A stretch of 64,000 bases of DNA from Hyalangium ruber (GTDB taxonomy: Bacteria; Myxococcota; Myxococcia; Myxococcales; Myxococcaceae), in contig NZ_JAXIVS010000006.1 of the NCBI RefSeq assembly GCF_034259325.1, forward strand, positions 248,001 through 312,000, written 5' to 3'. Positions within the stretch are counted from its first letter, which is position 1; every line of letters starts with the position of its first letter. The translations under genes were made by a program, and so were the position numbers. Positions 1 to 64,000 of this stretch are shown here, one piece after another. The notes beneath the pieces are model-generated. The model saw only the letters and a list, made by a program, of their open reading frames with translations. It did not search any database and had not been told where the DNA came from.

Positions 1-41
1 GACAGGCGGAGGGATCGGGTCATGGAGCGCGTATCTAGCAG

Positions 42-1382
42 ATGACGGACCCGATGGAAGGGGTAGGCTCTGGCCTTGTGAGACCCTACGAGCTCATCAA
101 GGCCAAGCGCGACGGCGGAAAGCTGGACCCGGACGCCATCCGCGAGTTCATCGCCGCCTATACCCGCGGTGACGTTCCCGACTACCAGATGTCCGCCATG
201 TGCATGGCGGTCTTCTTCAAGGGGCTGGACCCCGTGGAGCTCGGCGCGTGGACGCGCGCCATGCTCGAGTCCGGCGAGGTGCTGGACCTCTCGGAGACCC
301 CCGGGCTCAAGGTGGACAAGCACTCCACGGGCGGAGTGGGGGACAAGGTGTCCCTGAGCCTGGCGCCGCTGGCGGCCGCGTGCGGGGTGCCCGTGCCGAT
401 GATTTCCGGCCGCGGCCTGGGCCACACCGGCGGCACCTTGGACAAGCTGGAGTCCATTCCCGGCTTCAAGGTGAACCTGTCGGTGGCCGACTACCGGCGG
501 TTGGTGAAGCAGGTGGGCTGCTGCCTCATCGGCCAGACCGCCACCCTGGCGCCCGCGGACAAGAAGCTCTACGCCCTGCGCGACGTGACGGCCACGGTGG
601 ACTGCCTGCCGCTCATCGCCAGCTCCATCATGAGCAAGAAGCTGGCGGAGGGCATCGACGCGCTGGTGCTGGACGTGAAGGTGGGCAGCGGCGCCTTCAT
701 GAAGAAGCTGGAGGACGCGCGCGCCCTGGCCCGGACGATGATCGGCATCGGCACGGAGATGAAGCGCAAGGTGACGGCGCTGCTCACGGACATGGATCAG
801 CCGCTGGGCCGGGCGGTGGGCAACGCGCTGGAGGTGGTGGAGGCCGTGGAGATGCTGCGCGGCAAGGCCCCGGACGACTACACCGAGGTGACGCTGGCGC
901 TCACCGCGGAGATGCTCGTGCTGGGCGGCAAGGCGCCCACCGTGAAGGAGGCGCGCGAGCAGCTCCAGCGCGCGGTGGAGGACGGCAGCGCGCTGCGCAA
1001 GCTCCAGGAGATCGTCCAGGCGCAGGGCGGAGACCCGCGCGCCATCGAGGACTACTCGTTGCTGCCCCAGGCGCGGGCCAAGGCGGACGTGGTGGCCCCG
1101 AGTGACGGTTTCGTCACGGGCATCGACACCGAGGCGGTGGGGCTGGCCGCGGTGGCGCTCGGCGCGGGACGGGAGCGGGTGGACAGCGTCATTGACCCCG
1201 CGGTGGGCTTCACGCTGCTGCGCAAGGTGGGCGAGCCGGTGAAGAAGGGCGAGCCGATCGTCCGCGTACACTACAATGACGAGAAGCCCCTGAAGGACGT
1301 GAAGGAGCGCCTGCTCAAGGCCTACCGCTTCGGAGCCACCGCCCCCGCGCCGCGCCCGCTCGTCGTCGAGCGGCTGGAGTAG
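42..1382 (+). CDS. deoA: Thymidine (pyrimidine-nucleoside) phosphorylase
   Basis: Cytoplasmic enzyme that splits thymidine or other pyrimidine nucleosides with phosphate into base and (deoxy)ribose-1-phosphate. The 446-residue length fits the family. The glycosyltransferase-family signature KHSTGGVGDK lies at about residues 93-102, followed by the conserved SGRGLGHTGGTLDKLESIPG stretch at about 122-141. The C-terminal alpha/beta domain typical of the family is complete. The start is uncertain: homologues usually begin close to RPYELIKAKRDG, so the in-frame GTG at position 78 is a credible alternative to the ATG at 42, and neither has a clear Shine-Dalgarno site. It is followed by a hairpin and then a Tsx-like channel, and purine nucleoside phosphorylase and cytidine deaminase lie downstream, which supports a role in nucleoside salvage. 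Thymidine-only versus broader pyrimidine specificity cannot be decided from sequence. Confidence 0.95.
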   Translation: MTDPMEGVGSGLVRPYELIKAKRDGGKLDPDAIREFIAAYTRGDVPDYQMSAMCMAVFFKGLDPVELGAWTRAMLESGEVLDLSETPGLKVDKHSTGGVGDKVSLSLAPLAAACGVPVPMISGRGLGHTGGTLDKLESIPGFKVNLSVADYRRLVKQVGCCLIGQTATLAPADKKLYALRDVTATVDCLPLIASSIMSKKLAEGIDALVLDVKVGSGAFMKKLEDARALARTMIGIGTEMKRKVTALLTDMDQPLGRAVGNALEVVEAVEMLRGKAPDDYTEVTLALTAEMLVLGGKAPTVKEAREQLQRAVEDGSALRKLQEIVQAQGGDPRAIEDYSLLPQARAKADVVAPSDGFVTGIDTEAVGLAAVALGAGRERVDSVIDPAVGFTLLRKVGEPVKKGEPIVRVHYNDEKPLKDVKERLLKAYRFGATAPAPRPLVVERLE

Positions 1383-1394
1383 GCGCCGCGCATG

Positions 1395-1430
1395 AGACCT
1401 GTCACGAGCCCTTGAAGACGTGACGGGTCT
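1395..1430 (+). terminator. Hairpin between deoA and the tsx-like gene
   Basis: A 12-bp inverted repeat (AGACCTGTCACG / CGTGACGGGTCT, one G-U pair) with a 12-nt loop lies 13 bp after the deoA stop. No U-tract follows, so it could be a weak terminator, an mRNA processing or stability element, or an operator half-site pair. Confidence 0.4.
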
Positions 1431-1466
1431 TGTGCGAGATCGCCGCGCCCACCGGGAGGGGTCCCC

Positions 1467-2345
<879 letters not shown>

Positions 2346-2399
2346 TTCCAGGCCACGGGGGCCGCGCCAGGCGGCCCGTGCGGCACGGGGGGAGTCGAC

Positions 2400-4244
2400 A
2401 TGCAGGGCTCGAACGACGCGCGGTGCCTGCGGTGCGGGGCGCCAGACCCTGGTGACAGGACGCGGTGCCTCTGTGGCGCCAGCCTCCTCGTCGATGTGTT
2501 GCTGAAGGAGCCCGTGGCGGAGGAGCGTCGGCGCTTCGCCCTGGCCCGCGCCCTCTCCGCGCTGGGCCCCCCGGCTCCCTCCTTCTCCCACGCTCGGACG
2601 GCGCTCGCCATTCCCGGAGACCGGATCGCCCGTGGGGTCTCCCGGGCCTTTGCCCAGCGGCTCATCGAGGTCATCGCCGAGCACGGGGCGAGCGCCATCC
2701 TCCGGTCCGCGCAGACGTTGGAGCTCTCCTCCCAGCGCACCTCGCGTGTGCCCCTGGTGGCGGGAGGGCTCGCCCTGGTGCTCATCGTCGCCGCGGCAGG
2801 TGTCGTCTGGCAGCGCCGGGCATTTGCGCCTCAGGCCCCTGCGCCCCGGGGGAGCACGGCGAGCGCTTCGGGCGATCCGGCCGGGACTGCCGCCGCCGCT
2901 CCGGAGGCCGCTGCTCCCGCCGCGCTGTCCACGCAGGAGATCTCCCAGCTCGCCTCTCCCAGCACGGTGAACCTGCGGTGTGAGGGCAAGACGGGCTCGG
3001 GCTTCTTCGTCGAGGCGGATCTGGCGGTGACCAACGAGCACGTCGTCTGCCCTCCCGGCAAGTCCATGGAGGTGACGCTGCCCGACGGGCGTCGGCTCAT
3101 CGGAGAGACGGTGGAGCGCGATGAGGACCTGGATCTCGCCACCGTCCGGGTGGTGGGCGCCAACGCCACGCCGCTGAAGCTCGGGGACGCGACGCGCCTG
3201 CAGCCGGGCGACCCCCTCGTCTTCATCGGCAGCCCCAAGGGCCTGGCCTTCACCGTCCACGAGGGCAAGGTGGGCTTCGTCGGCCGGCAGTACCTGGGCG
3301 TCGGCTATGTGCAGTTCAACGCCTCGGTCAACCCGGGCAACAGCGGCGGCCCGCTGCTGGATGCGCGCGGCGAGGTGGTGGGCGTCGTCTCCATGAAGAT
3401 CGAAAACGCGGACGGGCTGGGCCTGGCGCTGCCCATCCAGTACGCCGACAAGTTCCTCTCCCTGCCCACCACGCCCGAGGCCACCGCGCGCTGGGAGGCG
3501 CTGCGCCAGCGCGTGGCGCAAGAGGAGGAGCGCGAGCTGGAGCGCTTCCGGCTGGAGTCCTCCCGCCCCGCTCTCATCTCCGTGGAGCGGGATGGTGCCG
3601 TGGGCCTGGTGGCCCTGCTCGTCGAGCGCTTCGAGACGCCTCCTCGTCGAATCACTCGCCGCCTGGCCCTGGAAGTCGGGGGCGAGACGTGCTCCCTCGA
3701 CGTGGACTTCTCCTTCTGGCGGCCCATGCGGGACACGATGACCGAGGCGCGCGACTCGCGCCGGCTGCGGTGGTTCGTCTCGCGCGGCCTCACCGAGAAC
3801 ATCCACATCGGCGCGGCGCGGCTGCCCCTCGAGAGCTGCTCGCTGAGCGCCCCGGGCCCCGCCTGGGTGCGGGTGGAGCAGGGCGCCGAGGAGATGGACC
3901 GGCTCCCGGTGGCGGCCGAGGACCTCGCCGCCGCCCAGCAGGCCTGGAAGCAGAAGAAGGGCTACATCCAGGCCTGGGACAAGTACCTCCAGAAGCGGGG
4001 CGTCGAGGAGGAGCGCGCGCGGCAGGACAGCGAGGAGTGGCGGGCCAACTTCCGGCGTGCTCGCGAGCGTGTCACCCGCCTCGAAGAGGACAAGCGCCGC
4101 TGGCAGCAGGAGCTCGACGAAGGCAAGGACTCGCGGCGCCAGCTCGTGGAGACGGAGCTCGCCCTGAAGCAGGCCCAGGAGCAGCTCGCCGAGCTCGAGC
4201 GCTACGCCTCCCAGAAGGGCGTGCCGCGCCAGTGGCGCCAGTAG
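2400..4244 (+). CDS. Membrane-anchored trypsin-like serine protease with N-terminal zinc ribbon
   Basis: A 614-residue protein. A short zinc-ribbon-like Cys set (C9, C12, C23, C25) sits in the cytoplasmic N-terminus. A single transmembrane helix follows at about 117-137, then a Pro/Ala-rich linker. The S1 chymotrypsin-fold domain covers about 175-345, with a complete HtrA-like triad: His214 (TNEHVV), Asp245 (DEDLDLATV) and Ser315 (NPGNSGGPLL). There is no PDZ domain. The remainder is a unique beta-rich part (about 390-500) and a charged C-terminal coiled coil (about 520-605). The protease domain should face the periplasm with the ribbon inside, a layout compatible with sensing or signalling across the inner membrane. 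Substrate is unknown. The ATG follows a GGGGGGAG-like Shine-Dalgarno. Confidence 0.8.
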   Translation: MQGSNDARCLRCGAPDPGDRTRCLCGASLLVDVLLKEPVAEERRRFALARALSALGPPAPSFSHARTALAIPGDRIARGVSRAFAQRLIEVIAEHGASAILRSAQTLELSSQRTSRVPLVAGGLALVLIVAAAGVVWQRRAFAPQAPAPRGSTASASGDPAGTAAAAPEAAAPAALSTQEISQLASPSTVNLRCEGKTGSGFFVEADLAVTNEHVVCPPGKSMEVTLPDGRRLIGETVERDEDLDLATVRVVGANATPLKLGDATRLQPGDPLVFIGSPKGLAFTVHEGKVGFVGRQYLGVGYVQFNASVNPGNSGGPLLDARGEVVGVVSMKIENADGLGLALPIQYADKFLSLPTTPEATARWEALRQRVAQEEERELERFRLESSRPALISVERDGAVGLVALLVERFETPPRRITRRLALEVGGETCSLDVDFSFWRPMRDTMTEARDSRRLRWFVSRGLTENIHIGAARLPLESCSLSAPGPAWVRVEQGAEEMDRLPVAAEDLAAAQQAWKQKKGYIQAWDKYLQKRGVEEERARQDSEEWRANFRRARERVTRLEEDKRRWQQELDEGKDSRRQLVETELALKQAQEQLAELERYASQKGVPRQWRQ

Positions 4245-4285
4245 CAGCGCTTCCGGCCTTCATTCTCCCACATGCGTGTGGTTCC

Positions 4286-4307
4286 AGGGCCGACAGGTTT
4301 CGGCCCT
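4286..4307 (+). other. GC-rich hairpin after the protease gene
   Basis: A perfect 8-bp stem (AGGGCCGA / TCGGCCCT) with a 6-nt loop lies 41 bp after the protease stop and 28 bp before the hybrid kinase start. It has no T-tract. It may be a weak terminator or a leader hairpin of the kinase mRNA. Confidence 0.35.
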
Positions 4308-4335
4308 CCCCTGGGTAGGCCGGGTCTGAACCGGT

Positions 4336-6477
<2,142 letters not shown>

Positions 6478-6501
6478 GGCGACTTTGGCGGCGCCGCGAA
6501 T

Positions 6502-7347
6502 ATGATGCCTGCCCACATGGGGCTCTACGAACAGGTACAAGAGACGGTGCAGGCCATCCGCCAGCGGGCAGGAGGGCTCTCCCCGCGCGTGGGCATCATC
6601 CTCGGCAGCGGCCTGGGCGCCTTCGCGGACGGCTTCGAGGGCAAGGTGGTGCTGCCCTATGGCGAGATGCCCCACTTCCCCCACTCCTCCGTGCCGGGGC
6701 ATGCCGGTAGGCTCGTGCTCGGGCGCGTGGGCGGCGAGCCGGTGGTGGCGATGCAGGGCCGCGTCCACTCCTATGAGGGCTATTCCCCCACGCAGGTGGC
6801 CTTCCCCGCCCGCGTGCTGTGCGCGCTGGGCATCCGCGCCCTGGTGGTCACCAACGCCGCCGGTGGCATCAACACCCAGTTCGCCCCGGGCGACCTGATG
6901 GCCATCACCGACCACATCAACCTCTCCGGGTGGAACGCGCTCACCGGCCCCAATGACGACCGGCTGGGGCCCCGCTTCCCGGACATGAGCCGGGCCTACT
7001 CCCCCGCGCTCCGGGCGCTGCTGCTCGAGTCGGCCCAGCGCACCCAGGTGCTCCTGCGTCAGGGCGTGTATGCCATGGTGGCAGGTCCATCTTATGAGAC
7101 TCCGGCAGAAATTCGCATGCTGCGCACGCTGGGCTCGGACGCGGTGGGGATGAGCACGGTGCCGGAGGTGGTGGCCGCGGGGCACATGGGCGTGCCGGTG
7201 GCGGGAATCAGCTGCATCACCAACCTGGCGGCGGGGGTAGGGGACAAACCGCTCACGCATGAAGAGGTAGCCGAGACGGCCAACCGCGTGGCGGGTATCT
7301 TCTCCCGGCTGCTGACGGAATTCCTTCCGGCGGCGGCTCGCGCGTGA
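6502..7347 (+). CDS. Purine nucleoside phosphorylase (trimeric, PNP/MTAP class)
   Basis: Phosphorolysis of purine nucleosides (inosine, guanosine) to free base and ribose-1-phosphate in the cytoplasm. At 281 residues it is of typical length for the high-molecular-mass trimeric class. Seen: the phosphate-binding GIILGSGLGAFAD loop near residue 30, MQGRVHSYEGYSPTQV, the VTNAAGGIN segment, and the family signature MVAGPSYETPAEIRMLRTLG with a base-binding Glu, then DAVGMSTVPEV. Start candidates are the ATG at 6502 and later ATGs (6505, 6517); MGLYEQVQETV is a plausible shorter start. Its stop overlaps the GTG of the PilZ gene. It completes a salvage set with deoA and cdd in this window. Confidence 0.95.
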   Translation: MMPAHMGLYEQVQETVQAIRQRAGGLSPRVGIILGSGLGAFADGFEGKVVLPYGEMPHFPHSSVPGHAGRLVLGRVGGEPVVAMQGRVHSYEGYSPTQVAFPARVLCALGIRALVVTNAAGGINTQFAPGDLMAITDHINLSGWNALTGPNDDRLGPRFPDMSRAYSPALRALLLESAQRTQVLLRQGVYAMVAGPSYETPAEIRMLRTLGSDAVGMSTVPEVVAAGHMGVPVAGISCITNLAAGVGDKPLTHEEVAETANRVAGIFSRLLTEFLPAAARA

Positions 7348-7730
7348 GCAAGGATTCGACAGCGATGGCGGAGCGGAATGAATCCCCGGGACTCCGGGGC
7401 GAAGAGCGGCGGGAGTCGCCGCGGGTGCCGATGCGCTTCTTGGTGCGGCGTGTCGGGAGTGAGGCGAGCTTCGAGGCCCGGGAGGGGGACTTGTCCCTCG
7501 GCGGCTGTGCCTGGCAGGGCGGGACGCTGGAGGCGGGGGCGCAGGTGGAATTGCGTTTCCTGCTGCCCTCGGTGCCGGACGAGCTGAACGTGCGCGGCGA
7601 GGTGCTGCAGGTGCGCGAGGGCCAGAAGGGATTGGCCACGCACGTGCGCTTCCTGGAGCTGCCCGTGGACGTGGAGCTGTCCATCGCCCGCTACCTGGAT
7701 GATGTGGAGCTGGGAGCACCGAAGAGCTGA
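7344..7730 (+). CDS. PilZ domain protein
   Basis: A 128-residue soluble protein made of a single PilZ-like domain. The N-terminal motif RRESPRVPMRFLVR corresponds to the RxxxR c-di-GMP motif and is followed by GDLSLGGC, matching the (D/N)xSxxG motif. The GTG start overlaps the stop of the upstream PNP gene by 4 bp, suggesting translational coupling. PilZ proteins are usually c-di-GMP receptors, but myxobacteria encode many degenerate ones; both key motifs look intact here. The partner is not evident from neighbours, all of which are nucleoside enzymes. Confidence 0.8.
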   Translation: MSKDSTAMAERNESPGLRGEERRESPRVPMRFLVRRVGSEASFEAREGDLSLGGCAWQGGTLEAGAQVELRFLLPSVPDELNVRGEVLQVREGQKGLATHVRFLELPVDVELSIARYLDDVELGAPKS

Positions 7731-7745
7731 GCCCTGGAGGGCCTG

Positions 7746-8150
7746 ATGGCCGACGAGATTCCCTGGGAAGCGCTGTTCCAGCAGGCGGCGAAGGTGCGCG
7801 AGCGCGCGCACGTGCCCTATTCGCGCTTCCCCGTGGGCGCCGCCATCCTCTTCGCCGACGGCACGGTGGTGGTGGGGTGCAACGTGGAGAACGCCACGTA
7901 CGGACTCACCGTGTGTGCCGAGCGGGGGGCCTTCGTCTCGGCGGTGGCCCAGGGGCACACCCGGCCGGTGGCGGTGGCCATCGTCGTGGACACCCCCACG
8001 CCCTGTCCGCCCTGTGGCATGTGCCGGCAGGTGATGGCGGAGTTCGGCGGGCCGGAGATGCCCGTGCGCAGCCGCAACATGAAGGGAGAAGAGGCCCAGT
8101 ACTCCCTGCGCGAGCTGCTGCCGCACGCCTTTACGCGCGACTTCCTCTGA
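7746..8150 (+). CDS. cdd: Cytidine deaminase
   Basis: Zinc-dependent hydrolytic deamination of cytidine/deoxycytidine to uridine. At 134 residues it fits the small homotetrameric class. Zinc ligands are Cys57 in the TVCAERGAF motif plus Cys87 and Cys90 in TPCPPCGMC; Glu59 is the proton shuttle. The CNVENATYG substrate-binding stretch is present. The start ATG follows a GGAGGG Shine-Dalgarno. It lies 15 bp after the PilZ gene, so PNP, PilZ and Cdd look like one transcript feeding uridine and purine bases into salvage. Confidence 0.96.
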   Translation: MADEIPWEALFQQAAKVRERAHVPYSRFPVGAAILFADGTVVVGCNVENATYGLTVCAERGAFVSAVAQGHTRPVAVAIVVDTPTPCPPCGMCRQVMAEFGGPEMPVRSRNMKGEEAQYSLRELLPHAFTRDFL

Positions 8151-8184
8151 CAGCGGCCGGCTCTGTGTTAAGAGCAGCCCGCGC

Positions 8185-9516
8185 GTGGACCTGCTCCTGA
8201 CCCATGGCACCGTCGTGACGATGAACCGCGAGCGCGAGGTGCTCGCGGATGCGGACGTGCTCATCCAAGATGGCCGCATCGCCAAGGTGGGGCATGGGCT
8301 GAAGGTGCGTGGGGCCGCGCGGCGCGTGCTCGACGTGTCCGGCCAGGTGGTGCTGCCCGGCCTCATCCACGGCCACCTGCACGCTTGCCAGACGCTGTTC
8401 CGCAACCACGCCGACGGGCTGGAGCTCCTGGACTGGCTCCGCGAGCGCATCTGGCCCTACGAGGCGGCGCATGACCCGGACTCGCTGAGGGCCTCGGCGG
8501 ACCTCACCTTCGCCGAGCTCATCCAGTCGGGCTCCACCGCGGCGCTCGATATGGGCACGGTGCGCCACTACGACTCGGTGTTCGAGTCGGCGCGCGACTG
8601 CGGCTTCCGGCTCACCGGCGGCAAGGCGATGATGGACACCGGCCGCGCGCTGCCGGCGGCCCTTCGCGAGACGACGGAGGCCTCGCTCTCCGAGAGCCTG
8701 GCCCTGCTGGAGCGCTGGCACGGCACCCACGACAACCGGCTGCGCTACGCCTTCGCCCCGCGCTTCGTGCTCTCGTGTACCGAGAAGCTGCTGAAGGAGG
8801 TGTCTCGGCTGTCGCGGGAGAAGGGCGTGCGCATCCACACGCACGCCAGCGAGAACGCCACCGAGTGCGACCTGGTGCGCCAGCGCATCGGCCTGGACAA
8901 CATCGCCTACTTCCACTCGCTGGGCATCTCCGGCCCCCACGTGACGCTGGCCCACTGCGTGTGGCCCACCGCCGAGGAGCAGCGCCTGCTGCGCGAGACG
9001 GGCACCGTGGTGTGCCACTGCCCCAGCTCCAACCTGAAGCTCGCCTCCGGCATCGCCAAGGTGCCCGAGCTGATGGATGCCGGGGTCCACGTGTGCCTGG
9101 GCGCGGACGGCGCGCCCTGCAACAACAACCTGGACCTCTTCATGGAGATGCGGCTGGCGGCGCTGCTGCACAAGCCGCGCGTGGGTCCGCTGGGCATGCC
9201 GCCCCTGCGCGTGCTGGAGATGGCCACGCTGGAGGGCGCCCGGGCGCTGGGGCTGGAGCAGGAGGTGGGCTCGCTCGAGGTGGGCAAGCGCGCCGACGTC
9301 ACCGTGGTGGACCTGCGCGGCCTGCATGCCACGCCCTCGCCGGAGAATGTGCTGGGCACGTTGGTGCATGCCGCCCGGGCCACGGATGTGACGCACGTGC
9401 TCATCGACGGCCGGCCCGTGCTCAAGGACCGCCAGTTGCTCACCCTGGATGCCCACGAGGTGGCCGAGAGCGCCCGCAAGCACTCGGCCCGCATCGTCGA
9501 GCGCGTGAACGCCTGA
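8185..9516 (+). CDS. Amidohydrolase, 5'-deoxyadenosine/SAH/purine deaminase-like
   Basis: A 443-residue metal-dependent hydrolase of the TrzN/MTA-SAH deaminase branch. The N-terminal beta sandwich leads to the metal motif [12 protein letters not shown] (His64, His66). Further ligands are His in HTHASEN, His in LAHCVWPT and Asp in [11 protein letters not shown]. The surrounding residues ([21 protein letters not shown]) match deaminases acting on 5'-deoxyadenosine, S-adenosylhomocysteine or oxidised guanine better than cytosine deaminases. The start is GTG, 34 bp after cdd. Neighbouring nucleoside genes favour a purine nucleoside substrate, but s-triazine-type chlorohydrolases share the fold, so the substrate is inferred. 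Confidence 0.8.
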
Positions 9517-9524
9517 GCGCGGGC

Positions 9525-10922
9525 TCAGCCCGGGCTGGCGCTTCGGGACTGGGCCGGCAGGGGCGGGAGCCTCGCGACGAACGAGGTGGGCCACCCAGGC
9601 GTGTCCTCCACCGAGAGGCGCCCACCGTGGGCCTCCACCGCCAGCCGGCAGAAGTAGAGCCCCAGCCCGTAGCCCGTCCGGTGGCTGCGCTCCTTGTCTC
9701 CCTGGCTGTATTTCCCGAAGAGCCGCTCGCGCAGCTCGGGGGGAATGGGTGTGCCGTCGTTGCGCACCGCCAGCCACGTACCCCCCGCGTCCGTGCCCAC
9801 CTCCAGCCGCACCCGCCCTCCCGGCGGCGTGTGGCGAAGGGCGTTGGTGGTGAGGTTCTCCACCACGCGCAGCAGCAGCGAGCGGTCCCCGTGGAACTCC
9901 AAGTCCGCGGGCGCCTCCGCCTCCAGCTTGAGCCGGCGGAACTGCGCGCCCGAGGCGGCCGCCAGGCGTACCTCCTCCAACAGTGGGATGGCGGTGATGC
10001 GCTGGGCGCGCAGCTCCAACTGGCCCTCCTCCAGGCGAGGGATGTCCAGCAGCTCGGCGATCATCCGCTCCATGCGCCCGGTGACGGCCACCCCCGTGCG
10101 CACCGCCTGCCGCAGCCCCGCGTCGCCCATGGCCAGCTCGTTCTCCAGCAGGGAGAACGTCATCGTCAGCGCCGAGAGCGGCGAGCGCAGGTCATGCACG
10201 ACGAACTGGGTGAGCTGGTCCTTCTCCTGCTGGAGCGCCAGCAGCTGCGCGTTGTGCGCGCGCGCCTCGCTCAGCATGTTCTCGATGGTGCCGCGGGCCT
10301 GTTCGACTTCCTGGAAGCGCCGCGCTTCGACCTGACGCTCCACCTCGGTGCGGGACAGGGCCAGCACCAGTTGGCGCACGCGGTGGCTGCCGTACTGGCT
10401 CATGACGGCCACCATTCCCAGCACCACCACCGCCACCGCCACCGCACCGAAGCCCACCCCCGCCTCGCGCATCAGCGTGGCCTGGGCGATAGCTGCCAGC
10501 GTTGTTGTCAGGTAGACGACGCTGGGAAAGAGCGTGAGGCTGCTGAGCACCACCACCAGCGCGAAGAGCCCGAGGCTGAATCCGGCCACTCCGGCGGGGA
10601 ACGGGGAGATGGGCAGCGCGGTGTGCTGCAGCCAGAACACCAGCCCCACATCCACCACGGACTGGGCCACGCTGAGCCAGCGGATGAGGGGCTTGCGGTG
10701 CAGGGCGAAGAGCAGCCCCGCCACCCCCAGGTAGAGCCCGAGCGGGAGCGGGTAGGGGGCCCAGTCGGGACGGCCTCCGAGCCACAGCGCCAAGACGATG
10801 AGCAGGAAGGCGAGCGTGCCCACCAGCCGCACCGCCGCGCCAGCCTTCAGTACGCCTCGGCGCTGCCCATCCACCGCCTGCGCGAGGATGGCGTCGAATG
10901 CTCGGGTGTCCTGCTGGGTCAT
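9525..10922 (-). CDS. Membrane sensor histidine kinase
   Basis: A 465-residue kinase. The N-terminal half (about 30-180) has six hydrophobic segments without a periplasmic domain, so it probably senses a membrane or intracellular cue. A coiled coil (about 190-235) precedes HisKA with phospho-acceptor His243 in FVVHDLRSPLSAL. The HATPase N box reads VENLTTNALRHTPPGG, with DGTPIPPELRERLFGKY and a GYGLGLYF G2 box. There is no attached receiver and no response regulator next to it, so it is an orphan here. It converges with the amidohydrolase gene, stops 8 bp apart. Confidence 0.93.
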   Translation of the reverse strand: MTQQDTRAFDAILAQAVDGQRRGVLKAGAAVRLVGTLAFLLIVLALWLGGRPDWAPYPLPLGLYLGVAGLLFALHRKPLIRWLSVAQSVVDVGLVFWLQHTALPISPFPAGVAGFSLGLFALVVVLSSLTLFPSVVYLTTTLAAIAQATLMREAGVGFGAVAVAVVVLGMVAVMSQYGSHRVRQLVLALSRTEVERQVEARRFQEVEQARGTIENMLSEARAHNAQLLALQQEKDQLTQFVVHDLRSPLSALTMTFSLLENELAMGDAGLRQAVRTGVAVTGRMERMIAELLDIPRLEEGQLELRAQRITAIPLLEEVRLAAASGAQFRRLKLEAEAPADLEFHGDRSLLLRVVENLTTNALRHTPPGGRVRLEVGTDAGGTWLAVRNDGTPIPPELRERLFGKYSQGDKERSHRTGYGLGLYFCRLAVEAHGGRLSVEDTPGWPTSFVARLPPLPAQSRSASPG

Positions 10923-11084
10923 GTGCGAGGGAACCAGACACTAGCACCCGAGCAGGGGGGCCGCCGAAAGGATGGAGCAATATCCGGCGGTTGGTATGCG
11001 TAGGGCAGGCAGAAGGGTGCTTGATTCCCGTAGGATCGTATAAGGTCGAACCATCCGTGTTCTTCGGAGGAGGTAGCAGCCGTC

Positions 11085-11819
11085 ATGTGGGCAAGGTTCA
11101 GAAGGGCGATGCGCAGCTTCGCGGGCTTCTTTGTCTCCTCCATCGAGGACCCGGAACTCATCCTCGAGCAGAACGTGCGCGACCTGAACGATCAGGTCCC
11201 GAAGATGAACGAGTCCATCGCCATGGTGCGGGCGAACGTGACGCTGCTGGAGAAGGAGAACGCCAAGTACCAGCAGGACGTGCGTGAGCTGACGGCCAAG
11301 GTGAAGGCCGCCATCCAGGCGGGCCGGGACGATCTGGCTGCCCAGTACGCCAGCCGCCTGCAGATGGAGAAGCAGGCGCTCGAGCGCAACCAGCAGCAGC
11401 TCGATACGGCGAAGATGGCGTACGAGAAGGCGCTGAACGTCAAGAAGCTGTTCATGCGCGAGAAGGACAAGAAGACCCAGGAGGCGATGAACGCCATCCG
11501 GGACGCGCGGCGCGCCAAGTGGCAGGCCAAGGTGGCCGACGCGATGGAGTCCTTCCAGGTGGCTGGCATCGACGCCACCCACGACGAGATGGTCCGCAAG
11601 GTGAACGAGAAGACCGCCGTCAACGAGGCGCGCATGCAGATGGCGCTCGAGTCGGTGGATCACCAGGCGCTCTCCATCGAGGAAGAGGCGGAGAAGATCC
11701 AGGCGAACGAGCTGGTCAAGCAGTTCAAGATGGAGATGGGCCTGGACAGCCCCGCCCCCGTGTCGGACGTGAGCGCGGGCGGAGAGAAGACGATCGGCAA
11801 GAAGGTGGAGGTGAAGTAG
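11085..11819 (+). CDS. PspA/IM30 family membrane-stress protein
   Basis: A 244-residue, almost entirely helical protein of the PspA/Vipp1 (ESCRT-III-like) family. The amphipathic N-terminus [16 protein letters not shown] is followed by [14 protein letters not shown], the classical helix-1/2 region, then long charged coiled coils to about residue 220. Such proteins polymerise on the inner membrane and counter loss of membrane integrity. A strong GGAGGAGG Shine-Dalgarno lies upstream of the ATG. It heads a probable three-gene unit with a solute-binding protein and a coiled-coil membrane protein. The usual Psp regulators pspF, pspB and pspC are absent nearby. Confidence 0.92.
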
Positions 11820-11849
11820 CCCTCCCCGAGGGGAAGGGGCCGCCAGCCT

Positions 11850-13037
11850 ATGAAGCTTCACCGCGGGCCAGGCCTCTTCCTCTTCCTGTTCCTGTGCCTG
11901 GGAGGCGCGGGCTACGCGCTCGCGTCCCGGCTCGGGTACCTGGACCGGCTCCAGGCGCGCTTCTTCCCGGCCGCCCAGGAGGCGGTCCGCCTGTCCCCCG
12001 GAGACTTCCCCGCGGGGGTGGCGGCACCGGTAGCGGACGTGGCCTCGGTGCCCCTGCGGCCGGTGCTGATTGGGTTTACCCCGCGCGGCTCGGCCTCGGC
12101 ATTGCTGCTGGCCACGGGCGGGGCCACCACCCTGGACTCGCCGGGAGCGCCTCCGGGCGCGGCGCAGGGGGTGCTCAAGACGGCATATGCGCTGGATGCG
12201 CGGGCGGTGCTCTTCGCCCGGGAGGAGGAACTGCGCCAGGCGCTGTCCGTTGGGGCGGAGAATGGCGGGGTGGACATGGCCATGCTCTCCGTGGACCGGA
12301 TGGCGGCGTGGGTGCCGGGGCTGAGGGACGCGGCGCCGCGCACGGTGATGCTGGTGGGGCGCAGCCGGGGGCAGGAGGCACTGGCGGCAGTGGGGGTGAC
12401 GGACCTGGCCTCGCTGCGCGGCAAGCGCGTGGGCGTGTACCCGGGGAGCTCCTCGCACTACTTCGCGCTGTGGGTGCTCTCGCGCGTGGGGCTGCGCACG
12501 ACGGATGTGAAGTGGGTGGACTTGCCCTCGACGCTCGACGCGGGACGGGCGCTGCGCGAGGGGCGGGCGGACGCGGTGGTGGGGCTGTGGGGCGACGTGG
12601 AGCTGGCGGCGAGGGACCGGGGCGGGGCGGTGCTGGCCACCACGGCGGACGCGCCGCACCTGATTGCCACGGTGCTGGTGGCCCGAGGGGACTTCGCCGC
12701 GCGCTACCCGGACGCGGTGCGCCGGGTGCTGCGAGGACTGTTGGATGCCGGGCAGAGCGTGCAGAAGGACCCGACGCAGGGGGCGCGGATGCTGGGGGAC
12801 GTGGCGCCGTACCTGGGCGACCCGATTGAGGCGATCCGCTCGGCGCCTCCAGCGACACTGGCGGACAATCGCTCCTTCTTCGGCCTTTCCGGCGAGGCGC
12901 CCGTCACCTATGACGAGCTGTTCCAGAGCGCCTCGGCGCTCTTCAAGAAGCTCAAGCGGGGGGCCGTGGCGCCACCCGCGGAGGACACCCGGGACCTCGG
13001 AGCGTTGAAATACGTGTCGGAGGCCCGCGGACCCTGA
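11850..13037 (+). CDS. ABC-type (NMT1/SsuA-like) substrate-binding protein, membrane-tethered
   Basis: A 395-residue protein. The N-terminal hydrophobic segment (about 7-27) is an uncleaved anchor or signal. The rest resembles periplasmic solute-binding proteins of the nitrate/sulfonate/thiamine-precursor group: a conserved [20 protein letters not shown] segment (about 190-210), a later RADAVVGLW and a [15 protein letters not shown] helix. No permease or ATPase gene is adjacent, so it may act as a sensor or ligand-binding partner rather than as part of a full importer. It begins 30 bp after pspA, implying co-transcription. The ligand is unknown. Confidence 0.7.
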
Positions 13038-13069
13038 GGCCCCCCGAAGTGGGGGCGAGGAGAGATTCC

Positions 13070-13879
13070 GTGGCGGATTCGCCCAGTTTCATCAAGGCCG
13101 CCTTCATGTTGCCCGCGAACCTCGTGGGCTTGCTGACGGCGGGAGCCTCGTCGCTGATGACGGGCGAGCCGCTGCCGGCGCTGGTGGCGCTGGGGGTGGA
13201 GGGGCTGTACCTGGGAATCGTCCCCTCGATGAAGCGCTTCCAGCGGGCGGTGCGCGCGAAGGGCGGCGGGGAGGAGACGCCGGACGCGGCGCGCAAGCAG
13301 GTGGACGCGCTGCTCTCGGAGCTGGCGCCCTCGCAGCGTGAGCACTACCAGGCGTTGGTGGGGCTCAAGGAGAAGATCCTGGAGAACTACCGCCGGCTGC
13401 CGGGAGGCAAGGTGCTGGCGGCGGGGAGCGAGCCTCGGCTGAACGAGCTGCTGACTTCGTTCCTGCGATTGGTGTCGGCGCTGAACCACCACCGCACGTA
13501 CCTCAACAGCACGGACCGGGAGCAGATCGAGAAGGAGCTGCGCGAGCTGGAGGCGGAGGTGGCGCAGGAGGCGAACCCGCGGCTCAAGGACGTGAAGGAG
13601 AAGCGGCTGGAGATCCTCCGCAAGCGGGTGGGGCGCTTCGAGCAGGCGGGAGAGAGCCGCGAGGTGGTGAGCCACCAGCTGGCGGGGATTGAAGACCTGC
13701 TGCGGCTGACGCACGAGCAGTCGATCACCATCCGAGACCCAGAGACGGTGAACCGGCAACTGGACGCGGTGAGCGCCGAGGTTCAGGCCACGGACGAGAC
13801 GGTGCGGGAGATGGAGCGCTTCATGGAGTTCCAGGAGGAAGTGGGCAAGCCACTGCCGCACGGAACGCGGGTGCGGTGA
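13070..13879 (+). CDS. Unknown membrane-associated coiled-coil protein (PspA neighbour)
   Basis: No family was recognised. GTG at 13070 was chosen because AGGAGA lies 6 nt upstream; an upstream in-frame GTG at 13049 lacks a site. The 269 residues begin with two hydrophobic stretches (about 10-60: [19 protein letters not shown] and [15 protein letters not shown]). A long, charged helical and coiled-coil region follows (about 80-260) with many Glu/Arg heptads. It is placed 32 bp after the binding-protein gene. A membrane hairpin plus coiled coil beside PspA suggests an envelope-stress scaffold, but this is inference from context. Confidence 0.75.
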
Positions 13880-14009
13880 GCGCCTGATGCACTCTCAGAA
13901 CTGAACCTCAGCGACTCCTACTCCACGATTACTCAGCCTGGTCATGACCTGTAGAGTAGGATTGGTTTAGGGGACACATGAGTCTTTAGTTCCTTGAGGG
14001 AGCAGCTTG

Positions 14010-15413
14010 ATGGCTAGAACCGCAGCGGATTCGCTGGTCCCTGGAACGAAGATAGGCCCCTGGCGCGTGGAGCATCTGCACGGCCGAGGCACTTACGGCA
14101 CGGTGTACAGGGTGCGGAGCCAGAAACCGGGGGAGGTGGGAGCCTTCGCGCTGAAACTGGCCCACTTCCCCTGGGATCCGCGCTTCGAGCGGGAGGGGCT
14201 GTTGCTGTCCCGGATCTGCCACGACAGCGTACCGAAGCTGAGGGACCGAGGCGGATGGAGAGCTCCGAGCGGAGAACTCTATCCCTGCATCGTCATGGAG
14301 TGGGTGGCGGGAGTGGCGCTGTACGAGTGGGCATCGGGGGTCAAATGCACCTCGCGGCAGATGCTCCGGGTGTTGGCACAACTGGCCCGTGCGTTGGAGG
14401 CCACGCACCGAGCCAATGGAGTGCATCGGGACGTGAAGGGGGACAATGTCTTGGTGAGTCCCGAGGGAATGGCTTGGCTGGTGGATTTCGGGGCGGGGAA
14501 GTTCAAGGGAGCGGGCTCGTTGACGCAGGAGACGCTGCCGCCAGGAACTCAGGCGTATCGCAGCCCGCAGGCGCTTCGCTTCCTCAAGGAGAACTACCGT
14601 GACCGGGGGGCGCACTACGAGGCGACCGAGGCAGATGATGTGTATGCGTTGGGAGTCACTGCCTACCGCGCGGCGACGGGGCGCTACCCGCCGCCGGGGA
14701 CGGACCTGGAGCGGGACTTCGAGCCGAACCGAGCCCCACTACCGCCGCTCCAGCCGCCGAGCGAACTCGTCAGCGTGTGTCCGGAGTTGGAAGGGCTCAT
14801 CTTGCGCATGCTGTCGGACGTGCCCTCGGAACGAGGAAGCGCAGGGAATGTTGCGTGGGCCCTTGAGCAGGCGGCGGCTTGTGTAGGCCGAAGGGCGGAC
14901 GCGCCCATTGTTCCATGTCGCCGCGAGGCAGCTTCTCCGAGCAGAGGGCACATGGCACGTCGCGTCCGCCAGGGCCTTGTGCAGGCGGCACCCTGGCTCA
15001 GTGGAGCTGTGGGAGGTGCCATCTTCTTGGCCCTGACATGGTGGATGGTGCATTGGGGTGGGGACCTGCCCATGGCGGCTCATGAGGCGCATGTCGTAGA
15101 TGGAGAGAACGGAAGTACGGCAGCGCTGGGGGACACAAGTCCTCTGCTGCCAGTGTCCGGCGCCGCGCGCCCGGCGCCGTCGAGGGTTGTCGGGCTGGAC
15201 ATGCCCGAGCGGCCATTTACTGGGCAGAACCTTCCGCCGTGCAGGAAAGGCTTGGAGGTGGAAATCGAGCTGACCTCAGGCAAGAAGGAAACGCGAAGTT
15301 GCTGGATGAAGATCGATGTGGCCGATGAGCCGTGCAATGGCTACGAGTACCGGGGTGGCTGCTATCTGCCGAGTTACCCGCCACCGAAATTGCCCCAGTC
15401 CGTGAAGCAGTAG
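14010..15413 (+). CDS. Ser/Thr protein kinase with C-terminal transmembrane segment
   Basis: A 467-residue Hanks-type kinase. ATG at 14010 with GAGGGA 8 nt upstream is preferred over the TTG one codon earlier. The Gly-rich loop GRGTYGTVY precedes catalytic Lys49 (FALKLAHF); the catalytic loop has HRDVKGDN with Asp141; DFG is at 159-161. An activation segment with GTQAYRSPQAL follows. Residues about 325-347 form a membrane helix, then an external tail of about 120 residues with paired cysteines (PPC, RSCW, EPCNGYEYRGGCY) that may form disulfides. This layout recurs among myxobacterial kinases. All kinase motifs look functional; ligand and targets are unknown. Confidence 0.93.
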   Translation: MARTAADSLVPGTKIGPWRVEHLHGRGTYGTVYRVRSQKPGEVGAFALKLAHFPWDPRFEREGLLLSRICHDSVPKLRDRGGWRAPSGELYPCIVMEWVAGVALYEWASGVKCTSRQMLRVLAQLARALEATHRANGVHRDVKGDNVLVSPEGMAWLVDFGAGKFKGAGSLTQETLPPGTQAYRSPQALRFLKENYRDRGAHYEATEADDVYALGVTAYRAATGRYPPPGTDLERDFEPNRAPLPPLQPPSELVSVCPELEGLILRMLSDVPSERGSAGNVAWALEQAAACVGRRADAPIVPCRREAASPSRGHMARRVRQGLVQAAPWLSGAVGGAIFLALTWWMVHWGGDLPMAAHEAHVVDGENGSTAALGDTSPLLPVSGAARPAPSRVVGLDMPERPFTGQNLPPCRKGLEVEIELTSGKKETRSCWMKIDVADEPCNGYEYRGGCYLPSYPPPKLPQSVKQ

Positions 15414-15422
15414 GCGTGTATG

Positions 15423-15467
15423 AAAAAGCGGCACCGCGCTCCCGGGATTCCAGAAGCGCAGTGCCGC
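15423..15467 (-). terminator. Rho-independent terminator of the minus-strand gene at 15.5-16.2 kb
   Basis: The stem GCGGCAC plus GCGC (one internal mismatch) pairs with GCGC plus GTGCCGC around a 16-nt loop. Read on the minus strand it ends in TTTTT (A-run at 15423-15427 on the plus strand). It lies 18 bp beyond the stop of the minus-strand gene and 10 bp after the convergent kinase gene. Confidence 0.75.
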
Positions 15468-15484
15468 CGTTCATTTCTCAGAGC

Positions 15485-16201
15485 TCACACTACGTTTGGC
15501 GCCTGCTCCACCTCCTTGGCCTGGGGCATGGAGATGGGTTGGGCCAGCAACGCCTCGGCCAACTTGGTCACCTGCGCCAGTGGGATGCCCTTGAAGTCGA
15601 GCACCGGCTTGCCCTTGTGGTTGCGCACCTGCATCCGGACAGGAGCCCCCTTGGGGAGCTTGCTGGTCACGGCCTTCATGTACTGGTCCGCGATCGCCAA
15701 GTCCTCCGACGGCAGAGGCTTGCTGGAAGCAGGCTTGCGCCTGCGCTGGAGCGCTCGGCGCATGTCATCCACGCTGCACTCGGAGAAGGGCTTGGGCGTC
15801 ACTTCGCCCGTCTCCCCCATGACCTCGATGATCGTGCCGCCAGGCTCGGCGTGGTTCACCTCCGTCTCGGCGGCCTCCTCGTAGGTCAGCAGCAGGGAGA
15901 GGCGGGTGACACCGAACTGGTTGCAGACCGGAGCGGTGAAGCCGTTCGCCACCGCCCCGTACGCCACCAGAGTCGCCCGCGACACCTCGCGCAGGTGCTC
16001 GCTGAAGTAGTCCTGCGCGGTCTTGTAGCCCACCGCCTCGGCCAGCTTCTCCTTCACCACGTAGTTGTAGAGCTCGCCCATGCGGTAATGGTTGGTGTTC
16101 TCCTCCATCAGCAGCTGGCGCATGGCGACGCGCACCTGATCGAGCGTCATGTCCGTCTGGATGGAGATCTTCTCTTCTTTTGTCTTCCACAGATTCAACA
16201 T
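15485..16201 (-). CDS. Hypothetical protein, myxobacterial type
   Basis: A 238-residue soluble protein with no recognised domain. ATG at 16201 is chosen because AAGGGGG lies 8 nt upstream; an in-frame GTG at 16228 would add nine residues. The N-terminal half is helical (VRVAMRQLLMEENTNHYRMGELYNYVVKEKLAEAVGYKTAQDYF) in two pieces, resembling DNA-binding or sporulation-regulator helices. The C-terminal part has a short beta-rich segment after a basic stretch QRRRKPASSKPL. It carries its own terminator and runs opposite to its neighbours. I would class it as a possible nucleoid or regulatory protein with low certainty. Confidence 0.7.
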   Translation of the reverse strand: MLNLWKTKEEKISIQTDMTLDQVRVAMRQLLMEENTNHYRMGELYNYVVKEKLAEAVGYKTAQDYFSEHLREVSRATLVAYGAVANGFTAPVCNQFGVTRLSLLLTYEEAAETEVNHAEPGGTIIEVMGETGEVTPKPFSECSVDDMRRALQRRRKPASSKPLPSEDLAIADQYMKAVTSKLPKGAPVRMQVRNHKGKPVLDFKGIPLAQVTKLAEALLAQPISMPQAKEVEQAPNVV

Positions 16202-16597
16202 CTGGGAGTCCCCCTTGGGTATGGCCACACGTCATATGGGCCAGGCCGATGAGTCATGTGATGAGCCATCGGTCGGGAAGGCGTAAAGCAGGAGACGCGC
16301 CAACTCAGGAGGGACCCAAAAACAGGCACTTGGGTGGGAATCGCATGAGTGCCCCAGTCCGAGAACGTGGACTCCCAGTCCACGGTACGAGACGGGGGCA
16401 AGGTGGCGGAGTTGGGGATGAGCCGCTCGTCATGCCTGACCAGTCAGGCATGAGCGCGATGCCTGACCAGTCAGGCATGGCCCCCCCCTGTACTTCGAGC
16501 AGTTCGAGGGTCTGATCGTCCTCTCCAAGTCGTAGTGCGCAGCGCGTAGAATGGGCGCGGGCGCCAGGGGTGCCCCGGTGCGTGCGCGAGGCCAACC
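16202..16597. other. Intergenic region with tandem palindromes
   Basis: About 395 bp between divergent genes. It holds the two near-identical 20-bp palindromes described separately and a C-run at 16481-16487. No convincing protein gene was found; the small frames through it are produced by the palindromes or are antisense. Confidence 0.6.
16432..16478. repeat. Two tandem 20-bp palindromes, candidate operators
   Basis: ATGCCTGAC-CA-GTCAGGCAT occurs exactly twice, at 16432-16451 and 16459-16478, with a 27-bp period. Each has 9-bp perfect arms around a 2-bp centre. The CTGACCAGTCAG core resembles operators of TetR/MarR-type dimers. They sit 120-166 bp upstream of the plus-strand gene at 16598. 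Confidence 0.75.
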
Positions 16598-17137
16598 ATG
16601 ATGCAGTCCACCAAGACCGCTCGGATCGAAGTGCTCGGCAACTCCATTCTCTCGGCGCTGGGGGCGATGAAGATCGCTCCGGACCGGGCGTTGCGCATCT
16701 TCGCCGAGCAGGGCATCACCACCATCGAGAGCACCGACTGGTACCCCGTTGAGCATGTTCTGGGCGCCTATCGCTCCATCCAGGCGCAGGTCGGCCCCCA
16801 CACCATCCGCGCCGTAGGCCGCAACATCCTCAAGAACGCGGAGTTCCCCCCAGGGCTCACGACGATCGAACAGGCGCTGGGCTCCCTCGACGTGGCCTAC
16901 CACATGAACCACCGGGGCTCCGGGCCCATGGGCGGCTACCACCATGAGTCCACCAGCCCGCGCACTTCCTTGATGACGTGCGACAACCTCTACCCGTGCC
17001 CGATGGACCTCGGTCTCCTGGAAGCCATCGCCGAGCGCTTCCGGCCCCGGGACGCGTTCCTCATTCGCGTGCAGCACGCCTCCTCGACGTGTCGCGAGCG
17101 AGGGGACTCGGCCTGCGTGTACTCCCTGAGCTGGTAG
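16598..17137 (+). CDS. Hypothetical protein, possible heme-NO/V4R-fold sensor
   Basis: A 179-residue single-domain protein. GCGAGG lies 6 nt before the ATG; the next codon is also ATG. The sequence has a helical N-terminus, then WYPVEHVLGAYRSI, VGPHTIRAVGRNI and a His/Gly-rich middle (AYHMNHRGSGPMGGYHHE). A Cys-containing segment follows (TCDNLYPCPMD) and it ends in SSTCRERGDSACVYSLSW. The terminal Cys-x3-Gly-x3-Cys-x-Tyr pattern recalls V4R/heme-NO-binding small-molecule sensors, but I could not confirm this. Paired palindromes upstream suggest dedicated regulation. Confidence 0.65.
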   Translation: MMQSTKTARIEVLGNSILSALGAMKIAPDRALRIFAEQGITTIESTDWYPVEHVLGAYRSIQAQVGPHTIRAVGRNILKNAEFPPGLTTIEQALGSLDVAYHMNHRGSGPMGGYHHESTSPRTSLMTCDNLYPCPMDLGLLEAIAERFRPRDAFLIRVQHASSTCRERGDSACVYSLSW

Positions 17138-17146
17138 CGCGGGAGT

Positions 17147-18070
17147 TCAGCCCCTCGTCGAGGAGGGGCGCTCGCTCCAGCTTGTCTCCCGCGCGAAGCG
17201 GCGCACCAGGAAGTCCACCCACGCGCGGACCTTCGGCGTGACGGTGCGTCCCGAGGCATGCACGGCCCAGATGGTCATGGTGGGCAGTTCATAGTCATCG
17301 AGCACTGTCACCAGCCGGCCGCCGCGCAATTCCTCGGAGATCGCGAACAAGGGGAACTGCCCCAGCCCCGTGTGGGCCAGCACCGCCGCCTTGAGCGCCA
17401 GGCTGCTGTTGGCCTGCATGGGGCCACCCACCTGGACGAGGAACTCTCCCTCGGCTCCGCGCAGCTGCCAGGCCGTGCCCGAGGCTTGATAGGTGTACTG
17501 CAGGCAGCGGTGCTGGCTCAGCTCCTCGGGTCTTCGCGGCGTGCCGTGCCGCTTCAGGTACTCGGGCGTCGCGCACACCACCCGCCGGCTGATCGCGAGT
17601 TTCCGAGCGATGAGCGACGAGTCCGGCAACTGCGCAATCCGGACCGAGACATCGAAGCCTTGCTCCACCAGGTCCACCATCCGGTCATCGAGCTGGAGGT
17701 CCAGCTGGATCTCCGGGTTGCGCTCGAGGAACTCGGGCACGGCCGGCACGACATGCAGCAGCCCGAACGTCATCGGCGCGCTCACGCGCAGCCGGCCGCG
17801 GGGCTTGCTCCTCAGCCGCATGACCTCGGCCTTCCCCGACTCCAGCTCGTCCGTCATGCGCCGACACCGCGCGTACAGCGCCTCCCCCTCGGCCGTGGGA
17901 GACAGCTTGCGCGTCGTGCGGTGGAGCAGTCGCACGCCCAGCGTGCTCTCCAGGTGCATCACCTGCTTGCTCACCGTCCCCTTCGACACGCCGAGCGAGC
18001 GGGCGGCGGCGGTGAAGCTGCCGGTCCGCACCACCTCCGCGAAGGTGAAGTAGGCCCCCACGTCCTCCAT
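17147..18070 (-). CDS. LysR-family transcriptional regulator
   Basis: A 307-residue regulator. The N-terminal winged helix-turn-helix (about 1-60) reads FAEVVRTGSFTAAARSLGVSKGTVSKQVMHLE, followed by LGVRLLHRTTRKLSPTAEGE, the hallmark of the family. The remaining residues form the periplasmic-binding-protein-like effector domain (LRVSAPMTFGLLHVVPAVPEFL, then PDSSLIARKL). It resembles the CrgA/DsdC-like branch that often controls oxidoreductases. It is divergent from the SDR-like gene with 97 bp between the starts, and converges with the hypothetical gene on its other side (9 bp gap). Confidence 0.95.
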   Translation of the reverse strand: MEDVGAYFTFAEVVRTGSFTAAARSLGVSKGTVSKQVMHLESTLGVRLLHRTTRKLSPTAEGEALYARCRRMTDELESGKAEVMRLRSKPRGRLRVSAPMTFGLLHVVPAVPEFLERNPEIQLDLQLDDRMVDLVEQGFDVSVRIAQLPDSSLIARKLAISRRVVCATPEYLKRHGTPRRPEELSQHRCLQYTYQASGTAWQLRGAEGEFLVQVGGPMQANSSLALKAAVLAHTGLGQFPLFAISEELRGGRLVTVLDDYELPTMTIWAVHASGRTVTPKVRAWVDFLVRRFARETSWSERPSSTRG

Positions 18071-18083
18071 TGGTCCTCTCCAG

Positions 18084-18098
18084 GAAACAATCCGTTTC
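18084..18098. promoter_or_regulatory. Candidate LysR-regulator operator
   Basis: Perfect inverted repeat GAAAC-AATCC-GTTTC 14 bp in front of the LysR gene start, in the divergent intergenic region. Its size and position fit a LysR-type binding site (autoregulation and control of the divergent reductase). A further GGGAAACG half-site lies near 18123. Confidence 0.45.
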
Positions 18099-18167
18099 GT
18101 CTCCCCACATTGTGTTCATCCAGGGAAACGCACATCAATGGTTCAACCCAATCTGAGGAGCAAGACC

Positions 18168-19043
18168 ATGAAGATCCTTGTCACGGGAGCAACGGGGTAT
18201 ATCGGCACGGCCGTCACCGAGGCCCTCATTCGAGCCGGCCACCAGGTTCAGGGACTGGCACGCTCGGACGCGGCGCGCGGCAAGCTCGAGGCGCGCGGCA
18301 TCCAGCCCGTGCGCGGCGAGCTTTCGGACACCGCCGGATTGGCCGCCCTCGTCCCTGGCGTCGATGCGGTCATCTGGGCCGCGACGTCCAACACCGAAGC
18401 CCTGGATGCGCCCGCCGTCACGGCGATGCTCGAGCGAATGGCGGGAACGGGAAAGGCCTTCCTCTACACGAGCGGCGTCTGGGTCCATGGCGACACGCGA
18501 GGCGCCGTGGTGGATGAGGACAGCCCCCTGCGCTCGGCGGAGCTCGTTGCCTGGCGTCCGGCCGTGGAGCGCCGGGTGCTCGCCACGCCGGGCATTCGCG
18601 GAATCATCCTCCGCCCCGGCATCGTCTACGGCCGCGCCGGAGGTATCCCCGGCATGCTCACGTCCTCCGCGAGGGAGGCTGGCGCCGCGCGCTTCGTGGG
18701 CGCCGGAGAGAACCACTGGCCGGTGGTGTTCCTCGAGGACCTGGCGGACCTGTACCTGCGTGCCGTCGAACGCGCCCCGGCGGGGACGGTTCTCCTCGCC
18801 TCGCAAGGCCCCGGGGTGAAGCTGAAGGCGCTGGCCACCGCGGCGAGCGAGGGCGCGGGGGCCGGGGGCCGGACCACTTCCTGGAACCTGGAGGAGGCTC
18901 GCAAGCAGCTCGGAGCGTTCGCGGACGCGCTCGCGCTCGACCAGCAGGTCTCCGCCCGCCGCGCCGAGCAGCTCCTGGGCTGGGCCCCCCACGGGCCGAG
19001 CATCCTGGAGGAGCTCCGCAGCGGTTCCTATGCAGGTAGGTGA
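18168..19043 (+). CDS. NAD(P)-binding epimerase/reductase (extended SDR)
   Basis: A 291-residue Rossmann protein. ATG at 18168 has GAGGAG 7 nt upstream and gives the classic start MKILVTGATGYIGTAV with the GxxGxxG dinucleotide motif; the upstream ATG at 18138 is not favoured. Later segments (GVDAVIWAATSNTEAL, FLYTSGVWVHGD, GIILRPGIVYGRAGG) match NAD-dependent epimerase-like oxidoreductases of the atypical SDR group. The usual YxxxK pair is not evident, so activity is uncertain. It is probably controlled by the divergent LysR regulator. Confidence 0.85.
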   Translation: MKILVTGATGYIGTAVTEALIRAGHQVQGLARSDAARGKLEARGIQPVRGELSDTAGLAALVPGVDAVIWAATSNTEALDAPAVTAMLERMAGTGKAFLYTSGVWVHGDTRGAVVDEDSPLRSAELVAWRPAVERRVLATPGIRGIILRPGIVYGRAGGIPGMLTSSAREAGAARFVGAGENHWPVVFLEDLADLYLRAVERAPAGTVLLASQGPGVKLKALATAASEGAGAGGRTTSWNLEEARKQLGAFADALALDQQVSARRAEQLLGWAPHGPSILEELRSGSYAGR

Positions 19044-19192
19044 AGAGGGGAGGGTGTGATCCAGCCACCCCCTGGTACCGCCCGGGCGCCGCGTGGTGTC
19101 ATGGCTCCGCTCGTCCGGTCTGTCCCCCTCTGGCAACTTCTGTGATCCGCCGGCGACAATGGCCCCAAGGATGTTTCGCGCTGGAGGCGCAC

Positions 19193-20386
19193 ATGATTCG
19201 CCGAGTCGATGGCGGTAGTTCCCCCGCGGTGGAGCGGTTCTCGAAGCCCGAGCCCAAGCCGGTCGAGACGAAGCAGGCACGCTCCACGGTGGATCTCTCC
19301 CGTGACACCTTCGCCAAGGCGGAGGGGACGGGTGGCGCTGCCGGTGCCGGGGCTGCTGCCTCTCCCGGCGCTGTGGGTGCCGCCGCCGGGGCTGCCGCGG
19401 CCGCGGGCGCCACAAGCGCCACCAGCGCCAAGCTGCGCGAGGAGTTCCAGGCCTCCGACGGATTCAAGGACCTCAGCGCCGACCAGCAGAAGCAGGCGCT
19501 CGAGGTGTTCGACGCGATGGACCTTCAGGGCCAGCGCGCCCTCAAGGACCTGACCGATCGACAGATGAGCGTGTCCACCGAGACGGACTGCCGCATCGGC
19601 ACGGCGCTCCTGGATCGCGACAGCACGGGCAAGACGCTGCTGGACAACTTGCACCAGATGGCCACGCAGAAGATGCCCGACTCCTTCAAGGACTCGGGCG
19701 TCACGCGCGAGAGCCTGATGGCCTCCATCTGCCAGGAGGCCGCCCACCCCGGAGAGATCAACCAGCACAACCGGGGCACCTGCACCGTGACGTCCATGCA
19801 GTACATGCTCAACGACACCAACCCGGCCGAGTACGCGCGCATCATGACCGGGCTGATGTCCGAGAAGGGCGAGGTGACGCTGGCCAGCGGTGCCACGCTG
19901 AGCCGCGACGCCGACAGCATCGCCCCCGACTCCGCCACGCAGCGCTCCTCCAGCGAGCGGCTCTTCCAGGCGGCGATGATGCAGTACGCCCGGGGCGGCG
20001 CCGAGGGTGACTACAGCAACCTCACCAACAAGGATGACGGCCTCAACGCCTCCGAGCAGGAGCGCACGCTCGAGGCGCTCTTCAACCGGGACTTCGACAA
20101 CTACACGGGCGGCGGCGCCGATGACATCCTGGCGAAGCTGAAGGATCGCTCGCCCACCGACTCGTATATCCGCATGCACTGGGGCGAGGACAAGTCCGGC
20201 GGACACGCGGTGGTGGTGGACCGGGTGGAGAATGGCCGCGTCTACATCCGCAACCCCCACGGGCCGGGCGGGACGCAGGGCGACACGCTCGAGAACCCGC
20301 CGCGCGTCGTGGAGGATCCGGCCACGGGTCTGCAGTCCATGAGCGAGGCGGACTTCAAGGAGTGGATCAAGAGCACCATCATCTAG
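19193..20386 (+). CDS. Putative papain-like cysteine peptidase / secreted effector
   Basis: A 397-residue protein. ATG at 19193 has GGAGG 5 nt upstream. The first 45 residues (MIRRVDGGSSPAVERF and a Lys/Pro linker) lack a Sec signal and lead into an Ala/Gly-rich low-complexity linker (about 46-80). The folded part shows a possible papain-like triad in the right order: Cys197 in NQHNRGTCTVTSM, His338 in SGGHAVVVDRV and Asn354 in IRNPHG. The Cys helix followed by distant His and Asn strands is typical of C39/C1-like peptidases and transglutaminase folds. No immunity gene is obvious beside it. Peptidase activity is inferred. Confidence 0.7.
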   Translation: MIRRVDGGSSPAVERFSKPEPKPVETKQARSTVDLSRDTFAKAEGTGGAAGAGAAASPGAVGAAAGAAAAAGATSATSAKLREEFQASDGFKDLSADQQKQALEVFDAMDLQGQRALKDLTDRQMSVSTETDCRIGTALLDRDSTGKTLLDNLHQMATQKMPDSFKDSGVTRESLMASICQEAAHPGEINQHNRGTCTVTSMQYMLNDTNPAEYARIMTGLMSEKGEVTLASGATLSRDADSIAPDSATQRSSSERLFQAAMMQYARGGAEGDYSNLTNKDDGLNASEQERTLEALFNRDFDNYTGGGADDILAKLKDRSPTDSYIRMHWGEDKSGGHAVVVDRVENGRVYIRNPHGPGGTQGDTLENPPRVVEDPATGLQSMSEADFKEWIKSTII

Positions 20387-20433
20387 CGGTGAGCGGTACG
20401 CTCCCGTGAGCGGGCTTGCCAGCGGAGGAGTGC

Positions 20434-21243
20434 GTGATTGACATCAGCGGGGGTCGCTTCGAGATGGGGCTGTCGCGCCCGGTGCGCGAGCAGCTCCAGA
20501 AGAAGTCGCCGCAGGAGCCCTTCCCCTTCCACCGCGAGGAGCCGGCGCACCCGGTGTCCGTGGGGCCGTTCCGCATGGCGGAGGCCCCCGTCACCTGCGA
20601 GGAGTACGCCGAGTTCATGGCCGACGGCGGCTACCAGCGCGAGGACGTGTGGGCCGCGCTGCGGCAGGAGCCGGACGTGGACGTGGCGCAGCTGCAGGCG
20701 CGCTTCGTGGACCAGACGAACCTCCCCGGGCCGCTCACCTGGCGCGAGGGGCGCTTCGCTCAGGGCTTGGGGCGCCACCCGGTGCATGGGGTGAGCTGGT
20801 TCGAGGCCATGGCCTACGCCACGTGGAAGGGCGTGCGGCTGCCGACGGAGGCGGAGTGGGAGTTCGCCGCGCGCGGCACGGATGGGCGCCTCTACCCTTG
20901 GGGCATGGAGTTCGACCCCGAGCGCTGCACCCACCGCGGGCGCCAGCCGAACGCCACCCTCCCGGTGGACAGCCTGCCCGAGGGACGCAGCCCCCTGGGC
21001 ATGCTGCACATGGTGGGCAACGTGGCCGAGTGGACGGGGGATCTCTACCGCCCCTATCCCGGAGGGCTGGAGGAGCGTCGCGCCGGGCCGAGGGACCGGA
21101 GCGTGCGCAACGACTTCTTCAAGGGCACGCCGCTGTCGCTGCGGGCGACGGTGCGCACGCCGCACCCGCCGGACTCGCGTTTCCCCGGCCTGGGGTTCCG
21201 CGTGGCCGCGCAGTTGCTGCTCAAGCGGGTAGGGACGGTGTGA
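20434..21243 (+). CDS. FGE-sulfatase-fold (SUMF1-like) protein without catalytic Cys pair
   Basis: A 269-residue formylglycine-generating-enzyme-fold protein. The GTG at 20434 has GGAGG 5 nt upstream and yields [15 protein letters not shown], the usual domain start. Conserved blocks are [46 protein letters not shown] and a terminal PGLGFRVA. The C-terminal RGGSW...CRxxxR segment that carries the copper-binding cysteines in true FGE is replaced by [21 protein letters not shown] with no Cys. It is therefore unlikely to activate sulfatases; binding or another FGE-fold activity is more likely. No sulfatase is nearby. Confidence 0.85.
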
Positions 21244-21641
21244 AAACGCTGACGCTGTTGAGCCTGGGGGTGTTGATGGCGCTGCCGCCGGTTCCCGTGA
21301 AGGACATGGTGGAGCGCGCCGAGGTGGTGGCGCGCGTGGACATGAAGGCCTTCGAGCGCGTGGGAGGCACCGAGGCGGAGCAGCACTGGCGCACCACGCT
21401 GGTCCCGCTCACCGTCTACAAGGGCAAGCTCACCGGGCCGATGGAGATCTCCATCCGGGTGTTCCCCGATGTGGATGGCGGCGAGTTCACCCGGACGCCG
21501 GACGCGGGGGAGCGGGTGGCCTTCCTGCGCAAGAGTGGCGAGGGCTGGACCCTGGTGGAGCCTCGCACCCAGGCGCTGCGCAAGGCGACCCCCGAGCTGC
21601 TCGGAGCGCTCGGGACGTCCGACGCCGGCCCCAAGCCCTGA
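21240..21641 (+). CDS. Small secreted hypothetical protein
   Basis: A 133-residue protein starting at a GTG that overlaps the upstream stop by 4 bp. The N-terminus [20 protein letters not shown] looks like a signal sequence. The rest is beta-rich ([58 protein letters not shown]). This pattern of short strands and a TVYKG-type segment resembles small periplasmic proteins of unknown function. Translational coupling to the FGE-fold gene suggests joint function. Confidence 0.7.
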
Positions 21642-21651
21642 GCGAGCAGCC

Positions 21652-22020
21652 ATGAAGTGGGAGCAGCTGGTCAAGCTCGGCCGCGAGCTGCCCGAAGTCG
21701 AGGAGGGCATCTGGTTCCGCACGCCCGCGCTCAAGGTTCGCGGCAAGGCGTTCGTGCGCCTGAAGGAGGACGGCGAGTCGGTGGTCTTCATGTTGGAGAG
21801 CGTCGACGAGCAGGAGTTCCTCATCCAGGCCCTGCCGGAGCTCTACTTCATCACCGACCACTACCGAGGCTGGCCTGCGGTGCTGGCGCGGCTGGCGAAG
21901 CTGCGCGTGCCCGAGTGCCGACGACGGCTCGAGCAGGGCTGGCGGCTCAAGGCGCCGCGAGCGCTGGTGAAACAGCGAGACGCGGAGCGTGAAGAGGCCG
22001 CGCCGCGCCGCGCGCGCTGA
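21652..22020 (+). CDS. MmcQ/YjbR family protein
   Basis: A 122-residue protein of the MmcQ/YjbR (CyaY-like fold, DNA-binding) family. Seen: LGRELPEVEEGIWFRTPALKVRGKAFVRL, VVFMLESVDEQEFLIQALPELYFITDHYRGWPAVLARL and a basic C-terminus, the family's usual order with the conserved Tyr-Phe/His-Tyr segment. The ATG follows the previous gene by 10 bp. Molecular function of the family is unsettled. Confidence 0.8.
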   Translation: MKWEQLVKLGRELPEVEEGIWFRTPALKVRGKAFVRLKEDGESVVFMLESVDEQEFLIQALPELYFITDHYRGWPAVLARLAKLRVPECRRRLEQGWRLKAPRALVKQRDAEREEAAPRRAR

Positions 22021-22067
22021 GCCCTCCCGAGGCTGCCGGTGCCAGACAGGGTGCTAACCTGGGCTCC

Positions 22068-22721
22068 ATGAGCCTGGAGCCCGTTGCCCCGTCCGCCGCA
22101 CCCGTCCGCAAGAAGACCGCCATCTGGCCCTATGTGCTGGGCGGGGTCGGAGTGGCGATTCTGAGCGTGGCGGCGCTGGTGGGACTGGTCTTCGCCTATC
22201 TCGCGGCGGCAAAGCCCATGACGGTGACCGAGGCGGACCGGGCGCTGCTGGTGACGACCGATGATCTGGTGCCGCGACTCGAGGGTTTCTCACCGCAGCC
22301 CAGCATCGAGAAGCTGACGAAGAAGAAGGGGCTCGATGGCACCATCGAGCTCGAGTACTTGTACGACTTGTCCAACCGAGGCTTGTACCTGGCCTCCATG
22401 GTGACCACGGACACGACCGCGTCCTCGGCGAAGGCCACCTACACCAGCCTGCGCGTGGGGCAGGGCCTGGGCTTGTCGATCGCCGGGGACTCGGGCACCA
22501 AGATGGAGGAGCGCGACGATCTCTTCACCTGGGGCGACGAGTCGCGCACCGCCCTCATCACCAACAAGGGCAAGCCCGTGGGCAACGTCTTCACCGCGCG
22601 CAAGGGCCGCCACAGCTACACCTTCGTCCTGGTGGGCGTGTACTTCGATTCGAACGAGACGCTGAGCGATCTGCTGCTGCCGAAGCTGGAGCGGCTCGCC
22701 ACGAACATGACGGTCCCCTGA
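22068..22721 (+). CDS. Hypothetical membrane-anchored protein
   Basis: A 217-residue protein. A short Pro/Ala/Lys-rich cytoplasmic N-terminus is followed by one transmembrane helix (about 19-45: WPYVLGGVGVAILSVAALV) and an external beta-rich domain (about 50-217). That domain contains WGDESRTALITNKGKPVGNVFTAR and FVLVGVYFDSNETLSDLLLPKLE. No family was recognised. It stands alone, with 47 bp to the upstream gene and 112 bp to the next. Confidence 0.75.
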   Translation: MSLEPVAPSAAPVRKKTAIWPYVLGGVGVAILSVAALVGLVFAYLAAAKPMTVTEADRALLVTTDDLVPRLEGFSPQPSIEKLTKKKGLDGTIELEYLYDLSNRGLYLASMVTTDTTASSAKATYTSLRVGQGLGLSIAGDSGTKMEERDDLFTWGDESRTALITNKGKPVGNVFTARKGRHSYTFVLVGVYFDSNETLSDLLLPKLERLATNMTVP

Positions 22722-22833
22722 CGGCGCTCATTCGGAGCCCTGAGGACACGGGAGTGTTGACCACTCGGGAGGTCGAGGCGGGGCGCATCCTGGAGGCTGG
22801 ACAGCCCGGGAGGGCGCCGTTACAGCGTGCGCC

Positions 22834-23601
22834 ATGCTCAATGCTCGCTTGCTCGCGGTCTCCGCGCTCTGGCTCGCGCTGTCTGCGTGTTCGTCTTCTC
22901 CCGAGGTGACTCCTCCTGTCGAGCCGCCGATCTCGGGAGATGCCTTCCCGACGTCGCGGGGAGACTTGATCGTCCACCCCATCAATCACGCCTCCTTCGT
23001 GATGAGCTGGGCGGGGAAGATGATCTACGTCGATCCGGTGGGCGGCGCCGCGCCCTTCGAGGGGATTCCCGCGCCGGACGTGGTCTTCGTGACGGACATC
23101 CACGGCGATCACCTGAACGCGGACACCCTGACGGCCCTGGTTCGGGCCGAGACGGTGATTGTCGCGCCCCAGGCCGTGCGCGACGCCCTGCCCGCGGCGC
23201 TGCAGGGCGCCACGCAGGTGCTGGCCAATGGCGCGACCCTGACGGTGGCGGACATCGCCGTCGAGGCGATCCCCATGTACAACCTCACGCCCGAGCGCCT
23301 TCAGTACCACGCGAAGGGCCGGGGCAACGGCTACGTGCTGACGCTGGGAGGCAAGCGCGTCTACATCGCCGGCGACACGGAGGACATCCCCGAGATGCGG
23401 CAGCTGCGCGACATCGACGTGGCCTTCGTGCCGATGAACCTGCCCTTCACCATGACGGTGGCGCAGGCGGCGGACGCGGTGCGCGAGTTCAAGCCGAAGG
23501 TCGTCTATCCCTACCACTCGCGTGGCAGTGACCTGGAGGAGTTCACCCGGCTCGTGGGTACGGACGTGGGCGTCGAAGTGCGTGTGCGCAACTGGTACTG
23601 A
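22834..23601 (+). CDS. Lipoprotein MBL-fold metallo-hydrolase (UlaG-like)
   Basis: A 255-residue protein. The N-terminal 19 residues form a lipoprotein signal with lipobox LSAC (Cys19). The metallo-beta-lactamase fold follows: INHASFVMSWAGKMIYVDPV, metal motif TDIHGDHLN, AGDTEDIPEM and the terminal VYPYHSRGS His. The first His of the canonical HxHxDH is Asp, as in other members with the DIHGDH version. The family includes UlaG-like lactonases and phosphodiesterases; the substrate is unknown. It converges with the NRPS gene, stops only 2 bp apart. Confidence 0.88.
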   Translation: MLNARLLAVSALWLALSACSSSPEVTPPVEPPISGDAFPTSRGDLIVHPINHASFVMSWAGKMIYVDPVGGAAPFEGIPAPDVVFVTDIHGDHLNADTLTALVRAETVIVAPQAVRDALPAALQGATQVLANGATLTVADIAVEAIPMYNLTPERLQYHAKGRGNGYVLTLGGKRVYIAGDTEDIPEMRQLRDIDVAFVPMNLPFTMTVAQAADAVREFKPKVVYPYHSRGSDLEEFTRLVGTDVGVEVRVRNWY

Positions 23602-23603
23602 GG

Positions 23604-26780
<3,177 letters not shown>

Positions 26781-26939
26781 CGTGGTCTCGGGCCTCGGGT
26801 GCTTGCGCGGAGCTGGGGGGCACCGCGCTTGAGAGAGGATAGTCCGGCACGCTCGGTCCGATTCAGGCCCCCTGTGTGGGACCTTGTCGCGCAGGGAGGC
26901 GCAGACGGGTTACCCGCTTTGGTTGCGCGAGCAGGGGAA

Positions 26940-27500
26940 TTAGAGCTTCAGGCGCATCACGTGGCGGCGGGTTCCGGCGAGACCGACTTCGCGAAACCCC
27001 GCCTCACGGAAGGTGGAGACGAAGCCCATGAAGCGGTAGCTGGGAGAGTCCGGGTCCACGGGGTACGCCTCGAGGATGGAGGCGCCCCGGGCCTTGGCGT
27101 GAGCGATGGCGGCGTCGAGGAGCTGCTGCATCACGCCTTGTCCTCGGAGCTCACGGTGGATGAAGAAGCAGGCGATGGACCACACGGCCTCGGGGTCGGA
27201 GGGCTCCTCCGGTCCTCCCAGGGGCCGATAGGTGTCGCGCGGGGCGATGGAGCACCACGCCATGGGCTCGTCTTCGACGTAGCCGAGCAGCCCGACGGGT
27301 ACGCCGCCGCGCACGCGGCGAGCCATGGCGGCCTTGCGGCTGACCTTGTCGGTCTTGCGAGACTCAGCGCCCTTGGCCCGCCACACCATGCACCAACAAT
27401 TCTTGGGTCCGCCCCTGCGCTCGAAGAGACGCACGAAGTCCGGCCAGCGCTTCGCGGTAACTTCATGGAAGACGAGCCGGGGCGGAGCTGGTTCAGTCAT
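26940..27500 (-). CDS. GNAT family N-acetyltransferase
   Basis: A 186-residue acetyltransferase. The GNAT core is visible: VGLLGYVEDEPMAWCSIAPR (strands 2-3), then VWSIACFFIHRELRGQGVMQQLLDAAIAHAKARG, where RELRGQGV is the acetyl-CoA pyrophosphate loop (motif A), and finally YRFMGFVSTFREAGFREVG (motif B). The early Cys-Trp-Cys-Met segment (GGPKNCWCMVWR) is typical of a GNAT subgroup common in Gram-positives and myxobacteria. Its start overlaps the end of the SMI1/KNR4 gene by 8 bp, so they are co-translated. Substrate unknown. Confidence 0.9.
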   Translation of the reverse strand: MTEPAPPRLVFHEVTAKRWPDFVRLFERRGGPKNCWCMVWRAKGAESRKTDKVSRKAAMARRVRGGVPVGLLGYVEDEPMAWCSIAPRDTYRPLGGPEEPSDPEAVWSIACFFIHRELRGQGVMQQLLDAAIAHAKARGASILEAYPVDPDSPSYRFMGFVSTFREAGFREVGLAGTRRHVMRLKL

Positions 27501-27933
27501 GCAAGTTGTCCAGGAAGTCCGCGAAACTGCCCGCGATGCGGTGCAGGTCTCCCTCGACCGTTACAAGGACGATGGAGGGCTGACTGGAAGAAGGGCTCTC
27601 CCGATAGTCAAAGCAGAGGGCTTCGCCTCCAGAAGTCATTCCGAAAGGATAGATGCCAGGGGGCATGTAGCGCTGGAGGCTCTCGTACCCACTCCAGACG
27701 GAATAGGAGTCCCGCTGCTCAGTGTGCGTCACGGTCAGCAAGACACAGAACACGTTCTTTCCTCTCCCGATATTGAAGAGGGAGGGTGTCGGAGTCATGC
27801 CTTGGTGCTTGGAGACTACTTGCTTGTACTCGGCCGGGAGAGTGATCCCCCACCGCTGCTCCAGTGCCTGGATGTGATGAGGCGCTACCTCGGGAGGCAC
27901 TTCTCGGAGATAGGGTTCCCAGGAAACACTCAT
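27493..27933 (-). CDS. SMI1/KNR4 (SUKH) family protein, immunity-like
   Basis: A 146-residue SUKH-superfamily protein starting at ATG 27933, preceded by a GGAGGAGG stretch. The domain signature is clear: VAPHHIQALEQRWGITLPAEYKQVVSKHQG, a central strand region with NVFCVLLTVTHTEQ, and the closing GIYPFGMTSGGEALCFDYRE with the FG/G motif. SUKH proteins are usually immunity factors against polymorphic toxins. Its base composition is lower in GC than the surroundings. The start overlaps the upstream mini-lipoprotein stop (ATGA), so the pair behaves like a toxin/immunity locus whose toxin part is missing. Confidence 0.88.
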   Translation of the reverse strand: MSVSWEPYLREVPPEVAPHHIQALEQRWGITLPAEYKQVVSKHQGMTPTPSLFNIGRGKNVFCVLLTVTHTEQRDSYSVWSGYESLQRYMPPGIYPFGMTSGGEALCFDYRESPSSSQPSIVLVTVEGDLHRIAGSFADFLDNLHD

Positions 27934-28073
27934 GGTGGGTAGCCTCCTCCCCAGGCAGCAAGCAGCACGACGCGCGCGCCGGTGTCCGTCGTCTCCGAGC
28001 CGCGAAACTGTCCACTGTCCGTGGCACAGGCCGCGGACAGCAGACACAGCCCCAGGAGAAGCCCGCTCCTCAC
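27930..28073 (-). CDS. 47-residue lipoprotein, probable remnant of a lipoprotein toxin
   Basis: Short frame from GTG 28073 with GAGAGG 7 nt upstream. It encodes a basic N-terminus, a hydrophobic core (LLLGLCLL) and lipobox SAAC, then only about 30 more residues containing GARVVLL before ending at a TGA that overlaps the SMI1/KNR4 start. As I recall, myxobacterial AHH-type lipoprotein toxins often begin with a lipobox followed soon by an RVVLLDTG-like strand. Here that strand is followed by an unrelated AAWGGGYPP tail, as if the toxin body had been deleted. A genuine small lipoprotein is the alternative. Confidence 0.55.
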   Translation of the reverse strand: MRSGLLLGLCLLSAACATDSGQFRGSETTDTGARVVLLAAWGGGYPP

Positions 28074-28083
28074 CCAGTCCCTC

Positions 28084-29184
28084 TCAGTAGACAGTGCTCT
28101 GCCAGGGGAACAGGTACTTCAGCGGGATGCTCAGCCGCGCCGCCCACGCCGCCTCGTTGTGCCCGGCTCCCTGCGCCACGTAGTAGTACAGGTCCTTGCC
28201 CTGCACGTAGCCGTCCACCACCAGCGCATCCCGCATCCGCGTCGTCTCCGTCAGCCCGTCGCTGCTCGTGCCCGCGTCGATGTAGTGGTTCACCGCCACC
28301 TTCGCCGTTGCCGCTTCAACCTCCTTGGGCAGCATCTGGTTGTTCCACCAGAACGAGCTCGACAGCCCGCCCAGCTTCGAGAACACCCCCGGGTTGCGCC
28401 GGCCGATATACGTCGACACCAGCCCGCCCAGCGAAGAGCCCATCAGCGCCGTGTTCTTGTTCCCCGTGAGCGTCCGGTAGTTCTGGTCGATGTACGGCTT
28501 CACCGTGTCCAGCATGAAGCGCTCGTACACGTTCGCCCCGCCGCCCGAGTACTGCGGATCACAGCACGGCGTGTACTCGTAGATGCGGTTGGCCCCGCCG
28601 TTGTCGATGCCCACGACAATCACCTCATCCATCTGCCCGTTGTTGATGAGGGCGTTGGCCGTCTCGTCCACCTGCCACTCCACCCCGCCGAACGCCGTGG
28701 AGGCCTCGAACAGGTTCTGCCCGTCATGCATGTAGAGCACCGGGTAGCGCTTGAGCGGGTTGAGCGAGTAGCTCGGCGGCAGGTAGATGCGCAGCGTGCG
28801 CGTGTTGCCCAGCTGCGGAGAGCTGAAGTTGGCCACCTTCACCAGCGTGCCCGCCCGCGACTGGAAGAACGGGTAGATGCTCACCGTGGTGCCCGCCTTC
28901 ACCACGTAGTTGGCGCCGACCGACCACGTCGCGTCATTGATGAGCGGCTTGAGCTCCACATCCCCCACGGAGTCGGCCCACGTGTACGTCCACACGTTGC
29001 CCGTGCTCCACGTGGCGTTGACGCCCGTGTTCCAGTTGAGCGGCGCCTTGCTGCCGCGCAGGGCAATCCGGTTGCCCCAGCCCACGTCGTAGAAGACCTT
29101 GACGGTGGTGGCCTCCGCGACGGCGGACGCAAGTAGCAGCAGGCAGGCCAGGGCCTTGGCCAGAGCCGAGAAGAACTGACGCAT
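28084..29184 (-). CDS. Secreted esterase D-like alpha/beta hydrolase with N-terminal beta-sandwich
   Basis: A 366-residue protein. ATG at 29184 has GGGAGGGAG 7 nt upstream and gives a Sec signal peptide ending AEA at residue 25. Residues about 26-120 form a carbohydrate-binding-like module (KVFYDVGWGNRIALRG, WSTGNVWTYTW, ELKPLINDATWSVGANYVV), resembling starch-binding CBM modules. The esterase domain has YPVLYMHDGQNLF, the oxyanion region, nucleophile Ser251 in GSSLGG and His342 in GAGHNEAAW. This resembles enterochelin-esterase or acetylxylan-esterase-like enzymes (COG2382). It probably acts extracellularly on a polysaccharide ester. Confidence 0.88.
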   Translation of the reverse strand: MRQFFSALAKALACLLLLASAVAEATTVKVFYDVGWGNRIALRGSKAPLNWNTGVNATWSTGNVWTYTWADSVGDVELKPLINDATWSVGANYVVKAGTTVSIYPFFQSRAGTLVKVANFSSPQLGNTRTLRIYLPPSYSLNPLKRYPVLYMHDGQNLFEASTAFGGVEWQVDETANALINNGQMDEVIVVGIDNGGANRIYEYTPCCDPQYSGGGANVYERFMLDTVKPYIDQNYRTLTGNKNTALMGSSLGGLVSTYIGRRNPGVFSKLGGLSSSFWWNNQMLPKEVEAATAKVAVNHYIDAGTSSDGLTETTRMRDALVVDGYVQGKDLYYYVAQGAGHNEAAWAARLSIPLKYLFPWQSTVY

Positions 29185-29364
29185 GGTGTGACTCCCTCCC
29201 AGAGGTGGCGGCGCGCGGCGAGGGATACAGGGCCGCCAGGGCGCGGGCCATCCGGCCATGTTGGCAGCGTGTCCAGACATGAACAAGCCGCCCACCGTGA
29301 ATATCGAGCGGTTTCGTCAGGAAGAATTTGACTCTGGCCCCGGGTCCGTCTGCACTCCGCCCCC

Positions 29365-31010
29365 ATGCTCCGCCGCGCCTGGTCCTGGTCCCTGCTGCTC
29401 TTCGTCGTGCTCGCCGGCTGCTCGCGTTGTGGCAAGGAGGGCGGCCCCGCGGGACTGCCCGGCAAGCCCGTCACCGTCGAGCGTTACCTGCCGCGAGATG
29501 CGCAGGCCGCCATCGTCGTGCCGGACTTGGGCACGCTGGGCGAGAAGTTGGCGCGCTTCCAGAACCTGAAGATCGCCTCCTTCGTGGCGCAGCTGCAGAA
29601 CTTCACCACCGCCGAGGCCTACGTGACCGCGGTGATGCGGCAGGTGGGCGTGGACCTGCGCAGCCGGCAAGCCATGGAGGGTGCCGGCATCGACCCGGGC
29701 AAGGGCGCGGGGGCGGCGTTCCTCGCGGACAACCAGGCCTTCTCCGTGCTGGGTGTGAAGGACGCGAAGAAGCTGGAGGAGACCTTCGCCAACCTCGCGC
29801 GCAACCGCCTCGGTGCTCCCGAGCGCAAGGAGGACAAGGCTGGAGGCGGCACGCTGGTGACGTTCAGCCGCAAGGGCGCGACGGAGCCCTCCCTGGGCCT
29901 GCTCTTCGTGGGAGATTTCGTGCTGGTGGCGCCGGGCACGGCGGTGGCGCGGCTGCCGGTGCTGGCCGCGCAGCCGGTGGAGCAGTCGCTCTCCGAGGAG
30001 CCGGTGCTGGCCGCCTCGCTGGGGCGCCTGCCCAAGGACCGCGACTTCCACGTCTACCTCCCGGGCGGCAGGGGAATGCTGCCCCAGGGCACGGTGGAGG
30101 GGCTCACCCTGGCCGGGCAGATTGAAGAGCGCGCGGTGACGCTGCGCATGGATGCGCCCTGGCCGGACACGAAGGCCTCGCTGGCGCCGCTCGCCCCGAA
30201 GGACGGGCCGGAGCTGCTGGGCTACCTGCCCCAGGACAGCTTCCTGGTGGCGCGCTACCGGGGCGACCCCGCCACGCTGGGCGAGGTGTGGCCGTACCTC
30301 GTGGGCCCGTACATCACCCGCGCCGTGCAGCAGAGCGGCTTTGACCTGCGGGGCGAGGTGCTCGACAACCTCCAGAGCGGGCTCTCGGCGGGCGTGGCGC
30401 TGGCGCCCACGGTGCAGCTCGGCAGCGGCCTGCCCGCGCTGGACATCCGGCGCACCAGCCCGTTCCGCTACGTCCACCTGATGGTGGTGGGCGAGGCGAA
30501 GGACGCGGCGAAGGCCCAGGCCACGCTGGAGAAGGTGCCGGGCATCGCGGGCAACTTCGGGGCGCAGGTGAAGCCCGAGGACGTGGCTGGCAAGCGCGTG
30601 TACCTCACCGAGTACCGGGCGGGGGAGGGCGCGCACTTCGCGGAGGTGGGCGGAAAGCTGGTGCTCGCCGCGCCGCGCTCGCGGCTCGAGGCGGCGCTCA
30701 CGAGCCTGGCGGCCAAGCCCGGCGAGAGCCCGGTGGCGGCGGACCTCCGGGACGCGGTGAAGGAGCCCGTGTTCGCCGTGGTGCTGGACCTGCAGCGGTT
30801 GGCGGAGTCGGTGCGCAAGCTGCCGTCCGAGGCCTGGGGCGTGGGAGGCTTCGCCATCAAGGCCACCACGGAGCGCTGGCTGGAGGCCACCAGTGATCTG
30901 CGCGCGGTGACGCTGAACCTGTCACAGAAGGACAAGGCCCTGCAGGCCGAGCTGTCCCTGAAGCTGACGCCCGCGCCCGCGCCCGCGCAGAACCCGACCC
31001 CGAGTGCCCA

Positions 31011-31014
<4 letters not shown>
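29365..31014 (+). CDS. DUF3352-like lipoprotein
   Basis: A 549-residue lipoprotein with lipobox LAGC (Cys19) followed by a Cys/Lys/Gly-rich tether. The body has repeated beta-alpha units of the DUF3352 kind: RYLPRDAQAAIVVPDLGTLGEKLARFQ, later ELLGYLPQDSFLVARYRGDPATLGEVW, with two 'X-PxD-x-x-hhhh' repeats. The C-terminus ends in a Pro/Ala tail. Its stop overlaps the GTG of the ABC ATPase gene, so it belongs to a four-gene unit. It may be the periplasmic partner of that transporter. Function of the domain is unknown. Confidence 0.75.
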
Positions 31015-31711
<697 letters not shown>

Positions 31712-31715
<4 letters not shown>

Positions 31716-32992
31716 GGCTCTCGGCGCTGGCCCGGCTGGTGCGCTTGAGCCTCGCGCGCGAGCGGCGCGGGGCCTTCTTCTCCGCCTTCGGCGTGGCCAT
31801 GGGCGTGGGGGCGCTCGTCTTCTTCGTGGGCCTGGGCCTGGGGGTGGGGCGCGTCATCCGCGAGAAGATCTTCCCCACGGACGCGAGCCTGGTGGACGTG
31901 GTGCCGCCGGCGGTGTCGCTCGGCTCGCTGTTCGGCGGCGGCAAGCTGGACACCGCCATGGTGGAGCGGCTCTCGGGCCTGCCCGGCGTGGAGAAGGTGT
32001 ACCGGAAGATGAACGTGCGCGTGCCCGCCGTCAGCCGCTACGAGGGGGCCTTCTTCGGCTCCCGGCTGCGCATGGGCATGGAGGTGCTGGCCGTGGGCGT
32101 GGACCCAGGGCTCGTCTCCGGCGACGTGCAGCTCGGAGAGTTCAAGGACCTGGGGCCGGATCAGCCCATCCCCGCGCTCATCTCCACGCGGCTCCTGGAG
32201 ATCTACAACAAGACCTTCGCCCCGGCGCGCAAGCTGCCGCAGCTCTCCTCGCAGATGCTGGTGGGCTTCGGCTTCCCGGTGGAGTTCAACCGCTCGTACG
32301 TGGCGCAGCCCGCGGCGGGGCCGACGATTCCCTCGCAGGCGCAGGTGGTGGGGGCCTCGGACCGGGCGCTGCTGGCCGGCATCACCATCCCGCTCGACAC
32401 GGCCATTCGTCTCAACCGCTCCGCCAACGTGGACGCCGAGACGTTCACCGGAGTCACCCTGGTGGCGGCGGACCCCTCCGAGGTGCCCCGGCTCGTCTCG
32501 GCGGTGAAGGAGATGGGCCTGGAGATCGACGACCAGGAGCGGCGGCTGGCGGAGAACGCGGGCGCGGCGGTGACGCTCACCACCTCGGCGCTGGCGCTCC
32601 TGTCCATCCTCATCTGCGTGCTGGCGGCGGTGAACATCGCCCACGCGCTGTCAGCCTCGGTGCGCGCGCGCGCCAAGGAGATCGGCGTGATGCAGGCGGT
32701 GGGGGCCTCGCGCTCGGATGTGCGCAACATCGTCCTGGCGGAGGCGGGCGTGGTGGGCCTGCTCGGAGGCGCCATCGGCACCGGGGTGGCGCTCGGGATG
32801 GCGTTGGTCATCAACCGCGTGGCGACGCGCTACCTGCCCGACTTTCCCTTCAAGCCCGACAGCTTCTTCTCCTTCCCGTGGCCGGTGGTGCTCGGCGGCG
32901 TGGCGCTCGGGCTCTTCGCCGCGCTCGCCGGGGCCTACTTCCCCAGCCGCCGCGCCGCCGCCATGGACCCTGCCCGGACGCTCGCCGGATGA
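31712..32992 (+). CDS. FtsX/MacB-type ABC transporter permease
   Basis: A 426-residue permease. TM1 (about 18-45) is followed by a large periplasmic domain (about 46-280) and three C-terminal helices: about 286-312 (TTSALALLSILICVLAAVNIAH), 335-365 and 385-410. This is the FtsX/MacB/LolC arrangement. The conserved RAKEIGVMQAVGASRSDV loop that contacts the ATPase lies at about 321-338. It is translationally coupled on both sides. Lipoprotein trafficking, efflux or stress transmission are all possible. Confidence 0.92.
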
Positions 32993-33741
32993 CGCTCCCC
33001 TCTCGAAAGACCCTCCTCGCCAACGGCATCTCCCTGCTGCTGCTGGCCTGGCTCTATGGAGGAGACCTGTCCGACGGCCTGCGCGCCCGCACGGCCGAGG
33101 TCTCCGCCTTCACCGAGCCGCCCTCGGTCGGCCGCCCTGCCGTGGTGCTCACCCTCACGGTGCTCGCCCTGTGTGTGGGACTGTGGGGCCTGCTGCGACG
33201 GCGGACAGACACCTTCAAGGGCTACCGGCTGCTGCCCATCGTCCTGGTGGGCGCGCTCTTCGTGGACCTGGTCTTCGCGGAGCGGAAGATGCCGCTGGGC
33301 TCCACGGACCTGGCGAGCATGTCGCTGCAGTACTTCTCCGAGCAGGCCCAGCAGCGGGCGACCCGGGACTCCGTGCCCGCGGACCCCGCGCTGCTGAGCT
33401 CCCTGATGGGTGAGCTCGGTCGCCCGCCCTACCTCATCCGGGGGCAGCCCGCGCAGGGCTTCACCCTCCAGGTTCGCCAGGACTGCGAGGGCCCCGTGAG
33501 CTCGGCTCCCGGGCTGCAGCCGGGCACCCTCATCTACTGTGTGGCACCCGAGCGCAAGGGGGCGTGGATCACCCTGGTGGGGCTGCCCGCGGAGCGCCGC
33601 TTCGGCACCCCGGATGTGCTCTCGGTGGGGGGAGAGGTGCGCTTCATGCTCGTCCAACCCCTGGAGCCGGAGGGGCTGACCCCCGAGGGGGAACCCTTCC
33701 GCGAGGCCGGTGTAGGCCTGGACGGCGGCGCCGAGCCCTGA
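32989..33741 (+). CDS. Membrane protein of the ABC unit, unknown function
   Basis: A 250-residue protein from ATG 32989 (overlaps the permease stop, ATGA). Hydrophobic segments occur at about 8-28 (LLANGISLLLLAWLYGG), 51-67 and 78-97, then an extracytoplasmic part of about 150 residues with one Cys pair (QDCEGP...IYCVAP). The central text includes SLQYFSEQAQQRATRDSVPADPALLSSLMGELG. No family was recognised. Coupling to the ABC permease suggests it is an accessory subunit. Confidence 0.75.
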   Translation: MTLPSRKTLLANGISLLLLAWLYGGDLSDGLRARTAEVSAFTEPPSVGRPAVVLTLTVLALCVGLWGLLRRRTDTFKGYRLLPIVLVGALFVDLVFAERKMPLGSTDLASMSLQYFSEQAQQRATRDSVPADPALLSSLMGELGRPPYLIRGQPAQGFTLQVRQDCEGPVSSAPGLQPGTLIYCVAPERKGAWITLVGLPAERRFGTPDVLSVGGEVRFMLVQPLEPEGLTPEGEPFREAGVGLDGGAEP

Positions 33742-33849
33742 GCCCCCTGGGCCTGCCTCCCCGCTCTCCAAGCTGTCGCTCCCCGTGGTTGACCCTATGG
33801 AGCCGCGATCGCTAGGCTCCAGGGCCAAACCCCGAGACACTCGAATCTC

Positions 33850-36315
33850 GTGACGACCACTCAACCGAAGCGGCAGCCCATCCCATTTGGGAAGTACCTT
33901 CTTCTGGACCGCATCAACATCGGCGGCATGGCCGAGGTGTGGCGAGGGAAGGCCTTTGGCGCGGGAGGATTCGAGCGACTCGTCGCCATCAAGCGGATTC
34001 TCCCGAACATCGCCGAGGATGAAGAGTTCATCACGATGTTCATCGATGAGGCGAAGATCAGCGTCCAGCTGACCCACGCCAACATCGCGCAGATCTACGA
34101 GCTGGGGCAGATCGCCAGCAGCTACTTCATCGCGATGGAGTACATCCCCGGCAAGGACATGCGGGCGATCTTCGACCGCTGCCGGAAGAAGGGTGAGCCC
34201 GCGCCCATTCCGCTGGTGGCCTACTGCGTCTCGAAGATGTGCGAAGGCCTGGACTACGCCCACCGCAAGAAGAACGGCATGGGCCAGGACATGAACATCG
34301 TCCACCGTGACATCTCGCCGCAGAACATCCTCGTGTCCTACGAGGGCGAGGTGAAGGTCATCGACTTCGGTATCGCCAAGGCGGCCGGAAAGGCGACGAA
34401 GACGCAGGCGGGCATCCTCAAGGGCAAGTTCGGCTACATGAGCCCGGAGCAGATCCGCGGCCTGCCGCTGGACCGGCGCTCGGACGTGTTCGCCATCGGC
34501 GTGTGTCTCTACGAGATGCTCACGGGCGAGCGGCTCTTCGTGGGCGACAGCGACTTCTCGGTGCTGGAGAAGGTGCGCAAGGCGGAGGTGGCGCCGCCGT
34601 CCACGTACAACCGCAAGATTCCGGAGAACCTGGAGAAGATCGTCCTCAAGGCGCTCGCGCGCGACGTGGACGAGCGCTACCAGTACGCCAGCGAGCTGGG
34701 CGATGACTTGCAGCGCTTCCTCATCACCAGCGAGACGATCTTCGGCCGCAAGGACCTCATGCAGTACATGAAGTCCACGTTCGCCGAGGACGTGGAGCGT
34801 GAGAAGCAGCGGCTGGCGGAGTACGCCGGCATCAAGCCTCCGGACGGCATGCTGTCGGCCATCGAGGCGGGCTTCAGCGGCTCCTCGCCGACGCTGCCTC
34901 CTGTGAGCGCGCCGCCGGTCATGCCGGTGGAGCCTCCTCGGCCCGCCGTCCAGCCGGTGACGGTGGGCGGAGACCTGCGTCGCACTCCTTCGCTCACCGC
35001 GCTGCCCAAGCTGACGGCCGCCGCGGCCGCGCCTCCGCCCAAGGATGACGAGGGCGTGGCGACGATGCTGGTGGACTCCAGCGAGTACTTCAACGACTCG
35101 GACGAGCCCACCACCCAGCCGGGCGTAGGCCGCAAGGTGACGCCGCTGGAGTCGCAGTCCGTGGGCCTGGACGAGGGCGAGCCCCCGGTGACGGGGAAGA
35201 CGGCCGTCATCGGCCCGCCGCAGTCGGTACCCCCGCGCGCGTCGCTGTCGAACATCCCCGTGGTGACGCCCTCGCCCAACGTGCAGGTGCGCCCCTCGGT
35301 GTTCGCCATGCCCGCGGTGCAGCCGGCGGGTGAGCTGCCGCCCGTCGTCCGCCCGGGCCCGGGTGCCCGGCCGCCGGGAGATGGGTTGCCCCGCATCGCC
35401 CGTCCGGAAGGTCCTCACGGAGGCCCGCCGGTGCTGGGCCAGGCCGGACCGGGAGGAACGCCCCGGCCCGCGCCCCCGCCTGCTCGGCCGCAGCATGTCG
35501 AGGCGCAGCCGCCCGGGGTGCCGCCGCCGGCCGCGGGGCCCAACAAGACGGTGCTCTTCGCGGGCATCGGCGGGGTGGTGTTCCTGGTGCTGGTCGTGCT
35601 GGGCATCTTCCTGCTGCGCTCGCCCTCCGTGGGCTTCGTCATGGTGGAGCTGCCCCAGGAGGTGCGCTCCAGCGCACAGGTGACGCTCAACGCCGAGGCC
35701 TTCCCGGTCTCCAACGGCATGGTGCTGCAGCAGATGCCCTCGGGGCCGGTGATCGTGATGGTCAACGCGGAGGGCTTCAAGCCCTTCACGCAAACCATCA
35801 TCGTCCAGGATGGCAACCAGGTGGCCACGGTGCGGCCGGCGATGGAGCCGCTGCTGCGGACGATGTCGCTGGTGCTCTCCACGGATCCGCAGGACGCCGA
35901 GGTGAAGGTAAACGGCAAGGTGGTCCGGGCGCAGGGTGGACGGGACGTGTTCGTCAAGGACATCCCCGCCACGGCGGAGTCGGAGGTGGTGGTGAGCGCT
36001 CCGGGCTTCCGGCCCTTCCAGCAGAAGTTCCCCACGCCCACGGGCGGCGAGCCGCTGCAGGTGTCGGCGAAGCTGGAGGCGGCGGAGGTGGCGGTGCGGG
36101 TGGAGTCCGAGCCCGCGGGTGCCACCATCCTCGCCCGGGGGCAGGAGCTGGGGGCGGTCACCCCGGCGGTGGTGAAGCTGCCGCCCGGCGTCAAGCAGGT
36201 GACGCTGAAGATGAAGTGCTTCGAGGATGCCGAGCTGCCCGTGAACCCCTCCACGTCCGGAGAGTCCCCGGCGTTGGTGAAGGGTTCCTTGAAGAAGCAG
36301 CCCGGCTGCAAGTAG
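33850..36315 (+). CDS. Ser/Thr protein kinase with transmembrane helix and PEGA domains
   Basis: An 821-residue protein with GTG start. The kinase domain (about 14-290) has KYLLLDRINIGGMAEVW as glycine loop, Lys48 in VAIKRI, HRD at 152-154 in VHRDISPQN and Asp172 in IDFGIAK. The activation segment GKFGYMSPEQIRG is also intact. A long Pro-rich cytoplasmic linker (about 330-560) precedes a transmembrane helix (about 568-590). The extracytoplasmic region carries at least two PEGA-like beta modules (LSTDPQDAEVKVNGKVV, VESEPAGATILARGQEL). PEGA kinases are typical of myxobacteria and may sense the cell envelope. The AAA+ gene follows after a hairpin and may be a partner. Confidence 0.95.
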   Translation: MTTTQPKRQPIPFGKYLLLDRINIGGMAEVWRGKAFGAGGFERLVAIKRILPNIAEDEEFITMFIDEAKISVQLTHANIAQIYELGQIASSYFIAMEYIPGKDMRAIFDRCRKKGEPAPIPLVAYCVSKMCEGLDYAHRKKNGMGQDMNIVHRDISPQNILVSYEGEVKVIDFGIAKAAGKATKTQAGILKGKFGYMSPEQIRGLPLDRRSDVFAIGVCLYEMLTGERLFVGDSDFSVLEKVRKAEVAPPSTYNRKIPENLEKIVLKALARDVDERYQYASELGDDLQRFLITSETIFGRKDLMQYMKSTFAEDVEREKQRLAEYAGIKPPDGMLSAIEAGFSGSSPTLPPVSAPPVMPVEPPRPAVQPVTVGGDLRRTPSLTALPKLTAAAAAPPPKDDEGVATMLVDSSEYFNDSDEPTTQPGVGRKVTPLESQSVGLDEGEPPVTGKTAVIGPPQSVPPRASLSNIPVVTPSPNVQVRPSVFAMPAVQPAGELPPVVRPGPGARPPGDGLPRIARPEGPHGGPPVLGQAGPGGTPRPAPPPARPQHVEAQPPGVPPPAAGPNKTVLFAGIGGVVFLVLVVLGIFLLRSPSVGFVMVELPQEVRSSAQVTLNAEAFPVSNGMVLQQMPSGPVIVMVNAEGFKPFTQTIIVQDGNQVATVRPAMEPLLRTMSLVLSTDPQDAEVKVNGKVVRAQGGRDVFVKDIPATAESEVVVSAPGFRPFQQKFPTPTGGEPLQVSAKLEAAEVAVRVESEPAGATILARGQELGAVTPAVVKLPPGVKQVTLKMKCFEDAELPVNPSTSGESPALVKGSLKKQPGCK

Positions 36316-36322
36316 CCGAGAC

Positions 36323-36341
36323 TGCCCGAGCTGCTCGGGCA
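36323..36341 (+). other. Hairpin between PEGA kinase and AAA+ gene
   Basis: A perfect 8-bp stem (TGCCCGAG / CTCGGGCA) with a 3-nt loop, 7 bp after the kinase stop and 38 bp before the AAA+ start. No T-tract follows. It may be an attenuator or an mRNA-stability element separating the two genes. Confidence 0.4.
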
Positions 36342-36379
36342 AGGGGGCCCCTGCGAGAGGGGCGGAGGGACGTGCGTCC

Positions 36380-38137
36380 GTGACGACCAAAACGCGCAAG
36401 GGCAACAAGTCGGATCCGCTCTCGGATCTGCCTCGCTGGGCGCAGAAGCTGGCCCAGAAGTACTACACGAAGACGGTCAGCACCTTCCTGCTGTACGGGG
36501 CGGTGCGGGACTTGCAGCCCATCACCGTGGAGGATGGCACCCGGGGCTACGGGACGCTGAAGACGTTCCTGGCCGAGGAGCTGTTCGGCGGGCGGGACCA
36601 CGTCATCTTCTACGACCGGTCCTCGGGCATCCGCGCCTCGGCGCCGGAGACGCAGAAGGACCTGCAGCGGGCGATGACGGGCTACGACGCGCTCTACGGC
36701 ACGGACTACGCCAAGAGCCTGCCGAGGGACCCAGGTCGGGCGCTCCAGATTCTGGAGAACTTCCTGCGGCTGCGGCTGAGCGAGGGCAAGTCGATGGCGC
36801 TGGTCATCGACTTCGCGGAGACGCTGGTGCCGGGCGGAGAGATGAGCCACCTGTCGGCGGAGGACCGCTTCGTGGTGGCCACGCTGGACAAGTGGGCGCA
36901 CGACCCGCAGTTCCTGTCGAACGACATCTCCGTGGTGCTGCTGGCGGAGAACCTGGCGGACATCTCGCCGCGCATCGCGCGTAACCCGTACGTGGCGCCC
37001 ATCGAGCTGCCGCTGCCGACCGAGGAAGAGCGGTTGGACTACGTGCGCTTCAAGCTGGAGGGCAAGCGGCTGCAGTCGGTGTCGGACGTGTCGCTGGCGG
37101 CGCTGGCGAAGATGACGGCGGGCCTGTCGCGCATCAACCTGGACCGGGTGCTGACCGAGGCGCTCGAGCGCGACGTGCGGATTACGACGGAGCTGCTCAA
37201 GGAGAAGAAGAAGGAGCTCATCCAGGCGGAGTGCCACGGCTTGTTGGAGTTCATCGAGCCGGTCCACAACCTGGACGCGGTGGCGGGGCACGCGAAGGCG
37301 AAGGAGATGCTGCGGCACGCGGCCAACGCGCTGAAGAAAGGCCACAACGAGGTGATGCCGATGGGCTACCTCATCAGTGGGCCGGTGGGCACGGGCAAGA
37401 CGTTCATGGTGACGAGCTTCGCCGGAGAGATTGGGATTCCGGCGGTGAAGTTCCTGAACTTCCGCAGCCAGTGGCAGGGCGTGACGGAGTCGAACCTGGA
37501 GCGCATCTTCACGCTGCTCAAGGCGCTGTGGCCGGTGGCGGTGATGGTGGACGAGGCGGACACGTTCCTGGGGAACCGGGACTCGGGAGGCGACTCGGGG
37601 ACGAGCAGCCGCGTGTTCGGCACGATTGCCTCCTTCATGGGCAACACGCAGTACCGCGGGAAGATCGTCTGGTTCCTGATGACGGCGCGGCCGGACCTGC
37701 TGCCCATCGACCTGAAGCGGCAGGGACGTGCGGAGGAGCACCTGGCGCTCTTCTATCCGCAGACGGACGAGGAGCGGAACCACCTCTTCAAGGTGATGCA
37801 GAAGAAGACGGGCGTGGAGGTGGACGTGCCGTCGTTCGCGGAGCTGATGCCGGATGCTTCGCGCAACTTCAGCGGCGCGGACATCGAAGCGGTGATGGTG
37901 CGCTCGAAGTTCCGCGCACTGGCGGACGGGCGCGACAAGGTGACGGTGGAGGACCTGAAGGCGGTGCTCGCCGACTTCCTGCCGCCGAGCTACCCGCTGG
38001 AGATTGAACTGCAGAACCTGGTGGCGGTGCAGGAATGCACGAGCAAGGAACTGCTGCCGCAGCAGTTCCGGGACATGGACCGCGACGCCATCACCCGGCG
38101 GGTGCGCGAGCTGAAGATGCTGCTCGAGGAGCAGTGA
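36380..38137 (+). CDS. Tandem AAA+ ATPase with degenerate first domain
   Basis: A 585-residue protein, GTG start with GGAGGGA upstream. The N-terminal part (about 20-290) has AAA-like strands (LVIDFAETLVPGG, SVVLLAENLADISPRIARNP, ASL-like EERLDYVRFKLEG) but no Walker A, so it appears inactive. The C-terminal domain (about 300-520) is canonical: GPVGTGKT at 334-341, Walker B VMVDEADTF with Asp391/Glu392, sensor 1 in FLMTARPDLLP and the sensor-2 helix NFSGADIEAVMVRS. This resembles CDC48-type tandem ATPases with one live ring. Role unknown; it is downstream of the PEGA kinase. Confidence 0.9.
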   Translation: MTTKTRKGNKSDPLSDLPRWAQKLAQKYYTKTVSTFLLYGAVRDLQPITVEDGTRGYGTLKTFLAEELFGGRDHVIFYDRSSGIRASAPETQKDLQRAMTGYDALYGTDYAKSLPRDPGRALQILENFLRLRLSEGKSMALVIDFAETLVPGGEMSHLSAEDRFVVATLDKWAHDPQFLSNDISVVLLAENLADISPRIARNPYVAPIELPLPTEEERLDYVRFKLEGKRLQSVSDVSLAALAKMTAGLSRINLDRVLTEALERDVRITTELLKEKKKELIQAECHGLLEFIEPVHNLDAVAGHAKAKEMLRHAANALKKGHNEVMPMGYLISGPVGTGKTFMVTSFAGEIGIPAVKFLNFRSQWQGVTESNLERIFTLLKALWPVAVMVDEADTFLGNRDSGGDSGTSSRVFGTIASFMGNTQYRGKIVWFLMTARPDLLPIDLKRQGRAEEHLALFYPQTDEERNHLFKVMQKKTGVEVDVPSFAELMPDASRNFSGADIEAVMVRSKFRALADGRDKVTVEDLKAVLADFLPPSYPLEIELQNLVAVQECTSKELLPQQFRDMDRDAITRRVRELKMLLEEQ

Positions 38138-38219
38138 GCATTAGCTAAATAGGGGGGTGCCCATGCTTTTAGGGAGGAACCCTTCAACAGCAAACTGGCT
38201 GCAGTGTGCCGGAAACTCT

Positions 38220-38247
38220 GAACGCACAGTAACTGGAATGTGCGTTC
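38220..38247. terminator. Inverted repeat at island edge, possible terminator
   Basis: A perfect 9-bp stem GAACGCACA / TGTGCGTTC around a 10-nt loop in the 177-bp gap between the AAA+ gene and the minus-strand DprA-like gene. It has no strong T-run in either direction. It could terminate convergent transcripts or mark the island junction. Confidence 0.4.
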
Positions 38248-38314
38248 CGGAGGCGGGATGCCTATTGCCTTACGAAGGTAAACCGTCTTAGCAGGATCCC
38301 TGCCGAAGATGGCC

Positions 38315-39655
38315 TCAGTGAGGCAATCGTTCCAGCGCGTATTGTGGTGGACTTCCCTTCCTCGCGAGGCGGTGCTGCTCGCATGCTTTCTCAAGCCATC
38401 TGCGCGCCTGCACGCATTCAATGGCGAAGTACTCCGCGACTTGCTGCTCAGAGCGGGGTTCTGTCTCTATAAACGGCGTGAGTTGTGCGAGAAAGAACTC
38501 GAATAGATCGTCCGCAGATCTACTCCACGCGTGGCCTGTGGCTGATTGGGGCTCGGACGTAATCTCCTCAGGGGGCTTCTCAAGGGGAGGCTCCAGTGGA
38601 GACGGAAGATCATGCTCGGACCGGTCGGCTTCGGTGGAACTTGGGGCTAGCGTACCGAAGAGTAGCAGGTTGGATGGCTCAATCTTTGTTGTGGAAGCCG
38701 TGCGCTTGGTAGCTTTGCGAGTAAGAAGAGTGCGGAGCGAATTTCGCTGAGCCAATTCCTCCTCCGTCAGCGGGGAGAGTCCGAGGTCCGCCAATTTATG
38801 ATTGCCTTCGCGGACGTTATTCCCGACTCGGACGGAGGCAGGAACCCATCCATGCTTGTGATTCTCGACCGCACCTGACCATGTTCCCCCCTTGGTATCC
38901 GAATCAACCACTACGGCTGCCAGCGACAAGGCATATAGGTATTTGTTGCGATCCATCGCGTGCGCAACGGTGAACGGAGCCTCGGGGCTGAACGGCGAGA
39001 CCAAAGCAAGCGTACCTTTCATGAGTTCCTGTCGGTTCCTCTTAGAGAGGATCGCTTTGCCGAGGCCATCTGATAAGACGCCAACAACTCTTCCCCCTGC
39101 TTCGAGCGCTCCAGACATTGCTTCTCTATCGACACCGCGAGCGTCCCCAGATACGACTGCAAGCCCTTCCTCCGCGCAGGCTGCTCCGAGCGTACGCGCG
39201 AACCTAAGGCCCGATGGTGTCGCATCTCTGGAACCAACCACGCAAACAGCGTCCCTACCTAAGAGTTCGGTATTCCCAGCGAAAAATAGGATAGGAGGGG
39301 CCAAGCTTTTAAGGATGGTGCGTAGCCGTACTGGATAGGCAGAATCGCTGCGGCCGAGCACACCGATACCTGACTGGCTCCAGCGTTCTGTTGCCAGCGC
39401 CAAAGCTGCGCCTCGGCGAAGAAGGCGATTGAGTCGCTCCTGCGCTATGAAGTCAGGGGACAGTCCTTCGGGAACGTTCGACAGGAGATCTGCTGGACGC
39501 AGGCTGCGGGCGAGCAATTCCTTTGCGAGCCGATTGTATTCAATCAGCGCGAGCGGCCGGTTGGACTCATCTTTATTGCCAGGGAAGTGCCCACAGAGCA
39601 GGAGTGTCACTTGCGTGTCAGGTGAAAGTAAGTCGTGTGGTGCCATCATCTTCAC
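38315..39655 (-). CDS. DprA/Smf-like DNA-processing protein
   Basis: A 446-residue protein. The Rossmann-like DprA core lies at about 110-290: PPILFFAGNTELLGRDAVCVVGSRDATPSG, then LAVVSGDARGVDREAMSGALEAGGRVVGVLSDGL, the ssDNA/nucleotide-binding signature (VVGSR and SGxARGxD). Later ALSLAAVVVDSDTKGGTWSGAVEN corresponds to the family's final strand. A linker with low-complexity Glu/Pro content leads to a possible winged-helix end (SEQQVAEYFAIECVQARRWLEKA). It is longer than housekeeping DprA (about 300-370). The start overlaps the helicase stop by 4 bp (ATGA), so it is translated second. Lower GC than flanking genes points to acquisition. DprA in general loads RecA on incoming ssDNA; here a defence or plasmid-related role is possible. 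Confidence 0.85.
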   Translation of the reverse strand: MKMMAPHDLLSPDTQVTLLLCGHFPGNKDESNRPLALIEYNRLAKELLARSLRPADLLSNVPEGLSPDFIAQERLNRLLRRGAALALATERWSQSGIGVLGRSDSAYPVRLRTILKSLAPPILFFAGNTELLGRDAVCVVGSRDATPSGLRFARTLGAACAEEGLAVVSGDARGVDREAMSGALEAGGRVVGVLSDGLGKAILSKRNRQELMKGTLALVSPFSPEAPFTVAHAMDRNKYLYALSLAAVVVDSDTKGGTWSGAVENHKHGWVPASVRVGNNVREGNHKLADLGLSPLTEEELAQRNSLRTLLTRKATKRTASTTKIEPSNLLLFGTLAPSSTEADRSEHDLPSPLEPPLEKPPEEITSEPQSATGHAWSRSADDLFEFFLAQLTPFIETEPRSEQQVAEYFAIECVQARRWLEKACEQHRLARKGSPPQYALERLPH

Positions 39656-41766
39656 CCCGAGGATGCCGAAGCCAGGGAGAGCGCCAACGGATAGACTGCT
39701 TTAACCTCGGCTTGTCGTAGCAGCGCCCCGATTACGGTCATTGACCAGCGCGAGTCCACAACGTCGTCGATCAGTAGTACAGGGCCTGGATGTACTAGGC
39801 CGGCCGTGACCGCGAATGCGCCGTCCAAGTTATGTGCCTGTTGCCATGCGTTCATCATGAGGCGCTGACGTTCTGTTTCCTCCACCTTGGAGACTGCACC
39901 AATAAAGGGCAGGCCCAGCTTTGCGGCGAGCCGTCTCGCAAAATCTGGCACGAGGCGAGGACTTCGAAGTGACGGAACACAGGTAACCCAGGTTGGAGAT
40001 GGATTGGGCCGCCAACGGTCCCGCACCATCTCAGCGCAGGCCACCACGAGCTCGTCGCGAAAACGGCCTTTCTCCTTGTCCTCCCGTACGAGTTTCGCCC
40101 AGCCCATATCGCCCCAGAGAGATAGGGCGCGGCCCTGTTCATTCTGCCGATCTAGGGGAATGTTTCCACGCCAGTTGTACTTGGGGAACGCACCTGTCTG
40201 CCACCTCTGGCGAGGTTTGATAAAAACTTCGCTGCGGCGCTCGAACGCAATAGCGGCATTAACCGTCGACGGGTGATAGCCGAGAGGAACAACAGGCTGG
40301 CCAAGACAAGTGGCGCAACGTCCACACTGTTGGGCATTTGGATCATCTAAGGCTTGCTCAAGGAATTCCATGAGGCAGGATTTCGAGTCCATGTACTCCT
40401 GCATCTGCTGCCATTCCTCCTGCCGGTGCTCCGTAAGCCGCAAGATACGTTCGCGATCCACCTGATACGGGTTTGGGGTTCGGACCCAGCGGCTTCCGTC
40501 ACGGACGATGGGAGCCGCGTCGGCGGCTGCGAGGAGCTTGAGCACTTTCTCAAGCTGGCCCATACGGAGATTGACCTCGCGCATCAACTCCGGGACGCTA
40601 AGCCCAGTCTCTGCCTCCTCTAGCGCAGCAAGGATTGCGTGGACCTGCGCTTCCGGTGGGAATGCATTAGATATGAAGTGCTGGTTGATCTCATCATCTT
40701 CCGCACCGCTAAGCAGCACGCCAAAGGCTACCGCAATTGCGCGCCCAGCGCGGCCGACCTGCTGGTAGTAATGAACAACCGATTGAGGCGACTGAAAGTG
40801 GATGACGAAGCCCAAATCAGGTTTGTCAAAGCCCATGCCAAGTGCGCTGGTGGCAACCAGCGCCTTAAGGTCATTGTTCAGAAGCTTGGCTTCAAGATCA
40901 GTTCGGAGGCTAGGAGAGTTCTCTTCCTCGGCATTACCATCGATCCGGCTGTGGTAGGCGGCTGCGGAGATTCCCTGCTGCGTGAGCCAATCAGCGACTC
41001 GGTCAGCATCTCGGACTGTCAGTGTGTAGATAATGCCGCTTCCGGGGAGCTGGGGCAGGTTATTGGCAAGCCAAGCAAGGCGGGAGGCTCGATCCGGGAG
41101 GGAGATATTCTGAAGCCTGAGACTGGGTCGTGCGAGCGGTCCGCGCTGTAATATGGTTGTAGGCCCGAGTTGACCCAAAACGTCCTCGACGACGCGGTCG
41201 TTAGCGGTCGCGGTGGTGGCGAGGACAGCGACATTCTCCGGTAATTTTTGCAGAATTCGGTTGATGCGCTGGTAATCCGGTCGGAAGTCGTGGCCCCAGT
41301 CAGAGATACAGTGCGCTTCGTCCACCACAAAAAACTCAATCCGCTCGGCAATCGGCAACAAGCACTCTTGAAGGAAATCGTCGTTCGAGAGCCGCTCAGG
41401 GGAAACCAGCAGCAGGTCCACCATGTTTTTGCGGATCCTCTGCTTGACCTCGGTCCACTCGTCTCGGTTCGACGTGTTGATCGTCTCGGCCTTGAGGCCG
41501 AGTCTCCGTGCTGCGTCTAGTTGGTTCCGCATCAGTGCCAGCAGCGGAGAGATGATCAGCGTGGGCCCAGCGCCCTGATTGCGGAGCAGTCTAGTGGTGA
41601 GAAAGTACACCATGCTCTTGCCCCAGCCGGTGCGCTGAACGAGCAGCACTCGGTTCCGGTTTTGCACGAGCGCTTGGATTGCGTCCCACTGCCCTTCGTG
41701 GAATTTGTCGGCCGCACCACCTGATGCCGCCCGCAGCCACTCCAACGCTTCCTTTTCCGTCACCAT
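39652..41766 (-). CDS. RecQ-type DNA helicase fused to ComF-like phosphoribosyltransferase domain
   Basis: A 704-residue protein. RecQ-like SF2 helicase motifs run in order: I RTGWGKS, Ia SPLLALMRNQL, II VDEAHCISDWGHDFRPDY, III ATTATAN, then VATSALGMGFDKPD and VI YYQQVGRAGRA. A Zn-binding Cys cluster (CLMEF...CGRCATCLG) follows at about 463-488. The C-terminal about 200 residues are not a normal RQC/HRDC: they read WVTCVPSLRSPRLVPDFARRL, then NAWQQAHNLDGAF and PGPVLLIDDVVDSRWSM, the ComF PRPP-binding signature. The start has AAGGGAGA 5 nt upstream. Coupled to the DprA-like gene by an ATGA overlap. Ancestral GC is not matched, so it was probably acquired horizontally. Confidence 0.9.
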   Translation of the reverse strand: MVTEKEALEWLRAASGGAADKFHEGQWDAIQALVQNRNRVLLVQRTGWGKSMVYFLTTRLLRNQGAGPTLIISPLLALMRNQLDAARRLGLKAETINTSNRDEWTEVKQRIRKNMVDLLLVSPERLSNDDFLQECLLPIAERIEFFVVDEAHCISDWGHDFRPDYQRINRILQKLPENVAVLATTATANDRVVEDVLGQLGPTTILQRGPLARPSLRLQNISLPDRASRLAWLANNLPQLPGSGIIYTLTVRDADRVADWLTQQGISAAAYHSRIDGNAEEENSPSLRTDLEAKLLNNDLKALVATSALGMGFDKPDLGFVIHFQSPQSVVHYYQQVGRAGRAIAVAFGVLLSGAEDDEINQHFISNAFPPEAQVHAILAALEEAETGLSVPELMREVNLRMGQLEKVLKLLAAADAAPIVRDGSRWVRTPNPYQVDRERILRLTEHRQEEWQQMQEYMDSKSCLMEFLEQALDDPNAQQCGRCATCLGQPVVPLGYHPSTVNAAIAFERRSEVFIKPRQRWQTGAFPKYNWRGNIPLDRQNEQGRALSLWGDMGWAKLVREDKEKGRFRDELVVACAEMVRDRWRPNPSPTWVTCVPSLRSPRLVPDFARRLAAKLGLPFIGAVSKVEETERQRLMMNAWQQAHNLDGAFAVTAGLVHPGPVLLIDDVVDSRWSMTVIGALLRQAEVKAVYPLALSLASASSG

Positions 41767-42359
41767 TAGAATCTCCCTTAGGAGCAGCCAAGGACGCCGA
41801 TACTTGCCACCTTGCCAGGTAGGATCAACGCCGAAGTCGTTCCATCAGGTTCCCATATTGGCAGGGCGCTAAATCGCAAAGAGGGCAGGTGCTCAAGCGC
41901 TCGTAGGTGCATTTGCCCAGTGCCCGGATTTACTAGAGTTCGCAGCTGGCGGACTTCACGTTAAAAGCCAGTCCCAGTGAGGGGATTCGCAACAGTCAAC
42001 GTAACGGGAGAACTCCGATGCGGCACAAGCCGCAGGCTGAAATACAACCTGCTGGCCGCGATGGGAGCGTCCCTGTCAACCTCGTGGTCACTGGCGCCAA
42101 TAAGAACGGCTTCAATTTGGTGCAGCAAACCTTTGAACTTAGTGCCGGTTCAGAGGCCGAACCCCACGAAAGCTCGACTCAGCAACTATACCTAGATCAG
42201 GCTACGACTACAGCAAGGTGTGCAGGTGGGGCAGCCCAGTCGGCTTGAGCCAGCACGCATGTGCGCCCGTGTCTCCCTGTCCGTCCCAAGAAGGGCTGCC
42301 GCAAGAATGCGCGCCGAGTGGAGCAGCCGAACATGCTCCTACATCGATTCTTCGCCTTG
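41767..42359. other. Gene-poor, lower-GC flank of the helicase/DprA island
   Basis: This 593-bp stretch separates the helicase start from the C-terminus of the giant hybrid kinase on the same strand. It holds the presumed promoter of the helicase operon (none could be fixed with confidence) and a GGCAAG direct repeat near 41802-41816. A small hairpin TGCGGC-ACAA-GCCGCA (42019-42034) and one possible small plus-strand gene, listed separately, also lie here. No integrase, tRNA end or insertion-sequence inverted repeat was recognised. Confidence 0.6.
42018..42248 (+). CDS. Possible small protein in the island flank
   Basis: A 76-residue frame beginning at ATG with GGGAGA upstream. The sequence (start MRHKPQAEIQPAGRDG) has no recognised domain, signal or membrane segment and is moderately polar. 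The GC profile is that of the surrounding island. It runs opposite to the helicase operon. It may be a real small gene or chance; coding statistics were not computed. Confidence 0.3.
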   Translation: MRHKPQAEIQPAGRDGSVPVNLVVTGANKNGFNLVQQTFELSAGSEAEPHESSTQQLYLDQATTTARCAGGAAQSA

Positions 42360-46010
<3,651 letters not shown>

Positions 46011-46126
46011 CCTATCCCGCAGGTAGAGCACACCTGGGGGGCTTTACACAACTGATTAGGTAGTCCGGGAGCGCGAGGTTATCCGGGCCTGGGCCTTGGG
46101 CAGGCCTTCGGGGAGCAGGCGGGGAC

Positions 46127-48106
46127 TCAAGGGGCGGTCACGGTGAGCTGCTTGCCGGCGGGCACGGCGCGGTGGTCCTTGATGTTGTTCCACCGCTTGA
46201 TGTCCTCGACGCTGACGCCGTAGCGCTGGGCCACCGACCAGAGCGTCTCTCCGGCGGCCAGGGTGTGGACGGCGGCGCGGCCGGCCTTGGCGGGAGCAGG
46301 AGCGGGAGCGAGCGCCGGGGCGGGCTGCTCCCGGGCGGCCACCACGGTGCCGGAGCGCTCCACCACGGCGGGGGCGGCGCCGGGCCACACCTGGATGACG
46401 GTGCCGACCTTCAGCCCACGCTTGCGGCGGGGCAGGCTGTTCCAACTGCGCAGGTCCTCCACGGTGACATTGAAGCGCTGGGCGATGGCCCACAGGCTGT
46501 CGCCCTCCTGCACGCCGTAGATGACGCGGGTGCGGCCGCCGATGACCTCGGTCTTGATGGGGCCGGTGGCGACGGGAGCGCGGGGCGTGCCGGCGGGGAT
46601 CTCCTCCTCGGGGCGAAGCGCGGTGACGCCGCTGCGGCGCGCCTGGGCGACCTTGCGCTCCAGCGCGGCGCCGCCGCCCTTGCCGGCGGGCACGGGGATG
46701 GCCAGCTCCGCGTTGATGCGCAGGGCGCGGGCGCTCTTGAGGCGGTTGAACTGGAGGATGGCCTCCGGCGCGCTGCCATAGGCCCCAGCGATCTGGGACA
46801 GCGTGTCGCCGCGCCGCACCTTGTGGATGCGGAAGGTGAGCCGCTCCTGGGGGGCGAGCTGCTTGATGTTCTCGGCGAACTTCTCCGCCGAGCCCTTGGG
46901 CAGCCGGAGCAGGTAGGGCGACTTCTCGGAGGCGGGCGGGGTGCACCAGCGCTTGAGCTCGGGGTTGAGGTCATGCACGTCCTTGACGCTCACCCCGGCG
47001 GCGCGGGCGATGACGTCCAGGTCCATGGCGTCCACGAGCTTCACCTCGTCGAAGGCCAGGGCCTCCTCGTACTCGAACTCCTCCTCGCGGAAGCCGAAGG
47101 CACCGGGGTTCTTGGAGATGAGCGCCGCGGCGATGAGCTTGGGCACGTAGTGCTGCGTCTCCTTGGCGAAGCCCTTCTCCTCGCACAGCTCCCAGAAGTT
47201 CGAGGTGCCGTGGCGGTCCATCATCCGCCGCACGCGCCCGCCGCCGGTGTTGTAGCCGGCCCAGGCCAGGTACCAGTGGCCCAGGTCCTTGTGCAGCGCC
47301 TTGAGGTAGTTGGCGGCGGCGTGGGTGGCCTTCACGGGGTCGCGGCGCTCATCCACCCAGAAGTCCTGGCGCAGGCCGTACTCGCGGCCGGTGCTGGGGA
47401 TGAACTGCCAGGGCCCGGCGGCGTGCGCCCACGAGTAGGCGTGAGCGGAGAAGCCGCTCTCGATCATCGCCAGGTACACCGTGTCGCGCGGCAGCCCCTT
47501 GGCCTCGAGGATGGGCTGCATCATGGGCATGTAGCGCGTGGAGCGGGAGACCCACTTGCGGAACCACTTGCGGCCCGGGCCCTGGAAGAACTGGATGTAC
47601 TGGGCCACCAGGGGCTGCATCTCCACGGGGATGTCGTAGCGGTCCTGGAGCTGGCGCACGTCGAAGTTGGCCAGGTCGCGGATGAGGGGCAGCTCGGGCG
47701 GGGTGTCATCGTCGCGGAGGGTGGGCTCCTCCAGGACGTCCATCATGCGCAGGCGCAGGGGGTTGGCGATGCCCAGGCGGCGCAGCGACTGGAGCACCTG
47801 CGCGTTGGGGCGGGCGCCCGGGTCCAGGGCGGCACCCTCCAGGGCGCGCAGCTCCTCGAGCTCGGCGGACTCGGACTCCACCTCCTCGTTGGCCTCCTCG
47901 GGCTCGGTGCCCTCGGGGGCGTCGGCGCCCGCCGGGGCTGGGGCGCTGGCGGTGCCCTCTTCGCCCTGGGCGGCGCTGCCCGCGAGCAGCTTCTTGTCCT
48001 CGGTGTCGAGCAGCCGCATCCCAGGCGGCGGAGGGGGCATCGGCAGCACCTCCTGTGCGGAGGGGACCGAGGCGAGGGCGACCAGCATGAGGCACAGAGA
48101 CGGCAT
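46127..48106 (-). CDS. mltD: MltD-like lytic transglycosylase with three LysM domains
   Basis: A 659-residue secreted or periplasmic enzyme that cleaves peptidoglycan glycan chains. ATG 48106 gives signal MPSLCLMLVALASVPSAQ; longer starts would read into non-signal sequence. An acidic Glu-rich segment (about 55-110) precedes the SLT domain (about 210-340). The catalytic Glu is in YLAMIESGFSAHAYSWAHAAGPWQFIP, with the GLRQDFWVDERRDPVKAT and AWAGYNTGGGRVRRMM signatures. Three LysM modules complete it: HKVRRGDTLSQIA, YGVQEGDSLWAIA and HTLAAGETLWSVA. Domain order matches MltD/DniR-type enzymes. Confidence 0.93.
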   Translation of the reverse strand: MPSLCLMLVALASVPSAQEVLPMPPPPPGMRLLDTEDKKLLAGSAAQGEEGTASAPAPAGADAPEGTEPEEANEEVESESAELEELRALEGAALDPGARPNAQVLQSLRRLGIANPLRLRMMDVLEEPTLRDDDTPPELPLIRDLANFDVRQLQDRYDIPVEMQPLVAQYIQFFQGPGRKWFRKWVSRSTRYMPMMQPILEAKGLPRDTVYLAMIESGFSAHAYSWAHAAGPWQFIPSTGREYGLRQDFWVDERRDPVKATHAAANYLKALHKDLGHWYLAWAGYNTGGGRVRRMMDRHGTSNFWELCEEKGFAKETQHYVPKLIAAALISKNPGAFGFREEEFEYEEALAFDEVKLVDAMDLDVIARAAGVSVKDVHDLNPELKRWCTPPASEKSPYLLRLPKGSAEKFAENIKQLAPQERLTFRIHKVRRGDTLSQIAGAYGSAPEAILQFNRLKSARALRINAELAIPVPAGKGGGAALERKVAQARRSGVTALRPEEEIPAGTPRAPVATGPIKTEVIGGRTRVIYGVQEGDSLWAIAQRFNVTVEDLRSWNSLPRRKRGLKVGTVIQVWPGAAPAVVERSGTVVAAREQPAPALAPAPAPAKAGRAAVHTLAAGETLWSVAQRYGVSVEDIKRWNNIKDHRAVPAGKQLTVTAP

Positions 48107-48257
48107 GGGAACCCTGGGGGCGCGGAAGGCCCGGTGAAGCGAAAAGAGGCCCAAGTATTCGCGGTTTTTCTTGACAGTCAAACAAGCGGCTCGGTGGGCT
48201 GCTTCCCGAGCAGGCGCCATTTATACGGGGACTTCCACCGCGAGGCGGGAAATCTCC

Positions 48258-49811
48258 CTACTTCTTGACTCCGGGTGCAGCCGAGGAGGGCTGCCCGTGG
48301 CCAGGCCCCAGCACCTTGGGCAGGTAGGTGGCGAAGTCGAAGTGGGGCGAATTCTCCGGGTTGTGGCAGGTGACGCAGAGCGCCTGGCCGGGGTTGCGGA
48401 CGATGTTGGCCGGGGTGGGCTCCTCCGCGTGGAGCGAGCCGGGGCCATGGCAGCTCTCGCAGCCCACGTCCTCGCGGCCGGCCACCTTGTCCAGGCGGCA
48501 CACGCCTCCGGGTTGCTCGTAGCCGGTGACGTGGCAGCCCACGCAGTTGAGGTGGAACTGCTTGCCGGCCTTCTCCAGCGTCTCCCAGGCGTGGCGGTGC
48601 TTGGACTTCTCCCACACGGGGAAGGCCTCGGCGTGGCAGTCCTGGCAGGCCCCGTTGCCCACGAAGGCGGCCTCGCCCTTCTTGGGCGCGGGACAGTCCT
48701 GGCCGTGCTCCTTGGCCCAGGCGAGGTTCATCTGCCCCACGTCCCGGTCATACGCCGTCACCACCGCCTGCACCTCCGGCTCATTGCCGAGGCTGGCCTC
48801 CAGGGGGAGGAAGCGCAGGGTGAAGCTGTTGGTGCCGGCGGTGTTGGCCACGGGCTCGGTGAGCAGCTTCTGCTTTCGGGCCACCAGCTCCTCCAGCTTG
48901 GCCTGCTTGAGCTGGTGGAGCTGCGGGTCGATGCCCGGCAGGTTGATCTCCTTGTTGAGCAGGGCCATGCGCTGGTCCAGCGCGGCGGCCTCGCGGTCCG
49001 TGTCGCCCTGGGACTTCACCGGGGCGAAGCGGCCCTTCTGGGGCGCGTAGCTCAGGTCCACGCGCAGCAGGGAGCGGCCCTTGCTCTGCAGCGCCACCAG
49101 GGGCACGGCGCCGCGCACCAGCTTGTTCTCCTCGCCGCTGAACTCGCTGGCGGTATGGGTGGCGAGCACCAGGTCCGCCTCCAGCCCGGGCTGGGCCACG
49201 GCCGCCTGCGCCGCCTCCACCGCGCCGTGGAAGAGGCCCACCACGAAGTCGGCGCCCTGCGAGCGGGCCTGGGCGCTGCCCTGGAGCAACTGCGCGGCGT
49301 CGTTCGCGGCCACCACGCCCACGGTGCGAGGCCCGGCGGGCAGCAGCTTCACGCCCCCGGCGGGTAGCTCCGGCAGGCCGAGGCTCTGGCGGAAGGCCAC
49401 GCCGCGCACCTCGTCCAGCTCACCGGTGGCGCGCACGGAGAGGCCCATGCGCTTCATGGCCTCGGCGAGCGCCTGGGCTTTGCGCTCCTCCTGGGGAACC
49501 TGGAAGGGCTTGAGGGTGTGCTCGCCGAAGAGGCTGTCGCCGCCGTCGATATAGAGGACGGGCAGGGGGCCCTTGCGCGCCTCCATCACCTGGAGCGCCG
49601 CGCGGGCGATGCCGCCGCGCATGTTCTCGCTGCAGCCGCAGGGGCCCAGGTAGCCGCGCGTGTCCGCGGAGAAGAAGAGCAGGGCGCCCGAGCTGTCGGC
49701 CGTGGCCGCGGCAGCGGGAGTCCCCGTGGGAGCCGCCCCCGTCTCCGGAGTGCGCTTGCACCCGGCCAGCAGCACGGGCAGCAGCACCAGGAGCGTGAGC
49801 GAGCGCCTCAC
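48258..49811 (-). CDS. Lipoprotein fusing a UshA-like segment to a tetraheme cytochrome c
   Basis: A 517-residue lipoprotein (GTG start; lipobox LAGC, Cys18). The N-terminal part (about 45-260) resembles UshA/5'-nucleotidase-like calcineurin proteins: LFFSADTRGYLGPCGCSENMRGGIARA, VLYIDGGDSLF and a later DLVLATHT. The middle is a helical linker (about 295-340). The C-terminus has four CxxCH heme motifs at Cys389, 423, 451 and 479 (CQDCH, CVGCH, CESCH, CVTCH) with distal His, as in cytochrome c554/NapC-type electron carriers. It overlaps the receiver gene by 4 bp. Likely a periplasmic redox protein; whether the metallophosphatase part is active is unclear. Confidence 0.85.
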   Translation of the reverse strand: MRRSLTLLVLLPVLLAGCKRTPETGAAPTGTPAAAATADSSGALLFFSADTRGYLGPCGCSENMRGGIARAALQVMEARKGPLPVLYIDGGDSLFGEHTLKPFQVPQEERKAQALAEAMKRMGLSVRATGELDEVRGVAFRQSLGLPELPAGGVKLLPAGPRTVGVVAANDAAQLLQGSAQARSQGADFVVGLFHGAVEAAQAAVAQPGLEADLVLATHTASEFSGEENKLVRGAVPLVALQSKGRSLLRVDLSYAPQKGRFAPVKSQGDTDREAAALDQRMALLNKEINLPGIDPQLHQLKQAKLEELVARKQKLLTEPVANTAGTNSFTLRFLPLEASLGNEPEVQAVVTAYDRDVGQMNLAWAKEHGQDCPAPKKGEAAFVGNGACQDCHAEAFPVWEKSKHRHAWETLEKAGKQFHLNCVGCHVTGYEQPGGVCRLDKVAGREDVGCESCHGPGSLHAEEPTPANIVRNPGQALCVTCHNPENSPHFDFATYLPKVLGPGHGQPSSAAPGVKK

Positions 49812-50191
49812 CAGAGGATGCTCTGCACCAGCTCGTCGATCTTCTCGCCCATGGCCTCCAGCCCGTTCATCTTGGACAGCGAGCCGTCGGCGCCCACCTG
49901 TTCGGCCAGCTTGGTCAGCTCCTCGTCCGGGAGGCTGGAGAACAGGATGATGGGGATGTCCTGCGTGTTGTACTCGTTCTTCAGGGTGCGGCAGATATCG
50001 GTGCCCTTGGCCTCGGGCATGTGGATGTCGGTGAGGATGAGATCCGGCCGCCAGGTTCGAAGCGTCTTCTCGAACTCCATGAGCGTCGAGGTGGCCACGA
50101 CTTCGTAGCCCCGAGCCTCGAGTACGGCCTTCTCCATGGCGAGAGTGATCTCGCTGTCGTCGATGAGGAGGATTTTTCGCTTCTCTTGCAC
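49808..50191 (-). CDS. Lone receiver-domain response regulator
   Basis: A 127-residue CheY-like receiver without an output domain, starting at GTG 50191 after AAGGGAAGG. Acidic residues are in LLIDDSEI, the phospho-acceptor Asp is in LILTDIHMPE, the conserved Ser in ILFSSL and Lys in DGSLSKM. Coupled to the downstream cytochrome gene by GTGA overlap. Such single-domain receivers relay phosphate among hybrid kinases in myxobacteria. Its cognate kinase is not adjacent. Confidence 0.93.
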   Translation of the reverse strand: MQEKRKILLIDDSEITLAMEKAVLEARGYEVVATSTLMEFEKTLRTWRPDLILTDIHMPEAKGTDICRTLKNEYNTQDIPIILFSSLPDEELTKLAEQVGADGSLSKMNGLEAMGEKIDELVQSILW

Positions 50192-50363
50192 GGCGACCTT
50201 CCCTTGGAGTTCCGTTCTAACTTATCCGCCCAACGAGGCACCACGGCTTTCAGCCCGCCCGGCTGCTCCAGGGGCCTGCTGTCCACGGGCACACGGTCCG
50301 TCTTACCGGTCCTCTAATGAAGATTGCGGGCAAAGTGGTCCTGGAGGAGTAAGGAAAGCGGCC

Positions 50364-51986
50364 ATGTTCCGAGTCCTCCCGGTGCTTTGCGCTCTTGTCC
50401 TCGCCAGTCTCCCGGCCTGGGCCCTCAATGCCGGTCTGGGTCCACCTCCACCCACCGTGGACCGGCAGACGCCTCATGCCACTGTCCGAGGCTTCCTGGA
50501 AGCGGCGCATGCGGGCGACTACAAGCGCGCGGCCTTCTACCTGGACCTGGACTTCCTGCCCCGGGGCGAGCAGGCCGAGAAGGGGCCCCAGCTGGCGCGC
50601 CGGCTCAAGTTCGTGATGGACCGCAAGCTGCCGGTGGACCTCTCGGCGCTGAACCAGACCCCGGAGGGGGACCCGGCGGACGGGCGCTTCGACCAGCTCG
50701 GCACCATCCCGTTGGAGGGAGCGGCGGTGCCCATCCGGGTCCAGCGGGTCGTCGCCGATGACGGTGCGCTGGTGTGGGTCTTCAGCGAGTCCACGGTGAA
50801 GCAGGTGGACCATCTCTTCCAGGAGTACGGCCCGCTGCTGGCCGAGACGCTTCCGGCCATCTTCTTCCGCAGCTCGGTGCTGGGGCTGGAGCCGTGGCAG
50901 TGGCTGGGGCTGATCGTGGTGCTGGTGGCGGGCTGGGTGATGGCCGTGCTGCTGGAGCGGGTGTCGCTGGCGGTGACGATGCGGCTGGCGAAGTGGACCC
51001 GGGTCTCCTGGGATGACTCGCTGGTGGGAGCGGGGCGGGGGCCGGTGCGCCTGCCGTACTACGCGGTGCTGCTGGCGCTGGGCACCTCGTTCCTGTTGCT
51101 GCCGCGGCCGGTCCAGCGGGTCATCGACCGGGTGTGCTACTCGCTGCTCATCATCGCGGTGGCGTGGTTCGTGCTGCGCTTCCTGCGGGTGTCGGCCGCC
51201 TTCGTCCACGACAAGGTGTCCAGCAAGACGCGGGACGCCACGCGCCTGCGCAGCCTGAGCACGCAGCTGGCGGTGCTGCGGCACGTCTTCGAGGTGGCCA
51301 CCTACGTCATCGCCTCGGCGCTGCTGCTGATGCAGTTCGAGGTGGTGCGCAACGTGGGCGTGTCGCTGTTGGCCTCGGCGGGCCTGGCGGGCCTGGTCAT
51401 CGGTCTCGCCGCGCAGAAGTCCATCTCCACGCTGCTGGCGGGAATCCAGCTCTCCATCACCCAGCCCATCCGCATGGGGGACACGGTGGTGGTGGAGAAC
51501 GAGTGGGGCACGGTGGAGGAAATCACCCTCACCTATGTGGTGGTGAAGGTGTGGGACGAGCGCCGGCTGGTGGTGCCCATCACCCAGTTCCTGGACAAGT
51601 CCTTCCAGAACTGGGGCAAGGGGGGCTCGCAGATGCTGGGGGACGTGCTGCTGCAGGTGGACTACTCCACCGATATCGACGCCCTGCGCGCGGAGCTCAA
51701 GCGCATCCTGGAGAACGAGGGGCGCGAGCTGTGGGACGGCAAGGTGCAGACCGTGGTGGTGCTCAACGTGCTGGAGAAGACGCTCGCGGTGCGGGCGCTG
51801 GTGAGCGCCGAGCCGAGCAAGCTGTTCGATCTGCGATGCCTGGTGCGCGAGCGGCTCATCGTCTTCCTGCGCACCCGGCCGGGGTGGTTGCCCACGGTGC
51901 GCAGCGAGACGCGGCCGGTGGTGGCCGGGGGCGAGCAGGCGAACCCGGGGCAGCCCACGGGGCCCGCCCCGGTGCCCCGCGCCTGA
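50364..51986 (+). CDS. MscS-family mechanosensitive channel
   Basis: A 540-residue channel. ATG 50364 with AAGGA upstream gives a Sec signal ending near residue 21 (ALASLPAWA), then a periplasmic domain (about 25-165, HATVRGFLEAAHAGDYKRAA). Transmembrane helices cover about 180-330. The pore helix TM3 includes VSLLASAGLAGLVIGLAAQKSISTLLAG, the A/G-rich MscS signature, followed by the beta domain (PIRMGDTVVVENEWGTVEEI, LVVPITQFLDKSFQN). It is a medium-length MscS paralogue with an extended N-terminus. Role: osmotic down-shock protection. The stretch from its start back to 50192 contains no gene. Confidence 0.93.
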   Translation: MFRVLPVLCALVLASLPAWALNAGLGPPPPTVDRQTPHATVRGFLEAAHAGDYKRAAFYLDLDFLPRGEQAEKGPQLARRLKFVMDRKLPVDLSALNQTPEGDPADGRFDQLGTIPLEGAAVPIRVQRVVADDGALVWVFSESTVKQVDHLFQEYGPLLAETLPAIFFRSSVLGLEPWQWLGLIVVLVAGWVMAVLLERVSLAVTMRLAKWTRVSWDDSLVGAGRGPVRLPYYAVLLALGTSFLLLPRPVQRVIDRVCYSLLIIAVAWFVLRFLRVSAAFVHDKVSSKTRDATRLRSLSTQLAVLRHVFEVATYVIASALLLMQFEVVRNVGVSLLASAGLAGLVIGLAAQKSISTLLAGIQLSITQPIRMGDTVVVENEWGTVEEITLTYVVVKVWDERRLVVPITQFLDKSFQNWGKGGSQMLGDVLLQVDYSTDIDALRAELKRILENEGRELWDGKVQTVVVLNVLEKTLAVRALVSAEPSKLFDLRCLVRERLIVFLRTRPGWLPTVRSETRPVVAGGEQANPGQPTGPAPVPRA

Positions 51987-52075
51987 GTGCTGGACCCAAA
52001 AGGCCCTTTTGAATATGTGCCGCGGCCGTCCGTCGAGGCATTTGCTGTCCTACTTCGTCGCTGGAGTCCGCCGTG

Positions 52076-52651
52076 ATGAAGCGCCAAGCCAGAGTGTGGG
52101 GAGCTGTCGCGCTGCTCGCCGCCATGCCCGTGTCAGCCCTTGCCCAGGAGCGGGGCCGCACCGATGGGCCCGAGGGGTCCGAATACGGGAAGGGCGGCTA
52201 TGAAGATCTCAACGGAGGACGGTTCTCGCTGGAGTTCAACTGGGGCGCGGCCGTCAACCAGGAGCCTCCTCCGCCGGGCGCTCCGGATGGCCCGCCGCTC
52301 TTCCTGGGGTTGACGGCCTCCCTGTGGGGCGATGACTGGTACCAGCTGGACTTCAGCGGCGCCTACGTCATGGATGGGGGCCGGTTGGACCTGCTGGTGG
52401 GCCCGCGCTTCCGCACCTACGGCTACCCGCTGAGCCTCTCATTGGGCCTCAAAGCAGGTGCCATCATCATCCCTGAGGTGGGCTTGCGCTTCGGCCTGTC
52501 GCCGCAGATCGGCGCGGACCTGCTCATCGGGGACCGGGATGACATCATCCTCGGGCTGGCCTACGCGCCGGACATCCCCTTGCCTGTCGAGATCAACGGA
52601 TCCAACAACGTCACCCACCGGTTGTTCATGAGTCTCGGGTACAGGTTCTAG
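52076..52651 (+). CDS. Secreted outer-membrane-like beta protein
   Basis: A 191-residue protein; ATG 52076 is one codon after a GTG (52073), with CTGGAG upstream of both. A signal peptide ends at ALA near residue 23. The mature part alternates aromatic strands (RFSLEFNWGAAV, WYQLDFSGAYVMDGGRLDLLVGP, LFMSLGYRF) and ends in Phe, the classical outer-membrane C-terminus. No family was recognised. It heads a run with the next secreted protein, LpoB and a TPR lipoprotein. Confidence 0.75.
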   Translation: MKRQARVWGAVALLAAMPVSALAQERGRTDGPEGSEYGKGGYEDLNGGRFSLEFNWGAAVNQEPPPPGAPDGPPLFLGLTASLWGDDWYQLDFSGAYVMDGGRLDLLVGPRFRTYGYPLSLSLGLKAGAIIIPEVGLRFGLSPQIGADLLIGDRDDIILGLAYAPDIPLPVEINGSNNVTHRLFMSLGYRF

Positions 52652-52655
52652 CGCC

Positions 52656-53483
52656 ATGATTGCTCACGCCCTCATCGCCGCCCTCGCCCTCACCGTGGGG
52701 CAGACGCCCAGCGCCACCACGGCGCGGGGCACCACCGCTCCGGTCTTCCCGTTCCCCACCGGAGAGGTGCAGACGATCAACCTCATCGAGTGGAACTCGA
52801 ACCAGCTCCCTCGCCTGTACGAGCGCTCGGACCAGCTTCCGCTGACGGACGAGGAGGTGGCCAAGCTGTCCAAGGCGGGCTTCACCTCGGCGCAACTGGT
52901 GAAGATGATCGAAGAGCGCCGCTGCGCGTGTGACGCCAGCGCCGACGGCCTCATCCGCCTGAAGCAGGCGGGAGTGAACGCGGACGTGCTGTCGGCCCTC
53001 TCGCTGCACTCGCTGCCGCCCAACCGGATGCTCAACCTGCTGGTGACGCTGGACTTCACGGGCGAGAGCCGCGGCGCGCGCGAGGCCTTCCTCTACTTCT
53101 TCGTGGAGGACGGGGACCTGACGCGGGTGTTGACGCTCAACATCCCGGACCTGCTGCAGAACCAGAACGCGCACGAGGCGACGGTGGACCGCAGCGACAT
53201 CCTCCGGGCGCGGCTGGTGCGGCGCATCCAGTTGCCTGGCTCGGTGCCGCTCAAGACGTACGGCCCGCACCGGGTGCTGGTGGCCTCCAGCGCGAAGCCG
53301 ACCCTGACCCACCCCTCGCAGCTCACCGAGCAGGAGCGCGCCAAGGCGCAGCTCTACACCTTCGACTACCCGCGCTCTTCGCTGCAGAGCCTCTGCCGGC
53401 TGACGGCGGGGTACCGCCAGGACGCGGTGCTGGCCTACAAGTGGCGCTTCGAGGGCAGCCGCTTCGAATGCGAATGGAACTAG
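52656..53483 (+). CDS. Secreted hypothetical protein in the LpoB cluster
   Basis: A 275-residue protein beginning 5 bp after the previous stop. The signal peptide ends about residue 15-18 (ALIAALALTVGQ). It contains a helical segment (LTDEEVAKLSKAGFTSAQLVKMIEERRCACDASADGLIRLKQAG) similar to small unannotated HEAT-like or DUF modules, followed by beta strands (MLNLLVTLDFTGESRG, FLYFFVEDGDLTRVL). The last residues hold YKWRFEGSRFECEWN. No family was recognised; context suggests involvement in envelope or peptidoglycan synthesis. Confidence 0.75.
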   Translation: MIAHALIAALALTVGQTPSATTARGTTAPVFPFPTGEVQTINLIEWNSNQLPRLYERSDQLPLTDEEVAKLSKAGFTSAQLVKMIEERRCACDASADGLIRLKQAGVNADVLSALSLHSLPPNRMLNLLVTLDFTGESRGAREAFLYFFVEDGDLTRVLTLNIPDLLQNQNAHEATVDRSDILRARLVRRIQLPGSVPLKTYGPHRVLVASSAKPTLTHPSQLTEQERAKAQLYTFDYPRSSLQSLCRLTAGYRQDAVLAYKWRFEGSRFECEWN

Positions 53484-53494
53484 GAGCACGCCCC

Positions 53495-54103
53495 ATGAAC
53501 ACCCGCCTCATTCTTTGTGCCTGCCTCGCCGCCTCGCTCAGTGGGTGCATCCACGGTGGTCCTCGCGCCTATACGCGCGGCACCTACGAGGATCCGAACA
53601 CCATCGAGATGCTGTCGGACCGCTTCAACGAGAACGACCTGCAGCTCATCGCCAAGAAGATGGCGGAGTCGCTGGCCAACTCGCCGCGCTTCGCCCAGCC
53701 CAGCCCCGAGCGGCTGCCCATCGTCCTGGTAGGGAAGCTGAAGAACAGCACCTCGGAGCACATCGACATGCGCTCCTTGGGGGACAAGATCCAGACGGCG
53801 CTGGCGCAGACGGGCCGCTTCGCGCTGGTGGACCAGCAGTCGCGCACGGACATCGCGGAGGAGTACGAGTACCAGCAGTCCGGCTACGTGAACCCGAACG
53901 AGGCGAAGGCGCCGGGCCAGCAGGTGTCCGTGGACTTCCTCATGACGGGCGACCTGGCCTCCATCATCCAGGAGGTCGGCAACGACAAGCTCGTGTACTA
54001 CAAGATGACGGCGAAGCTGAGCAACGTGCGCTCGGGCCTCATCGAGTGGACGGACGAGAAGCAGATCCGCAAGAAGTTCGAGAAGCGGACCGTCGGCTGG
54101 TGA
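53495..54103 (+). CDS. lpoB: LpoB-type penicillin-binding protein activator lipoprotein
   Basis: A 202-residue outer-membrane lipoprotein (lipobox LSGC, Cys18; AGGAG 8 nt upstream of the ATG). The folded region matches LpoB: LIAKKMAESLANSPRF, PIVLVGKLKNSTSEHIDMRSLGDKIQTALAQTGRFALVDQQSRTDI and VDFLMTGDLASIIQEV. In enterobacteria LpoB spans the periplasm to activate PBP1b. Neighbours include a COG3014-like TPR lipoprotein, the usual partner in other Proteobacteria. It begins 11 bp after the preceding gene. Confidence 0.92.
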   Translation: MNTRLILCACLAASLSGCIHGGPRAYTRGTYEDPNTIEMLSDRFNENDLQLIAKKMAESLANSPRFAQPSPERLPIVLVGKLKNSTSEHIDMRSLGDKIQTALAQTGRFALVDQQSRTDIAEEYEYQQSGYVNPNEAKAPGQQVSVDFLMTGDLASIIQEVGNDKLVYYKMTAKLSNVRSGLIEWTDEKQIRKKFEKRTVGW

Positions 54104-54126
54104 CCCGAGGCCGCTGAGCTCCCGCC

Positions 54127-55395
54127 GTGCGCCCCTTGCGCCCCCGAGACCGCAGCAGCCCTCGCCCTTTGGGGTGGAGCGTGCTCGTGCTCCTGGGGGC
54201 GCTGCTGCTTCAGGGGTGCGCGGCGGACTACGTGGCGCGCACCTATGGCGTGCGCCAGGCCTACGAGGCGGAGGACTACCCGCGCGCGCTGGAGGAGCTG
54301 GGGGACCTGGAGAAGCAGGGAAGCCGGCAGGACGCGCTGCTCGTGCTGCTGGACAAGGGCATGGTGCTGCACGCCGCGGGGCGCTGGCAGGAGAGCCTCC
54401 GGGTACTGGCGGAGGCGGACCGGCTCTCGCAGGAGCTGGACGCCGTCTCCATCAGCGAGGAGGCCGGGGCGCTGCTGAGCAACGAGCGGCAGCGGGCCTA
54501 CCGGGGTGAGGACTTCGAGAAGCTGATGATCTCGGTGCTCCAGGCGCTCAACTACGCGGAGCTGGGGCAGGATGATGAGGCGCTCGTCGAGGTCCGCCGC
54601 GTCAACGAGCGGCTGGAGAAGATGGTCGTCGACGAGAAGAAGCCGTACGAGCAGCTCGCCATCGCGCGCTACCTGGGCGGCATCCTCTACGAAGACCAGC
54701 GCGAGTGGGACTCGGCCTTCATCGACTACGCGAAGGCGCTCGAGCTGCAGCCCGGGCTGGGGCCGCTGTCCGAGCCGCTGCTGCGCCTGGCGAAGAAGAC
54801 GGGGCGGGACCAGGTCTACGAGGAGCTGAGGCGGCGCTTTCCGGACGTGCCCCACGAGCCACTGGGCCCCAACGAGGGGCAGCTGGTGGTGGTCATCGAG
54901 GCAGGGCTCTCGCCGGAGAAGGTGTCCCACTCCCGCCACTACCGGCCCGATGCCACGGAGCTCATCGAGGTGCCCTCGTACCGGGACCGGGGCTATCCCC
55001 CCCGAGCCCAGGTCCGCGTGGGCGAGCGCACCGAGGGCGCGGTGATGGTGACGTCGCTGGCGCAGGTGGCGAAGATCCATCTGGACGACCGGGTAGGCCG
55101 GATGTTGGCCAGGCAGCTCGCCAGCGCGGTGGTGAAGGCGGGAGTGGCCGCCGGGGCGGGCGCCATCACCAAGAGCGAAGAGGTGGCCTACCTGACGTTC
55201 CTGCTGCTCAACGTGGCGAACGCGCCGGACCTGCGCTCGTGGCTGGCGCTGCCGGCCGAGTTCCAGCTGGCGCGCTTCCGGCTGCCGGCGGGGCAGCACA
55301 CCGTGCAGGTGGAGTATGGGGGCCAACCCCTCGCGCGAGAGGTGGAAGTGAAGCCGGGGCGCGTGAAGGTCGTCGTGTTGCGGCGCTATCGGTGA
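54127..55395 (+). CDS. COG3014-like TPR lipoprotein
   Basis: A 422-residue lipoprotein with GTG start, basic N-terminus and lipobox LLQGC (Cys31). TPR-like helices run from about 40 to 240 (AYEAEDYPRALEELGDLEK, AGRWQESLRVLAEADRL, VLQALNYAELGQDDEALVEVRRVNERL). The C-terminal half is beta-rich (VVIEAGLSPEKVSHSRHYRPDATELIEVPSY, EFQLARFRLPAGQHTVQVEYGG). COG3014 genes are often adjacent to lpoB, and this order (LpoB then TPR lipoprotein) supports a shared envelope role. Confidence 0.85.
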   Translation: MRPLRPRDRSSPRPLGWSVLVLLGALLLQGCAADYVARTYGVRQAYEAEDYPRALEELGDLEKQGSRQDALLVLLDKGMVLHAAGRWQESLRVLAEADRLSQELDAVSISEEAGALLSNERQRAYRGEDFEKLMISVLQALNYAELGQDDEALVEVRRVNERLEKMVVDEKKPYEQLAIARYLGGILYEDQREWDSAFIDYAKALELQPGLGPLSEPLLRLAKKTGRDQVYEELRRRFPDVPHEPLGPNEGQLVVVIEAGLSPEKVSHSRHYRPDATELIEVPSYRDRGYPPRAQVRVGERTEGAVMVTSLAQVAKIHLDDRVGRMLARQLASAVVKAGVAAGAGAITKSEEVAYLTFLLLNVANAPDLRSWLALPAEFQLARFRLPAGQHTVQVEYGGQPLAREVEVKPGRVKVVVLRRYR

Positions 55396-55454
55396 ACGGA
55401 GACGCACCGGCAAGGTGTTGCGCCCCCTCCCATCTGATGTAGGGTCCGCGCCCC

Positions 55455-56201
55455 ATGTCGTCGGTCGTGGCCGAGGTGGCCATCTTTTCCTGCATCATCA
55501 TCCTGGGCGCCATCGCTGGCGCCGTGGTGGTGGTGTTCACCCGGAAGCCCACGCGGCTGGTGACGTTCCTGGCCTTCGCCGCGGGAGTGATGCTGGGCGC
55601 GGCCTTCTTCCACATGCTGCCGGAGGCGTACCACGACGGGGGCTACCGCTCCTTCACGCTGGTGCCGGCGGGCTTCGTGTTCCTCCTGGTGCTGGAGCGC
55701 TACTTCCTCTCGCACACCTGTGAGGAGCCGCTGGACTGCACCGAGCACGCGAACCATGGGCTGGGGCTCACGGCGTTCCTCGGGCTGGCGGTGCATACGC
55801 TCTTCGACGGGATTGCCCTGGGCTCGGCGGTGAAGGAGGGCGTGGGGATGATGGCCTTCATCGCCGTTGCCTCGCACAAGGTGCCTTCGTCGCTGTCGCT
55901 CGCCTCCATCCTCAAGGCGGAGGGCAAGCGCACGCAGGTCATCCTGTCCTACGCGGTCTTCTACGGCCTCATGGTGCCGGTGGGCGCGGCGCTCTACTTC
56001 GGCTTCGACGCGGTGCTGAGCTTCGAGAAGTTCTCGCCGTGGGCGCTCGCGTTCTCCGCGGGGACCTTCCTCTACATCGCGGTGTCGGACCTGCTGCCGC
56101 ACGTCAACCGCCACGGCAAGGAGCGGCAGGGACGCAACCTGCTGGCACTGGGGGTGGGGTTGTTTGTGATGCTGGCGCTGGCGCGGGTGACGGAGCACTG
56201 A
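55455..56201 (+). CDS. ZIP-family divalent metal transporter
   Basis: A 248-residue, roughly eight-TM inner-membrane protein. TM4/5 signature residues are visible: AAFFHMLPEAYHDGG, HTLFDGIALGSAVKEG and SHKVPSSLSLASIL, with His and Asp/Glu residues that line the metal route, and VPVGAALYFG afterwards. It contains the cytoplasmic loop CEEPLDCTEHANHG with Cys/His that may bind metal. Probable substrate zinc or other divalent cation. It lies after the TPR gene with its own 59-bp gap, so it is probably independently expressed. Confidence 0.92.
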   Translation: MSSVVAEVAIFSCIIILGAIAGAVVVVFTRKPTRLVTFLAFAAGVMLGAAFFHMLPEAYHDGGYRSFTLVPAGFVFLLVLERYFLSHTCEEPLDCTEHANHGLGLTAFLGLAVHTLFDGIALGSAVKEGVGMMAFIAVASHKVPSSLSLASILKAEGKRTQVILSYAVFYGLMVPVGAALYFGFDAVLSFEKFSPWALAFSAGTFLYIAVSDLLPHVNRHGKERQGRNLLALGVGLFVMLALARVTEH

Positions 56202-56285
56202 AAACTTCACACTCCGCCCGTCGGACGTGCATTCCGCCTTTCGGGGCCTGACGGGTGGAGTACGGTCGGGCCCGTGAGGTCGCCC

Positions 56286-56963
56286 ATGAAGTCGTCACGT
56301 TCCTGGATGCGGCCGTCCTTTTTCCTCGGGGCCTCAGTCCTGGCCCTGCTGGCGGGGGCGGCCTGCGGTCGACGTCAACCTGAGTCGGCGATGCGGTTGT
56401 CCGATGTCCTGCCCCCGGTGGCTCCGAACGAGCTGCGCACCCCCGAGGCGTTCGCGGTGATTGGGGACAAGTCCGAGCGCTCGAAAGCGCTCTTCCTGGA
56501 GGCCAGCCGCGTGCTGCTCCACCCGCGGTGCGCCAACTGCCACCCGGACGGGGACTCGCCCTATCAGGGGACCGAGTGGAAGCCGCACGATCCGCCGGTG
56601 GTGCGTGGCCCCGAGGACAAGGGCGTGGTGGGGATGGAGTGTACGAGCTGCCACCAGGACAAGAACCTCGAGCTGGCGCGGGTGCCCGGCGCGCCGAACT
56701 GGCATGTGGCGCCCCGCTCGATGGCGTGGGTGGGTCGCACGCCGCGCGCCATCTGCGAGCAGCTGAAGGACCCTGCGCGCAACGGCGGGAAGACGCTGGC
56801 GCAGCTCGTCGAGCACAACGGGCACGATGAGCTGGTGGCGTGGGGTTGGCAGCCGGGTGCGGGGCGGGAACCGGCGCCGGGCTCGCAGGAGCGTTTCGGA
56901 GCGATTACGGCGGCATGGGTGGAGACGGGCGCGGAGTGCCCGAGCGAGGAGGCACGGCCATGA
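56286..56963 (+). CDS. Diheme c-type cytochrome lipoprotein
   Basis: A 225-residue lipoprotein; ATG 56286 is preferred over GTG 56274 because GAGGT sits 5 nt upstream. Lipobox AGAAC (Cys27). Two heme motifs, CANCH (Cys82) and CTSCH (Cys119), mark c-type hemes attached in the periplasm. The sequence ends with an Arg-rich tail and overlaps the 2Fe-2S gene by 4 bp (ATGA). Together with the next two genes it forms an isoquinoline 1-oxidoreductase-type complex in which cytochromes take electrons from the molybdenum enzyme. Confidence 0.9.
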
Positions 56964-57427
56964 CCATTCAGGTGCGAATCAACGGCGTTGACCAGGAGCT
57001 CGACGTTGACCCCGAGATGCCGCTGCTCTGGGCGCTGAGAGATGTGCTGAACCTCACCGGCACGAAGTACGGCTGCGGCCAGGCGCTGTGCGGAGCGTGT
57101 ACGGTGCATCTGGATGGGCAGGTGGTGCGCGCGTGCGTGACGCCGATCCGCCGGGCGGCGGGGCGCTCGGTGACGACGATTGAAGGGCTGTCGAAGGACG
57201 GCAGCCACCCGCTGCAGCGCGCGTGGGTGGACCTGGGCGTTCCGCAGTGCGGCTTCTGCCAGGCGGGGCAGATCATGACCGCGGCGGCGCTGCTCCAGAA
57301 GAAGCCGAAGCCCACGGATGAGGAGATCGACCAGTCGCTGGCGGGCAACCTGTGCCGCTGCGGCACTTACACGCGCATTCGTGCGGCGGTGAAGAAGGCC
57401 GCGGGGATTCCCGAGGGGGAGCGATGA
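56960..57427 (+). CDS. iorA: (2Fe-2S) subunit of isoquinoline 1-oxidoreductase-type enzyme
   Basis: A 155-residue electron-transfer subunit. The N-terminal plant-type ferredoxin cluster is in [15 protein letters not shown]; the second, bundle-type cluster is CGFCQAGQI with NLCRCGTY. This is the CoxS/IorA layout of the xanthine dehydrogenase family. ATG 56960 overlaps the cytochrome stop, and its stop overlaps the next start (ATGA). The whole operon is translationally coupled. Confidence 0.95.
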
Positions 57428-59721
57428 GCGAGCAACCCATGTTGATCGCCCGGCGGACCTTCCTCGCGGGGTTCAACCTCGCGGCGGGAGGCCTGGCCCT
57501 CGGCTTCTTCGCCCGGGAGGCGCTCGCGGACGAGCCCTCGGGTCGGCTGAGCGGGCCCAAGCCGCAGACGAGCAATCCCCTCGAGGAGGTGAAGTCCCCG
57601 GGCCTGAACCCGAACGTCTTCGTGCATGTGGGGCCCGATGGGCAGGTAACCATCGTCTGCCACCGCTCGGAGATGGGGCAGGGCATTCGCAGCTCGCTGC
57701 CGGTGCTGATCGCCGATGAGCTGGGCGCGGACATGGCCCGGGTGCGAATCCTCCAGGCGGACGGAGACCCGGTCTACGGTGACCAGAACACGGACGGTTC
57801 CAACAGCGTCCGCGGCATCTACGAGGACATGCGCCGCGCCGGCGCCACCGCGCGGATGATGCTGGTGGCGGCGGCGGCGAAGCGCTGGAAGGTGAAGCCC
57901 GAGGACTGCGAGGCGCGAGACCACGTGGTGGTCCACCGCGGCAGCCAGCGCACGCTGGCCTTCGGTGAACTCGCGCTGGAGGCGGGCAAGCAGACCATTC
58001 CCAAGCCCGCGGATGTGAAGCTCCGGCCCAAGGCCGAGCTTCGCAACGTGGGCAAGGATCTGCCGCTGCTCGACGGGCCCTCCTACGTCAACGGGAGCGC
58101 GATCTTCGGCGCCGACGTGCGGCTGCCGGGCATGCTCACGGTGGTGGTGGAGCGGCCGCCGGTGGTGGGAGGCCGCGTGGCGAAGTACGACGCCACGCGC
58201 GCGTTGGCGGTTCCCGGGGTCAAGCGCGTCATCGAGATACCGGCGCCGAAGGCTCCGTACGCGTTCCAGCCCTGGGGCGGCATCGCCGTGCTCGCGGAGA
58301 ACACCTGGGCGGCGCTGAAGGGCCGCGCGGCGCTGGACATCACCTGGGAGCACGGAGAGAACGCGAAGTACGACTCGGAGCAGTACCGCCAGGAACTGGC
58401 CGCGTCCGTGCAGAAGCCGGGCACCGTGGTGCGCAACGTCGGAGACGCCGACGGGGCGCTGTCCAAGGCGGCGCGCGTGGTGGAGGCCGATTACTACATC
58501 CCCCACCTGTCACACGTGCCGATGGAGCCGCCAGTCGCGGTGGCGCGCTTCGAGGGAGGCACCTGCGAGGTGTGGGCTCCCACCCAGCACCCCCAGGCGG
58601 CGCGTGCCGAAATCGCGCGCGTGCTGGGGATTCCGATGGAGAAGACCCAGGTCCACGTGACGTTTCTGGGCGGCGGCTTCGGGCGCAAGTCGAAGGCGGA
58701 CTTCGTCTCCGAGGCGGCGTGGCTGGCCCGAGAGGCGGGGGTACCGGTGCGCGTGCAGTGGACGCGCGCGGACGACCTGCTGCACGACTACTACCACTCG
58801 GTGAGCCTGCAGCGCCTGAGCGCGGGGCTGGACGAGCGCGGCAAGGTGATCGCCTGGAGGCACCGCACGGCGTTCCCGCCGATCGCCTCGACCTTCGCGC
58901 CCGTCAACCGGCCCGGGGCGGGAGACTTGCAGCAGGGCGTGCTGGACCTGGCGCTCGACATCCCCAACGTCCGTGCCGAGGCGTGCGAGGCCAATGCCCA
59001 CGTGCGCATCGGCTGGCTGCGGTCCGTCTACAACATCTTCCACGCGTTCTCGGTCAACTCGTTCATCGATGAGCTCGCCCAGGCCCGGGGCGAGGACATG
59101 CGGGACGTGATGTTGGAGGTGCTCGGGCCACCGCGCGTGTCGAGCCTGAAGGAGCTGGGCATCGAGAAGCTTCCGAACTACGGCCAGCCGCTGGAGAAGC
59201 ACCCGGTGAACGTGGCGCGCCTGCGGGGCGTCATCGAGCGGGTGACGGAGCTGTCGCGCTGGAGCGAGCGGAAGAAGGACGGCCGGGCGCTGGGGCTGGC
59301 GGCCCACCGGAGCTTCCTCACCTACGTGGCGGTGGTGGCCTCGGTGGTGCGCGGCCCGAACGGAAAGCCCGCGGTGGATGAGGCCTGGATCGTGGTGGAT
59401 GCCGGGACGATCATCAACGCGGACCGCGTCCGGTCCCAGATGGAGGGCTCGATCATCTTCGGGATGAGCATCGCCCTGTACGGCGCGGTGACGATGAAGG
59501 GCGGAGTGCCGCAGCAGACGAACTTCCGCGACCTCCGGCTGGCGCGCATCGGCGAGGCACCTCGGAAGATCCACGTGGACATCATCCAGAGCGACGCTGC
59601 GCCGGGAGGCATCGGCGAGCCCGGAGTGCCGCCGGTGGCCCCCGCCATCGCCAACGCCGTCTTCGCGCTCACGGGGACGCGGGTGCGCGAGCTCCCGCTG
59701 GCGCGAGCGTTCCAGCTCTGA
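57424..59721 (+). CDS. iorB: Molybdopterin-binding subunit of isoquinoline 1-oxidoreductase-type enzyme
   Basis: A 765-residue periplasmic catalytic subunit. The twin-arginine signal has Arg10-Arg11 ([10 protein letters not shown]), as expected for folded export with the Mo-cofactor. Molybdopterin-binding motifs are present: [29 protein letters not shown] and [14 protein letters not shown] with the catalytic Glu near the C-terminus. The order aldehyde oxidase-like a/b plus MoCo domains matches IorB. IorAB homologues oxidise N-heterocycles or aldehydes; the real substrate cannot be told from sequence. The diheme gene upstream is the likely electron acceptor. Confidence 0.95.
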
Positions 59722-59830
59722 GCGGACGCGCCTGTACCTCCCCGTGGGGCAGCGCGGGGAGTGGTTGCCATCGTCGCCGACCGGGCACACCGTTGGGGTA
59801 GGGCAACCCAGGGCCCGGAAGGGAGCGTCC

Positions 59831-60274
59831 ATGCTCACGGTCGATGAACTGATGACCCGCGAGGTCATCACCCTGGAGGCGGACGCCGCGCTCGCCCAGG
59901 TGGATGACCTCTTGAAGCGCCACCACATCCGTCACCTGCCGGTGGTGCAAGGCCGGAAGCTCGTGGGGCTGGTGAGCCACCGGGATCTCATCCGCGCGCT
60001 CGCCCGGCAGTCCGCCCAGAAGAAGATGCAGCCCTTCAGCGTGAAGGAAGTGATGACGCGCGAGGTGGAGACGGTGGAGCCGCACGTGTCCGCGCGGGAG
60101 GCGATCGACCGGCTGCTGGAGAACCGCTTCGGCTGCCTGCCGGTGGTGGACGAGGGGGGGCACCTGCTGGGCATCGTCACCGAGTCCGACTTCCTGCGCC
60201 TGGCGCGGCGACTGTTGGAGGAGCGCGAGCGGCGCTGGGCGGGGCTGGAGCCTCCCGCTTCGAGCGGGTACTGA
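59831..60274 (+). CDS. CBS-domain pair protein
   Basis: A 147-residue protein consisting of two CBS motifs (about 1-58 and 70-130): VDELMTREVITLEADAALAQVDDLLKRHHIRHLPVV and VKEVMTREVETVEPHVSAREAIDRLLENRFGCLPVV, each followed by LVGLVSHRDLI or LLGIVTESDFL. ATG 59831 after GGGAG is chosen; longer in-frame starts read into the upstream gap. Such proteins bind adenosine nucleotides. The C-terminal basic tail is about 17 residues. Partner unknown. Confidence 0.92.
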   Translation: MLTVDELMTREVITLEADAALAQVDDLLKRHHIRHLPVVQGRKLVGLVSHRDLIRALARQSAQKKMQPFSVKEVMTREVETVEPHVSAREAIDRLLENRFGCLPVVDEGGHLLGIVTESDFLRLARRLLEERERRWAGLEPPASSGY

Positions 60275-60337
60275 CACACGCCGCTTGGCTTTCGGCCCGT
60301 CGGACTGGAGGATGCGCGCCCCTGCGAATCCGGCCCT

Positions 60338-61123
60338 ATGGAACGACGCTCCGACTGGTACACCCATCCCAAGTATTACGAGGCCATCTTCGGCACGGAC
60401 ACCGAGAAGGAGATGGACTTCCTGCTCGCGGTGAACGAGCGCCTGGGCACGGGAGGCTCGCTGCTGCTCGAGCCCGCGTGCGGGGCGGGGAGGCTCGTGG
60501 AGGAGGCCGCGCGCCGAGGGATGAAGGTGGTGGGTTATGACATCTCCGAGCCGATGCTGGAGCACGCGCGGCGGCGGCTGAAGCCGGCGTGGCGTCGGCG
60601 GGTGCGCCTCTTCCAGTCGCGCATGGAGTCCTTCTCGGCGCCAGAGGTGCAGGGCCAGGTGGATCTGGCCTTCAACCTGGTGTCGACCTTCCGCTACCTG
60701 GACAGTGAGAAGGCGGCGCGAGACCACCTGGAGAGTACACGGCGCCTGCTGAAGCCCGAGGGCCTGTACGTGCTGGGCTTCCACCTCACCGAGTACACGC
60801 GTGACACCTTCGAGCGTGAGCGCTGGGTGGGGCGCGTGGGGCGGGACACCGTCATCTGCAACACCCGCGAGGGGCTGCCGGATCGGCGGCTGCGCCGCTC
60901 GCCCATGCGCAACCGGCTGCGAATCCGGGGGCCGGGCAAGGACATGCTCGTCGAGACGGATTGGTTCTTCCGCACCTATGACCTGGCGCAGGCCCGGCGC
61001 CTGTTCCGGAGCGCGGGCCTGCGGGTACGGGCCATGTACGACTTCGACTACCGGCTCGACTCGCCGGTAGGTCGCGGGAGCAACCGGCTGGATCGCATCT
61101 TCGTGCTCCAGCCGGCGGGGTAG
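60338..61123 (+). CDS. Class I SAM-dependent methyltransferase
   Basis: A 261-residue methyltransferase. Motif I is LLLEPACGAGRLVEEAARRGMKVVGYDIS (about 43-70), followed by MLEHARRRL and a motif IV-like region DLAFNLVSTFRYL. The C-terminal half is basic (LPDRRLRRSPMRNRLRIRG). It resembles small-molecule or tRNA-type methyltransferases; the substrate is unclear. It begins 63 bp after the CBS gene. Confidence 0.88.
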   Translation: MERRSDWYTHPKYYEAIFGTDTEKEMDFLLAVNERLGTGGSLLLEPACGAGRLVEEAARRGMKVVGYDISEPMLEHARRRLKPAWRRRVRLFQSRMESFSAPEVQGQVDLAFNLVSTFRYLDSEKAARDHLESTRRLLKPEGLYVLGFHLTEYTRDTFERERWVGRVGRDTVICNTREGLPDRRLRRSPMRNRLRIRGPGKDMLVETDWFFRTYDLAQARRLFRSAGLRVRAMYDFDYRLDSPVGRGSNRLDRIFVLQPAG

Positions 61124-61126
61124 GGC

Positions 61127-61507
61127 CTACTGGAAGCGCAGCGAGGTGGTGAGGTTGTCGAACCCGACGGGCATGTTGGCGCTGGTGGGAGCCACGAAGG
61201 AGGCGCCCGTGCAGCCAGGGCCGTCGAAGAAGGCGGCAGCACAGCCGGCCAGCCGGAACGAAGAGGTGCGGTTGTCCGAAACGGCCGGCAGGTTGATGCA
61301 CGAGCCCACGCCTCCGGTGACCGGCCACGGGGCCAGCTGCGCCCCGGAGAAGTTGGCACCGTCCAGCAGGTAGGCGTAGCAGGTCGCCATGGCGGAGACC
61401 TCGCCCTCCTCCGGGGTGAGCGGCTCGGGCTCGGCCTCCGTTCCACCGCAGGCGGCCAGCGAGAGCACCAGCAACGAACCCAGCACCTTCATGCACGACA
61501 TCTTCAT
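61127..61507 (-). CDS. Beta/gamma-crystallin-like lipoprotein
   Basis: A 126-residue lipoprotein. ATG 61507 has AAGGAG 7 nt upstream. Lipobox LAAC (Cys20) and an acidic Glu/Pro linker precede two crystallin-type repeats. Each carries a calcium-clamp-like motif: DNRTSS at 78-83 and DNLTTS at 117-122, within FxGxxxxxPG-type strands (DGANFSGAQL, DGPGCTGASF). Spacing of about 39 residues fits two Greek-key motifs. Crystallin repeats occur in the Myxococcus spore-coat Protein S; the peptidase-inhibitor I36 family is the alternative. Four further Cys may form disulfides. Confidence 0.75.
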   Translation of the reverse strand: MKMSCMKVLGSLLVLSLAACGGTEAEPEPLTPEEGEVSAMATCYAYLLDGANFSGAQLAPWPVTGGVGSCINLPAVSDNRTSSFRLAGCAAAFFDGPGCTGASFVAPTSANMPVGFDNLTTSLRFQ

Positions 61508-61742
61508 GGTGTTGCTCCTTGTGAGTGAGTCGACGGTTGAACGGTGCCCGCGGAGGATCTTCCCGAAGAAGCGTGCGTCCCATCGGAACGCGCCTGCGTC
61601 CCATCCGGACGCAGCAGGCTTCGGTGCTTGGGCAAGGCCCTGTTTTTCCAAGGGAAGAGGCGCCAGCGAGGGCTGGCATGGCATCCGCAAGATGAAGGGC
61701 AGGCACCGCTCCAAACGGTGTCTGCTTTCCAGGGGGAACGAA

Positions 61743-61776
61743 GCGCGGAAGGAGGGGCCGCTCCTTCCGCGCTTTT
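61743..61776. terminator. Strong hairpin downstream of the minus-strand unknown gene
   Basis: A perfect 12-bp stem GCGCGGAAGGAG / CTCCTTCCGCGC with a 6-nt loop, extended by AA/TT. On the plus strand it ends in TTTT, and on the minus strand it lies 24 bp past the stop of the 61.8-62.9 kb gene. It probably terminates that gene and may act in both directions. Confidence 0.7.
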
Positions 61777-61799
61777 CGTATGGGCTGTAGCCGACGCCG

Positions 61800-62873
61800 T
61801 CACCCCAGGCCGAGGGCTTGGCGCACGCTCTCGAGGACCGAGACGGCCACGTAGTACGCGTTGCCTTGGAGCTCGCCGATGCGACGGTCGGTGTAGTCCG
61901 AGGTGGCCTGGCTGAGCTCGGAGGCATCGACGGTCTCATCGCCGATGGCGTAGCTGACCAGGTGGCTGCCGGAGAGGACACCGCTCATGACGGCCTGGGA
62001 CTTCTTGACCACATCCCAGTCACCGGTGCCCCCCATGGCGGCCAGCGTCGCCCCGAGCTCCATGGACATGTGGCTGGCGAGCCAGTCGTTGCCGGAGGCC
62101 TCGGCGTCGAACATCTCGTGCTTGAGGTTGCCGACGTTCGAGACGACGGTGGAGACCGTGCCGCCCTGTCCCACGTAGCCCGCGAGCACCCAGAAGAAGC
62201 AGTGGAAGGCCTGGTTGTCCGTGCCGTCCTGGAACTCGGCGCGCAGGTCGGGGTCTTGATAGGCGCCCCCAGCGTCCTGGTCGCCGACGCCCGAGGAGAG
62301 GCTGAGCCCGAGGAAGGCGTCGGGGTGCATCTCCTTGAGGGAGTCCATCAGCGTCGACACCGAGTTGCCGTTGGCGATGCTGTTGAGCTGATTGGACCAG
62401 TCCGGGCCCACGAGCAGCGAGCCCATGGAGGCCATGACGTAGTCCATCATCTCCCGGGTGCTCATGTCGGGGTGGTTCTGGTGCAGGTACTCGAGGCCGA
62501 TCGAGACCCCGCGAGTCATGAGCGCCGCGGCGCCTGCCCCTTGGGCGATCTGGGATTCGAGGTAGCCGCGAATGGCGCCATATGTGCCGTTGAGGGCGGG
62601 GCGGTTGACGCCCGAGCCGACGCCATCCACCTGTTCGGTGGTGGCGACACTGACTTGCTGGGGCTGCACCTGTCCGGTGAGGGCGAAGTTGCGCAGCGCC
62701 GCGTTGCGATCGTTCGAGAAGCCGGAGGTGAACACGTCCGCCGCGCCCGCGGACGGGAGCGCCGCCTGCTGCGGGGTGGGCTGTGCCTGGCTCTGGGAAG
62801 TCGTCTGGGGCTTGGAGGACGACTGCGCCTGGACACCAGGGCGGAAGAACGAGGAACCCGGGATGCGAGACAT
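61800..62873 (-). CDS. Unknown protein with tag-like N-terminus
   Basis: A 357-residue protein; GGAGG precedes the ATG. The N-terminus MSRIPGSSFFRPGVQ is followed by a Gln/Ser/Pro/Thr-rich linker (about 16-42) and then a folded, mainly helical region (about 70-350: YGAIRGYLESQIAQGAGAAAL, REMMDYVMASMGSLLVGPDW, FHCFFWVLAGYVGQGG, NAYYVAVSVLESVRQAL). No signal peptide or TM helix is evident. No family was recognised. It resembles the peptidase candidate at 19.2 kb in having a short, basic R-rich start and a low-complexity linker. It has its own downstream hairpin and is divergent from acetate kinase. Confidence 0.75.
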   Translation of the reverse strand: MSRIPGSSFFRPGVQAQSSSKPQTTSQSQAQPTPQQAALPSAGAADVFTSGFSNDRNAALRNFALTGQVQPQQVSVATTEQVDGVGSGVNRPALNGTYGAIRGYLESQIAQGAGAAALMTRGVSIGLEYLHQNHPDMSTREMMDYVMASMGSLLVGPDWSNQLNSIANGNSVSTLMDSLKEMHPDAFLGLSLSSGVGDQDAGGAYQDPDLRAEFQDGTDNQAFHCFFWVLAGYVGQGGTVSTVVSNVGNLKHEMFDAEASGNDWLASHMSMELGATLAAMGGTGDWDVVKKSQAVMSGVLSGSHLVSYAIGDETVDASELSQATSDYTDRRIGELQGNAYYVAVSVLESVRQALGLG

Positions 62874-63024
62874 GGGAGAGGGACCTCCAGCGGCAGGGAG
62901 CTGAAATTCACTGAGAGTATGAATTCTCTGGAGGCACGGAGGAAAGGAGCCAACGGGTAGGCCCCTGAGGAGGCCGGTTCCCGCGCTCGACCCTCAAAAC
63001 CTGATCCGGCAGAATTCGCGTCCC

Positions 63025-64000
63025 ATGAAAGTCCTCGTCATCAATGTCGGGAGCACCTCGATCAAGTACCAGCTCTACGAGATGGATACGGAGGCGATCC
63101 TCGCGGGAGGGGTGGTCGAGCGGGTGGGCTCGCCCCAGGCGGTCCACAAGTGGCGGGTGGGCGAGACGCGCTCCCAGGCGGAGATCTCCGCGCCCACGAC
63201 GCGCGCGGGGCTCGAGGCGGTGCTGGCGCGGCTGACAGGCCCTGGCGGCGCGCTCAAGGACGTGTCCGAGCTGCGAGCGGTGGGGCACCGGGTGGTGCAT
63301 GGCGGTGAGAAGCTGGTGCGCCCCTGCGTGATTACGCCCGAGGTGAAGGACATCATCTCGAAGTGCGCGCAGTTCGCGCCGATCCACAACCCGGCGAACC
63401 TGGCGGGAATCGAGGCGGCGGAGGCGGCGCTGCCCAAGGCCGTCCACGTGGCGGTCTTCGACACGGCGTTCCATGGCGAGCTGCCGCCGCACTCGTTCGT
63501 CTACGCGGTGCCCTATGAGCTGTACCTGGAGCGCGGCGTACGCCGGTACGGCTTCCATGGCCCGAGCCACCAGTTCATGGCGGCGAGCGCCTCGGAGTTC
63601 CTCAAGACGGACCAGTCTCGGCTGAAGCTCATCACCTGCCACCTGGGCGGCGGCGCGTCGGTGTGCGCGATTGACGGCGGGCGCTCGGTGGACACCTCGA
63701 TGGGGATGACGCCGCTGGAGGGGCTGGTGATGGGCACGCGCTCGGGAGACGTAGACCCAGCGCTGTCGATCGTCCTCGGGCGGCAGGGAATGACGCCGGA
63801 CGCGGTGGACGAGGCACTGAACCGGAAGTCAGGGCTGCTGGGCATCTCGGGCGTCTCCTCGGACTTCCGAGACATCGAGCAGGCGGCGGCGGGAGGAAAC
63901 GATCGGGCGCGCCTGGCGATCGAGGTGTTCGTCCACCGCATCCGCAAGTACATCGGCGCGTACGCGGCGGTGCTGGGCGGAGTGGACGCAATCGTCTTCA
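63025..64000 (+). CDS. ackA: Acetate kinase, 3' end outside the window
   Basis: The first 325 residues of an ASKHA-fold kinase that interconverts acetate/ATP and acetyl phosphate/ADP. The frame is open to the window end. Family motifs: VLVINVGSTSIKYQLY (Asn7), VGHRVVHGGE (the Arg91 equivalent), VFDTAFH, YGFHGPSH (His180-type), LGGGASVCAIDGGRSVDTSMGMTPLEG and MGTRSGDVDP (Arg241-type). Typical length is about 400 residues, so roughly the last fifth is missing. It is divergent from the unknown gene and no phosphotransacetylase is visible in the window. Confidence 0.96.
   Translation, partial: MKVLVINVGSTSIKYQLYEMDTEAILAGGVVERVGSPQAVHKWRVGETRSQAEISAPTTRAGLEAVLARLTGPGGALKDVSELRAVGHRVVHGGEKLVRPCVITPEVKDIISKCAQFAPIHNPANLAGIEAAEAALPKAVHVAVFDTAFHGELPPHSFVYAVPYELYLERGVRRYGFHGPSHQFMAASASEFLKTDQSRLKLITCHLGGGASVCAIDGGRSVDTSMGMTPLEGLVMGTRSGDVDPALSIVLGRQGMTPDAVDEALNRKSGLLGISGVSSDFRDIEQAAAGGNDRARLAIEVFVHRIRKYIGAYAAVLGGVDAIVF

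Follow-up and report, generated by a model that had tools for sequence, protein, structure and literature searches.

Two genes on the minus strand of the window (the whole 64,000-nucleotide stretch of Hyalangium ruber DNA analysed here) encode a RecQ-like helicase fused to a ComF-type phosphoribosyltransferase (PRTase) and a protein of the DprA family. Do these genes belong to the competence machinery of the cell, do they form the unrecognised DNA-processing cassette that an earlier note proposed, or are they part of a system that has already been described? Judged by their sequences, the two genes are a member of the already described PsyrTA (RqlHI) system and not a new cassette; what the earlier note observed is confirmed, but it is not novel. 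In our assessment they are very probably a toxin–antitoxin and anti-phage pair that this myxobacterium acquired horizontally.

Identification of the pair as PsyrTA

An open-reading-frame check recovered both genes described in the earlier note, with psyrT first in the operon and psyrA directly downstream of it on the minus strand (window 38315–41766; Table 1). The 4-bp overlap that had been noted between them (GTGA) is present provided that translation of psyrA begins at the GTG at 39655; residues 3 and 4 are encoded by ATG and could also serve as starts, in which case the two genes would be separated by a gap of 2–5 nt. A spacing of −4 is also found in about ten other homologous loci.

Table 1 Features of the psyrTA locus, with positions counted along the window
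Feature	Position	Strand	Size and basis
psyrT (rqlH-like), predicted toxin gene, RecQ-like SF2 helicase fused to ComF-type PRTase	39652..41766	-	704 aa; ORF, Pfam, PADLOC
psyrA (rqlI-like), predicted DprA-family antitoxin gene	38315..39655	-	446 aa; ORF, Pfam, PADLOC
GTGA stop/start overlap of psyrT and psyrA	39652..39655	-	4 bp, if the psyrA GTG start is used
RecQ-type helicase core of PsyrT, aa 20-374	40645..41709	-	Pfam, NCBIfam, alignment
RecQ zinc-binding region of PsyrT, aa 446-488	40303..40431	-	PF16124, E=8.5e-4, under gathering score
C-terminal PRTase domain of PsyrT, ComF/ShosT-like fold, aa 511-700	39667..40236	-	profile and predicted structure
PRPP-binding loop of PsyrT, D667-D-V-V-D-S-R-W-S675	39742..39768	-	alignment to RqlH
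DprA Rossmann domain of PsyrA, aa 93-291	38783..39379	-	Pfam, profile, model
C-terminal winged-helix-like domain of PsyrA, aa 381-441	38333..38515	-	model, pLDDT >90 over most
Low-GC block including both non-coding flanks of psyrTA	about 38138..42200		GC profile
Segment missing at the orthologous site in four related species, psyrTA and a histidine-kinase gene	38139..46116		collinearity

The top PADLOC match of the first protein was the PsyrT model (1.1e-289, residues 4–700 of 704) and that of the second was the PsyrA model (3.7e-121, residues 10–441 of 446), with the ShosA and DpdF models scoring far lower on the same proteins. The window proteins are 54% (PsyrT) and 43% (PsyrA) identical to those of a pair located between gntU and yhgN in E. 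coli Nissle, which we identified as RqlH and RqlI from the same model matches and from residue numbering that fits the published mutants. The locus combines a full-length PsyrT, a psyrA gene directly downstream, and the residues K50, D149 and D668 of PsyrT. PsyrTA, the name used in PADLOC and DefenseFinder, was reportedly the subject of work by Sberro et al. in 2013. As RqlHI, the pair was published as a toxin–antitoxin system (Russell and Mulvey 2015, PMC4670107). The idea of an unrecognised candidate cassette is not supported: the pair is a known annotated system, PsyrTA/RqlHI (PADLOC, PMC4670107, PMC9122126), an outcome that the earlier note itself had named as refuting it.

That housekeeping competence genes for ComF, DprA and RecQ came to lie side by side by chance, a reading for which only the family names speak, has a probability close to nil. 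The same genome encodes a canonical DprA and a ComF elsewhere, the pair is missing from most relatives, and scores fall far under the equivalog cut-offs of the NCBIfam recQ (273 against 640 bits) and dprA (97.7 against 191 bits) models; this reading is refuted. DpdF of the Dpd system was likewise rejected (169 bits against an equivalog cut-off of 550), the PsyrT model scoring far higher.

Domains and residues of PsyrT and PsyrA

Profile searches supported the RecQ and DprA assignments of the earlier note, with PF00270 and PF00271 marking a clear RecQ-type helicase in PsyrT and PF02481 a clear DprA domain in PsyrA. In the helicase, the Walker A lysine K50 and D149 of the DEAH motif are conserved and align with K49 and D148 of RqlH, and the cysteines of the zinc region (C464, C481, C484 and C487) are conserved in an alignment of homologues. 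The C-terminus of PsyrT had no PRTase match in Pfam and a marginal one to NCBIfam comF (E=0.016), and a profile built from 59 homologues matched PRPP synthetases and amidophosphoribosyltransferase. A confident AlphaFold2 model of residues 470–704 (pLDDT 94.5) confirms the ComF-type PRTase domain that had been claimed: the best structural match of the predicted fold was H. pylori ComF (Z 15.1 over 159 residues, 2.8 A) and the second the ShosT toxin (Z 12.2 over 164 residues, 3.2 A), both ranking over a wide variety of other PRTases (Z 9–11).

In the host's own ComF, the positions K..Q..N..AF follow one another as they do in PsyrT. Its loop is LLIDDVFTTGAT, and the counterpart in PsyrT is LLIDDVVDSRWS; the PRPP loop of PsyrT is therefore altered. 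Because this loop reads DSRWS and deviates from the classic TTGxT pattern, PsyrT may not share the chemistry of ordinary PRTases. Within the loop, D668 aligns with D663 of RqlH, and on the alignments the helicase, zinc and PRPP-site residues of PsyrT are intact.

PsyrA is predicted to consist of an N-terminal helical region, the DprA Rossmann domain, a disordered linker (about aa 321–378, pLDDT <50) and a C-terminal winged helix, and its profile matches DprA and ShosA structures. As the earlier note remarked, the protein is longer than the housekeeping form (446 aa against the 382-aa open frame of the genome's canonical DprA), because of the disordered linker and the C-terminal winged helix; yet this length is usual for PsyrA, whose model has 398 positions and whose E. 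coli relative has 431 aa. The PsyrA proteins of two other myxobacterial loci are short (331 aa, L094, 8626–9621; 323 aa, L095, 8913–9884) and are without the C-terminal winged helix.

Horizontal acquisition at a variable site

The low GC reported for the block was borne out: psyrA (0.573) and psyrT (0.584), or 57–58%, and their flanks (0.54–0.57) lie well under the window as a whole (0.683), and GC3 is 0.58 and 0.65 in the two genes against about 0.85–0.97 in most other genes of the window. Of the 147 genomes of the class, 5 encode PsyrA (4 of 48 genera), and so do 3 of 79 near relatives. Among these 79, four have a full-length PsyrT, one of them lacking PsyrA.

In four species of one related genus, collinearity with the window extends to 38138 and resumes at 46117–46127; at their empty site just tens of bases separate the two collinear parts. 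The break in collinearity thus delimits an inserted segment in which psyrTA is accompanied by a histidine-kinase gene of high GC. The insertion site is variable, since its cargo differs in other relatives. It follows a conserved AAA+ ATPase gene (36380–38137; junction at window 38138/46117; loci L087, L092 and L093), and its other cargo comprises histidine-kinase and chitinase-like genes, secretion- or pilus-like genes, and a short single gene. The histidine-kinase gene of the window (42360–46031) encodes a hybrid two-component sensor (Reg_prop, Y_Y_Y, HisKA, HATPase and receiver domains) from a family with at least 6 copies in the same genome, and it has normal (high) GC though it lies within the same inserted segment as psyrTA.

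In a phylogenetic tree the window PsyrT groups with a Sinorhizobium protein (support 100), and the remaining myxobacterial copies are scattered elsewhere in the tree, one sitting on a long, unsure branch. The pair is chromosomal and present in a single copy in this genome. These findings show that psyrTA is an accessory, horizontally acquired unit; the rarity of the pair, the empty site in four relatives, and the canonical DprA and ComF encoded elsewhere agree with the earlier view of a mobile accessory unit distinct from the competence genes.

We found no mobile-element ends at the borders of psyrTA, and the borders of the low-GC block share no direct or inverted repeat beyond one 10-mer, which is compatible with chance. 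The block gave no Rfam match, promoter and terminator scans around psyrTA returned signals at or below chance, and the 590-bp non-coding stretch upstream matched no plasmid and no Rfam family, nor did a 76-aa open reading frame inside it match Pfam. A phage origin was rejected, with PsyrT having no match in phage records and PsyrA none in viral contigs in a scan with close-relative patterns.

Defence context of paired relatives

Among 80 related loci, 76 have an intact psyrT reading frame, and in 40 of these psyrA directly follows psyrT. When the neighbouring proteins of paired and unpaired loci (111 per group) were compared with PADLOC models at E<=1e-20, the counts were 186 models for the paired and 1 for the unpaired group, a ratio that is only indicative given overlapping models, simple gene calls and an unpaired set that is mostly actinobacterial. 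Paired psyrTA genes sit inside type I restriction–modification (RM) operons between hsdS and hsdR in Vibrio, Providencia and an E. coli plasmid (L098, L111, L119), between HmaB and HmaC in Pseudomonas and Verrucomicrobia (L112, L113, L114), and within BREX operons in Acinetobacter and Clostridium (L100, L150). Across phyla, paired psyrTA genes lie in defence islands, and the enrichment that the earlier note suggested looking for is there. The analysis adds cases of PsyrTA inside restriction, BREX and Hma operons.

The nested pairs are placed between the modification and the restriction or ATPase genes of these other defence systems. In E. coli AVS0935 (L188, 6001–9387), an IS3-like element splits psyrT between helicase and PRTase, and psyrA is intact despite this, within a type I RM operon. 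Beside the window psyrTA no other clear defence gene was found, the PADLOC matches there being generic and mainly to Ser/Thr kinases (PD-T4-6/mad6); a defence island around the window copy was rejected for this reason.

The distribution of the pair bears on three other explanations. One is a DNA-repair or recombination module, in which PsyrT and PsyrA would cooperate on host DNA and toxicity would arise only on artificial imbalance. Both RecQ and DprA belong to families known from recombination, a joint function on DNA is the view favoured by Russell and Mulvey (PMC4670107), and the title of Ordonez et al. 2012, as cited in PMC5512222, describes Mycobacterium RqlH as a 3'–5' DNA translocase/helicase; nevertheless, scattered presence, an empty site and alien composition are unexpected for a housekeeping function, and paired loci are strongly associated with defence genes, so that we consider this explanation improbable. 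A second, which takes up the earlier note's idea of a role in handling incoming DNA, is that the DprA-like protein detects single-stranded DNA in the course of conjugation or transformation and that the targets are plasmids and not phages. The fold of PsyrA matches structures of DprA proteins that bind single-stranded DNA, and some psyrTA relatives are on plasmids and some beside ParAB, but plasmid carriage would also fit a plasmid-borne defence or addiction module and DprA–PRTase systems have measured protection against T7 and lambda; we regard such control of incoming DNA as unlikely. The third, a purely selfish addiction module that persists through post-segregational killing and brings the host no benefit, would account for the plasmid copies and for the type II-like toxin–antitoxin behaviour of RqlHI (PMC4670107). 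It has, in our estimate, little probability for the single chromosomal copy studied here, relatives of which are embedded in restriction, BREX and Hma operons in a manner that favours defence.

Paired and solitary PsyrT proteins

We compared 42 paired with 32 solitary PsyrT proteins and found 29 positions that are conserved in the former and lost in the latter. Sixteen of these positions are within the PRTase domain, among them K564, K627, Q634, Q643 and N646, and K564, Q634 and N646 correspond by eye to residues of the host ComF. The two groups also differ in phylogeny, so the idea that residue loss explains their difference is a hypothesis. Tentatively, paired PsyrT may keep a ComF-type catalytic loop (K564, Q634, N646, GAF) and be toxic and in need of PsyrA, and the large solitary actinobacterial clade may have lost these residues and become a non-toxic DNA helicase outside defence islands. 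Previously, no major differences were reported between RqlH with and without RqlI (PMC4670107), and the loss of ComF-type residues in the solitary clade may be a new observation. This clade (L152, L154-L162, L164-L169, L171-L184), which is outside defence islands, is mostly actinobacterial and has one myxobacterial member (L096).

The comparison offers a testable sequence explanation for the distinction between toxic, partner-dependent RqlH and solitary RqlH. If true, residue loss would explain why many bacteria have RqlH without RqlI, a question open since 2015, and would suggest that PsyrTA in RM, BREX and Hma operons is a built-in back-up effector.

A model for PsyrTA activity

Several published observations inform a model for the pair. 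Toxicity of RqlHI requires the PRTase domain and the aspartate of its PRPP site, with the change of D663 to Ala abolishing it; RqlI binds RqlH and rescues its toxicity; and helicase mutants of RqlH alter the outcome (K49, D148 and D663 having been tested by mutation) (PMC4670107). ShosTA, according to a review, comprises a PRTase/pyrophosphatase whose activity upsets purine pools and causes DNA damage, together with a DNA-binding antitoxin, and is triggered by T7 Gp0.7 (PMC12593503). A DprA–PRTase pair protects against T7 and lambda (PMC9122126).

By analogy with RqlHI and ShosTA, we infer that the window pair would act through PRTase-driven genotoxic abortive infection restrained by PsyrA. 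PsyrT would be the toxin, its RecQ-like motor loading onto DNA and travelling along it, and its ComF/ShosT-type PRTase would use PRPP in a reaction whose substrate would be nucleobases, nucleotides or DNA and which would damage the genome and lead to SOS induction, filamentation and death. PsyrA, made from the same operon, would bind PsyrT and restrain the PRTase, and might also protect or repair DNA, like other members of the DprA family. The balance of PsyrT and PsyrA would be tipped by phage infection or some other insult to the host, releasing the PRTase, such that the infected cell would stop growing before the phage could spread. By homology, PsyrT here is most likely a DNA-targeted PRTase toxin that would be freed during infection. 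That the window copy is active and protects against phages of this host, and what its trigger and chemical substrate would be, we infer in the same manner.

In one E. coli study, deletion or expression of a PsyrTA gave no detectable phage protection under the conditions used, only a growth cost (PMC12409345), and the defence role of the family is therefore less firmly shown than its toxin–antitoxin behaviour. The generic PADLOC matches around the window copy, the lack of relatives in the phage records and viral contigs scanned, and the altered PRPP loop also count against the model. For the locus itself the annotation is settled: what had been predicted to be a DNA-processing cassette is a PsyrTA/RqlHI pair that a myxobacterium acquired horizontally.

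Comparison with known systems

ComFC/ComF together with DprA shares with the window pair the PRTase fold (H. pylori ComF, Z 15.1) and the K, Q, N and AF positions of the host ComF, but the window PRTase is fused to a RecQ helicase and has DSRWS in place of TTGAT, and the pair is accessory and not conserved in the family. Solitary actinobacterial RqlH, such as that of M. smegmatis, has the same helicase–PRTase architecture, whereas it has no psyrA partner, forms a separate clade and has a PRTase without several ComF-type residues.

ShosTA, the DprA–PRTase system of Rousset et al. 2022 (PMC9122126), likewise joins a DprA-like antitoxin to a PRTase toxin of the same fold. Among the ShosT and ShosA structures compared (8zvb-8zvd, 8zva and 9vzo), ShosT matched the window PRTase (Z 12.2), and the PsyrA profile matched ShosA at 3e-17. 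Unlike the window protein, ShosT is without a RecQ helicase, so the stand-alone PRTase toxin characteristic of ShosTA is absent here; the PRTase domains are about 8% identical, and on the window DprA-like protein the PADLOC ShosA model scores 2.3e-31 against 3.7e-121 for PsyrA.

PsyrTA/RqlHI differs from the window pair in the PRPP loop (DIVDSAWT in E. coli, DVVDSRWS in the window), and the window pair is in a high-GC myxobacterium at an insertion site of its own. The two are alike in operon order (helicase–PRTase, then DprA-like) with near-zero gene spacing, in the same motor, zinc and PRPP-site residues, and in profile matches over the full length of both proteins.
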